A stretch of 64,000 bases of DNA from an uncultured Granulosicoccaceae bacterium (lineage in GTDB: Bacteria; Pseudomonadota; Gammaproteobacteria; Granulosicoccales; Granulosicoccaceae): positions 1-64,000 of the forward strand of contig CALHNS010000011.1 in NCBI GenBank assembly GCA_938035125.1, written 5' to 3'. The notes under the pieces were generated by a model. That model did not search any database. It saw only the letters and a list, made by a program, of their open reading frames with translations, and was not told where the DNA came from. Shown one piece after another: positions 1 to 64,000 of this stretch (position 1 is its first letter; each line of letters opens with the position of its first letter). Position numbers and translations under genes: made by a program.

Positions 1-203
1 AGCACCGCTAAATTAGAATTTGCTTTCACGGCGTAACAAACCCGGTGAGGATAATCACCAAAGGCGCTGTCAAACGCTAACCAATTTTTCTCTAGAACAT
101 CTCGGCTGTACACATACAAGGGCGTACCGTGATTACGGGCCAGATCGGCCAATGACACACCATCAACGTTCAAAACGCCATTCTTACGTTCCAATCCACT
201 CAT
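1..203 (-). CDS. lysA: Diaminopimelate decarboxylase, N-terminal part (runs off window start)
   Basis: Reverse-strand translation from ATG at 203: MSGLERKNGVLNVDGVSLADLARNHGTPLYVYSR...YAVKANSNLAV, typical LysA N-terminus with the PLP-lysine motif YAVKAN; follows lptM with ATGA overlap. Confidence 0.93.
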   Translation of the reverse strand, partial: MSGLERKNGVLNVDGVSLADLARNHGTPLYVYSRDVLEKNWLAFDSAFGDYPHRVCYAVKANSNLAV

Positions 204-451
204 GATTCTTCTTTTTCTTCTTGCTCGTCTTTCGATTCATCAGAATCGGATTCATCTGCTTCTTCAGCTTCCAATACTTCTAGCTCATCCAAGGCATCTT
301 CAATCACTGGGGTCGTTTCAACAAACAGCTCACCACCGTCAAGATACAAATCCCCCTTGTTACCGCAGCCCGTGGCCAGGGCAGTAAAAAAGAGCATGAC
401 AAAGGCTGGCATTAAACCAAGCAACCGCTGAAAAGTGATAAATGAGCGCAT
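200..451 (-). CDS. lptM: LptM/YifL-like small lipoprotein upstream of lysA, with acidic C-terminal tail
   Basis: Signal peptide plus lipobox ATGCGNKGDLYL (characteristic LptM motif) and conserved position next to lysA. Confidence 0.8.
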   Translation of the reverse strand: MRSFITFQRLLGLMPAFVMLFFTALATGCGNKGDLYLDGGELFVETTPVIEDALDELEVLEAEEADESDSDESKDEQEEKEES

Positions 452-496
452 AGTGACAGTATACTCGCCCCATCTAAAAACCTATTGTATGTGCCC

Positions 497-1183
497 ATGT
501 CAGCAGCTGATCTTGAATGCATAGAACTTGAAACCACGACGCCTGTCACCCATTCAGTAATCTGGCTGCACGGGCTGGGCGCCAGTGGGGACGATTTCGT
601 GCCAGTGGTGCCAGAACTCGATGTTCCCGAGAACCTAGGGGTTAGATTCATCTTCCCACACGCGCCAGTACGCCCTATTACCATTAACAATGGCATGGCC
701 ATGCGCGGCTGGTATGACATCACGTCATTGAATTTTGACGAACGCGAACAAGATCTAGCTGGCACCCAAGCGTCTGCTGACGCTGTGGATGCTTTGATTG
801 AGCAGGAAATTTCTCGCGGGGTGCCTGCTGCCAACATCGTGTTAGCTGGGTTCTCTCAAGGTGGTGCCATTGCTCTTTTCGCAGGGCTTACCAGTAAACA
901 TCGGGTGGCTGGAATTCTTGCGCTTTCCACCTACCTACCGCTGGGTGATACCGCGTTTGAAGCGATGACTAAACACAGCGATGATAGAAATACGTTACCG
1001 ATATTTTTCGCCCACGGTAGCCACGATGAAGTCATTCTACTTAAATACGCAAAAGAATCGCGTGATGCTTTATTGGGTAAAGGCTTCGATGTAAATTGGT
1101 CTACCTGGCCAATGGCTCACAGTGTAATGCCTGAAGAAATTGTGGCCATGAGTGTTTGGTTTAAGACACAGTGGCGTAAATAG
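497..1183 (+). CDS. Carboxylesterase/phospholipase family alpha/beta hydrolase
   Basis: [42 protein letters not shown] nucleophile motif, AHG..DEV; ATG at 497 preferred over TTG at 485. Confidence 0.9.
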
Positions 1184-2591
1184 CGTTTAACCGCCCATCG
1201 GCTTTGGCTACCGCTTGCTTAACTTGGTTGGGAGCGGTGCCGCCGATATGATCTCGGCTGTTTACAGAACCTTCTAGGGTAAGTACATCAAATACCGATG
1301 CGTTGATTTTATCGCTAAACCCTTGTAACGTCTCTAACGACATGTCCCCTAAATCAATTTGATTATCCACACCGTGCTTAACCGCTTTTCCCACCACCTC
1401 GTGTGCATCTCTAAACGGCATACCTTGCTTTACCAACCAATCAGCTAAATCGGTAGCGGTTGAAAACCCTTTGATAGCTGCTTCACGCATGGCCGCTTTA
1501 TTAACGTGCATTGCAGGCAACATATCGGCAAACGCACGCGCACTGAACATCCATGTATCAATGGAATCAAACAACGGCTCTTTATCTTCTTGATTGTCTT
1601 TATTGTAAGTGAGCGGTTGGCCCTTCATAAGCGTTAATAAGGCCATTAAATTGCCATTAGCACGCCCTGTTTTACCTCTTACCAATTCAGCCACATCGGG
1701 GTTTTTCTTTTGCGGCATGATGGAAGAACCCGTACAAAATGCATCGGGTAAATCCACAAACTGAAATTGTGCCGACATCCATAACACCATCTCTTCAGCA
1801 ATTCGAGATAAGTGCATCAATGTAATCGCAGCGGCAGCGGTGAAGTCAATAGCAAAATCTCTATCACTAACCGCATCTAAAGAATTTTCAGCAATAGCAT
1901 CAAAGCCTAACAATCTCATTGTTATGGACCGATCAATGGGGTAACTGGTGCCAGCAAGCGCTGCTGAGCCCAATGGCATTCTGTTTACTCGCCTACGGAT
2001 ATCTTCTAAGCGCTCTAAATCTCTTAACAACATCTCAAACCAAGCCATAACATGGTGGCCGAAGGTCACAGGCTGCGCAGTCTGTAAATGAGTGAAACCC
2101 GGCATGATGGTGTCGGTATGTTGGGATGCCAATTGCACTAACCCCTTAAGCAATCTTTTCTGCTCAGCGGCAATCTCATCGCATGCATCTCGGACATACA
2201 AACGAATATCGGTGGCCACCTGATCATTGCGTGAACGCCCCGTGTGCAAACGCTTGCCCGCATCTCCAATGCGATCAATTAGGGCAGCTTCGATGTTCAT
2301 ATGAACATCTTCACGAGCTACAGACCACTCGAACCGTCCTTCAGCAATGGTATTTTCTATATCGCTCAACCCTTCCAGAATTTGAGCGTGATCTTCTTCG
2401 GTTAAGACCCCTACTTCCATCAACATGGTGGCGTGCGCCTTAGAGCCTTGAATATCTTGGCGATACATGCGTTGATCGAAAGTGACGGATGCTGTGAAAG
2501 ATTCCACGAACGCATCGGTATTGCCTTCAAAACGGCCACCCCACAATTTCGCAGGTGCCTGGGTGTCTGATTCAGATTGTGACCGAGTCAT
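1161..2591 (-). CDS. argH: Argininosuccinate lyase
   Basis: [32 protein letters not shown] signature; full length 476 aa. Confidence 0.97.
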
Positions 2592-2663
2592 GTGTTTTGA
2601 TGCGCTGATTAGGATGTATGGAAAGTTCAGTATACTGAGAACTACAATTCACGGTGGGTAAGC

Positions 2664-3614
2664 ATGGGTTCAATAGTCCGTATCGCCACGCGCAAAAGTC
2701 CGTTAGCGCTATGGCAAGCTGAAACAGTTCAAGCACAATTAAAAGCTGCACACGCCGGCATTGATGTGCAGCTGGTGCCCATCACCACAGAAGGCGATAT
2801 TAAGCTAGATCAGCCGTTATATAAAATTGGTGGCAAAGACCTATTCGTCAAAGAACTGGAAACTGCCATGATGGAGAAACGAGCCGATTTAGCCGTGCAT
2901 TCCATGAAAGACGTGGCTGCGGTGTTACCACAAGGCTTAACGCTGTGCACCTTCATGCAGCGAGAAGACCCAACCGATGCATTGGTATCCAACAACTACG
3001 AAGCCTTTAGTGAACTACCACAAGGTGCCATTATTGGCACCTGCAGCGTGCGAAGGCGTGCACAGTTATTAGCCTCACGCCCCGACGTTCAAATAAAAAA
3101 TTTACGAGGCAACGTTGGAACACGTTTAAGTAAATTAGATGCAGGCGAATACGATGCCATCATTCTGGCTAGCGCAGGTTTGATGCGCTTAGGGCTAGAA
3201 AATCGCATCGTAGAAAGACTACCCCTACCCATGAGCCTGCCGGCCGCAGGGCAAGGCATTGTGGGTATAGAAGTGCGTAGCGACGACGACGAACTTCAAC
3301 AGCTTTTAGCACCACTGCACGATAACGATGCCGCCGACAGACTCACATCAGAAAGAGCGGTCACCCGAACATTAAACGGAGGCTGTTCTGCACCAGTGGC
3401 AGCCTTTTCTGTATTAAAAAATGATGAACTTTCACTGGTTGCCAGAGTAATCTCGATAGACGGTAAAACGCTAATTGAAGAGAGCATTTCAGGACATCGC
3501 AGTGAAGCAAATGCGTTAGGAATAAAGGCAGCTGAATTACTCAAAGCACAAGGTGCCGATGAAATCTTGGCAGAAGCCGAAGCGTTTTTAGCAGGCCCTG
3601 TTGATATCATCTAA
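2664..3614 (+). CDS. hemC: Porphobilinogen deaminase (hydroxymethylbilane synthase)
   Basis: RIATRKSPLALWQAE, KDLFVKELE, LNGGCSAPVAAF cofactor-attachment motif. Confidence 0.97.
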   Translation: MGSIVRIATRKSPLALWQAETVQAQLKAAHAGIDVQLVPITTEGDIKLDQPLYKIGGKDLFVKELETAMMEKRADLAVHSMKDVAAVLPQGLTLCTFMQREDPTDALVSNNYEAFSELPQGAIIGTCSVRRRAQLLASRPDVQIKNLRGNVGTRLSKLDAGEYDAIILASAGLMRLGLENRIVERLPLPMSLPAAGQGIVGIEVRSDDDELQQLLAPLHDNDAADRLTSERAVTRTLNGGCSAPVAAFSVLKNDELSLVARVISIDGKTLIEESISGHRSEANALGIKAAELLKAQGADEILAEAEAFLAGPVDII

Positions 3615-4336
3615 TGACAACCGTTCTCGTAACACGGCCCAAGCACCAGCAAGAAAGGTTTATAAGTTTATGTCGTTCACTGGGTGTGAATACCTGTAGT
3701 TTGCCACTATTGCAAATCGTTGAACGAACAGTGCCGTTCGAGCTTTGGGAAAAATCCTTTCACGATAAAAATTCTGCCTGGATTTTTACCAGTAAAAACG
3801 CGGTATTACACAGCCCTTTTAGTAACTCCCCTGATGGCCCTGTTTTCGCTATGGGCGCATCCACAGCACAAGCTTTAGAAGAGGCAGGCCACAAACTGGC
3901 GGCAATGCCAGACACACCGTTCAATAGCGAAGCCCTGGTAAATCAATTAAAAACCTGTAACGCTCGCCATGCTTTAGTAGTAACAGGGGTTGGAGGTCGT
4001 GCCTATCTTGCTAAAGAACTTCGCTTACTGAAATGGACTGTTACCGAACTGCCTTGTTATGAACGCCTACCCGAAACTTTCACTGACGAAGCGGTTACCG
4101 ATGCGGTAAACGCATGCGACATACTCTCATTAACCAGCATTGAATCTATGGATGTTCTTATAAATTCTTCAGAACACATAGATAACCAATGGAAAAGTAA
4201 ACCTTTGATTGTAAACAGCACTCGCGCGGTGCCTGCTGCACGAAAAGCAGGTTTTACAGGAACAATAAAAGTGGCTGTGCCTGCTGGTGATGATGGACAA
4301 ATAGCGGCGTTGAAGAACTTACTTAAGATAAACTAA
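3614..4336 (+). CDS. hemD: Uroporphyrinogen-III synthase
   Basis: Overlaps the hemC stop; VLVTRPKHQQERF N-terminus and HemD-like length/organisation. Confidence 0.88.
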   Translation: MTTVLVTRPKHQQERFISLCRSLGVNTCSLPLLQIVERTVPFELWEKSFHDKNSAWIFTSKNAVLHSPFSNSPDGPVFAMGASTAQALEEAGHKLAAMPDTPFNSEALVNQLKTCNARHALVVTGVGGRAYLAKELRLLKWTVTELPCYERLPETFTDEAVTDAVNACDILSLTSIESMDVLINSSEHIDNQWKSKPLIVNSTRAVPAARKAGFTGTIKVAVPAGDDGQIAALKNLLKIN

Positions 4337-4343
4337 TAGCGAA

Positions 4344-5183
4344 CTAACACGTTTCATACACACGACCATCTAAGGCATAGTCACTGCCATAAAACACCAA
4401 ATTAAACCCTTTCTCTATAGCGTCCGCACATCGTGATTTTTTATTATTTTTTTCGTACATGGCAATGTATACCGCTTTGCCAGCATGAATAAACGGCAAT
4501 AACTGATCGCATTCGTCGTAGGCATAACAAGATTCATTCAATGCAAAATCAAAAAGCTCTGCAAAGTTTTCACTATCAATGAGTTCAATAGTGTTTTTTA
4601 AGGCTATTTTTAAACCGTTAGAATGAGCATAGTGAGCAAGAAACCTTAAGTAATCAGCTTGATCTTTTTCCGTTAATGCCAAGCCGTTATTAGCTTGATA
4701 AGTATCAGTATTATCTGGCTCAACTGCATCGCATCCAGCAGCTGCCGCTCTATCAATTCTCGCTTTCATTATTCGGCGCACGTTTGGCGAACGAATATTA
4801 ACGTGATACTCACCGGGCCAACCATTCAATGGATTGCCTAAATCATTGAGCTTATCAAATTCATTTTTATCTGATCGCCAATCTTCATAGGAGCCTGCAC
4901 TGAAATAACACAACACCAATTTATTGTGTTTTTTTAACGAGGTTATTAAGTCATTTGTCTCATTGTCTTCTAAATCAATTCCGTATACATCAACGTCATA
5001 GTGTTTAGAAATGGCACCTTGTAGTTGCCAATACAAGGTGCTGCCCGATGCAAATAAGGGGGAATTTTTTAGAGTTTTCTGGTTACTGGTACTTGTATCT
5101 GCAAAACTCAATGTTGATACCGACAAACACCAAAGAACCCCAACCATAAAGTTTACTAGTGCACATCGACTATAACGCTTCAT
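4344..5183 (-). CDS. Secreted GH114 (endo-alpha-1,4-polygalactosaminidase)-like protein
   Basis: Signal peptide; LYWQLQGAI...DLEDN...LVLCYFSAGSYEDWR...GCDAVEPDNTDTY; start taken at ATG 5183 (MKRYSRC...) because the longer ORF overlaps ubiD. Confidence 0.78.
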   Translation of the reverse strand: MKRYSRCALVNFMVGVLWCLSVSTLSFADTSTSNQKTLKNSPLFASGSTLYWQLQGAISKHYDVDVYGIDLEDNETNDLITSLKKHNKLVLCYFSAGSYEDWRSDKNEFDKLNDLGNPLNGWPGEYHVNIRSPNVRRIMKARIDRAAAAGCDAVEPDNTDTYQANNGLALTEKDQADYLRFLAHYAHSNGLKIALKNTIELIDSENFAELFDFALNESCYAYDECDQLLPFIHAGKAVYIAMYEKNNKKSRCADAIEKGFNLVFYGSDYALDGRVYETC

Positions 5184-5245
5184 GAGTTCAACCCCAGAAA
5201 AATGCCTTAAACGTAACGCAAAAACAAAGGGTACAACAAAGGGAC

Positions 5246-6703
5246 TTATATACCCAGTGAAGGCCACAGTTCATCAACCCGATCTTTCACCGATTGATCC
5301 ATAACGATGGGTTCGCCCCATTCTCGATTCGTTTCACCAGGAAGCTTATTGGTGGCATCGATACCCATTTTCGAGCCTAAACCCGATACAGGCGATGCAA
5401 AATCTAGATAATCTATGGGTGTGTTTTCTACCAACGTTGTGTCACGAGCAGGATCAACGCGTGTGGTTATCGCCCAAATGACATCATCCCAAGAACGTGT
5501 GTTCACATCGTCATCGACAACAATGACAAACTTGGTGTACATAAACTGACGCAAAAAAGACCATACCCCCATCATGACGCGCTTTGCGTGCCCCGGATAT
5601 TGCTTCTTCATGCTTACCACCGCCATTCGATAACTGCACCCTTCAGGAGGTAAATAGAAATCAACGATTTCTGGAAATTGTTTTTGCAGTATTGGCACAA
5701 ACACTTCGTTAAGAGCCACGCCTAATATCGCAGGCTCATCAGGAGGCCGCCCAGTATAAGTTGAGTGATAGATTGGGTTATCACGATGGGTTACTTTTTC
5801 CACCGTAAACACAGGAAAGCTATCCACTTCGTTGTAGTAACCGGTGTGATCTCCGAACGGGCCTTCAGGCGCATCGTCTTCAGGGTTTAACCAACCTTCC
5901 AGTACATACTCAGCAGAGGCTGGAACTTGCAAATCCGATAAGGTTGCTTGAGTGACTTTCGTTCTTTCCCCTCTCAGTAAACCAGCAAACGCATGTTCAC
6001 TTAAGGTATCGGGCACCGGTGTAACCGCACCCAATATGGTGGCAGGATCGGCCCCCAACACAACCGCTATGGGGAAAGGCTCGCCCGGGCGTTCTTGTTG
6101 CCATTCTTTAAAATCTAACGCACCACCACGATGACTTAGCCAACGCATAATGACGCGGTTCGGGCCTATCACTTGTTGGCGGTATATGCCCATGTTCTGG
6201 CGTTTCTTGTTTGGCCCCTTGGTAATAACTAAACCCCAAGTAATCAATGGCCCAGCATCACCCGGCCAGCAGGTTTGCACAGGAAGACGGGATAAATCAA
6301 CATCATCCCATGTGTTCTTTTGGCACTCAGCGTTTTTAACGGTTTTCGGCGCCATATCCAACACTTTTTTAAATATAGGAAGGGTTTGCCAAGCGTCTTT
6401 AATGCCTTTTGGAGGGTCGGGCTCTTTTAAAAATGCCAGAAGTTTTCCTACTTCACGTAGCGCTTCAACGCTCGATTCACCCATACCCAATGCAACCCGT
6501 TCAGGCGTTCCAAAGAGGTTACCCAATAAGGGCACATCAGAACCCTTAGGGTTTTCAAATAACAGCGCAGGGCCTTTAGCTCGTAACGTTCGATCGCAAA
6601 TTTCGGTGATTTCAAGGTTCGGATCCACCTCTGCGCGAATACGCTTTAGCTCTCCCATCGACTCTAATTGATCGATAAAATCTCGAAGATCTTTATATTT
6701 CAC
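5246..6703 (-). CDS. ubiD: 4-hydroxy-3-polyprenylbenzoate decarboxylase
   Basis: [59 protein letters not shown]; 485 aa. Confidence 0.96.
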
Positions 6704-6710
6704 GTTGTGA

Positions 6711-8747
6711 CTACGCTGCCAAACCAGATTGTTTTAATAAAGCATCCACCGAAGGTTTGCGCCCACGAAATGCTACAAAAGATTCTAATGCCGGCCGAGA
6801 GCCCCCTACCGATAACACTTCGTTTAAAAAGTCGGCACCGGCAGCTTCACTGAATAAACCTTCCTCTTCAAAACGTGCATAAGCATCTGCAGACAACACT
6901 TCAGCCCATTTATAACTGAAGTAACCTGCGGCATAACCGCCTGCAAAAATATGACTGAATGAATGTTGGAAGCGCTGCTCTGCCGGATAAGGCATCACAG
7001 AAACTTCGGCACGAACCTCTTCTAGAATATCGGCAATGTCTGATGCAGAACTTGGTATTGGTGATGCGTGTACACGCATATCAAACATGGCAAATTCTAA
7101 TTGCCGAACTAATTGAGATGCAGATTGAAAATTTCTGGCATCTTTTAGTTTCTGTAACAGCTCAGCAGGAAGCGGCTCGCCTGTTTCGTAATGTCCACTG
7201 ATTAACGCAAGCGATTCACTTTCCCAGCACCAATTCTCTAAAAACTGGCTGGGCAATTCCACAGCATCCCATTCCACACCATTAATACCCGACACACCTG
7301 CTGCATCCATCTGAGTCAACATATGGTGTAAGCCATGACCAAATTCATGAAACAAGGTGGTGACTTCGTTGTGCGTTAACAGCGCAGGATCCTTACCGAC
7401 AGGTGGGGTTAAATTGCACGTAAGGTATGCAATGGGCAATTGCACTTGCTCACCCAGCCGTTGCCGTGTTGCGCAAACATCCATCCATGCACCGCCGCGT
7501 TTATTTTCACGGGCAAAATTATCTAAATAAAATTGACCTCTTACCGCACCACTACCATCGCGAATTTCGTAACAAGAAACATCTTCGTGATAAACAGGTA
7601 CATCGCTAACTGGCTTAATGCTCAAACCGAACAAGCGCCCTACTACAGCGAACATTCCAGGAACTGCTTTGTCTGCCGGAAAGTAAGGTTTTAAATCCTC
7701 ATCGGATAAATCAAACAATTTCTTTTTTAATTTATCGCTGGCGTAAGCCACATCCCAAGCTTGTAAGTCATTTATATCAAGCGCAGTGGATGCAAATTCT
7801 TCTAATTCTTTTAGCTCTTTTTTTGCTTGTGGAACTGCTTTTTTCGCCAAGTCGTTTAAAAATGCCATGACTTCATCGGGTGACTCAACCATTTTGGTCA
7901 CCACCGATAAATCCGCATAAGAATCAAAACCCAGTAATTTCGCTTTCTCTCCTCGGTAATTTAAGATATCAACCATGTGTTGGCTGTTATCGTAAGTACC
8001 AGCATGAGGGCCGTTCTCAGATGCACGTGTGGAGAAGGCTAAGGTTATCTCTTTTCGTAATTCGCGATCGTTCGCAAAAGTTCTTACCGCATGAACGGTG
8101 GGGAATTCAAGATTCAGCAAATACCCGGTTTCACCTTTTTTCTCCGCTCGTTCTTTTGCAGCAGCAATAGCACTATCGGGTAAACCGTCTAAACGTGATG
8201 CATCGGGGAGTAATTTTTCCCATGCGTTCGTGGCATCTAAAACGTTGTCACTGAATTCAGTTTTAATTCGCGACAGCTCTTGAGTTAAATCTGAAAATCG
8301 TTTTTTCTTATCATCAGATAACGATACGCCGCCCAATTCAAAATCACGCAGTTCGTTATCAATAACTGTTTTTTGAGCAGCACTAAGCGTATTGAATTCA
8401 TCACTGTCTTTAAGCTGTTTTATAACCGCGTACAAAGCTTCGTTTTGACCAAGCTCTGTGTAATAAGCACTTAGCTTTGGTAAACACACCTTGTAAACAT
8501 CACGTAATTCAGCGCTGTTTTTAACCGAATTCAAATGACTTACCGGTGACCAAAACAAACCGAGTTGATTATGAGCTTCATCCAATGGTGAAATAACCGA
8601 TGCCCATGAGGGGTTATTCTCTTTTGAAATTCGGGTTACCGTTTCACGACAAGTTTTAAGCAGCTCATCCAGTTCAGTTTCTATTGTCGATACGTCAAAC
8701 GCATCAAAAGCGGGTCGATTGATTGTGATGGTATCGTGCATGCTCAC
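6711..8747 (-). CDS. prlC: Oligopeptidase A (M3 family metallopeptidase)
   Basis: [13 protein letters not shown] zinc motif and full-length M3 oligopeptidase. Confidence 0.95.
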
Positions 8748-8845
8748 CTATCCAGTTACCCCAGTGATACTTTCGCTAATCACAGGGGCGAAGTAATTCA
8801 AACATCGTAGTTAATACGCTTAGCGTCTGATGCAACAGACCGTAT

Positions 8846-11281
<2,436 letters not shown>

Positions 11282-11526
11282 TCACTGCAAGGATTGTAAC
11301 CCTCTGATTATACGACAAATTAGCTGATTTCACCGAAATAAATCGATGCGTTCAGTGGTGAGAAATTATATATTATTCCTTTATTTATCAATTAGTTACA
11401 CAGTCTCCAGTTAGAGGATTTTAAACAGAGTTCGTTAGCCGTTCCCTATCCCCTTTTCTCTGGTACTCAAGCGCTCAAAAACACGGTGTACTGTTTGGTT
11501 TAATATCCAATCGACAATGATCGCGA

Positions 11527-11542
11527 GGTTTCACGTGAAACA
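11527..11542. promoter_or_regulatory. parS: parS centromere-like site 1
   Basis: GGTTTCACGTGAAACA, 15/16 to consensus TGTTTCACGTGAAACA; parAB encoded in the same window. Confidence 0.87.
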
Positions 11543-11612
11543 TCAATGCGACGAGCAAATGGGTCAAATATTTTCTTTTCAGATAGAAGTTCTAATACCG
11601 TTATTGACCCCA

Positions 11613-11628
11613 TGTTTCACATGAAACA
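11613..11628. promoter_or_regulatory. parS: parS centromere-like site 2
   Basis: TGTTTCACATGAAACA, 15/16 to consensus. Confidence 0.83.
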
Positions 11629-11690
11629 TCTGATTCAATGATGTTTTCATTATCTGATGGCATTAAATATCTGCTTGAGAAATTTAATCT

Positions 11691-12755
11691 TTAGCCGATG
11701 GCCGGTAACAATCCACCGGATTGGATTTCAAAATTCTCAGCTTGTTCGAGGCGCTCGGTTCCGGCTATAAACACCTGGGTGGGTTTCGATGCCAAAAGGC
11801 TCAAAACCAATGCCACATTGCTTTTATCCAGCTCTGAGGCCAAATCATCACAAAGCACAATGGCATGTCGATCACCTTGTTGGTGGAGAACCTCAAGTTG
11901 CGCTAAGTGCAACGCATAAACCACAAGCTTTTGCTGGCCTCTGGACAACACTTGCTTTGCAGGATGTTCTCCTACGGTTAATGTGATTTCTGCTCTATGG
12001 GGTCCATCGGTCGTGGTTTTAAATCGTTGGTGCTGGCGTAAATTCTTTTCCAGGGTTTCAAGCAACGAGCGTTCTATCGAAAATCCGCGCTTGTAGCCTA
12101 ATTCAACGGTGAAATCATTAGAAAGCTGCTCCAACATCCGTTTGAACGCAGGCTGTAGCTGCGCCAGGTAATTTTCTCTGCATCCGTCTATCCAGGCCCC
12201 AGATAGGGCTAATTCCTCGTTCCAGCTCACCACCTCAGCGTCTGGCACACCCACGCGCAAAGCCTGATTTCGTTGAGACAAAGCTCTTTTGTAGCGCTTC
12301 CATTGAGAATAAAAATCAGGTTCCACGTGAAACGCTCCCCAATCCATAAATTGGCGGCGCACTGTTGGCCCAGCCTGTATTAACTCGTGGCTTTCAGGCG
12401 TTAGCGCTTTAATGGGTATGGCGCGACTGATTTCTGCAATGCTATGGATCGGCTCGAAATTCATTCGAAGCTCAATCTGCCCATCGCGAGATCGTTTCAT
12501 TCCGCATCGATGTTCTCGCTCTTGTCTATCTTTCAATAAACCTGAAACGGTGAAAGCTTCGTGCTCATGAGAAATCAACTCGCGGGGTTTGCGAGTTCGA
12601 AAGGAATGACCTGCCGATAAGGTATGGATAGCTTCAAGGACACTGGATTTACCAGCACCATTGGGGCCCACAATAGCGTTTAAACCCGCAACCGGTTTGA
12701 AGGTGAGGGAGCCTAGATTGCGGAAATTGATGACTTGAAATTGGGTAAGAATCAC
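11691..12755 (-). CDS. recF: DNA replication and repair protein RecF
   Basis: NAIVGPNGAGKSSVLEAI Walker A; LSRGQQKLVVYAL; CDDLASELD; dnaN neighbour. Confidence 0.96.
   Translation of the reverse strand: MILTQFQVINFRNLGSLTFKPVAGLNAIVGPNGAGKSSVLEAIHTLSAGHSFRTRKPRELISHEHEAFTVSGLLKDRQEREHRCGMKRSRDGQIELRMNFEPIHSIAEISRAIPIKALTPESHELIQAGPTVRRQFMDWGAFHVEPDFYSQWKRYKRALSQRNQALRVGVPDAEVVSWNEELALSGAWIDGCRENYLAQLQPAFKRMLEQLSNDFTVELGYKRGFSIERSLLETLEKNLRQHQRFKTTTDGPHRAEITLTVGEHPAKQVLSRGQQKLVVYALHLAQLEVLHQQGDRHAIVLCDDLASELDKSNVALVLSLLASKPTQVFIAGTERLEQAENFEIQSGGLLPAIG
12319..12334. promoter_or_regulatory. Degenerate parS-like site inside recF
   Basis: GGTTCCACGTGAAACG, 13/16 to parS consensus. Confidence 0.4.
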
Positions 12756-13855
12756 AAACGCATGGGCATAACGACGTACTGGGTATTACTGTCTTGTTCA
12801 GGCGTTATTAACGCACTACTGTTACCGTCTTTCAAACGGATAACGGCGTTCTCTGTATCGACTGCACCCAGCACATCCAACAGATACTGAACATTAAAAC
12901 CAATTTCAGTTGATTCTCCGGTGTAGTCCACTTCAACTTCATCGGTAGCTTCTTCTTGCTCGGGGTTATTGGTGCTGATGGTGAGCACACCTTGTTGCAA
13001 CGCTAGCCGAACGCCTCGATATTTCTCGTTTGACAGAACAGATGCTCGGGTGAGGGCCTGCTTCAATGTATCGCAATCGATGACGATTTCTTTGTTGCTA
13101 TCGGTTGGAATCACTCGGTTGTAATCGGGGAAACTGCCGTCAATCAGCTTCGTTGTTAATCGAACGTTATTTAGCGATATCTGCAGTTGTTGAGGTGTCA
13201 CGTGAAGCGATACCTCGTCTTCAGGTTCGGCAGAACCGAGTAAACGTTGCCATTCCACCACACTTTTACGAGGAACAATGGCTCGAACAGGGTTTTCTGG
13301 TTCAGCTTTGGTCTCGCATTGAGAATAAGCCAAACGATGGCCGTCGGTGGCTACACACGATAGGCGTTTGGCGCTGATTTCAAGAAGCAATCCGTTTAAA
13401 TAAAACCGAACGTCTTGTTGGGCCATAGAAAATGCAGTGGATTGAATCGACTTTTGTAATTCTTCTGCACTTAAGGTAACCAGCTGTGCATTTTGCAAAG
13501 GGTCGGTTTTTGGAAACTGGTTTACGGGCAGGGTAGTGAGCGTAAATCGACTTTTACCCGACTTTACTTTCGCTTTATCGCCTTCAACGCTTACATCAAT
13601 TCTGGCTGAATCGGGTAAGTGGCGACAAATGTCGTAAAACTTACGCGCAGGAACCGTAACGCTACCCGCTTGATCAACATGTATATCCGCTACTGCTTGA
13701 AGTTCTATTTCAGAATCGGTGGCCGTTAAGGTAACCGATTCTGATGCCTCAATTAGGATGTTGCCAAAAATGGCTTCTGTTTGTCGCCTTTCCACTGCAC
13801 CTATGATTTGTTGCAGTGGGGTAAGCAAACTTTCTCGTTGAACGCTGAATTTCAT
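12752..13855 (-). CDS. dnaN: DNA polymerase III beta sliding clamp
   Basis: MKFSVQRESLLTPLQQIIGAVERRQ...; C-terminal YVVMPMRL. Confidence 0.98.
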   Translation of the reverse strand: MKFSVQRESLLTPLQQIIGAVERRQTEAIFGNILIEASESVTLTATDSEIELQAVADIHVDQAGSVTVPARKFYDICRHLPDSARIDVSVEGDKAKVKSGKSRFTLTTLPVNQFPKTDPLQNAQLVTLSAEELQKSIQSTAFSMAQQDVRFYLNGLLLEISAKRLSCVATDGHRLAYSQCETKAEPENPVRAIVPRKSVVEWQRLLGSAEPEDEVSLHVTPQQLQISLNNVRLTTKLIDGSFPDYNRVIPTDSNKEIVIDCDTLKQALTRASVLSNEKYRGVRLALQQGVLTISTNNPEQEEATDEVEVDYTGESTEIGFNVQYLLDVLGAVDTENAVIRLKDGNSSALITPEQDSNTQYVVMPMRL

Positions 13856-14124
13856 GGCTACTTAAAGAAAAGATTTTTTTTATGAAAGAATGGTTATTGT
13901 TGTTATTAGGGCAGATGGTTTCTGTGGATAACCCTAAAAACATAATACTAATCAGTATGTTGCGTTAATGATAACTACCGTTGTAAACGGGCGGATAACA
14001 CCCATTAAAGCTGTGTACGAAATGTGGATAACTTTGATCACCTCAGGTTATACCTGAACCGTTAACCGCTTATCCACAGGTTATACCTATCACTTTACTC
14101 TTGTTCTGAATGCCTATGTGCGCT
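13856..14124. other. dnaA-dnaN intergenic region with three DnaA boxes (candidate origin component)
   Basis: TGTGGATAA at 13923-13931 and 14023-14031, TTATCCACA at 14070-14078; AT-rich stretch 13861-13910. Confidence 0.6.
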
Positions 14125-15567
14125 TTATGACGTTAAGATTCTGATCAAATTTGCACAGTCTTCTTTTACAGCACCATCGGTTTCTTTCAATTCATTTATT
14201 TTTCGACAAGCGTGCAGCACGGTGGTGTGATCTCGACCACCAAAAGCTTGACCAATTTCCGGCAAGCTCTTCGTGGTTAGTTCTTTGGCTATGCTCATCG
14301 CCATTTGTCTCGGGCGTGCAATGGAACGCGATCGCCCCTTGCCAGATAGATCAGCAAGACGAATTTTGAAGTACTCGGCAACGGTCTTTTGTATGTTTTC
14401 AATGGTCACAAGCTTTGCTTGAACGGCCAATAGGTCGCTGAGCGCTTCACGAGCAAGATCTATATTCACAACGCGCCCGGTAAACTGTGCATTAGCTAAA
14501 ACTCGCTTTAGCGCACCTTCAAGCTCGCGAACATTGGATGCTATGCGTTGGGCAATGAACATGGACACATCGGTGGGCAGCTCAATACCTGTTTGGGCCG
14601 CTTTACTGTTCAATATGGCCATTCGCATTTCTAGTTCGGGTGGTTCTACCGCAACCGTTAGCCCCCAGCCGAATCGAGTTTTCAAACGATCAGCCAGTCC
14701 TGGCACTTCTTTAGGGTAACGATCGCAGGTGAGCACGATCTGGCTGGCGCCTTCGAATAGGGCGTTGAAGTTGTGGAAAAATTCTTCCTGACTTTGTTCT
14801 TTATTGGCTAAGAACTGGATGTCATCGATGAGTAGGGCGTCCAGATTGCGGTAATAGCGCTTAAACGCATCCATTTTGCCGTTTTGAAGTGCCGCCACCA
14901 TATCCACCACATATTTCTCTGAATTTAAATACAACACACGAGCCGACGGGTTATTGTTAAGAATGGCGTGCCCGATGGCTTGCATTAAATGCGTTTTGCC
15001 CAATCCAGATTGGCCGTAAATCAAAAAAGGATTGTAAGCAACGCCTGGGTTTAACCCAATTTGCATGGCAGCAGCATGCCCCATTTGGTTTGATTTACCT
15101 TCCACTAAGGTGTCGAAGGTGAATTTTTTGTTAAGCGCCGATGCGTGCACTTCGCCAGCGTTGTTATTGTTACTGGAGAAAACCGCTGGGGCAGCGAAAG
15201 AAGCCGCAGGGTTTGCATTAACAGGTGTTGCTTGTTGGTTTTGCGAGATTGCGTACGCTGCCGTGTCGTCAAATTCATCACCGTCAGCTAACGCGGCAAC
15301 CCCCGCGGTGGCAGGCTTTAAAGAGCCGGTACCAATCAATAATTCCACTTTTATGGGCGAATCTTTCGATAAAGAGGCCGTAATTTCGCAAATGCGCTCA
15401 AGGTAATTACTTTGTACTCGGTTCAGTACGAACCGATTGGGTGCCATGATTTGCAGCAAAGCGCCGTTTTCATAGGCCTGTAACGGGCGTATGTACGTGT
15501 TTAGGTGTTGCTCTGATAGCTCACTCTCTAATTGAGAGAGGCACCGATTCCAGAGTGTTGGGGTCAA
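14125..15567 (-). CDS. dnaA: Chromosomal replication initiator DnaA
   Basis: NPFLIYGQSGLGKTHLMQAIGH Walker A; LLIDDIQFLANKEQSQEEFFHNFN; FGGRDHTTVLHACRKI DNA-binding motif. Confidence 0.99.
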   Translation of the reverse strand: MTPTLWNRCLSQLESELSEQHLNTYIRPLQAYENGALLQIMAPNRFVLNRVQSNYLERICEITASLSKDSPIKVELLIGTGSLKPATAGVAALADGDEFDDTAAYAISQNQQATPVNANPAASFAAPAVFSSNNNNAGEVHASALNKKFTFDTLVEGKSNQMGHAAAMQIGLNPGVAYNPFLIYGQSGLGKTHLMQAIGHAILNNNPSARVLYLNSEKYVVDMVAALQNGKMDAFKRYYRNLDALLIDDIQFLANKEQSQEEFFHNFNALFEGASQIVLTCDRYPKEVPGLADRLKTRFGWGLTVAVEPPELEMRMAILNSKAAQTGIELPTDVSMFIAQRIASNVRELEGALKRVLANAQFTGRVVNIDLAREALSDLLAVQAKLVTIENIQKTVAEYFKIRLADLSGKGRSRSIARPRQMAMSIAKELTTKSLPEIGQAFGGRDHTTVLHACRKINELKETDGAVKEDCANLIRILTS

Positions 15568-16105
15568 GTAAAGCTCCGATTGCGACGTGCGTTAAAAAAC
15601 GAGGAACCTCGGTCGCATCTATCGCCGCTTACTGCGTAATCAACCGGGCCGGAAAGGTTACTTTATCCACAGGCAAACATTCAAGAGTTGGGGTTGTAGA
15701 AATTTTGCCCAGCACCCCGGTTATGCGGCTATTAACCTTACTTTTGAGTCAACTAACCACCTGTTTGCTGAAAATTCGTTCAAATTTATCCACAGGTTGA
15801 TTGGTTGAAATCTTTATCTGTTTCTTTGTCAAAAACCTCATCGCATTGTTGAGCAAATTGGTGCGATAACGAAAGCACCTATAAGCTTAACCATGGCCTG
15901 ATATTGGACAATTCGTCGCCGGACCCTTGACTGGGGAAACGAAATAAGACTTAACTAGCTGTTTTTTATAAGTTTGTACTTTGAACGAAGTTGAACAAAG
16001 TTGGGTTAAATCTTGCCGTTTTATTGAAGTTTTGCCTCATTCGTATTACTATTGGCGGTTCGCCGCATTGTCATGTGGCCATTACGAATAACAGAGTTCG
16101 ATCCG
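15568..16105. other. oriC: Probable oriC region (dnaA-rpmH intergenic)
   Basis: Divergent dnaA/rpmH spacer with perfect DnaA boxes TTATCCACA at 15663-15671 and 15786-15794; canonical gammaproteobacterial oriC location. Confidence 0.65.
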
Positions 16106-16240
16106 ATGAAAAGACCATTTCAGCCTAGCCGTATTAAACGTGCTCGTACCCACGGCTTCCGTGCTCGTAAAGCCACTCGTGGCGGCCGTGCAGTGTTAGC
16201 TGCACGTCGTCGTAAAGGTCGCGCTCGCTTAAGCGCGTAA
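16106..16240 (+). CDS. rpmH: 50S ribosomal protein L34
   Basis: [44 protein letters not shown]. Confidence 0.98.
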
Positions 16241-16246
16241 TGACAC

Positions 16247-16606
16247 TTGTCGTTTCCCCGGTCGCGTCGCCTGCTAACGGCGCGTGACTTCGACACGGTA
16301 TTCAAACGTAATAAGCGCGTGGCCAACCGTCACTGGACTGTCCTAGGGCATCGCCACAACAACGGGTCGTCGAGGCTCGGAATGGCTATTGCGAAAAAAC
16401 GCGCTAAGCATGCGGTGACCCGCAACCGAATCAAGCGAGTCTGCCGCGAATCTTTTCGTCTTCACGATGAAATTCTCACCGGATTTGATGTGGTTGTCAT
16501 GAATCGAGACGCAGCGGCATCAGCCAGTAAAAGCGAACTGCGAAATTCTTTAGATGAGCTTTGGGCGCAGTTGGCTCAATCGTCAAAATCGAAACCCGCG
16601 GCCTGA
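16247..16606 (+). CDS. rnpA: Ribonuclease P protein component
   Basis: [19 protein letters not shown]...[29 protein letters not shown]. Confidence 0.96.
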
Positions 16607-16611
16607 TCTTT

Positions 16612-16839
16612 ATGAACCCGCTTATTGGTCTTATAAAGGTGTACCGGCTGTTTATCAGTCCCATGCTACCCCCGAGTTGTCGTTACTATCCCACCTGCTC
16701 GGACTATGCACTTCAAGCGATCCAGCACCACGGCACCTGCAAAGGCGGTGCAATGGCTGCAAAGCGGATCTGTCGATGTCACCCATGGCAGCCGGGCGGG
16801 TATGATCCTGTTCCAGTTGCTAACGATCAAGAGTCGTAA
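16612..16839 (+). CDS. yidD: Membrane protein insertion efficiency factor YidD
   Basis: [31 protein letters not shown]...[13 protein letters not shown]. Confidence 0.95.
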
Positions 16840-16845
16840 GGATTT

Positions 16846-18537
16846 ATGGATAACCAACGGTTGTTTCTGTACACCGCTTTAGGTTTGATCACCTTTTTGA
16901 TCTACCTGACGTGGCAGCAGACGTATCATCCTCCCCAGCCACCTGCCATTGTGGAAACGATTGGTGCAGAAGGCCAGGGTGTTGTTGCAGGCTCGCAAGC
17001 CGTTGGAGGTTCTGCAAGCAATGTCGGTGATTTACCCATTGCTGCAGGTTCTGCCAATACATCTGCTGTGTCAGCTGAAGTGGCTAAAGGTGAGAAGCGC
17101 GTTTCCGTAAAAACCGATGTATTGGATATTCAATTAAGTTCTATTGGCGGCACACTCACTAACGTTAATCTTCTGGATTACTCGGTATCGCTTGAAGATC
17201 AAGAAACACCCTTTGCATTAATCAACAACGAGCCACTGGATTTATTGGTTGCTGAATCGGGGCTGCAATCTCGTCAGGGCACCTCAGCGCCTACGCATAA
17301 AGAGCCTATGGCTGTTGAGCAAGAAAGCTATGAGCTTGGTGATGCTGAAGAATTAAAGGTACCGTTTACTTGGGCGTCGGATGATGGGGTCACGGTTACC
17401 AAAACCTACACTTTTCGAAAAGACAGTTACGTTATCGATGTGGATTATGCAATCGATAATCAATCATCTGAACCCTATGTGGTGAATCAATACCGGCAGC
17501 TAAAGAGAAAGCCTGGCACTAAAGATGAGAAGCAGCAGTTCGTCAATACGTACATTGGTGCTGTGGTCAGTAACGATGAAGATCGTTACCAGAAGGTAGA
17601 TTTTGGCGATATTGAAGATGAAAACTTCAATCAAGATGCCACCAATGGATGGGTTGCGATGATTGAACACTACTTTGCCACCGCTTGGGTTCCAGACCCT
17701 GGTGAGAAAAATTCGGCCTACAGCTTATTTGTTGAGAATCAAAACCCAGCCGACTACAACCACTATGTGATTGGACTGGTTTCATCTAGCCAAAGTATTG
17801 CCCCCGGTGCACAAGGAGCTTTTCATACCAAAGCCTTTGCGGGCCCGAAAATTCAAGACATGATGGCTGAAGTTGCCCCGCATTTAGAGCTAACCGTCGA
17901 TTTTGGCTTTCTAACCATCATCGCAAAACCCATCTTCTTATTACTGAAGTTTATCCACGGCTTTGTTGGAAATTGGGGTTGGGCCATTATCCTTACCGTA
18001 TTCGTTATTAAGGCGTTGTTGTATAAATTGTCTGAAGCTGGGTACAAGTCCATGGCTCGGATGAAAAAACTGCAACCCAAAATGGCCGCATTGAAAGAGC
18101 GACATGGTGATGATAGGGCGGCTATGGGGCAGGCCACCATGGAGATGTACAAAAAAGAGAAGGTTAATCCGTTGGGTGGGTGTTTACCCATGCTGGTACA
18201 AATGCCGATTTTTATCGCGCTGTACTGGGCGCTTTTAGAAAGTGTTGAACTGCGCCAAGCCCCTTGGATTTTATGGATAGAAGATTTATCTATCCGTGAT
18301 CCTTTCTTCATTTTGCCGGTGTTAATGGCGGCAGCCATGTACTTCCAGCAGAAATTGAACCCAGCACCAACAGACCCAATCCAAGCGAAAGTTATGCAGT
18401 TCCTACCGCTGATTTTCGGTGTGTTCTTTGCGTTGTTCCCCGCTGGTTTGGTGCTTTACTGGGTAGTGAACAACATCTTGTCTATTGCTCAACAGTGGTA
18501 CATCACACGCATTGTTATCGGAGTAACAGACGAGTAG
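16846..18537 (+). CDS. yidC: Membrane protein insertase YidC
   Basis: MDNQRLFLYTALGLITFLIYLTWQ; NWGWAIILTVFVIKALLYKLSEAGYKSMARMKKLQPKM. Confidence 0.98.
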   Translation: MDNQRLFLYTALGLITFLIYLTWQQTYHPPQPPAIVETIGAEGQGVVAGSQAVGGSASNVGDLPIAAGSANTSAVSAEVAKGEKRVSVKTDVLDIQLSSIGGTLTNVNLLDYSVSLEDQETPFALINNEPLDLLVAESGLQSRQGTSAPTHKEPMAVEQESYELGDAEELKVPFTWASDDGVTVTKTYTFRKDSYVIDVDYAIDNQSSEPYVVNQYRQLKRKPGTKDEKQQFVNTYIGAVVSNDEDRYQKVDFGDIEDENFNQDATNGWVAMIEHYFATAWVPDPGEKNSAYSLFVENQNPADYNHYVIGLVSSSQSIAPGAQGAFHTKAFAGPKIQDMMAEVAPHLELTVDFGFLTIIAKPIFLLLKFIHGFVGNWGWAIILTVFVIKALLYKLSEAGYKSMARMKKLQPKMAALKERHGDDRAAMGQATMEMYKKEKVNPLGGCLPMLVQMPIFIALYWALLESVELRQAPWILWIEDLSIRDPFFILPVLMAAAMYFQQKLNPAPTDPIQAKVMQFLPLIFGVFFALFPAGLVLYWVVNNILSIAQQWYITRIVIGVTDE

Positions 18538-18562
18538 CTGCGTTTTAATTTACTCTTAAGCG

Positions 18563-19924
18563 ATGATCTCAAACGACACCATCGCAGCGATTGCCACCGG
18601 CGCAGGACGTGCTGGTGTGGGAATCGTTCGAGTCAGTGGCCCCGATGTTCAAAACATCGCAGAAAAAATTACAGGGCAGGCGTTAAACCCTCGTTACGCT
18701 CATTACGGCCCTTTCTTTAATGCTAAGCAAACCGCTATAGATGAAGGCCTAGCCATCCGGTTTGCTGGCCCCAATTCTTATACCGGTGAAGACGTACTTG
18801 AACTGCAAGGCCATGGTGGCCCCGTAGTTCTTGATATGGTTTTGCAACGTGTGCTTGAATGCGGTGCGCGCCCAGCTCGCCCCGGTGAATTTACAGAGCG
18901 AGCTTTTCTAAACGATAAAATGGATTTGGCGCAAGCAGAAAGCGTGGCCGATTTAATCGATGCGTCCAGTCAAGCCGCTGCACAAGCCGCCGTTCGTTCA
19001 TTGGATGGGGAATTTTCTCGAACTGTTAACGCCATTAGCGAAGAATTAATGAATCTTCGTGCTTGGTTAGAAGCGGCTTTAGATTTCAGCGAAGAAGAAA
19101 TAGATTTTCTAGCTGATGCCACTTTACAAAATCGCGTTAAAACCCTACTTGAAGATTTTGATCTGATGTTTTCACGAGCCAGTCAAGGCAGTCGTTTAAC
19201 CGATGGCCTCACTGTGGTTATTGCTGGGGTGGCCAATGTGGGTAAATCCAGTTTATTAAATGCTTTGTCGGGTTTAGATAGAGCCATCGTTACCGACATT
19301 GCTGGCACCACACGCGATGTTCTGCGCGAAGAGATCGTCTTAGGCGGTATGCCGATACATCTTATTGATACCGCTGGAATTCGACTGACCGATGATGTGG
19401 TTGAACAGCAAGGCATTGAACGAGCTCAGCAAGCGGTTGCCTCTGCTGATCATGTGTTGATAATCGTCAATGCTGAACAAATAGAATTACCTGAACTTGG
19501 TGACATTCATTCAATTAATGCACCCGTTACTGTCGTTATTAACAAAATAGATAAACTTGAATCGAATCATCATTCAATTGATGAAACACTTATAGCTTCA
19601 CAAGCTTCTGCAAAAACCGTATTAAAAGTATCGATTAAGCAAGGAGATGGCATGGAAGATTTACGAAACCATTTAATCTCTTTAGCAGGCAGAGACGAAG
19701 CAGTTGAAGGGGTGTTCAGTGCTCGTAGGCGACATTTAGATGCACTAAGCCGATCTCGTGATGCAACGGATGCTGCGTTAACCCGACTTCGTAGTGGCAA
19801 TATGCCTGAACTAGCCGCAGAAGAACTTAAGATTGCAAGGCAAGCGTTAGATGAAGTAACGGGTCGTTTTGACACTGAAGATTTATTAGGCAAAGTGTTT
19901 GGTCAATTTTGCATCGGGAAGTAA
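18563..19924 (+). CDS. mnmE: tRNA uridine-5-carboxymethylaminomethyl modification GTPase
   Basis: DTIAAIATGAGRAGVGIVRVSG; GVANVGKSSLLNALSG; C-terminal FGQFCIGK. Confidence 0.98.
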   Translation: MISNDTIAAIATGAGRAGVGIVRVSGPDVQNIAEKITGQALNPRYAHYGPFFNAKQTAIDEGLAIRFAGPNSYTGEDVLELQGHGGPVVLDMVLQRVLECGARPARPGEFTERAFLNDKMDLAQAESVADLIDASSQAAAQAAVRSLDGEFSRTVNAISEELMNLRAWLEAALDFSEEEIDFLADATLQNRVKTLLEDFDLMFSRASQGSRLTDGLTVVIAGVANVGKSSLLNALSGLDRAIVTDIAGTTRDVLREEIVLGGMPIHLIDTAGIRLTDDVVEQQGIERAQQAVASADHVLIIVNAEQIELPELGDIHSINAPVTVVINKIDKLESNHHSIDETLIASQASAKTVLKVSIKQGDGMEDLRNHLISLAGRDEAVEGVFSARRRHLDALSRSRDATDAALTRLRSGNMPELAAEELKIARQALDEVTGRFDTEDLLGKVFGQFCIGK

Positions 19925-19950
19925 TGGACAGTAATGGGTAGTAATGGACA
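19921..19950. repeat. 10-bp tandem repeat, 3 units (GTAATGGACA)
   Basis: gtaatggaca gtaatgggta gtaatggaca; first unit contains the mnmE stop codon. Confidence 0.8.
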
Positions 19951-19967
19951 GTAGGTTGAACATCACC

Positions 19968-20987
19968 ATGAAAAGAACACTCTTTATTGTCACGCTATCA
20001 CTCAGTGTTTTAACTGGCTGTAACTATCTCAATAGCGATAAAGAATCAGATTTAACATCTGAAAATAATTCGCTAGCAAGCGTAAATACCTTTGACGAAG
20101 AAGAGTGGTGTCCAGCAGGTTCTTTTTACGATGAAATAGAAGATGGATGCTATGTAGAGTGTGAAGATCTTTCTGATGAAGAATGTGAGAATCTTGAAAA
20201 CGAAGTGTTTGGAGATTTTGATGAGTTCTATGTTGATGATTACGATGGCTACAATAACGATGATGAATCAGAATCTATCGCGCAATACGCAATCGAAGCC
20301 GACCTAACACTTTCAGAGTTAGAAAATAACGAGCCCGATAGTGAGTCGTTATTTCAAGATATATGGAGTGATGCCAAAAGAATTTTGCCATTGCAATGGG
20401 TGAAAAATTCCTTCTCCGAATTTCATATTAATACCGATGGTGAAGATGGAACCTTAGCCTATGTGCAAGCAGATGAATTCAACACGGGTAAATGGATTAT
20501 TGCTTTTGATGATCTGGATTATGCAGGTCTTGATGATAAAGAATTTATTCACACCGTTATTCATGAGTTTGGGCATGTGGTGTTTTTGGGTGAAGGTCAA
20601 CTCAACACAGAAGAAGTTGATCAATGCGATAACTATCTTGTAGATGAAGGTTGTGCGAACAGTAGCTCTCACATCAATCGTTTTTTCCAATCTTTTTGGA
20701 CCGATATTATTAATGAAAATAAAGCAATCGAGACCGATGAAGATCAGTTAATTGAATTTTATGAAAAATACCAAAACCGGTTTGTTAGTGAATACGCAGC
20801 AACGAACCCGGTTGAAGATGCAGCAGAGGTATTTACTAATTTTGTACTGCGAGAAAAACCTATCGACACCAGCACGATAGCTAATCAGAAAATTGCTTTT
20901 ATGCACACCGTCGAACCCTTGGTTCAGTTACGTAAACAGATTCGTAGAAAATTATCGATTGTTCGTAGAAACCGGATAAAGCGCTAA
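19968..20987 (+). CDS. Putative lipoprotein zinc metallopeptidase
   Basis: Lipobox LSVLTGC; IHTVIHEFGHVVF (HExxH) and downstream SEYAATNPVEDAAEVFTNFV typical of a third-ligand Glu segment. Confidence 0.65.
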   Translation: MKRTLFIVTLSLSVLTGCNYLNSDKESDLTSENNSLASVNTFDEEEWCPAGSFYDEIEDGCYVECEDLSDEECENLENEVFGDFDEFYVDDYDGYNNDDESESIAQYAIEADLTLSELENNEPDSESLFQDIWSDAKRILPLQWVKNSFSEFHINTDGEDGTLAYVQADEFNTGKWIIAFDDLDYAGLDDKEFIHTVIHEFGHVVFLGEGQLNTEEVDQCDNYLVDEGCANSSSHINRFFQSFWTDIINENKAIETDEDQLIEFYEKYQNRFVSEYAATNPVEDAAEVFTNFVLREKPIDTSTIANQKIAFMHTVEPLVQLRKQIRRKLSIVRRNRIKR

Positions 20988-21062
20988 GTCTATTGCCCCT
21001 CTTAAGGCCAAATTCTTCCACCTTGCACAATTTCTATGCAAAGGGCCGTATATAATCCCCAG

Positions 21063-22949
21063 ATGGACTTTCCAACTCAATTTGATGTAATCGTTGTAGG
21101 TGGCGGGCACGCAGGCACTGAGGCCGCGTTGGCCTCTGCTCGCACCGGTGCGTCCACACTGCTCCTAACCCATAACATTGAAACCTTGGGTCAAATGAGC
21201 TGCAATCCAGCGATAGGCGGAATTGGCAAAGGGCATCTGGTTAAAGAGATTGATGCTTTGGGTGGGGCCATGGCAATAGCAGCCGATGCTGCGGGCATTC
21301 ATTTTCGTACCCTTAATTCACGTAAAGGCCCTGCTGTTCGAGCCACAAGAGCTCAAGCCGATCGTTCTTTATATCGCTCATCAATTCGACAAATATTAGA
21401 AAACCAACCCAACCTCACGCTCTTTCAGCAAGCCGTAGATGATCTGATCGTAGAAGGCGAAGAGGTGAAGGGTGCGGTAACTCAATTGGGCGTGCGCTTC
21501 AGAGCGCAAGCCGTGGTGCTTACCGTGGGTACCTTCCTTGCTGGAAAAATTCATGTGGGCGATGCCAATTCTGCTGCTGGCAGAGCAGGGGACCCACCTG
21601 CGGCAACGCTTGCTGCTCGTATGCGGGAATTGCCTTTAGAAGTTGGGCGGTTGAAAACCGGTACCCCGCCCAGAATAGATGCGCGAACGATTGACTTTGC
21701 CAATCTTCAGCAGCAACCAGGGGACACCCCGCGCCCTGTTTTTTCCTACTTAGGTTCTCAGAGCGATCATCCTCAGCAAGTGCATTGTCATATCACGCAC
21801 ACATCTGAAAAAACGCACGACATTATTCGGCAAGCGTTGCACCGATCGCCCTTATTTTCAGGCGAAATTGAAGGCGTAGGGCCGCGTTATTGTCCATCCA
21901 TTGAAGATAAGGTGGTTCGTTTTGCTGATAAGACGTCTCATCAAATCTTTATAGAGCCTGAAGGGTTAACCACACACGAAATTTATCCCAATGGTATTTC
22001 TACAAGCTTGCCATTCGATGTACAAATCGCTTACGTGCAGTCCATCGCAGGGTTTGAAAAGGCTCATATCACTCGCCCTGGCTACGCTATCGAGTATGAC
22101 TTTTTCGACCCGCGAGGTTTGAAGGCTTCTTTAGAAACAAAAGCATTAGGCAACCTGTATTTTGCGGGGCAAATAAACGGCACCACTGGGTATGAAGAAG
22201 CGGGCGCGCAAGGATTGGTTGCAGGCTTAAATGCGGCAAGACAAACCCGTGGTGAAGCACCGTGGACGCCAAGACGCGATGAGGCATACATTGGTGTTCT
22301 CATCGACGATCTGATTACTCGCGGTACCCGAGAGCCTTATCGTATGTTTACTAGTCGTGCAGAATATCGGTTGATGCTGCGTGAAGACAACGCCGATATG
22401 CGTTTAACCGAGGTGGGCCGTGAAATGGGGCTTGTGAATGACGAACGTTGGATGGCATTTGAAGCCAAACGCGAGTCGGTAGCCAGTCTTGGTAAAGCAC
22501 TGAAAGGCGTGCTTATACACCCTGGTAGCGATGACTTTACCGCGGTGGAGAAATTAACGGGTCTGAACTTAAAGCGTGAGCGTCATGCCACGGATTTATT
22601 AAAAATGCCTGAAGTGCGTTTAGCTGAAATTCTGCCCATCATTGCGCCAGAACTTGCCAAGCACGATGCAGCCGTTATAGAGCAGGTGGAAATTCAGGGT
22701 AAATACGCAGGCTATTTAGATAGGCAGCTTGCCGATGTGGAACGAACACGCACTCAACAAAGTGTTCGTTTGCCTGAAAATTTTGATTTTGATTCGGTTA
22801 GTGGTTTATCAAATGAGATAAAACAAAAACTGGTTGAGCACAAACCCGCAACATTGGGCCAAGCGGGGCGTATTTCAGGTGTAACGCCAGCAGCGTTATC
22901 GCTGCTAGCGATTCAATTGAAAAAGGCGTCGGTGAAAGTTAGCGCATAA
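21063..22949 (+). CDS. mnmG: tRNA uridine-5-carboxymethylaminomethyl modification enzyme
   Basis: [50 protein letters not shown] at 21063 matches family N-terminus. Confidence 0.98.
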
Positions 22950-22950
22950 A

Positions 22951-23592
22951 TTAGCGCTTCACTAATGTGCCTGTAACCGTTCCATCGGCATCGTTGTTAT
23001 CAATCAAGAAAACGGCATCAAAGCCATCGAACGTCCATAACACTTCGCGAGCGTCTGCTGCAATGGTGCCTGCAGGAATGATTGCGTTATCGGCCAATCC
23101 AGCTTCTAACAACATGGGCAAATCATAAGGCCAGCTGGGGTTTTCCCAATCAAGCCGGTTCGTGCTTGCCGCTAGTGGGTCATCCAATGCACTGTCTAAT
23201 GAGCCGTCTACGCAAGCATCGCTGCCACTGAGTAAGGTATAGCTGTAGGTAGCGGTTATGTTGCACACGCTGGTGCTGCCTTCGCCAGCATCAGCGCCAC
23301 GAACTTGCAGAGATGCATCCCAAACACAAGTGTCAGCAGAATCAGTGGGTGAGGTGTAAGTTAATTCACCTAAGTAAAGGCCACGAAGCTCCGTGTAATA
23401 TCGCGCCTCACAAGCGAACACATCCGTGGCCGCATCCGGATTGAAAACGCCGATGGGTTGTCCTTCTGTATTCACTGGAGGAAGATCGGCTGGATCATTC
23501 AACGGATCATTGTTTGAGTCTGAACTGCAAGCGGTTAATGAGATAGCCGCGAACAAGGTTAGGTAAGGAAGTACGGTTGTCCTAGTGTTCAT
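22951..23592 (-). CDS. Hypothetical lipoprotein
   Basis: Signal peptide with lipobox ISLTACSSDSNNDP; no family recognised. Confidence 0.6.
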   Translation of the reverse strand: MNTRTTVLPYLTLFAAISLTACSSDSNNDPLNDPADLPPVNTEGQPIGVFNPDAATDVFACEARYYTELRGLYLGELTYTSPTDSADTCVWDASLQVRGADAGEGSTSVCNITATYSYTLLSGSDACVDGSLDSALDDPLAASTNRLDWENPSWPYDLPMLLEAGLADNAIIPAGTIAADAREVLWTFDGFDAVFLIDNNDADGTVTGTLVKR

Positions 23593-23687
23593 GAGTTATT
23601 CCTGTGCGACGCGCACATGGTTTTTATCTTTGAATGTTTTTGATGATGTCACAGCTATAGTTGTAAGAGTTCAATTGAGTAGCCAAC

Positions 23688-24362
23688 ATGAGCAAATCCT
23701 CACATACCTCTGATGAAGAACTGCGTTTTTTATCGGAAAACGTAGGTGTTTCGGTGACTTTGAAACAAGCGTCACAATTGAATGCGTTTAATGAGTTGTT
23801 AATTAAGTGGACGCAACGCTTCAACTTAGTGTCGGCGAACACATTAAGCGATTCGATTTCTCGACACGTACTCGATGCGTTAAGCATTGCAACGTATGTG
23901 AATAGGGATGTGAGTTGTGATGCTCGTCACACAAATGTGTTCGATGTATTGGACATGGGTTCGGGAGCAGGCTTACCCGTGCTGCCATTAGCGATTGCTT
24001 ATCCTGAACTTTCGTTTGTATCCGTTGAAACAAACGGCAAAAAAATTCGCTTTCAACAACAGGTGATTTTGGAGCTTGGGTTAAGTAACGTCGAGTTAAT
24101 ACACAATCGAATTGAGTCGGTTGATGTGTTTGCTAATAACATCACTTCACGCGCCTTCACCGCACCTGAAGAATTTTTGCAGGTTGCCAGTGGTGTGGCC
24201 GTTGAGGAGAGTCAAGCCATCATCATGTTGGGCCAAGCCGAGCGGTTACCACAAACGCTTCCGAACCCTTGGGAATTGAAAACTCTGCAAGCGGTAGATG
24301 TGCCAGGAGAATTTGGTGCCCGACATGTAGCGGTCTGCATTCGCGGTACACTAAACGCATGA
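23688..24362 (+). CDS. rsmG: 16S rRNA (guanine527-N7)-methyltransferase
   Basis: FNELLIKWTQRFNLVSA...HVLDALSI...VLDMGSGAGLPVLPLAI. Confidence 0.95.
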   Translation: MSKSSHTSDEELRFLSENVGVSVTLKQASQLNAFNELLIKWTQRFNLVSANTLSDSISRHVLDALSIATYVNRDVSCDARHTNVFDVLDMGSGAGLPVLPLAIAYPELSFVSVETNGKKIRFQQQVILELGLSNVELIHNRIESVDVFANNITSRAFTAPEEFLQVASGVAVEESQAIIMLGQAERLPQTLPNPWELKTLQAVDVPGEFGARHVAVCIRGTLNA

Positions 24363-25192
24363 GTCGCACGATAGCAATCGCCAATCAGAAGGGCGGGGTA
24401 GGAAAAACCACCACCTCGGTGAATCTAGCGGCTGCGCTGGGTTCTTTGGCTAAGAAAGTCTTATTGATTGATCTAGACCCGCAGGGCAATGCCACCATGG
24501 GTGCAGGCGTGGATAAATACGATCTGGAACAATCGGTTTTGGATGTACTGGTGGATGGCGTCAGTGTGGATGCGGTAAAACAAGCCGCCTCTGCACCCAA
24601 TGTTGATCTTGTGCCCTCAAACGCTGATTTAACAGCCGCTGAGGTTGAACTAATGGCCATGGACGAACGAGAATCCAAGCTTCGAGATAGCTTAGCCATC
24701 TGCAGAAAAGCCTACGATTACGTCCTGATCGACTGCCCGCCATCTTTAAATTTACTCACTTTGAACGCCTTTGTGGCCGCCGACAGCGTGCTAGTGCCAA
24801 TACAGTGTGAGTACTACGCACTTGAAGGGCTGTCTGCTTTACTCGATACCATTGAAGGCGTGCGAGACGCCGTCAATCCAGATTTAGTGGTGGAAGGGTT
24901 ACTGCGCACCATGTACGACGGGCGCAATAATTTAGGTGTTGAAGTCTCCAATCAGTTGGTAGAACACTTTGGTGATCAAGTTTTTCGCACTATAGTGCCA
25001 CGCAACGTTCGTTTAGCCGAGGCGCCCAGCCATGGCTTATCCATCGTTGAATACGACAGAAGCTCACGAGGTGCTGTGGCTTATTTAGCTTTGGCAGGCG
25101 AAATTGAACGCCAGCACCCTAAGTCATCAAACCCGGTTGAATCTAATCAACTGAGCGATTCAGATCACGTCAAAAACCCGGTTGAGGCGTAA
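24359..25192 (+). CDS. parA: Chromosome partitioning ATPase ParA (Soj)
   Basis: MSRTIAIANQKGGVGKTTTSVNLAAAL; DLDPQGNATMG; ATG overlaps the rsmG stop. Confidence 0.97.
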   Translation: MSRTIAIANQKGGVGKTTTSVNLAAALGSLAKKVLLIDLDPQGNATMGAGVDKYDLEQSVLDVLVDGVSVDAVKQAASAPNVDLVPSNADLTAAEVELMAMDERESKLRDSLAICRKAYDYVLIDCPPSLNLLTLNAFVAADSVLVPIQCEYYALEGLSALLDTIEGVRDAVNPDLVVEGLLRTMYDGRNNLGVEVSNQLVEHFGDQVFRTIVPRNVRLAEAPSHGLSIVEYDRSSRGAVAYLALAGEIERQHPKSSNPVESNQLSDSDHVKNPVEA

Positions 25193-25194
25193 AC

Positions 25195-26280
25195 GTGGCA
25201 GGTAAGAAAAAAACCATGGGTCGCGGTTTAGGCTCATTACTAGAGCGCCGAGCATCAGTGGCTGCGAAAAACAATGCTGCCTTGGAAACATCCGTAAGGG
25301 CTGAACCAGACGCTGCCGAGCCGTCCAAGCAAAGTGCCAGACTAGATCCGGCTGCTTCTACTCCAATAAAAGCGAGTACCCAGGACAATACGCGGGCCAA
25401 TATTGAAGCTAACACTCAAACCAGCACTAAGGCGGGCCCTCAAGCCAGTACCCCGGCCAGTACCCCGGCCAGCGCAGAAACTGAAAACACCAATCCAACC
25501 GGCGATAAGCTAAGAACGCTTGGCATCGATCAAATTGTTCGCGGAAGCTATCAGCCTCGGCGTCATTTCGACCCAGAACTGCTGCAAGAACTGGCCGATT
25601 CACTGAAAAGCGAGGGGTTAATTCAGCCCATATTGGTGCGTCCAGAAGGCACCGGTCAATATGAGCTAATCGCAGGTGAAAGGCGCTGGCGGGCGGCTCA
25701 ACTGGCAGGATTCACTGAAATCCCCGCCATTGTGCGCGAACTGGAAGACAGAGCTGTGGCGGCCGTCTCTCTAATTGAGAATATACAGCGAAAAGATCTG
25801 AATCCTTTAGAAGAGGCTGAAGCTTTGCGCCGACTAAGCGATGAATTTGGTTTGTCACATCAAGAAGTGGCTGATTCGGTGGGCCGCTCTCGTTCCGCGG
25901 TAACCAATTTAATGCGCTTATTAGATTTGCACGATGATGCGAAAGCGTTGGTGGATGTAGGGGACATCGATATGGGGCATGCCAGAGCGCTTCTGGGGGC
26001 GCCATTTGATGAGCAACCCGCCATTGCAAGGCGAATTGCTGCCCAAGGCTTAACAGTACGAGCCGTTGAGAAACAAATAAAAGCCTTGCGCGCAGGTGAA
26101 ACGGCAAAGTCAGAAAGTGGAACCGTTTCTGATCCAGATATAGATCGTCTTGAAAAACATCTAACGCAAAAGCTTGGTGCCAAGGTGTCTATCCGACACA
26201 AAGCGGCGGGCTCTGGCAAGTTAGAGATCCAATATCACTCTATGGACGAACTCGACGGAATACTGAACCACATCAAGTAG
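25195..26280 (+). CDS. parB: Chromosome partitioning protein ParB (Spo0J), GTG start
   Basis: TMGRGLGSLLERR; IVRGSYQPRRHFD; GERRWRAAQLAGFTEIPAIVR; HTH QEVADSVGRSRSAVTNLMRLL. Confidence 0.96.
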   Translation: MAGKKKTMGRGLGSLLERRASVAAKNNAALETSVRAEPDAAEPSKQSARLDPAASTPIKASTQDNTRANIEANTQTSTKAGPQASTPASTPASAETENTNPTGDKLRTLGIDQIVRGSYQPRRHFDPELLQELADSLKSEGLIQPILVRPEGTGQYELIAGERRWRAAQLAGFTEIPAIVRELEDRAVAAVSLIENIQRKDLNPLEEAEALRRLSDEFGLSHQEVADSVGRSRSAVTNLMRLLDLHDDAKALVDVGDIDMGHARALLGAPFDEQPAIARRIAAQGLTVRAVEKQIKALRAGETAKSESGTVSDPDIDRLEKHLTQKLGAKVSIRHKAAGSGKLEIQYHSMDELDGILNHIK

Positions 26281-26464
26281 TCATTATTCACTACTGGAAA
26301 CAGCTTTGTGCCTAGGCATGATTCCTTGTGTATCACGCTATACCTGCACAAAATCCTTGTTATACTCCGCGCGGCTTGACTGGCGACAGAACTCTGTCTT
26401 CAAATTCGCCTAGCGTGATTGCAGATTCGACCCTATATAGGTAAACCCGCAGATTGGACACCAT

Positions 26465-27717
<1,253 letters not shown>

Positions 27718-27779
27718 TTTAGTTTTTACGTTTTATCTTTACTTTTATTTTTTAATTGATTCATTACTAAAACCGTTAG

Positions 27780-28043
<264 letters not shown>

Positions 28044-28077
28044 GTCCGGCACAACCGGCTCTTAAGAGGATAGGCCT

Positions 28078-28548
28078 ATGAACATAAATTTAACTTTGTT
28101 AGGTCAGGCGATTTCGTTTTTCATCTTCGTCCTGTTCTGCATGAAGTTTGTTTGGCCGCCGATTATCACCAGTTTGCGTGAGCGTCAAGCGCGAATCGCC
28201 GAGGGATTAGCTGCGGCTGAGCAAAGTTCACAACGTCGAGAAGAAGCGGAAGCTGAAATCGAGACCATGTTGACTGATGCAAAAGCACAAGCGGCTGAAA
28301 TCGTGGCGCAAGCACAGAAACGTTCAAACGAAATTGTTGAGGCGTCCAAGGACACCGCACGCACTGAAGCTGAGCGAATTAAAGCTACTGCGAATGCAGA
28401 GATCGAGCAAGAAGTGGTTAATGCTCGAGAAAACTTGCGTAAGCAAGTGGGCAGTATCGCTGTAGACGGTGCTCGTAAGATTTTGGGTGGCGAAGTCAAC
28501 GCTGATTCACACGCCAAGGTCATAGACGACCTCGTCGGTCAGATTTAG
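28078..28548 (+). CDS. atpF: ATP synthase F0 subunit b
   Basis: MNINLTLLGQAISFFIFVLFCMKFVWPPI plus coiled-coil. Confidence 0.97.
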   Translation: MNINLTLLGQAISFFIFVLFCMKFVWPPIITSLRERQARIAEGLAAAEQSSQRREEAEAEIETMLTDAKAQAAEIVAQAQKRSNEIVEASKDTARTEAERIKATANAEIEQEVVNARENLRKQVGSIAVDGARKILGGEVNADSHAKVIDDLVGQI

Positions 28549-28560
28549 AAGGCTTAGCGC

Positions 28561-29094
28561 ATGGCAGACTTCTCCACCATCGCAAGACCTTACGCAAAAG
28601 CGGTATTCGAAATCGCTCGTGATTCGTCCAAGTTTGATGCTTGGTCCGGGCGGTTAGAATTTTGGTCAGCACTCGTTGCTCATCCAGACATGGCTAGCCG
28701 ATTGGAAGCTCCAGGCTTCACTCACCAAGAGCGAGCAGAGATGCTTGAAAAGGTGGATGATCAAATGGACGATGAAGCGAAAAACTTCATTCGTTTGTTA
28801 GCGGAGAACAATCGCTTGTCGGCAATGGGCGACATTCGCGACACCTACGAAGTGCTACGCGCTGAAGAGGAAGGCGAGATTGACGCATCTGTCACCACAG
28901 CATTTGCATTATCTGATGCGCAGCGTCAGAGCATTGTTGATGCTTTGGGCAAGCGACTGAATCGCAAAGTGCGACTGATTGAAACGGTTGACGAAGATTT
29001 AATTGGCGGTGCGGTTATACGCGCAGGCGATTTAGTCATCGACGGCTCTTTAAAAGGTCGTGTAGAAAATATGGCGAACGCGGTTAGTAACTAA
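28561..29094 (+). CDS. atpH: ATP synthase F1 delta subunit
   Basis: IARPYAKAVFEIA...DEDLIGGAVIRAGDLVIDGSLKGR. Confidence 0.96.
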   Translation: MADFSTIARPYAKAVFEIARDSSKFDAWSGRLEFWSALVAHPDMASRLEAPGFTHQERAEMLEKVDDQMDDEAKNFIRLLAENNRLSAMGDIRDTYEVLRAEEEGEIDASVTTAFALSDAQRQSIVDALGKRLNRKVRLIETVDEDLIGGAVIRAGDLVIDGSLKGRVENMANAVSN

Positions 29095-29210
29095 CCGCGG
29101 TTCGTTTTACGAATAATTTATTTGAATCGCTAGGGGATAGAGCCCTTAAGCGAATCGAATGACACTGGCAAGGACTGCTGCCCGATTGATCACTAGCGAT
29201 AAGCTAGTGA
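29076..29210 (+). promoter_or_regulatory. Structured atpH-atpA intercistronic segment with three predicted hairpins
   Basis: GAACGCGGTTAG-TAA-CTAACCGCgGTTC (29076-29103); TCGCTAGGG-n7-CCCTtaAGCGA (29127-29153); TCACTAGC-GATAA-GCTAGTGA (29190-29210). Confidence 0.65.
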
Positions 29211-29284
29211 CTTAGTTGTGGCGCACTTAAGCCAATGTCAACGTCACTAAAATGGTGGCGAGCCGATTAATAGAGGATTGATGC

Positions 29285-30826
29285 ATGCAACTTGACCCAT
29301 CAGAAATCAGTGAGCTGATTAAACAGAGGATTGGTAACTTCGAAGCGTCTGCTGACGCTAGAAACGAAGGCACCATCGTAAGCTTGAACGACGGTATCGT
29401 TCGTATTCACGGTTTAACCGAAGCCATGTCGGGCGAAATGTTGAAGTTTAACGACAACCTGTATGGGTTGGCGTTGAACTTAGAACGCGACTCGGTTGGT
29501 GCGGTTGTACTGGGTAACTATGAAGAGCTATCAGAAGGCGACAAGGTGCAATGCACCGGTCGTATTTTAGAAGTACCTACAGGGCCTGAAATGCTGGGTC
29601 GCGTGGTTAACTCTTTGGGTGAGCCTATCGATGGCAAAGGCCCAATCGATGCGAAACAAACGTCACCTATCGAACGTGTTGCACCCGGTGTAATCGAGCG
29701 TCAATCGGTTGATCAGCCTGTTCAAACAGGTTTGAAAGCAATCGATGCGATGGTACCGGTTGGTCGTGGCCAACGAGAGCTGATCATCGGTGACCGTCAA
29801 ACAGGTAAAACAGCGGTTGCGGTTGATGCCATCATCAACCAGAAAGGTACAGGCATTAAGTGTATCTACGTGGCGGTTGGTCAGAAGCAATCAACCATTG
29901 CAAACGTGGTAACAAAATTAGAAGAGCACGGCGCAATGGAAAACACCATTGTTGTTGCGGCTGGCGCATCTGATTCTGCTGCTATGCAGTACATCGCCCC
30001 ATACGCAGGTTGCGCAATGGGTGAGTACTTCCTAGATCGTGGTGAAGACGCACTGATTATTTATGATGATTTAACCAAGCAAGCGTGGGCTTACCGTCAG
30101 GTATCACTACTGCTACGTCGTCCGCCAGGTCGTGAAGCTTATCCAGGGGATGTTTTCTACTTACACTCTCGCTTATTAGAGCGTGCTTGTCGTGTAAACG
30201 CTGACTACGTTGAGAAGTTCACCAACGGTGCTGTGAAAGGTAAAACCGGTTCATTAACCGCATTACCCATCATCGAAACACAAGCAGGTGATGTATCGGC
30301 GTTCGTACCAACCAACGTAATCTCAATTACCGATGGTCAGATCTTCCTTGAAACGGATCTATTTAACGCAGGTATTCGTCCTGCGATTAATGCAGGCTTA
30401 TCCGTATCTCGAGTAGGTGGTGCAGCGCAAACTAAAATCATCAAGAAGTTGGGTGGTGGTGTTCGTTTGGCACTGGCTCAGTATCGTGAATTGGCGGCAT
30501 TCGCACAGTTCGCATCAGATCTTGATGAAACCACTCGTAAGCAGCTTGAACGAGGCCAACGTGTTACCGAACTGATGAAGCAGAAGCAGTATGCGCCTTT
30601 ATCTATCGGTGAGATGGGTGTGTCACTTTACGCAGCTAACGAAGGTTTCCTAGACGACGTTGATGTCACCAAAATCGTTGATTTTGAAGAAGCGATGCAC
30701 GCACACTTCCGAAGCAATCACCAAGACATCTTGGATTCCGTTGATTCGGACGGTGACTGGAACGAAAACATCGAAGCGGCCTTTAAGAAAGGCATCGAAT
30801 CGTTCAAGTCCACTGGCACTTGGTAA
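29285..30826 (+). CDS. atpA: ATP synthase F1 alpha subunit
   Basis: [46 protein letters not shown]. Confidence 0.99.
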
Positions 30827-30867
30827 GCCTAGGTAACTTCGGTACTTAACTAAGCACGAGGTGAGTT

Positions 30868-31731
30868 ATGGCTTCAGGTAAAGAGATACGCACGCAGATC
30901 AAGAGTATTCAAAATACTCAAAAGATCACGAAAGCGATGGAAATGGTGGCGGCATCTAAGATGCGTAAAGCGCAGGATCGCATGAATGCGAACCGGCCTT
31001 ACGCTACTAAAATGCGTCAGGTAATTGGGCACGTGGCTGCGGCTAACGTGGAATACAAGCACCCCTACCTAATTGATCGCCCCGATGTAAAGCGCGTGGG
31101 TTTTATGATCGTTTCAACCGATCGTGGTTTGTGTGGTGGCTTAAACACCAACGCTATTAAAGCCGCTGTTGGTGCAATGAAAGAGTGGGATGAGAAGGGC
31201 GCCGAAATCGACGTCGTTACCATCGGCAAAAAAGCCACTCAAGCGTTCGCACGAATGGGTGCCAACGTTGTTGGTTCAGTCACCGACTTAGGTGATGCAC
31301 CTGAACTGTCAACGCTAATTGGTGCTATGCGAGTCATGCTCGATGCCTACGATGAAGGCAAAATTGATCGCTTGTACATTGTTGAAACTGAATTTGTAAA
31401 CACCATGACTCAAACACCGCGAGTAACTCAATTACTGCCAGCGGTTGCAGAACTGGGCGAAGAGCGTGCAAGCGCTTGGGATTATTTATACGAACCGAGT
31501 GCAGAAGATGTGCTCGACAACCTGATGACTCGTTACATCGAATCTCTGATTTATCAATCGGTAGTGGAGAACGTAGCGTGTGAGATGTCAGCTCGCATGA
31601 TTGCCATGAAGAGCGCATCGGACAACGCAGGTGAGCTTATTGGTGAACTGCAATTGGTTTACAACAAAGCTCGTCAAGCGGCAATCACTCAGGAAATTTC
31701 CGAAATCGTTGGCGGCGCTGCTGCGGTTTAG
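30868..31731 (+). CDS. atpG: ATP synthase F1 gamma subunit
   Basis: [52 protein letters not shown]. Confidence 0.98.
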
Positions 31732-33144
<1,413 letters not shown>

Positions 33145-33146
33145 TC

Positions 33147-33566
33147 ATGGCTTCCACCTTCAAAGTTGACATTGTTAGCGCCGAGAAAGAAATCTTCTCT
33201 GGTGAAGGCACCATGGTCACAGCGTCTGCGCAAATGGGTGAAGTAGGTATTGCTCCTGGGCACGCACCATTCATTACTGGCATTAAGCCAGGTGAAGTGC
33301 ATGTAAAGACGGTAGGCGATGCAGAAGGTGTGGATATCTACGTGTCTGGCGGAATCTTAGAGGTTCAACCCAATCACGTCACTATCTTGGCTGACGCCGC
33401 TCTTCGCGGTGATGAGATAGATGAAGCGGCGGCGCTGAAAGCTAAGGAAGAGGCTGAAGCGATGCTAACCGGTTCACCTTCGGAAGTTAACTACGCTGAA
33501 GTACAGGCTAGGTTGGCAGAAGCGTCGGCTCAGTTATCGTTGATTAAAAAGTTACGTCAGAACTAA
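33147..33566 (+). CDS. atpC: ATP synthase F1 epsilon subunit
   Basis: FKVDIVSAEKEIFSGEGTMV...GEVGIAPGHAPFITGIKPGEV. Confidence 0.97.
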   Translation: MASTFKVDIVSAEKEIFSGEGTMVTASAQMGEVGIAPGHAPFITGIKPGEVHVKTVGDAEGVDIYVSGGILEVQPNHVTILADAALRGDEIDEAAALKAKEEAEAMLTGSPSEVNYAEVQARLAEASAQLSLIKKLRQN

Positions 33567-33590
33567 TAAGTCTCAAAAGCCTTATTGCAT

Positions 33591-33626
33591 AAGGCCGGAC
33601 AGGGTGACCTGTTCGGCCTTTTTTTA
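33591..33626 (+). terminator. Rho-independent terminator of the atp operon
   Basis: AAGGCCGGACAGG-gtga-CCTGTTCGGCCTT followed by T-tract. Confidence 0.9.
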
Positions 33627-33781
33627 TTTCCGCGATCAATGTATCAACACAGCAGCCGTCAACCGGTGATAGATCGTTGACATTGGAATGTTAGCTATTG
33701 GTTAGCTAAGTTTGTGTTTTTCAATATTTGTGTCACGCTTCACATGTTGATTCTTTTGTTACTAGGAAACCGATAGCGGCT

Positions 33782-35152
33782 ATGGCCATTCGACTCATTA
33801 TTCTTGCTGCGGGTAAAGGCACTCGCATGAAGTCGCAACTTCCCAAAGTGTTGCATCCTCTTGCTGGTACACCTTTGTTGGGGCACGTAATCAATACTGG
33901 CCTCTCATTAAACGCCTCTGGTATCACCGTGGTCATTGGTCATGGTGCTGAGTTAGTAAGAGATACCATCACTCAAGATGTTCAATGGGCAATGCAAACT
34001 GAACAGCTAGGAACTGCCCATGCTGTGATGCAAGGCCTTGAAGGCATACAAGATGATGATACGGTGCTGCTAACTTACGGCGATGTTCCCTTGACGCGTG
34101 CTTCCACTTATCAACGCATGTTGGATGTGGTTAGCGATGAGCGAATGGGACTATTAACCCTTCGCATGGATGATCCTACGGGGTATGGGCGTATTATTCG
34201 CGCAGATAACCCTGACACCGGGCCCATCGTTGGTATTGTTGAGCAGAAAGACGCAACCCCTGAGCAGCTGGCCATAAACGAAGGCAACTGCGGTGTTATA
34301 TCCATTCGTGGAAAATGGTTATTGAGCTTACTGAAGCAAATTGGTAACGACAACGCACAAGGCGAGTACTACCTAACCGATTTAATTGGATTGGCTGTTG
34401 AGAACAACGTAACAGTTGAAGCAATACACCCTGAAGATGCATGGGAAACGGATGGTGTGAACAGCCGTGTTCAGTTAGCCATGTTAGAGCGAGTGCATCA
34501 AGCCAATCAAGCGCAAGCCCTAATGGAAGGTGGCGTAACCTTACACGATCCTTCGCGTTTAGATATTCGTGGTAGCTTGGCACACGGTACTGATGTTTCT
34601 ATCGATATTAACGCCGTTTTTATTGGCAGTTGTAAAATTGGCAATAATGTCACGATTGGTCCGAATTGCACATTTATCAATGCCACTATTGGTGATGGAA
34701 CTACCGTGCAGGCGAACAGTGTGGTTGAAGATTCAGTGATCGGTGAGAATGGCGACATTGGACCTTACGCTCGTTTACGTCCAGGTTGCGAATTAGCGAA
34801 CAATGTAAAGATTGGAAACTTCGTTGAAGCTAAGAAAGCGGTTATTGGAAATGGCAGTAAAGTTAACCATCTAAGTTATGTTGGCGATGCTGAATTGGCC
34901 GAAAACGTCAACGTAGGTGCCGGTACCATTACTTGCAACTACGATGGTGTAAATAAACACAAGACAATCATAGGGTCGGGTGCTTTTATTGGCTCAAACA
35001 CCGCGTTGGTCGCTCCAGTAACTGTGGGTGCTGATGCAACCATAGGGGCAGGTAGTACTATCGCTAAACAAGCACCTGATGGGCAATTAACCATCACGCG
35101 CGCTAAGCAAACAACCATTGAAGGTTGGCAGCGTCCAACTAAAAAAAACTAA
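33782..35152 (+). CDS. glmU: Bifunctional UDP-GlcNAc pyrophosphorylase / GlcN-1-P acetyltransferase
   Basis: IILAAGKGTRMKSQLPKVLHPLAG; left-handed beta-helix hexapeptides; ITCNYDGVNKHKT. Confidence 0.97.
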   Translation: MAIRLIILAAGKGTRMKSQLPKVLHPLAGTPLLGHVINTGLSLNASGITVVIGHGAELVRDTITQDVQWAMQTEQLGTAHAVMQGLEGIQDDDTVLLTYGDVPLTRASTYQRMLDVVSDERMGLLTLRMDDPTGYGRIIRADNPDTGPIVGIVEQKDATPEQLAINEGNCGVISIRGKWLLSLLKQIGNDNAQGEYYLTDLIGLAVENNVTVEAIHPEDAWETDGVNSRVQLAMLERVHQANQAQALMEGGVTLHDPSRLDIRGSLAHGTDVSIDINAVFIGSCKIGNNVTIGPNCTFINATIGDGTTVQANSVVEDSVIGENGDIGPYARLRPGCELANNVKIGNFVEAKKAVIGNGSKVNHLSYVGDAELAENVNVGAGTITCNYDGVNKHKTIIGSGAFIGSNTALVAPVTVGADATIGAGSTIAKQAPDGQLTITRAKQTTIEGWQRPTKKN

Positions 35153-35167
35153 CGGGTAACTAAGCAC

Positions 35168-37000
35168 ATGTGTGGAATCGTAGGCGCAGTAGCGCAACGT
35201 GATATAGCTGACATACTATTGATGGGCTTAAAAAGCCTGGAATATAGAGGGTATGACTCTGCCGGTTTAGCAACCATCAACGCAGCAGGCGAGATGAAGC
35301 GTGTTCGTCGCGTGGGTAAAGTGAAAGAACTGGTTGATGCAGTTGCCATAGAAGGTTGTGATGGCGGCACCGGTATTGCTCACACGCGCTGGGCAACTCA
35401 TGGTGAACCCAATGAAGCGAATGCGCACCCACACGTATCTAGTGATCGTTTTGCAGTTGTTCACAATGGCATTATCGAGAACCATGAAGAGCTAAGAACC
35501 GAGCTAAAAGCACTCGGATATGTGTTCACCTCTGACACCGATACAGAAGTTATTGCCCATTCCATTGCCGAGTCAATGAAGACGACAGAGTCGTTATTTG
35601 TTGCAGTACAGCAGTTATCAAGCCGTCTTGAAGGTGCTTACGGCATGGTGATTATGGATTTAACCCAACCTGAGCGTTTGGTAGTTGCTCGCTCTGGTAG
35701 CCCATTGGTTATTGGTTACGGTGTTGGTGAAAACTTTATTGCCTCTGATCAGTTAGCGCTTTTGCCTGTCACGCGCCGATTTGCCTATTTAGAAGAAGGC
35801 GATGTTGCCGAAGTAACACGTACTACGGTAACCATTGTTGATGTTGACGGTAACCCTGTTGAACGAGCGGTTGAAGAATCAACGCTTGCTCAGGACGCTG
35901 GCAGCAAAGGAAATTATAGGCACTACATGCAAAAGGAAATGTACGAGCAACCCGTTGCGATTCAACGCACAGTTGCAGGACGTTTAGACGGCTCAGTCGT
36001 TCCCGATTCTGCGTTTGGTGAAAATGCAGCTGAATTTTTACCCAATATTGAGCATGTACAAATCATTGCCTGTGGTACCAGTTATCACGCAGGAATGACA
36101 GCGCGCTACTGGTTTGAATCATTTGGCGGCGTATCTTGTAACGTTGAGATAGCTTCAGAGTATCGTTACCGCGAATCTTTTGTTCGCCCGAATAGCCTTC
36201 TGGTAACCATTTCTCAGTCAGGTGAAACGGCCGATACGCTAGCCGCTCTTCGCTTAGCGAAAGAGCAAGGTTACATGAGTAGTCTTACCATCTGTAACGT
36301 TGATGGCTCTTCATTAGTGCGTGAATCCGATATGGTTTACCTAATGAAAGCAGGCGCTGAAATTGGTGTTGCATCAACGAAAGCCTTTACCGTTCAATTG
36401 ACAGGCTTGTTATTACTGGCTGCAGCAATTGGTAAACACCGCGGTATGTCGGATGCCATGAGCCAACAAATTACATCAGCGGTGCAAGCACTTCCTGCTA
36501 AATTAGAGCAAGTGCTTACCATGGATGAAGCCATTCAAGACTTGGCTGAAGATTTTGCTGATAAGAGTTCTAGTTTATTTCTTGGCCGAGGTGATCAGTA
36601 CCCCATCGCGATGGAAGGTGCACTGAAGCTTAAAGAGATTTCCTATATTCACGCTGAAGCCTATGCAGCTGGTGAGCTTAAGCACGGGCCACTAGCGCTT
36701 ATCGATGCCGATATGCCAGTAATTGTTGTGGCACCTAGTAACGACTTAGTTGAAAAGTTAAAGTCAAACGTTGAAGAAGTACGTGCTCGCGGCAGCTTGA
36801 TGTACATATTCGCAGATAAAGATGCAAAATTTAAAAGCGATGAGACCATGAAGGTGCTTGAAGTGCCACCTTGTGACCCAGTGGTAGCGCCGATCGTATA
36901 CACCATACCGCTACAGTTGCTGTCGTATCATGTAGCCATTATTAAGGGCACAGATGTGGATCAGCCGCGTAACTTGGCTAAATCGGTAACGGTTGAATAA
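35168..37000 (+). CDS. glmS: Glutamine-fructose-6-phosphate aminotransferase
   Basis: [41 protein letters not shown]. Confidence 0.98.
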
Positions 37001-37010
37001 AATATCGTAA

Positions 37011-37065
37011 GTAACTAAGTAACTAAGTAACTAAGTAACTAAGTAACTAAGTAACTAAGTAACTG
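37011..37065. repeat. 8-bp tandem repeat (GTAACTAA), 6 full units plus a partial unit
   Basis: Direct reading: gtaactaa x6 then gtaactgg, just after the glmS stop. Confidence 0.95.
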
Positions 37066-37111
37066 GGTAATAGTTAAACACAGCTTTTACTTAGAGTTAG
37101 TTTAATGATTT

Positions 37112-37145
37112 AAAAAAGCCCTCACCTAAGTGAGGGCTTTTTTAT
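37112..37145. terminator. Rho-independent (probably bidirectional) terminator after glmS
   Basis: AAAAAAGCCCTCAC-ctaa-GTGAGGGCTTTTTTT. Confidence 0.92.
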
Positions 37146-37148
37146 GTG

Positions 37149-37637
37149 TTAAGTATTATTCAATGCCGCTTGCAGTAGATCTCTCTCCTCGCATCCGTCG
37201 GGGCAAAGCATTTCTAGTTTTTTCAAATTCGCGTTAGCAGAATCAATGTCTCCCAACATGATAAATAGCTCGCCTTGATACTCCAGTGCGCCCTTGTGTT
37301 CAGGGTCAATTTCTAGCGCGTTCAAATAGGCTGCTTCTGCTTGCTCAAGTTTATTGGATTTTCTTAGTGCAAACCCTTGTAAGTTCCAAGCATCGGCATT
37401 ATCAGAATCACCTTTGGTGATAGTTTTTAGAATTTTTATGGCAGCGGTATATTTTTCCTTGTACACCAATTTCTCTGCTTTTTTGTATCGCTCAGTGTAG
37501 TTAATAGGCTTGGGGTTGGAATCATCGGCGAATGCGATTTGGGATGAAAAGCCGATAGATACTATAAACAGTACGGCTACTGTAATTGAGCGTATCATCG
37601 AATTTTCTGGGTTTAGGCTAAGGTTGTTTTTAGTCAT
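37149..37637 (-). CDS. Exported TPR-repeat protein
   Basis: Signal peptide; TPR pattern ADAWNLQGFALRKSNKLEQAEAAYLNALEIDPEHKGALEYQGELFIMLGD; start could alternatively be at 37598. Confidence 0.75.
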   Translation of the reverse strand: MTKNNLSLNPENSMIRSITVAVLFIVSIGFSSQIAFADDSNPKPINYTERYKKAEKLVYKEKYTAAIKILKTITKGDSDNADAWNLQGFALRKSNKLEQAEAAYLNALEIDPEHKGALEYQGELFIMLGDIDSANANLKKLEMLCPDGCEERDLLQAALNNT

Positions 37638-37678
37638 GGCTTCAATACTCAAATAATTAATAAACTTGGATCCGTAAA

Positions 37679-38566
37679 ATGCTGGGGCGGCTGTCACCTA
37701 ACATGCAAGGTATTTTGTACATGGTTTTGGCCATGTTTGGGTTTACCGTAAATGACTTGTTCGTAAAGTTTCTAGGCCAAACGCTTCCTGTCTTTCAGAT
37801 TATTGCTATTCGCGGCTTATTTATTTGTTCTTTTCTCTTAATTTGGCTACTGATTGTCAAAGTTCGCGATACCACGCCCGCAGTTCCTGATAAAAAAAGA
37901 TGGCCGTTAATTTTCATGCGAGCATTAATGGAAGTGCTGGCAACGATTGCTTTTCTGGTTGCTTTGGTACGAATCTCCTTTGCAGATGTATCAGCTGTCA
38001 TGCAATCTCTACCCTTAGCCGTAACCTTTGGTGCCGCCGTATTCTTGGGTGAGCCAGTGGGGTGGAGGCGTTGGGCAGCCATATTGATTGGCTTTGTTGG
38101 AGTTCTCATTATTATTCGTCCAGGTTTCGCTGGTTTTCAGCCCGCAACCTTATTGGTGGTGCTTTCGGTTTTGTTTGCAGCCGCAAGAGATCTCATCACC
38201 CGGGTATTACCTTCTGATGTACACAGTTATTGGGTAACGGTAGCAACGGCCATATTGGTAGCGGGGTTTGGGTTAACGTCCACCACAGTACTGGGGCAAT
38301 GGGTGCCTGTTTCTGTATCGTCTGTAATATTAATTTTTGGCGCCTCTTCTTTTTTGATCGTGGGTTATCTATCCATCATTCAAGCCATGCGAGTAGGGGA
38401 AGTTGCCAGTGTTACCCCTTTTCGATACACCAGCTTGTTGTGGGCCATCGTGTTTGGATTTTTAGTGTTCTCAGAAATACCTGACTGGTTAACGGTTCTG
38501 GGGTCATTGATCGTAGTGGGAACAGGCTTATTCGCGTGGTACCGAGAGAGGCGCATTGCCAGCTGA
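37679..38566 (+). CDS. EamA/DMT-superfamily permease
   Basis: About 10 predicted TM segments; QGILYMVLAMFGFTVNDLFVKFLG; MRALMEVLATIAFL...A.VSAVMQSLPL. Confidence 0.85.
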   Translation: MLGRLSPNMQGILYMVLAMFGFTVNDLFVKFLGQTLPVFQIIAIRGLFICSFLLIWLLIVKVRDTTPAVPDKKRWPLIFMRALMEVLATIAFLVALVRISFADVSAVMQSLPLAVTFGAAVFLGEPVGWRRWAAILIGFVGVLIIIRPGFAGFQPATLLVVLSVLFAAARDLITRVLPSDVHSYWVTVATAILVAGFGLTSTTVLGQWVPVSVSSVILIFGASSFLIVGYLSIIQAMRVGEVASVTPFRYTSLLWAIVFGFLVFSEIPDWLTVLGSLIVVGTGLFAWYRERRIAS

Positions 38567-38578
38567 TACAATACGCCC

Positions 38579-38887
38579 ATGAGCGAAAACGATACCGATA
38601 CCGAAGAAGCCCGCAACCGCGAATTTTTAATGCTGGCCGATCAATTCATTGATTTGGCGAATCAAAAACTTGATGGTCACGACCCCAGCATGATCAGTGC
38701 TGCGTTTATGTTCGCATCGTCGCGCTTTTGTGCTTTTTCAGTGGCAGCACAAATTGATAACCCAAAAGAATTTGAAAAAGAAAAAGGCGCAGCGTTAGAA
38801 CATTATTCTGGTGAGTACTACAACATGCTTGAACAGAATTTAGATCGTCATGATGAGTTGTTAAACGACGCAGAAAGCGACAGTTAA
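38579..38887 (+). CDS. DUF3144-like small protein
   Basis: FLMLADQFIDLANQK...ISAAFMFASSRFCAFSVAAQ...EHYSGEYYNMLEQNLD. Confidence 0.75.
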   Translation: MSENDTDTEEARNREFLMLADQFIDLANQKLDGHDPSMISAAFMFASSRFCAFSVAAQIDNPKEFEKEKGAALEHYSGEYYNMLEQNLDRHDELLNDAESDS

Positions 38888-38911
38888 AAAATCAAGCTTT
38901 ATAATTAGCGC

Positions 38912-38932
38912 AAGACCCAAGACCCAAGACCC
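38912..38932. repeat. 7-bp tandem repeat (AAGACCC), 3 units
   Basis: aagacccaagacccaagaccc between convergent genes. Confidence 0.85.
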
Positions 38933-38938
38933 AAAACG

Positions 38939-40264
38939 CTAACGTGGTTCGTCGTTCTCTTCATCACCTAAGTCATAATGCTGTTCGTACATCTCTTCAG
39001 CTTCTTCCTCGGCATCCAGTGCGTCTTCTTCAACCTGTTCAATAGCAATTTCTGTGGCCACTTCCGTCATAACCGCTGTGGTGCGCGCCGTAATTGGCAT
39101 CATCGGCGCCTGTTCATCAATATCTACCGTGTCTCGTTGAGTCATTCGATAAAGCCCGTACATGCATACGGCTAGCATCAAAACTGCGATGGTGATGTAG
39201 AACCAATGGTTTCCGAAATTAGTCATTAGAAAACCTGCGATTATAGGGCCGCCCATAGCACCACTTCCATTTAAGAACATTAGGCCGCCAGAGGCTGCTG
39301 GCATTTTTTCTGTGGGTAGATAATCGTTTGCGTGGGCAACCAATAAGGAATACAACGGCGTTGAAGTGCCGCCAAGAATTAAAGCGGTGGCTAATAACAC
39401 GGGGAAGTTATTACTAAAGAACGATCCGAAGATTGCAGCAAAACAACCTGCCGCGGTTAGTGCAATGATGAGGTGGCGTCGATCCATTCGATCAGACAAC
39501 CAACCCACAGGGTATTGCAACACCATGCCACCTGTGAAAATCATCGTGACGTAAATCGATACGTCCGCAACGCTTAACCCTTTAGCAACGGCGTATACCG
39601 GCGCCATAGCATATAAAATGGAATAAATTCCGCCTAATAAAATCATGCCGATTGATGCCAAGGGTGAGGCATTGATCAGCTCTGCGATATTCATTCTCGC
39701 TGTGGTTTGATGCATGGGGGCAGGGGAGGTGGATAAAAGAATGGGTGCGAATGAGATGGATACCAACACCGTAAGTAGAATGAACAATTCGTAGCCTGCT
39801 GGATCACCTACGTTCAACAACAATTGCCCCAATATCATTCCTAACATTTGAACGATGGTGTAGATAGATAAGGCTTGGCCACGCGTCTCATTGGTAGCGC
39901 TGTCATTCATCCAACTTTCTGCCACGACATACAGGCCAGAAAAACACAATCCCACCACTAAACGAAGCGCCATCCAAGCGGCAGGATGAACCAGAGCGCC
40001 GTACAAAATGAATGCTGCAGACACAAGTGAACCAAAAGCTGCGAAAACTCGCACATGCCCAACACGGCGTAAAAGAATTGGCGTTATTTGCGAGCCTGCC
40101 AGAAAACCGACGAAGTATGCCGACATGACATAACCCAAGGTGGCTGAATCGATCGATTCGATACCCCCTCGCACGCCCAGCAGCGTGCCCTGCAGCCCAT
40201 TACCCAGCATTAGCAGCAACATGCCAATGAGTAACGCCCAGGAGTTTTTAATGACCTCTAACAT
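38939..40264 (-). CDS. MFS transporter (YcaD-like) with acidic cytoplasmic tail
   Basis: 12-TM pattern, GWLSDRMDRRHLI MFS motif; C-terminal EEDALDAEEEAEEMYEQHYDLGDEENDEPR. Confidence 0.85.
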   Translation of the reverse strand: MLEVIKNSWALLIGMLLLMLGNGLQGTLLGVRGGIESIDSATLGYVMSAYFVGFLAGSQITPILLRRVGHVRVFAAFGSLVSAAFILYGALVHPAAWMALRLVVGLCFSGLYVVAESWMNDSATNETRGQALSIYTIVQMLGMILGQLLLNVGDPAGYELFILLTVLVSISFAPILLSTSPAPMHQTTARMNIAELINASPLASIGMILLGGIYSILYAMAPVYAVAKGLSVADVSIYVTMIFTGGMVLQYPVGWLSDRMDRRHLIIALTAAGCFAAIFGSFFSNNFPVLLATALILGGTSTPLYSLLVAHANDYLPTEKMPAASGGLMFLNGSGAMGGPIIAGFLMTNFGNHWFYITIAVLMLAVCMYGLYRMTQRDTVDIDEQAPMMPITARTTAVMTEVATEIAIEQVEEDALDAEEEAEEMYEQHYDLGDEENDEPR

Positions 40265-40420
40265 GATAGGTACTTCGGCTGATCGAGGCCTTTGATAAGG
40301 GCGTTATAGCTGCGTTTGTGAATGTATGCAACGCTTGTGTGAACTACAGTCGTTTGTGTGTCAGAGTATGCCGTTGACCCTTATACTTTTTGCTACTTAA
40401 ATGTTTTGAATGGTGACCTT

Positions 40421-41020
40421 ATGAGCCGTACTGTCAATTACTACCACTTTCTGATCTCACCTTATAGCTACCTCGGTATTAACGGGCTTAATGCCTTAGT
40501 ATCGAAACACAACCTAACGGTGAATTACTTGCCGATGTCTGTGATGGATGTGTTCGGGGAAACAGGCGGCGTGCCCCCTGCCAAGCGCCACCCTTCTCGT
40601 CAGCGTCAGCGCATGGATGAGTTAAAGCGTTGGTCTGAGCATTTAGGTTTGAAAATGAATTTAACCCCTAAGCACTTCCCAACCGATCAAACATTGGGAG
40701 CCCAGATGGTATTGGCCGCTGGTGGGGCAACAGGCAACCCCGATGCTGGCAAGTTAGTTAATGGCTTACTTACCGCGGTATGGGCAGAGGAAAAAGATGT
40801 TGCCGACGAAGCCACATTAATTGCCGTTGCAGACAGTGTTGGACTGCCAGGTTCCGAGCTGTTAGCGCAAGCCAAAGATGAGCAATGGGCCAAAGCCTAT
40901 GCCAAAACCACCGAAACGGCTATTGCTGCAGGTGTGTTTGGTTCACCAACGTATCAACTGGGTGATGAATTGTACTGGGGCCAGGATCGGCTCGAATTTT
41001 TAGATCGCGCGCTCAGCTAG
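40421..41020 (+). CDS. 2-hydroxychromene-2-carboxylate isomerase family (DsbA-like/GST-kappa) protein
   Basis: VNYYHFLISPYSYLG...VFGSPTYQLGDELYWGQDRLEFLDRAL. Confidence 0.88.
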   Translation: MSRTVNYYHFLISPYSYLGINGLNALVSKHNLTVNYLPMSVMDVFGETGGVPPAKRHPSRQRQRMDELKRWSEHLGLKMNLTPKHFPTDQTLGAQMVLAAGGATGNPDAGKLVNGLLTAVWAEEKDVADEATLIAVADSVGLPGSELLAQAKDEQWAKAYAKTTETAIAAGVFGSPTYQLGDELYWGQDRLEFLDRALS

Positions 41021-41068
41021 GGCACGCGTTTTTACTTTACATACTGATTATCAGGAGATTCGCTCAAG

Positions 41069-42718
41069 ATGGCTTATCGTTCTTTGGTTATAAAATTTCC
41101 AGCCATGTTACTTATGGTTGCAGGTTCTTTTAATTCGGCTGCTGCGTATGCCGATACCTGCGAACCCTATGACCCTACCGCTGAATACCAATTAGTATTC
41201 TCAGATGAATTCGATGGTGATGAGTTAGATCGCGTTCGTTGGAATACCGAGTTTCTATGGGGCCCAGGTGTCATTATCAATGGAGAAGATCAGTATTACG
41301 TGAACGCCGATCAATTCGGCTACAACCCCTTTGTGGTTAGCGATGGCATTTTATCCATCAAAGCCGATAAAGCACCCTTCGATCGAACGCGCCTGTATCT
41401 AACAAAATCTATTTATTCAGCCACTTCTGCTGAAGTTTTGTGGCGACAGCCAGAAGGCGCTGTTAGCTACGATGTAGTCAGAGACGGTGCTTTACTGGGC
41501 AGTGCGCAAGGCGGTGCATGGTTTGAACCTGAGTTACGTGACGGCATTGACTACGCCTACGAAATTACAGCTAGAGATGAAAACGGTAACGCGGTATCCA
41601 CCGAGCAAATAACGGTTAATACTTCTGAGCGTGATCGCTTTACACCGCGCACGGCATTTTCATTAGAACTGGATACAAGAGTTTATTCAGATACTTCTGG
41701 TGAAATTGTATGGCGACCACCTAATCGTGCTGCCTATTACATCGTTACTCACGACGGTGAGGCAGAGCGATTTAACGGTCGCACTTTTAGTAGTTTGTAT
41801 TTGGGTGATATACCAGCCAACACCGATCTAACCTATCAAGTGGCAGCTTACGACTTGTGCGATGAATTAATCATCGAAGACACCATCGTGTTAAATACAG
41901 CTGTTGGCCAATCAGTGAATGAAGTATCAGAACGCTTAGTCATCGCTGCCACCACCTATTCTGAATCTACCGTAGAAATCAGTTGGAATGCGGTTCAAGG
42001 TGCTAGCGCTTACACCTTATATGACAACGGTGAGCTTATTGATACGATTTCTGGGCGTTCGTTGTTCATTGATAACATGGTGCCAGGGATTGATAGAAGG
42101 TTTTTAGTAGTTGCCATAGACAATGATGGCGTTGAAGTTGATAGCACCTCGCGCACACTCAATACCGCTGATGCAAGTTTTGCATTAAATCGCCAGCCTT
42201 TCGTGTCTGGTGTACTCACCAGCTACGATTCGTTTCGTTTCAAATACGGCAAAGTGGAGATGCGAGCTAAAATGCCTGCGGGCAAAGGTTTATGGAGCGC
42301 GTTTTGGTTACTTAACGCTTATTACCATGATGCGGAACCTGAAGACCCTGAAATCGACATTATTGAGGCCATAGGTGATCGAACCACCACAGCAAATCAT
42401 GCCTATCACACACAAAATGATTCTGACGGTAACGGGGTAACCGATTCCATCATCAGTGATGAGTTCAGAGCCACCATTCCAGACTTCTCCGCCGATTTTC
42501 ATCGCTATTCAGTGGAATGGACACCCGAGTCCATCACCTATATGGTGGATGACCGAATCACCGGAGAGGTGCGCGGGGAGCGGGTTTCACAAGAACAGAT
42601 GTACATCATAATGAACTTAGCGGTGGGTGGGTTCTTCCCAGGTCCTGCGGATGAAACCACGCCTTTTCCGGCCTCTTTTGACATTGATTACGTTAGGGTT
42701 TTTCAAAAAAGGCGCTGA
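41069..42718 (+). CDS. Secreted GH16-family glycoside hydrolase (beta-glucanase type) with inserted FN3-like modules
   Basis: Signal peptide; YQLVFSDEFDGDELDRVRWNT; KYGKVEMRAKMPAGKGLWSAFWLL; catalytic EIDIIE (ExDxxE) near 42350-42367; YIIMNLAVGG. Confidence 0.87.
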   Translation: MAYRSLVIKFPAMLLMVAGSFNSAAAYADTCEPYDPTAEYQLVFSDEFDGDELDRVRWNTEFLWGPGVIINGEDQYYVNADQFGYNPFVVSDGILSIKADKAPFDRTRLYLTKSIYSATSAEVLWRQPEGAVSYDVVRDGALLGSAQGGAWFEPELRDGIDYAYEITARDENGNAVSTEQITVNTSERDRFTPRTAFSLELDTRVYSDTSGEIVWRPPNRAAYYIVTHDGEAERFNGRTFSSLYLGDIPANTDLTYQVAAYDLCDELIIEDTIVLNTAVGQSVNEVSERLVIAATTYSESTVEISWNAVQGASAYTLYDNGELIDTISGRSLFIDNMVPGIDRRFLVVAIDNDGVEVDSTSRTLNTADASFALNRQPFVSGVLTSYDSFRFKYGKVEMRAKMPAGKGLWSAFWLLNAYYHDAEPEDPEIDIIEAIGDRTTTANHAYHTQNDSDGNGVTDSIISDEFRATIPDFSADFHRYSVEWTPESITYMVDDRITGEVRGERVSQEQMYIIMNLAVGGFFPGPADETTPFPASFDIDYVRVFQKRR

Positions 42719-42895
42719 GTATTCGAGCTTGCTCACAAAAATGCGTCAAGTTTATAGGTCGTGGGAACGATAACCAGAGTGTGGGGCGGGGAAGGTTTTC
42801 TCGCTCCCAGTTATTTGATTGTCAAATAGCGTATTTAAACCACCTCTGCCGAATCGAACTTTGAACTCGAGTCGGAATGATTAAGGAACCTACTC

Positions 42896-43993
42896 ATGAC
42901 CCCTCGTCTTTATAGTGTAGCGGCATCGGTCGCTCTAGCACTGACGATGACAGCTTGTAGCAGCGGTAAGCCTGTTGCATCTGACTCGTCTACTTTTGAT
43001 CAAGAATATGCAAATAAAACTGCAGCTCTTCAAGCTCGTGAAGCTGAGTTATCTCAGCGTGAAGCGGCATTGAAAAATGCTCCACAATTTGCAGCCGCTA
43101 CTGGCGCAAACTCTGGTAACAGCTTATTACCACCTAAAGCTGAGCCTGGCCAGTGCTTCACTCGCGTTTGGCAAGAGCCAACTTACTCTACTTCTGAAGA
43201 GCGTAAGTTAGTTAGCGAAGCTGGTGAGCGTATTGAAGTTATCCCTGCTACATACAAGAACGGTACTAAGCGTATCGTTGTTGAAGAAGCTTCAACTAAG
43301 CTGGTTACTGTACCTGCAACTTACAAGACAGTTACTGAGCGAGTTTTAGTTCGTCCAGCAGCTTCTCGTTTAGAGTCTATCCCTGCAGTATACGAAACAG
43401 TTACTGAGCGTGTAGTTGACAAAGCAGCTCACACTATCTGGAAGCAAGGTACTGGTCCTATCCAGCGTCTTGACGCTTCAACTGGTGAAATCATGTGTTT
43501 GGTAGAAGTACCTGCCACCTACAAGACTATCACTAAGCAAATCATCAAGACTCCTGCATCAACTCGTACAGTAGATCTACCTGCTGAATACAAGACGGTT
43601 ACACGTCGCGTAGTTGATCAGCAAGCTTACACAAAAGAAGTTCAGATTCCAGCTAAGTACAGCACAGTGAAGGTTACTGAGCTTGTAACTCCAGCTTCTG
43701 AGCGTCGCATTGCTATCCCTGCTAAGTACCAGACAGTTACTTCACGTAAGTTAGTAACTGACGGTTCAATGGCTTGGAAAGAAATCTTGTGTGACACTAA
43801 CACTACTCCAGGTAAGGTTCGTGAAATTCAAGGTGCATTGAAATCTGCTGGTTACAACCCAGGCAGTGTTGACGGTCAGCTTGGCCCATCCACTGTAAGT
43901 GCAGTTTCTGCATTCCAAAAGTCTAAAGGCTTATCAGGTAACGGTGTCCTGACTGCTAAGACTGTAAAAGCTTTAGGTGTATCACTACGCTAA
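42896..43993 (+). CDS. Lipoprotein with about seven 23-aa VPATYKTVTERV repeats and a C-terminal peptidoglycan-binding (PG_binding_1) domain
   Basis: Lipobox TMTACSSG; repeats VPATYKTVTERVLVRPAASR etc.; C-terminal IQGALKSAGYNPGSVDGQLGPSTVSAVSAFQKSKGL. Confidence 0.8.
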   Translation: MTPRLYSVAASVALALTMTACSSGKPVASDSSTFDQEYANKTAALQAREAELSQREAALKNAPQFAAATGANSGNSLLPPKAEPGQCFTRVWQEPTYSTSEERKLVSEAGERIEVIPATYKNGTKRIVVEEASTKLVTVPATYKTVTERVLVRPAASRLESIPAVYETVTERVVDKAAHTIWKQGTGPIQRLDASTGEIMCLVEVPATYKTITKQIIKTPASTRTVDLPAEYKTVTRRVVDQQAYTKEVQIPAKYSTVKVTELVTPASERRIAIPAKYQTVTSRKLVTDGSMAWKEILCDTNTTPGKVREIQGALKSAGYNPGSVDGQLGPSTVSAVSAFQKSKGLSGNGVLTAKTVKALGVSLR

Positions 43994-44001
43994 GTAAAGC
44001 T

Positions 44002-44026
44002 AAATCGTTTAATAATTAAACGATTT
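44002..44026. other. Perfect inverted repeat downstream of the repeat lipoprotein
   Basis: AAATCGTTTAA-TAA-TTAAACGATTT, 11-bp stem. Confidence 0.8.
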
Positions 44027-44030
44027 CAAA

Positions 44031-44066
44031 CAGCGTCGTTCGGCTAGTCCGTTCGGCGCTGTTTTT
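44031..44066 (+). terminator. Probable rho-independent terminator
   Basis: CAGCG...CGG-ctagt-CCG...CGCTG followed by TTTTT. Confidence 0.75.
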
Positions 44067-44193
44067 GTTTCAGGGGTACAATCACTCGCGTGATTGTTAA
44101 CAATGTGAATCATCTTAGGGCTTGTATAGTGCCTAATCGATCGCCATTGTTATTTAAACGTGGTGTTTTAATTTCAACCTTTGGGAGAAAGAT

Positions 44194-44604
44194 ATGGATT
44201 TAATGAAAATGGGCCAGCAACTGCTAGGCGACAAATTAGGTGACAACGCAGGCGGCATGATGGAAGCCCTTTCGGGGTTAACCAGCGGCGAAGGCCTTGA
44301 CCTTGCTGGCATCAAAGATAAATTAACCGCTGGTGGCATGGGCGAACAAGTGAATTCATGGTTAGGCGATGGTGAGAACCAAGCTGTATCACCGGATCAA
44401 GTAAAGAACGCCTTGGGTGCCGACGGTGTTGCGCAAGTGGCTGAAAAGCTAGGCGTTGATTCTGATACTGCTGCCTCTCAACTCGGTGACATCTTGCCAG
44501 GCTTGATGGACAAAGCCAGTTCAGGTGGTGACTTAATGAGTCAATTTACAGGCGGCGGCGCTGGTGGTTTATTGAATATGGCGAAAGGCTTATTCAAAAA
44601 GTAA
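44194..44604 (+). CDS. YidB/DUF937-like protein
   Basis: Gly-rich small protein; AEKLGVDSDTAASQLGDILPGLMDKASSGG...GLLNMAKGLFKK. Confidence 0.7.
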   Translation: MDLMKMGQQLLGDKLGDNAGGMMEALSGLTSGEGLDLAGIKDKLTAGGMGEQVNSWLGDGENQAVSPDQVKNALGADGVAQVAEKLGVDSDTAASQLGDILPGLMDKASSGGDLMSQFTGGGAGGLLNMAKGLFKK

Positions 44605-44630
44605 GTTCTGCACGCAAATGAGATGTTCTA

Positions 44631-44668
44631 AAACCCTGGGGTGTTATTACGCTCTGGGGTTTTTTTTT
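44631..44668 (+). terminator. Possible rho-independent terminator
   Basis: AAAACCCtgg...ctctgGGGTTTTTTTTT hairpin with long T-tract. Confidence 0.5.
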
Positions 44669-44689
44669 GCCTGTAATTTTTTTAAGTAC

Positions 44690-45601
44690 TTAATTCGGTG
44701 TTTGATGATGACGAGCAGCTCGTAAGTCAAACACGATATCCAGAACCGCTGCCAATACGATAATAACCCCGCCCGTCCACGCGATTCCATTGAGTACATT
44801 GCCCAATATTAAGCTGGCAGAAATTGTGGCGGCAAGAATCTCGGACATGGTGAGTAGGGCGGCGGTGGGTGCTGATAATCTTTGTGCACCCCACACCATC
44901 AAATACATGATGGGGTATTGAATACCTACGCCAATCAATACCGCTAACGGCAAGCCTTGTTTCAAAATATCCACTGTTGTGCGATTAAATTCTGCATCGC
45001 GAGTTATCCAAAGTGTGATGGCTGCAAACACAAACGCAAAACAAAAAGAAAGAAAGCTGGTTGCTTTCGTTGACGTATCTTCTCGGTTCTCCAATAGTGT
45101 AAGCCCTAAGCCCCAGGTGCCGCCTGCAATTAGCCCGCACCAATCTCCTAAGTTTTCAGGTTTAGGTAGCCAAGAATTTCCACCTGATAGCAACATCCAT
45201 AACCCTACTATCGCAATTGCGATGACCAAGTAGTGCCTGCCGATGGGTTTGATACGAAACAGCAGAGCGTTCCACAGGATGGTCCAAATCGGTAAGGTGT
45301 AAAACAAAAAGATAACGCGAACAACATCAGATAACAAAATGCCGGTGAAGTACAACATGATGCTTATGCCAAAACTAATAGCAACAAGCCAATTATTTAA
45401 TTTTTTAATTTCACCTAATGAACCGGTTATCGCAAGAAAGATAAAGGCGACCACCGCAGCGGCAGGCTGAATTAGCACCAGAGTCCATAGGCCGGACACA
45501 CCCAGCTGATCAATGTGTTGAATGGGTAACCAGATTAAACCCCATATCACAGCGCCTACGACCGTTGCGATGGCCCCGGTTAGGGTGCTGCTCATCACCA
45601 T
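44690..45601 (-). CDS. EamA/DMT-superfamily permease
   Basis: About 10 TM segments, two EamA-like halves. Confidence 0.83.
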   Translation of the reverse strand: MVMSSTLTGAIATVVGAVIWGLIWLPIQHIDQLGVSGLWTLVLIQPAAAVVAFIFLAITGSLGEIKKLNNWLVAISFGISIMLYFTGILLSDVVRVIFLFYTLPIWTILWNALLFRIKPIGRHYLVIAIAIVGLWMLLSGGNSWLPKPENLGDWCGLIAGGTWGLGLTLLENREDTSTKATSFLSFCFAFVFAAITLWITRDAEFNRTTVDILKQGLPLAVLIGVGIQYPIMYLMVWGAQRLSAPTAALLTMSEILAATISASLILGNVLNGIAWTGGVIIVLAAVLDIVFDLRAARHHQTPN

Positions 45602-46275
45602 CGGGTCATGATGTCATTTAACGGAAATTTTTCGATGTCTGGAACGCTGGCATCTTTGGCCGGGTAGCCTGTGACGATTAATAGATAGGGTTTATCGTGT
45701 TTTGGGCGTTCTAGGATTTCTCTTAAGAACCCCATCGGGCTTGGCGTATGTGTGAGTGTGGCAAGGCCAGCATTGTGTAATGCCGCAATTAAAAAGCCTG
45801 TGGCTATGCCTACAGATTCTGGCGTGTAATAGTGTTTTCGTTTCTCACCTTCTGGCGTTAGCGTAAATTTACGAGCAAAAACAGCAATAAGCCAAGGTGC
45901 GGTTTCTAAAAACGGTTTTTCAGCATCTGTGGCAAATGGGGTTAACGCATCTAGCCATTCATCTGATGCCCGATGATCGTAAAATTCTCGTTCTTCTTGC
46001 TCTGCAGCTAGCCGTATTTTGCGTTTCATATCGGCGTTTTCAATGGCGGAGAAATGCCAAGGTTGCATGTTAGCGCCACTGGGTGCAGATGCTGCGGTTG
46101 CTATAGCGTTTTCAATAACACTGGCAGGCACTGCATCAGCTGAAAAATCTCTAACGGTACGACGTTTTAGCATCATTGATCGAAATTGATCTGAACGTTG
46201 TTCAAGTTCTTCAACGCTTCTGCGATCAAATTCTAATGAACGCATTGGTGCATTGTTGTCAGATGCATCGCCCAT
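45595..46275 (-). CDS. Nitroreductase-family protein
   Basis: MMLKRRTVRDFSADAVP...ATAASAPSGANMQPWHFSAI; start set at ATG 46275 because the longer ORF overlaps ispH. Confidence 0.88.
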   Translation of the reverse strand: MGDASDNNAPMRSLEFDRRSVEELEQRSDQFRSMMLKRRTVRDFSADAVPASVIENAIATAASAPSGANMQPWHFSAIENADMKRKIRLAAEQEEREFYDHRASDEWLDALTPFATDAEKPFLETAPWLIAVFARKFTLTPEGEKRKHYYTPESVGIATGFLIAALHNAGLATLTHTPSPMGFLREILERPKHDKPYLLIVTGYPAKDASVPDIEKFPLNDIMTRW

Positions 46276-46279
46276 GAGG

Positions 46280-47230
46280 TTAGCTCGGTATGTCCATTCG
46301 CCGAAGTTCTTTTGGAATTGAGAATGAAATGGTTTCTTCAATACCGTCGTATTCAACCACGGTTTCGCCGCCAGCTTCTTTTAAGCGATCAATAACCTCT
46401 TGCACTAGCACTTCAGGTGCAGAAGCACCGGCGGTGACACCCACCACTTTTTTATCGGTTAACCAACTGTTGGGAATATCGGAGGCGCGAGTGATGAGAT
46501 GCGACTCTACTCCGGCACGTTCCCCAAGTTCACGTAATCGATTAGAGTTAGAACTGTTCGCAGCTCCGACCACAAGTAACAGATCCACTTTACCGCACAG
46601 GGCTTTAACCGCATCTTGCCGGTTCTGCGTGGCGTAGCAAATGTCATCTCGTTTTGGCGCTGCTATGGACGGGAATCGTTGTCTTAAGGTATTTATGATT
46701 TCTTCGGTATCGTCCACACTCAATGTGGTTTGAGATACAAAGGCTAAGGTGTCTGGGTCATTCACTTCAATGTCAGCAACATCTTCAGGGGTTTCCACTA
46801 AGATGATTCGCCCGCCTTGTGAAGTGTCGTATCGCCCCATGGTGCCTTCCACTTCAGGGTGGCCTGCATGGCCTATCAAAATCACTTCTTTGCCTTGCTT
46901 GGCGTATTTCACAACTTCTAAATGGACTTTGGTTACCAGTGGGCATGTGGCATCAAATACTTGTAAGCCTCTATTGCTCGCTTCATCTTCCACCGCTTTT
47001 GACACACCATGTGCACTGAATATGACGGTGTTATCGTCGGGCACTTCGTTTAATTCTTCAACGAACACAGCCCCTTTGCTGCGCAGTTCATCAACCACGT
47101 ATTTGTTATGCACTACTTCGTGCCGTACATAAATGGGCGCGCCGTGTAATTCTAGTGCGCGTTCAACAATGTCGATGGCTCTATCTACACCTGCACAAAA
47201 GCCTCGAGGGTTCGCCAGTAAAATGTCCAT
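46280..47230 (-). CDS. ispH: 4-hydroxy-3-methylbut-2-enyl diphosphate reductase
   Basis: [53 protein letters not shown]. Confidence 0.98.
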
Positions 47231-47718
47231 TAGTTTTTAGCTTCGGTGTTTTCGTCTTTTTCAAAAAACGTCAATATTAAAAGTAACACGGTGCCAACCG
47301 TAATGGCAGCGTCAGCCACATTAAATGAAGGGAAATACCAGTTTTTGTAAAACACTTGGATAAAATCGACCACATGACCGTAGATCACGCGATCAATTAA
47401 GTTATTGCCTATAGCGCCGCCAAGAATTAATGCGATAGATACACTCAGCCATTTTTCTTCGCGTGTCATACGAAATAGCCATACAATTAAACACACGCTA
47501 ACGATCACACTGATACCGATAAAAAACCAACGTTGCCAGCCACCTGCATCATCCAAAAAACTAAACGCGGCACCTTCGTTGTACGCAAGCGTAATATTAA
47601 ATGAAGGTACAACCGGTATTTGTTCGTGCAGCGTTAATTTGCTATCTACCCAAACTTTGGTTATTTGATCGAGAATGGCAACAATTACTGCAATGCCGTA
47701 GCGGTATATCAATTTCAT
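47230..47718 (-). CDS. lspA: Lipoprotein signal peptidase
   Basis: [56 protein letters not shown]. Confidence 0.97.
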
Positions 47719-47720
47719 AG

Positions 47721-50573
47721 TTATGCAAACCGTCGTTGTTCGCCATCACCAAACGCATTCGATACGCATCGTTCGCACAGTGGGGCGTGTTCTGCATGTT
47801 GACCAACCGATGCGGATCGATGCCAACAGCGATCGCATTTTTCACCACTGGCAGGTGTTGCTGAAACCGCTACTTGGCCTTCTCCTGCTGGCAATGTTTC
47901 AGCCTCAGATGGTTTATCGCTTAAAGCTGCAACGGTTGCTGTGGATGTGATGAGAACGAAACGCAGTTCATCGCCTAAGCGTTCAAGCACATCGCGTGCT
48001 TTATCATCAGCGTAAACGGTTACTGATGCATCCAATCCGCCACCGATGTCACCGGCTGTGCGTAGATTTTCCAATGTGCGGGATACAGCAGTTCTTACGT
48101 CTACAACGGTTGCCCAGTCGTCGCTACTTAATGGGGCTGCATCGTCTAGTAAAGGTAAATCTGTTAAATAGGTAGATGTGAACACCGATGCGCTGCGATC
48201 ACCGGGTAAGTGCTGCCAAATTTCATCGGCAGTGAACGATAAAACAGGGGTTATCCAACGCACCATCGCTTCAGCGATATGGTACATCGCTGTTTGTGTG
48301 GAACGCCTGCCTAAGCTGTCGCTGCCCATGGTGTACTGGCGATCTTTAATGATGTCTAAATAAAAGCCGCCCATATCAACCGCGCAAAAATTATGTAAGC
48401 GTTGATACACGGTATGGAACTGATAATCAGAGAACGCTGTTTCTATGTCTTGTTGTGTTCGTAACGTGCAGTCTAAGGCCCAACGATCTAACGCTAGCAT
48501 CTCATCCAACGGAACAGAATCTTTTGCAGGATCGAAATCGTTGATGGCGCTGAGTAAGTAACGCGCGGTATTTCGAATGCGACGATAAGAGTCTGCCATG
48601 CGAGCAAGAATTTCTTTAGATACAGTCATCTCACCGCGATAGTCGGCAGAGCATACCCATAAGCGCACAATGTCAGCACCTAAGGTTTTAAATAAATCTT
48701 GTGGGGCGATAACATTACCCAAAGACTTCGACATTTTTCGGCCGTTTTGATCTACGGTAAATCCATGTGTAAGCACTTGTTTATACGGTGCTTGCCGATG
48801 AATAGCGGTGCTGGTAAGAATGGATGAGTGAAACCAACCTCGATGTTGATCAGAGCCTTCAAGGTACATATCAGCAGGATAGGTTAAGCCTTCAGTTTGC
48901 TCTAATACATGGTGCCAAGTGGTGCCTGAATCAAACCACACATCTAATACATCTCGGCTTTTGTCGTAATCATCGGCATCAGTGCCCAGTAATTCTTTCT
49001 TATCGGCATCGAACCACGCTTGTATGCCGCCTTTCTCAATCAGTAAGGCAACTTGTTCGATGATATCTTGCGTGTTCGGGTGCAATTCGCCTGTTTCTTT
49101 ATGTAAGAACAACGGTAGTGGGATTCCCCAATAGCGTTGTCTTGATATACACCAATCGGGTCGATTGGCAATCATGCCTTCAATGCGCTGTTGTCCCCAA
49201 TCAGGCACCCAACGAACCTTTTGAATTTCAGCCAAGGTGTCTTTACGTAAGTTGTTCTCTTCCATGCTGATGAACCATTGAGGCGTTGCACGAAAAATAA
49301 TGGGTGTTTTGGTGCGCCAGCAAAATGGGTAACTGTGCTGATACTTTTCAAGCCGCGCTAATTTCCCACGTTGAGTTAATTCTTCAAGTAGTGGCTTATC
49401 CACTTTCATGATGTGTTGACCAGCGAATAGCTCTACGTGTTTTCTGTATAAACCGTTGTCATCCACGTTGTCTAGAAGTTCTAAGCCATAACGATTGCCT
49501 GCATAGAAATCATCCACACCGTGATCGGGTGCTGTATGAACACAACCCGTTCCAGATTCTGTGGTGACATGATCGCCTGTGATGATTAAAGAATCACGAT
49601 CATAGATTGGGTGTTTCAATACAATGCGTTCTAAGTCAGAACCTTTACAGGTTCCTATGATGTTGAATGCTTCAACACCGTAGCGTTTCATGACATCAGC
49701 TGTCATGTCGGCAGCAACGATGAGCTGCTCACCTTTCACGCAGCGGCCAGTATCGGCAGAGCCAGCGTCTTCATCTACTTGCACCAGTGCGTAGTCTAAA
49801 TCTGGATGCACGGCCACCGCTTGGTTACCAGGAATGGTCCATGGGGTTGTTGTCCAAATAACCACGTTCACATCTTGATTGTTATCGGGTGCACCGAATG
49901 GCTTTAGTAGTTGTGCTTTGTCTCTTGCTTCAAAGCGCACATCAATGGCGTTAGACGTTTTATCTTCGTACTCAACTTCTGCTTCTGCCATGGCGGTGTG
50001 CGCACCCCAGCTCCAATGCACAGGTTTCACCCCTTTGTATACATGGCCAGCTTCAATGATTTTTCCCAAAGCCCGAACGGTATTGGCTTCGTTTTTAAAA
50101 TTCATGGTGAGGTAGGGGTTATTCCAATCACCCAGTACACCAAGGCGCTTGAATTCGGTGCGTTGGTTTTCAATTTGTTCGGTGGCGTATTCGCGGCAAC
50201 GTGCTCGAAATTCACTTTCTGTGATTTTGTCCCCGGGTTTGCCTGCAATCTCTTCCACTTTGTTTTCAATGGGCAGGCCGTGACAATCCCAACCTGGAAC
50301 ATAGGGTGAATCGTAGCCCGCTAGCTGCTTACTTTTTACGATCATGTCTTTGATGACTTTATTCACCACATGACCGATATGAATAGCGCCGTTCGCATAC
50401 GGTGGGCCATCGTGCAAAATAAACTTAGGCCGGCCTGCGCTGGCTGCGCGAATTTCACCGTGAAGATCGTTAGATTCCCATTGAGCCAACATTTCCGGCT
50501 CACGTTTGGCTAAGTTGCCGCGCATGGGAAAATCGGTTTTAGGAAGATTCAGAGTTTGTTTGTAGTCGCTCAC
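47721..50573 (-). CDS. ileS: Isoleucyl-tRNA synthetase (GTG start)
   Basis: [54 protein letters not shown] 50573 gives canonical N-terminus. Confidence 0.96.
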
Positions 50574-50716
50574 TGCACTCGTTCGCTTAGATACATATTT
50601 ATATGGGTGACAGTGTAGGCGATTCGGCATCAAATTGACCGTGTTTTCGAGCCCATTCACGCTGTCTTGTCATATCGGCAAAAGCCAACTTGTAGGCACT
50701 TGCTGATCATCGCGCC

Positions 50717-50771
50717 AGCACTAGCAGGGCACTAGCAGGGCACTGGCAAGGCACTGGCAAGGCACTGGCAG
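50717..50771. repeat. 11-bp tandem repeat (GGCACTGGCAA), 5 units
   Basis: AGCACTAGCAG GGCACTAGCAG GGCACTGGCAA GGCACTGGCAA GGCACTGGCAG. Confidence 0.92.
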
Positions 50772-50875
50772 GTCAATAGCCCGGCAATAGTCGGCAAATA
50801 ACCTCTCGTAAGCCCCGTAACTCAAGAAAAAGTACCGATATACTGGGCAGATAGACTATTTGTGGCAGTGATTTT

Positions 50876-51631
50876 ATGGCTCAAACTCCCCGAATCATTG
50901 AGACCGTCAAGGCCATGCTAAAGCAGCAGGGCATGACGTACCGGGTTTTGGCCGCTCGATTGAATTTATCCGAATCAGCGGTAAAGCAGATGTTTGCATC
51001 CGGCGATATGAATTTGTCTCGGCTTGATCAAATTTGTCAGGTGCTGTCGATGGACATCAGCGATTTACTGCAGGAGATGCAATCAACACAGCAACGCCTT
51101 CAATCACTTACCTTTGCACAAGAGAAAAAGTTGGTTGGCAATCCACGTTTGCTGGTGATGGCCTATTGCGTGTTAAATAGATGGACGTTTGAGCAAATTA
51201 CCGATTTTTTTGATATCAGCGAAACAGATGGAATAAAGCTCTTAGTCGAGTTGGACAGGATGCAGTTTATTGAACTGTTGCCGGGTAATCGAACCAAGCT
51301 TCTGGTTGCCAGTAATTTTGATTGGCTACCCAATGGGCCAATAGAGACGTATTTTGAAAAAGAAGCTCAAGGCCCGTTCTTTGACAGTAACTTTGATGAA
51401 GACGGGTGCATGCGTTTGGTTAAAAGTGGTGATCTTAGTGATGCTGGGCGACAAAGTTTGTGTGAGCGGATAACCTCACTTGGTCAACATTTTGATGGGC
51501 TTATGATGGAAGAGCAAAAAGTGCCATTGGATGAGCGTTCAGGAACGACGATGGTGTTGGCCATACGACATTGGGAGTTTGCAGCTTTTGCGAATTTAAA
51601 GCGCCAACCAGCACAGAAAAAAGTTAACTAA
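50876..51631 (+). CDS. XRE-family HTH transcriptional regulator with C-terminal effector-like region
   Basis: QQGMTYRVLAARLNLSESAVKQMFASGDMNLSRLDQICQVLSMDISDLL HTH. Confidence 0.82.
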   Translation: MAQTPRIIETVKAMLKQQGMTYRVLAARLNLSESAVKQMFASGDMNLSRLDQICQVLSMDISDLLQEMQSTQQRLQSLTFAQEKKLVGNPRLLVMAYCVLNRWTFEQITDFFDISETDGIKLLVELDRMQFIELLPGNRTKLLVASNFDWLPNGPIETYFEKEAQGPFFDSNFDEDGCMRLVKSGDLSDAGRQSLCERITSLGQHFDGLMMEEQKVPLDERSGTTMVLAIRHWEFAAFANLKRQPAQKKVN

Positions 51632-51641
51632 TACGGCAGTA

Positions 51642-52577
51642 TTAGCTTGGGTTTTCTTGCAGTAGTTTTTTGGCAGAGTTCGCATCTTTTGCAATTTGTG
51701 TTTTCAATGCATCCAAAGAATCGAATTTGATTTCACCTCGAACATGGTGCATAAAATCAATAGCCATGTGCATACCGTAAAGTTGTTCTTCTGCATCCAG
51801 AAGATGCACCTCCAGTAACAACGCTAAGCCATTAACCGTGGGCCTTCTACCAAGGTTTGCCACTGCAGGATAGGTTTTTCCCGTTTCCTCGCATGTTGCA
51901 TTAACGGCAAACACACCTTGTAACGGAGGAACTTGTTTTTTTAATGCGATGTTCGCCGTTGGAAATCCTAATTGTCTGCCCACCTTTTCACCGTGCACCA
52001 CGCGCCCGCTTATGCGATAAGGCCTGCCTAGTAAGGTAGCTGCTGTAGTTAAATCGTTTTGTTGTAGCGCGCATCGAATGCGAGTGCTGCTTATGCGTTC
52101 GCCAACGTGTGTGATGGTAGGCGTTTGTTCTACGTTAAAGCCATGCTTAATGCCTGCCTCTTGCAAGGTGGTAAATGTGCCCTCACGGTTGTTACCAAAA
52201 CGAAAATCATCACCCACGATTAAGGTGTGAAGGTTCATGCGGTCGAGTAAAGTATGTTGAATGAAATCATTCGCTGTTTGCGATCGGAACGCCTCATTAA
52301 AACGCAGCAACATACAGGTGTGAATGTTTTGTGTTTTAAAGTTATTAAAACGATCACGAGTGCCTTGCAATCGAGCCGGTGTTTGGTTGGCGTTAAACAC
52401 TTCATGGGGTAATGGTTCAAACGTAATAACGCAGGTTTTCGCGTTATTTTTTTGCGCCAATTCGTTCATGCGTTGCATGATGGCCTGGTGGCCAACGTGC
52501 ATACCATCAAAATTTCCAATGGTGGCAATGATGGGCTGTGCAGAATTTAACGTTGCATTGCCTCGAATCAAGTGCAT
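51642..52577 (-). CDS. ribF: Bifunctional riboflavin kinase / FAD synthetase
   Basis: IATIGNFDGMHVGHQAIM; GEKVGRQLGFPTANI. Confidence 0.96.
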   Translation of the reverse strand: MHLIRGNATLNSAQPIIATIGNFDGMHVGHQAIMQRMNELAQKNNAKTCVITFEPLPHEVFNANQTPARLQGTRDRFNNFKTQNIHTCMLLRFNEAFRSQTANDFIQHTLLDRMNLHTLIVGDDFRFGNNREGTFTTLQEAGIKHGFNVEQTPTITHVGERISSTRIRCALQQNDLTTAATLLGRPYRISGRVVHGEKVGRQLGFPTANIALKKQVPPLQGVFAVNATCEETGKTYPAVANLGRRPTVNGLALLLEVHLLDAEEQLYGMHMAIDFMHHVRGEIKFDSLDALKTQIAKDANSAKKLLQENPS

Positions 52578-52603
52578 GAAAGAGTTACCGATTTGCTCAT
52601 AAA

Positions 52604-54190
52604 TTAAGGGCTTTTAAAGTCTTTGAGCCTAACGCCGCACAATAATAATGTGAGGGCATAAGCGGCTGCGCCTGCTGCAATTATACCGATAAGCTGTGTT
52701 GCGCGGCTAGCTGCATTCATTGCCTGCCAATCCCCACCATTCATAACGATTAATACTATTGCCATAATGATAAGAGCCGGCAGTGTTTTAAAGAAAAGCG
52801 TTCGAACAGAAGGGTCTAACTGATAAAGGTTTCGTGTTTTTAGCGCACGGTACAACATCCATGATTGTTGTACCGCCGATAACGTGGTTGCTAGCGCTAA
52901 ACCTGTGTGTGGTGCGATAAAGTCAAGCCAAACCATAGGCAGCACCAGCATTAAGTTGTATGCCATATTGCTGATCAGCGCTACGATACCTATGCGCACA
53001 GGCGTCTTGGTGTCTTGGCGTGCGAAGAATGCGGGTGCGAATATTTTTATCAAAATAAAAGCTGGAATGCCTAGGCAATAGGCCACCAAACTAAAGCTTG
53101 CAAGATAAGTATCGTTAGCGGTAAAGGCGCCGTATTCAAACAAAGTAGAGATCATTGGGCTGGCCAATAGAATCAGCCCCACGGTGGACGGTAAGCCAAT
53201 CAAAATGTTGATGCGCAGTGCCCAGGTAATGGTGTTTTTGTAACCCTGTTCGGAATGGTTTGCGTATTCACGCGATAAGCGCGGCAAGATAATCGTACCT
53301 AGCGTTACGCCAATGAGCCCTAAGGGGAATTCCATTAAACGATCTGAATAGTACAGCCAGCTTAAGCTTCCGCTTACTAAAAACGTTGCGATTATGGTAT
53401 CGAGTAATAAGTTTATTTGCGCAACCGATGAGCCAACTATTGCCGGTGCCATGAGTTTTAAAATGCGACGAACACCGCTGTGTTTCCAGCCCCATTTGGG
53501 TTTGGGTAATAATCCTAAGCGTTGTAAAAACGGCAATTGCAAAAGCAATTGTAAAAGCCCCGCTGCAAACACCCCCCAAGCCAAAGCCACAATGGGTTGT
53601 TCAAAATGCGGGGAGAACAAGAGCGCAGCTGAAATCATGCAAATATTTAGCAGCACAGGCGTGAAGGAGGGAATGGCGAATTGCCCAAAAGTATTTAAGA
53701 TGCTGCCTGCGTAAGCCACAAGAGATACAAACAATAAATAAGGAAAGGTGATGCGCAGCATGTGGGTTGCTAGCTCAAACTGCTCTTTGTTGTCGATAAA
53801 GCCTGGGGCGAATAGCATCACAATCAGCGGGGCCAGCATCACCCCAAGGGTTGTGATCACCAATAGCACGATGCTTAAGGTGCCCACCACGTGCGCGGCT
53901 AGATTTTTAAGCGCTTCCTGGTCTTTGGTTTCTCGGTATTCTGTAAAAACGGGTATGAAGGCTTGAGCAAAAGCGCCTTCTGCAAACAGCCTTCGCAAAA
54001 AATTGGGAATCTTGAAGGCCACCAGAAACACATCGGTGATGGCGCCTGCGCCAAACACAATGGCCAGCACTTGGTCACGAATGAAGCCCAACACTCGTGA
54101 CAGCAAGGTCATAACGGCCACAATTGAGCCTGAGCGGCCCAAAGAGCTGGGTTTGTCTTGATTGTGCGATGTGTTTGGCGGTGAAGTCAT
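52604..54190 (-). CDS. murJ: Lipid II flippase MurJ
   Basis: VMTLLSRVLGFIRDQVLAIVFGAG; APAFFARQDTKTPVRIG. Confidence 0.96.
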   Translation of the reverse strand: MTSPPNTSHNQDKPSSLGRSGSIVAVMTLLSRVLGFIRDQVLAIVFGAGAITDVFLVAFKIPNFLRRLFAEGAFAQAFIPVFTEYRETKDQEALKNLAAHVVGTLSIVLLVITTLGVMLAPLIVMLFAPGFIDNKEQFELATHMLRITFPYLLFVSLVAYAGSILNTFGQFAIPSFTPVLLNICMISAALLFSPHFEQPIVALAWGVFAAGLLQLLLQLPFLQRLGLLPKPKWGWKHSGVRRILKLMAPAIVGSSVAQINLLLDTIIATFLVSGSLSWLYYSDRLMEFPLGLIGVTLGTIILPRLSREYANHSEQGYKNTITWALRINILIGLPSTVGLILLASPMISTLFEYGAFTANDTYLASFSLVAYCLGIPAFILIKIFAPAFFARQDTKTPVRIGIVALISNMAYNLMLVLPMVWLDFIAPHTGLALATTLSAVQQSWMLYRALKTRNLYQLDPSVRTLFFKTLPALIIMAIVLIVMNGGDWQAMNAASRATQLIGIIAAGAAAYALTLLLCGVRLKDFKSP

Positions 54191-54270
54191 AGCCCGGAAG
54201 ATTGACGCATCGGTGGTGGCGTATCATAATCACTGGCTAACTTTGATACAGCCCAGAAACGAGGTCGTTC

Positions 54271-54531
54271 GTGGCGAATTCTCCCCAAGCTCGAAAACGC
54301 GCACGTCAGGCAGAAGTACGCCGTCAGCGCAACACCGGTCAGCGTTCTATGATGCGCACGAAGGTGAAACGTGTTTTCAAAGCCATCGAAGATGGTGATA
54401 AAGCAACTGCTGAAGCGGCATTGAAAGATGCTGTGCCTGTTTTGGATCATATGGCTCGTAAAGGCCTGATTCATAAGAATAAGGCAGCGCGTTATAAAAG
54501 TCGTTTTAACGCTCAGGTTCGCGCGCTTTAG
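54271..54531 (+). CDS. rpsT: 30S ribosomal protein S20
   Basis: [35 protein letters not shown]. Confidence 0.98.
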
Positions 54532-54548
54532 CGATCCTGCTGTGCAAT

Positions 54549-56833
<2,285 letters not shown>

Positions 56834-56909
56834 TTATTTCTTAAAAGAGGAGACGGGAAGTGCGAGGCGTTTCGGAGTTTATCGCAAATGTTGATGCCAC
56901 ACTGTGAGC

Positions 56910-57377
56910 ATGACGGCGCAAGTGTATAAATCTAACGTGGTTCTTTTCCCACTTTGTGACAAAAGCGGGGTTATGCAGCATGCGTTGCAGCCAGCAGCTT
57001 CCCATTCGGTTGGTGGTAGGCGGCATCGTTCAGGCACACGCCCGGATGCCATCGTGTTTGCTTGGGTGTTAGATCTTCCTGCTCAGATCGATTCTACCGA
57101 TGCAGCGCGAGCAGTTTTAGCCGTGGTTAGACCCCAGCTATCCTCATTGGATACATACCAACGCTCGGTGGTTGATGAGCTTGCCAAGCTTATGCGTACT
57201 GAGGAATCTTCCCTAGCATCCATCCCAGCGCAGAAAAGCTCTCGGCGTTTTCGGCCCAATCGACGCCGGGTTAAAGAATTATTCAATCGGCAGTCTCGGC
57301 CAGTAAGAAGCGTGAAAGTGGAAAAATTGGTGTGCTTGCCCGGTGGGTTGGATAAGAGCGATAAGCCGTCTAATTAA
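56910..57377 (+). CDS. Hypothetical protein
   Basis: ORF of 155 aa divergent from obgE with its own terminator downstream; no recognised family. Confidence 0.55.
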   Translation: MTAQVYKSNVVLFPLCDKSGVMQHALQPAASHSVGGRRHRSGTRPDAIVFAWVLDLPAQIDSTDAARAVLAVVRPQLSSLDTYQRSVVDELAKLMRTEESSLASIPAQKSSRRFRPNRRRVKELFNRQSRPVRSVKVEKLVCLPGGLDKSDKPSN

Positions 57378-57436
57378 TTCCCTTGCTCGTGTTTCAAATT
57401 TAAAAAGTGGCTAGTGGCTAGGTTGCATACGCGCAT

Positions 57437-57466
57437 AAAAAAACCCGCTGTTTAGCGGGTTTTTTG
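57437..57466. terminator. Bidirectional rho-independent terminator
   Basis: AAAAAAACCCGCT-gttt-AGCGGGTTTTTT between convergent genes. Confidence 0.93.
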
Positions 57467-57487
57467 TCACATCGTGTTTAAGACGTT

Positions 57488-57748
57488 TTACGCGTCAGCA
57501 ACGATATCAATGAACTTACGCTTGCCTCGACCGCGCACAGCGAAAGAAACAACGCCATCAGCTTTAGCAAATAGGGTGTGGTCTTTGCCGCAACCGACGT
57601 TAATTCCTGGGTGGAAGCGTGTGCCGCGCTGACGAACCAAGATATTGCCAGCTAGAACCGCTTCGCCACCAAATTTCTTTACACCAAGGCGTTTGGATTC
57701 CGAATCGCGACCGTTGCGAGTACTACCGCCTGCTTTTTTATGTGCCAT
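57488..57748 (-). CDS. rpmA: 50S ribosomal protein L27
   Basis: [29 protein letters not shown]. Confidence 0.98.
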
Positions 57749-57763
57749 TGCTCAGTGCCTCAA

Positions 57764-58078
57764 TTAACCAGCGTTAATGCCGGTGATTTCAACTTCAGTG
57801 TAATTCTGACGGTGCCCCATGCGCTTCATGTGGTGCTTTCGACGTCGGAACTTAAGAATTTTTACTTTGTCGGCTCGACCGTGATCGATCACCTTGGCAG
57901 TGACTGAGGCGTTGCTGACCGTGGGGGTGCCCACTTTTACGCTGTCGCCTTCGCCTACCATTAGGATGTTGTCCAGCTGGACGGAATCACCGGCGTCAGC
58001 TGCGAGTGTTTCAACGCGCAGGCGATCGCCTTCGCTAACTCGGTACTGCTTGCCACCTGTTTTAACTACGGCGTACAT
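57764..58078 (-). CDS. rplU: 50S ribosomal protein L21
   Basis: [23 protein letters not shown]. Confidence 0.98.
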
Positions 58079-58153
58079 CGTTTTCTCCAAACATTACGCC
58101 CGGATGAGCCGGGTAGATCTAACGCGCCGTACTCGGCACGCGAAAAGCCCATT

Positions 58154-58182
58154 AGAATAGCGGTCTGGAAGCCCGCCGTCAA
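58154..58182 (-). promoter_or_regulatory. Predicted sigma70 promoter of rplU-rpmA
   Basis: Minus strand: TTGACG - 17 nt - TATTCT. Confidence 0.65.
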
Positions 58183-59261
58183 TCATTTGAAGCCTCTAAG
58201 TGGGTATTCGCAAGTATTGATCCGGCTCGCCATGTATTCGTATCCAAGAATTCAGGGAACTCAATGCGTATCCACCGTATCATTACAAGCCAACGCCATT
58301 AAAATGCCAAGCAATACAGACTTTTTCAGCGCCCATGACTTTAGATGACTGCCGAGCCCTTGTGGCAAGTGAAATGGGCCGAGTAGACACATTTCTAACT
58401 GAGCGGTTGGCATCCGATGTGGTGCTCATCAATCAGCTCTCAAGCTACATCATCGCCAGCGGAGGCAAACGCCTACGCCCGCAGTTGTTGCTTCTGGCAA
58501 GTGGTGCCTGTGGGTATGAAGGGCATCACCAAATCACTCTGGCCACCGTTATTGAGCTCATTCACACCGCGACGTTGTTGCACGATGACGTGGTGGACGC
58601 CTCAGAGCTTCGCCGTGGCAACGATACCGCGAATTCATTGTGGGGCAACGAAGCCGCCGTATTGGTTGGGGATTTTTTGTACTCGCGCGCCTTTGAAATG
58701 ATGGTTGAAGTGGACAGCATGCGAGTGATGAACATATTGGCTTCCACCACCAACCGGATTGCCGAAGGCGAAGTGATGCAGCTAATGAACGTGCGTGATC
58801 CTGATTTAACCGAAAAGCGGTATCTGGAAGTGATTCAGGCCAAAACGGCAAAGTTATTCGAAGCGGCAACCGAATTAGGCGGTGTGTTAACCCATCAAAG
58901 TGATGAGATTTGCCAAGCATTAGCGCAATACGGCATGCATTTAGGAACCGCCTTCCAGATCGTTGATGATGTGTTGGACTACCAAAGCGATGAAGCGACT
59001 ATGGGAAAAAATGCAGGTGATGATTTGGCGGAAGGCAAAACCACCTTGCCGTTAATTCACGCCATGGAGTCTGCAAACGATCAGCAACGTAAGCTGTTAC
59101 GTCAAGCAATAACCGATGCTGATGTAAGCCAGATGGATGAGATTCTTTCCATCATTGAAAGCACAGGCGCTTTAGAAAAATCATTAAACACCGCGCGAGA
59201 TGCTGCCAATAACGCCGTGCAAGCTTTACAAGTCTTGCCATCAAGTTCGCATCGCGATGCG

Positions 59262-61127
<1,866 letters not shown>

Positions 61128-61171
61128 CGCCTGAGTATAACGAGGCCAGCTTTGGCCGCTTTAAAGAGACG

Positions 61172-61717
61172 TCACAATTGTGAACTTGCGCATTCCTCAT
61201 ATAGGCCTGGATCTAAGTTTTCCAAGGTAATGCGACCGATGGAGTATCGAATTAAGCGCAGTGTAGGGTGATTTACAGCAGCTGTCATTCGTCTAACTTG
61301 CCGATTTTTACCTTCGGTTAATGTCAGCGATAGCCAAGAGGTTGGAATGGATTGACGAAAACGCACCGGTGGCGTTCTCGGCCACAACCAATGTGGCTCA
61401 TCCATTCGCACGCATTTAGCTGGCGCCGTGACCCCATCTTTTAAAGCCACTCCTCGTGTTAATTCGGCAATGGCTGCATCATCGGGCTCGCCGTCCACTT
61501 GTACGTAATAGGTTTTGGGTAATTTAAAATTGGGGTGAGCTATGCGGCTTTGTAATTTGCCATCATCTGTTAGCAGTAGCAATCCTTCACTGTCACGATC
61601 AAGCCTTCCGGCGGCATAAACATCAGGAATGTTGATGTAATCAGCCAGCGTTTCTCGATCTTGTTGGTCTGTGAATTGACACAACACTTGAAAGGGTTTG
61701 TTGAATCGAATCAGCAT
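61172..61717 (-). CDS. rluE: 23S rRNA pseudouridine synthase (RluE-like)
   Basis: [55 protein letters not shown]. Confidence 0.9.
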
Positions 61718-61721
61718 GGCG

Positions 61722-62627
61722 TTAATCTACTAATCCTGCTTTTTCAGCAAAGTTTGATGCGTCAGCTGAAGCAAAGCCAATTGAAATTAAACTGTTCGTG
61801 CATTCACTTAAGCGGGGCCGTTTAATTGTTGAGATGTCTAATGTGGTGGGCATATCGTTCGTGGTTATTAATCCGGTAAGTTGTCTGGCAAGACGTACCG
61901 TAGCTTCGTTCTCTTTTAACAAGGTGGCCACATGTGCAGCACCTCTAAATTTCATTTTAGCGATTGCCTCTATGTTGGCAAACACGCCGTCTAAATTTTC
62001 CCACTTACATAACACTCTTGCAGCGGTTGCAGCGCCCACTCCTGGAATGCCTGGAATGTTGTCGGTCTTATCACCACACAGTGCAAGAAGATCGGCAATT
62101 TGAGTAGGGGTAACGCCGAAGCGTTTTGTTAATTGGGTGTAGTTGCTACGATTATTTCGTGCGTAATCCCAAAATATGTCGTTTGGCCCAATGAACTGAA
62201 CCAAGTCTTTATCAGCGCTAATAATCGTTACCGCTTGCTCTTTAGCGTGTGCAAGGTTTGCCATATGACCAATTAAATCGTCTGCTTCAACTTCCGCATT
62301 GATTAGCGTGCAAAGGCCAAATGCTTTACACACCGCTTGGCATTGGGAAAATTGAGTGGCTAGTTCTGGGGGTGAAGGCTTACGATTGGCTTTATATTCA
62401 GGGTGTATTCGGTAGCGAATTGCTTGTCTATTTCTAGAATCAAACGCTGCCACAATAGAGTGTGGTTTCTGCTTTCCCATGATGTTGGAAATCATGGTGG
62501 TAAATCCCATTACGGCGTTGAAGGGCTCACCGCGAGTATTTGTAATGGTTTTGGGAAACGATTGCCAGCCGCGAAATACATAAATACTGGAATCGATGAG
62601 ATATAACACGGGGGTTGCCTCGTGCAT
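61722..62627 (-). CDS. 5'-3' exonuclease / flap endonuclease-like (Pol I N-terminal-like)
   Basis: [68 protein letters not shown]. Confidence 0.9.
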
Positions 62628-62628
62628 G

Positions 62629-63546
62629 TTACGGCTGCACGGTTAGGTTAGATAGATGATGCAAGTTAACACTCACTCTTCCGTCTTTACGTCCAAACCA
62701 ACCGCGTATTTCCACCGTTTTATCTATTAGTGCATTGGCGTATTTTTTATCCATTAGATGTTGGTGTGCATACACCATCACGTTGTTATCAAGTTTGATC
62801 AACCAGCCTTTTCGTTTATTCTTAACCGACTTTACGCGGCGCGTTAATATGTGGAAGCCTTGTATGCGATTTGTGCTGATCCCTTTCGCAAGCCAAGGGT
62901 TATTAGTGTGTTGCCAAATGCCACGATTTTGGTTTCTAGCGGCGCGTTCTATTCGTAGGTAATGATCGGCGCAACGCGTATTGGGTTCTATAGCCGTTGC
63001 TGCTGCCAACCCGCGTGCAAGAAGTTCTGTGGCCAAACTGCTCCCATCGGGCAATAGTAAATGGGCCAAAGTTCTGCCGTAATTGTCTTCAGTTTCATCG
63101 CCTGCTACAAGCGTTAAGTACGCAGCTTTTGAGATCAGCTGTTTGATGACATCGCGCGCAGCTTCTGCATCTTTTTTTAGTGCACGTTCAGATTTTTTAG
63201 AAAGCTCGGCTGCGTTAATGCCGATGATGCGCACCTTGCGCCGGTCGCTCAACACTAAAGTATCACCATCGGATACCCCTTCAACAGTAACCCGTTCGGT
63301 GGCCGCGTTGCCTGATAGTGCGGCTGTGGCACATTGATAGTCGCTGTGGCTTATAGGGGCTTTTTGGTCCTGTTGGTGGGGTTGACCCTGTTGGATGGGT
63401 TGGTTTTTGGTATTGGCTTGAACGGACCCAAGCGTTAACAAGCCCAGACACAGGATCGTGCATAGGAAGGCGAGCCTATTTTTGCGCCCACAAAAAAGCG
63501 GGCCACCTGAAACAGGATGGCCCGCTGATTTGCAGTCGGTTACCAC
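62629..63546 (-). CDS. Exported SNase-like (thermonuclease family) nuclease; start uncertain
   Basis: VEGVSDGDTLVLSDRRKVRIIGINAAEL...NYGRTLAHLLLPDGSSLATELLARGLA...RNQNRGIWQ; ORF upstream part overlaps rpmE and its terminator. Confidence 0.75.
   Translation of the reverse strand: MVTDCKSAGHPVSGGPLFCGRKNRLAFLCTILCLGLLTLGSVQANTKNQPIQQGQPHQQDQKAPISHSDYQCATAALSGNAATERVTVEGVSDGDTLVLSDRRKVRIIGINAAELSKKSERALKKDAEAARDVIKQLISKAAYLTLVAGDETEDNYGRTLAHLLLPDGSSLATELLARGLAAATAIEPNTRCADHYLRIERAARNQNRGIWQHTNNPWLAKGISTNRIQGFHILTRRVKSVKNKRKGWLIKLDNNVMVYAHQHLMDKKYANALIDKTVEIRGWFGRKDGRVSVNLHHLSNLTVQP
63492..63526 (-). terminator. Rho-independent terminator of rpmE
   Basis: Minus strand AGCGGGCCA-t-CCTG-ttt-CAGG-TGGCCCGCT-TTTTT. 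Confidence 0.88.
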
Positions 63547-63562
63547 GAATTGTGGCAATCGA

Positions 63563-63766
63563 TTATTTTTTGCCGTAACGGCGGCGGAATTTATCAACCT
63601 GACCGGCTGTGTCCAGCTCTCTCTGCTTACCGGTGTAGAAAGGGTGGCAGTTAGCGCACACTTCGATAGACAGGTCTTTGCCGGAGGTTGAACCCGTTTC
63701 AAATGTATTGCCGCAGCTGCAGGTCACATTAACCGCTGTGTATGCTGGGTGAATTTCTGGCTTCAT
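63563..63766 (-). CDS. rpmE: 50S ribosomal protein L31
   Basis: [27 protein letters not shown]...[13 protein letters not shown] (zinc-binding Cys type). Confidence 0.98.
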
Positions 63767-63856
63767 AATGTACTCCTGGCCGAAATATGGGGGTGTGAAA
63801 GTTTAAGGATTGTAGGGCGAAAATTCAAGTGGGTGAGCTGAAATTACTCAATACAC

Positions 63857-64000
63857 TCATTCCGGTTTGATAGGAATGGTGATTCGTGACTCAGTCGAGG
63901 CTGACGTTTCGCTGTCAAATTGGTCACGCATAAACAAAGCCAACACATCGTTGAGTAACTCAAAACCCCGTTCTGTGGCCCTCAGGCGGCCCTCGCTTTG
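63857..64000 (-). CDS. hemW: Oxygen-independent coproporphyrinogen III oxidase-like HemW, C-terminus (runs off window)
   Basis: Reverse-strand reading ...EGRLRATERGFELLNDVLALFM...IPIKPE*, the HemW C-terminal pattern. Confidence 0.72.
   Translation of the reverse strand, partial: QSEGRLRATERGFELLNDVLALFMRDQFDSETSASTESRITIPIKPE

Follow-up and report, generated by a model that had tools for sequence, protein, structure and literature searches.

The GH16 gene of the window (the whole stretch of 64,000 nucleotides analysed here, from an uncultured Granulosicoccaceae bacterium) raises the question of whether the catalytic domain of its product is interrupted by a nested block of other domains and, if so, what that block does. 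The original prediction, made from the letters alone, placed three FN3-like modules at residues 105-372, between beta-strands of a GH16 domain, and its description of the ORF, the boundaries and the modules was accurate. The features are listed in Table 1. No Rfam match was found near the GH16 gene. The genome contains 10 GH16 matches.

Table 1. Features of the GH16 gene, its product and the adjacent upstream gene, in positions of the window.
Feature	Residues	Positions	Strand	Basis
ORF of 549 aa, encoding the secreted GH16 glucanase and its FN3-like insert		41069..42718	+	sequence, Pfam, profile search
Predicted signal peptide, signal peptidase I type, cut AYA/DTC	1-28	41069..41152	+	read from sequence
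Cys31, first conserved cysteine of the mature protein	31	41159..41161	+	ortholog comparison
GH16 N-terminal half	39-104	41183..41380	+	paralog profile (model 1-69, E=2.7e-18), alignment, AlphaFold model
Nested insert, in place of a loop of ~10 residues	105-372	41381..42184	+	profile, alignment, tree
FN3-like module 1	105-188	41381..41632	+	hhalign, AlphaFold model, FN3 profile match
FN3-like module 2	196-281	41654..41911	+	hhalign, AlphaFold model, FN3 profile match
Cys264 in module 2 (FG loop), predicted to pair with Cys31 in a disulfide	264	41858..41860	+	flanking model strands 254-261 and 267-275; ortholog comparison
FN3-like module 3	287-370	41927..42178	+	hhalign, AlphaFold model, FN3 profile match
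GH16 C-terminal half	373-548	42185..42712	+	PF00722 match, structure-sequence match, paralog profile
Catalytic motif EIDIIE, ExDxxE type	428-433	42350..42367	+	invariant in 19 orthologs
Conserved neighbouring gene upstream, separate from the enzyme; thioredoxin fold like that of DsbA, probably a 2-hydroxychromene-2-carboxylate isomerase		40358..41020	+	

In Pfam, the GH16 family (PF00722) matched residues 359-541 only (E=8.5e-26; 90.9 bits against a cut-off of 22), and residues 1-104 alone matched no Pfam family. Because a match restricted in this way could by itself reflect a domain that begins only downstream of the insert, we built a GH16 profile from four uninterrupted paralogs of the same bacterial family and ran it against all fetched ORFs. 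Positions 1-69 of the profile matched residues 40-105 (E=2.7e-18) and positions 72-239 matched residues 371-547 (E=7e-60); the two blocks abut in the profile, yet they lie ~265 residues apart in the protein. All 19 orthologs were split into two blocks at the same point, and the 43 GH16 domains outside the ortholog clade aligned without such a gap. In the alignment, the stretch 'ITAIRTP-DYLRDSA-RQQNYLSG' of a paralog stood opposite 'IKADKAPFDR...SFALNRQPFVSG', with an insert of 268 residues replacing the short loop, and across the joint KAPFD...NRQPFVSG corresponded to TPxxLxxxANxQPYLSG of the paralogs. Further, an uninterrupted paralog aligned over its full length with residues 18-263 of the Thermotoga petrophila laminarinase 4dfs. 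Judged by homology and by the predicted structure, residues 39-104 and the C-terminal half are one GH16 jelly roll that includes the N-terminal strands. The nested insertion between beta-strands proposed in the original prediction was thus borne out by the two-block match; the first ~100 residues were homologous to GH16 N-terminal strands rather than lying outside the jelly roll, and a complete GH16 domain after residue 372 was seen in no ortholog.

Structure prediction of the full protein, which had been suggested as a check, gave a confident model that supports the two halves as one catalytic domain. The final AlphaFold2 run used 62 aligned sequences, in which uninterrupted GH16 domains were added to the orthologs, and yielded a mean pLDDT of 87.1 and a pTM of 0.78; locally, the pLDDT was 92-96 in blocks covering residues 31-60 and 92-98 in most of the C-terminal core. 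It superseded a first run with the 19 orthologs only (pLDDT 77, residues 62-81 weak). The best Foldseek matches were laminarinases. In neither model did Foldseek align the N-terminal half past the insert, and its longer alignments had an rmsd near 11 A; since the Foldseek alignments failed to span the insert, they were not used as proof of the packing of the N-terminal half, which is predicted from homology and model confidence.

We searched 48 Granulosicoccaceae genomes, which were all of the genomes of the order sampled, and a full-length copy was present in 19, including that of the window. The other 18 orthologs, the named ones among which are from Granulosicoccus and Granulosicoccaceae MAGs, were 55-78% identical to it, and the insert with all three modules was kept in every one of the 19; the search for homologues with the same insertion therefore returned a set that is entirely Granulosicoccaceae and entirely insert-bearing. 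Among 369 genomes sampled across the class, no match at E<=1e-40 was detected outside the same genus, and plasmids contained no full-length match. Because the layout recurred in 19 separate assemblies, one of them a single-contig genome, chance or misassembly as its source was excluded. In a tree of the GH16 columns, from which the insert columns were left out, the 19 orthologs formed one clade (support 100) among uninterrupted paralogs of the same family, and the simplest reading of this tree is a single derived insertion in a Granulosicoccaceae enzyme lineage. A block of three FN3 modules would then have entered the loop between the strands 'ILSIKA' and 'SGVLTS' of the jelly roll in the ancestor of the lineage.

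The gene order glmS-EamA-MFS-HCCA isomerase-GH16 was largely conserved in most orthologs with enough flanking sequence. The DsbA-fold gene, which is the isomerase gene of Table 1, likewise preceded GH16 in most of these, and we assume no functional link. We looked for an intermediate form at the same locus in two genomes that retain the neighbouring genes (G043 and G045), and the GH16 gene was absent from the locus in both. No polysaccharide-utilisation locus is obvious around the gene. Elsewhere in the sample, three ORFs (G032:C179, G028:C87 and G002:C250) had two GH16 matches each and are probably tandem GH16 proteins.

The three modules of the insert are homologous to one another, with hhalign probabilities of 99.0-99.6%. 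In the AlphaFold model every module is a beta sandwich of seven strands, and each carries one conserved tryptophan at the usual FN3 core position (W125, W215 and W306, all invariant among the orthologs). The module profile matched FN3 domains of solved structures, among them those of chitinase A1 (E=1.2e-5) and of GH31. In contrast, the Pfam check on the insert fell short: the insert alone scored 16.0 bits against fn3, below the gathering score of 25, the best fn3 score in the whole protein (16.9 bits) came from a stretch outside the insert, and only 1 of 33 single modules tested matched fn3 at E<=0.01. Since the modules match solved FN3 structures but fall under the Pfam cut-off, 'FN3-like' is the right wording.

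The nearest modules elsewhere in the same genome were in other secreted proteins, the CHRD protein L116 and the proteins L118 and L119, of which the last two contain single or double copies. The L116 product (L116:1-1986) has three CHRD domains followed by a C-terminal triplet of FN3-like modules similar to the inserted ones. In the module tree, the inserted modules fell together (support 99/98) with modules from two GH16 paralogs and from other secreted proteins, and they formed one clade of their own weakly (support 61/72, 81 columns). Several uninterrupted Granulosicoccaceae GH16 paralogs also carry FN3 modules, N-terminal to the unbroken GH16 domain, and most of these clustered apart from the inserted modules. 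Given this grouping, transfer of the inserted modules from the N-terminal FN3 modules of sister GH16 enzymes is not favoured.

The orthologs also share a cysteine pair, which is previously unreported and new in this analysis. The sequence 'ADTC' at the predicted signal-peptide cut was conserved in 19/19 orthologs, and the mature protein of each has exactly two cysteines, Cys31 near the mature N-terminus and Cys264 within the FG loop of module 2; the same pair was not found in the uninterrupted paralogs examined. As the protein is exported and the two cysteines are the only ones and are conserved, a disulfide is predicted between them, which probably ties module 2 to the mature N-terminus and would fix it there. 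FN3 modules have their two ends at opposite poles. Since both ends of the insert close on one loop, the three modules would have to bend back on themselves. As for the substrate-binding arm that the original prediction raised as a possibility, a straight arm of modules is incompatible with the fold as modelled and is unlikely, both because the two ends lie on one loop and because module 2 is probably held at the N-terminus by the cysteine pair.

The catalytic motif is intact, as read from the sequence: EIDIIE and His447 were invariant among the 19 orthologs. The position of His447 after the ExDxxE strand suggests that it is the conserved histidine described for GH16_3 (PMC6827312). The GH16_3 motif WPA...WXX...WPX, which is largely but not universally conserved (PMC6827312), was partly present: W409-S-A and W413-L-L were found, and no WPX preceded EIDIIE. 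The substrate may for this reason not be laminarin. The protein is most likely a secreted endo-glucanase acting on beta-1,3 or mixed beta-1,3/1,4 glucans such as laminarin, and its natural target is probably algal beta-glucan. In GH16 enzymes, the negative subsites lie sandwiched between fingers 1 and 3; finger 2, an optional and variable element, can lie over finger 1 (PMC7419316). From sequence order and strand alternation, the insertion loop is likely to be finger 2, so that the insert would take the place of the optional finger near the negative subsites. At the corresponding place, a further GH16 of the genome, L008, has a longer loop (residues ~449-467 of a 667-aa ORF) with a cysteine pair of its own, PPVCDEIDPTGLDRCEFVSG, which suggests that the loop is a hot spot.

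On balance, we consider it probable that the protein is an intact secreted GH16 endo-glucanase with one inserted FN3 triplet, in which the two halves continue to form a single catalytic domain and the triplet is fixed by the disulfide as a wall or platform near the cleft. The most likely role of such a rigid structure beside the cleft would be to position the enzyme on the polysaccharide or to limit which chains enter. A more specific version, put forward only tentatively, is that the disulfide-locked triplet acts as a lid or wall in place of finger 2 and gates the negative subsites, so that substrate choice in this lineage would depend on an added external scaffold and not on the residues of the cleft alone.

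An alternative that we regard as rather unlikely is that the insert is a carbohydrate-binding device, in which one or more of the FN3-like modules bind glucan directly and feed it to the cleft. This reading draws on two known systems. In a Maribacter GH16_3 laminarinase (AlphaFold entry A0A559NTH3), the catalytic domain is interrupted after beta-strand 5 (PMC11345257), apparently, on a rough count of residues, at the same loop, and the extra domain resembles a laminarin-binding surface protein, BfSGBP-B. That enzyme differs from ours in having no FN3 triplet and in being a Bacteroidota lipoprotein of ~700 aa with further N-terminal domains (PMC11345257). In MtGlu5, an accessory domain is likewise nested within a glycoside hydrolase catalytic domain, where the inserted CBM raises substrate affinity, but the host is a TIM-barrel GH5 and the insert is CBM29-like (PMC9063844). 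Against direct binding, the modules of our insert matched FN3 domains and no CBM family, their conserved tryptophans occupy the FN3 core position, and neither an obvious exposed aromatic platform nor an invariant exposed aromatic cluster stood out in the ortholog alignment.

These systems also bear on the claim that the architecture is unusual. Unusual it is, but the Maribacter enzyme is a precedent, and the nested FN3 triplet appears to be a new version of layouts already known from that enzyme and MtGlu5. A GH18 chitinase insertion domain is also reported to be nested in a glycoside hydrolase, of another fold and family (PMC2805709); the words 'insertion' and 'inserted' do not occur in the GH16 subfamily survey (PMC6827312). 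The closest solved structures by sequence, the laminarinases of T. petrophila and T. maritima (4dfs and 3azx), share with the Granulosicoccaceae protein the order of strands, the catalytic motif and the N-terminal strands, but have a short loop where the latter has its insert. The uninterrupted paralogs (L001, L003, L041, L043 and others) are up to 49% identical in the GH16 part and differ in lacking both the interruption and the cysteine pair.

A role of the insert as a spacer, or in adhesion to the cell surface or a partner protein, with no effect on catalysis and with an accidental position in the loop, is improbable. Similar modules do occur at the C-termini of other secreted proteins of the same genome (the CHRD protein and a spondin-like protein), and the insert changes in most pairs at roughly double the rate of the C-terminal catalytic half; however, the insert sits between core strands, its three modules were retained throughout the orthologs, and it is probably linked to the N-terminus through the cysteine pair. 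The faster evolution is as compatible with a scaffold as with a binding surface. The dN of the insert was 0.14-0.33 while dS was 1.7 or saturated, and a dN so far under dS indicates purifying selection on the insert. Finally, that the first ~100 residues are a domain of their own, with all of GH16 following residue 372, as the Pfam matches taken by themselves would allow, is extremely improbable, given that these residues match the N-terminal strands with which GH16 laminarinases start and adjoin the C-terminal half in the profile.

The reading that we prefer, a disulfide-fixed wall or platform inserted beside the cleft of an intact enzyme, offers a direct experimental handle in its predicted two-cysteine clamp. 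Nested domains are uncommon in glycoside hydrolases, and for GH16 we found one report, on a different domain and from another phylum. If both insertions are in the same optional-finger loop, as they appear to be, this loop would be a place where incoming domains are tolerated, which would be useful for understanding how algae-associated bacteria diversify their glucanases and for the design of chimeric enzymes.
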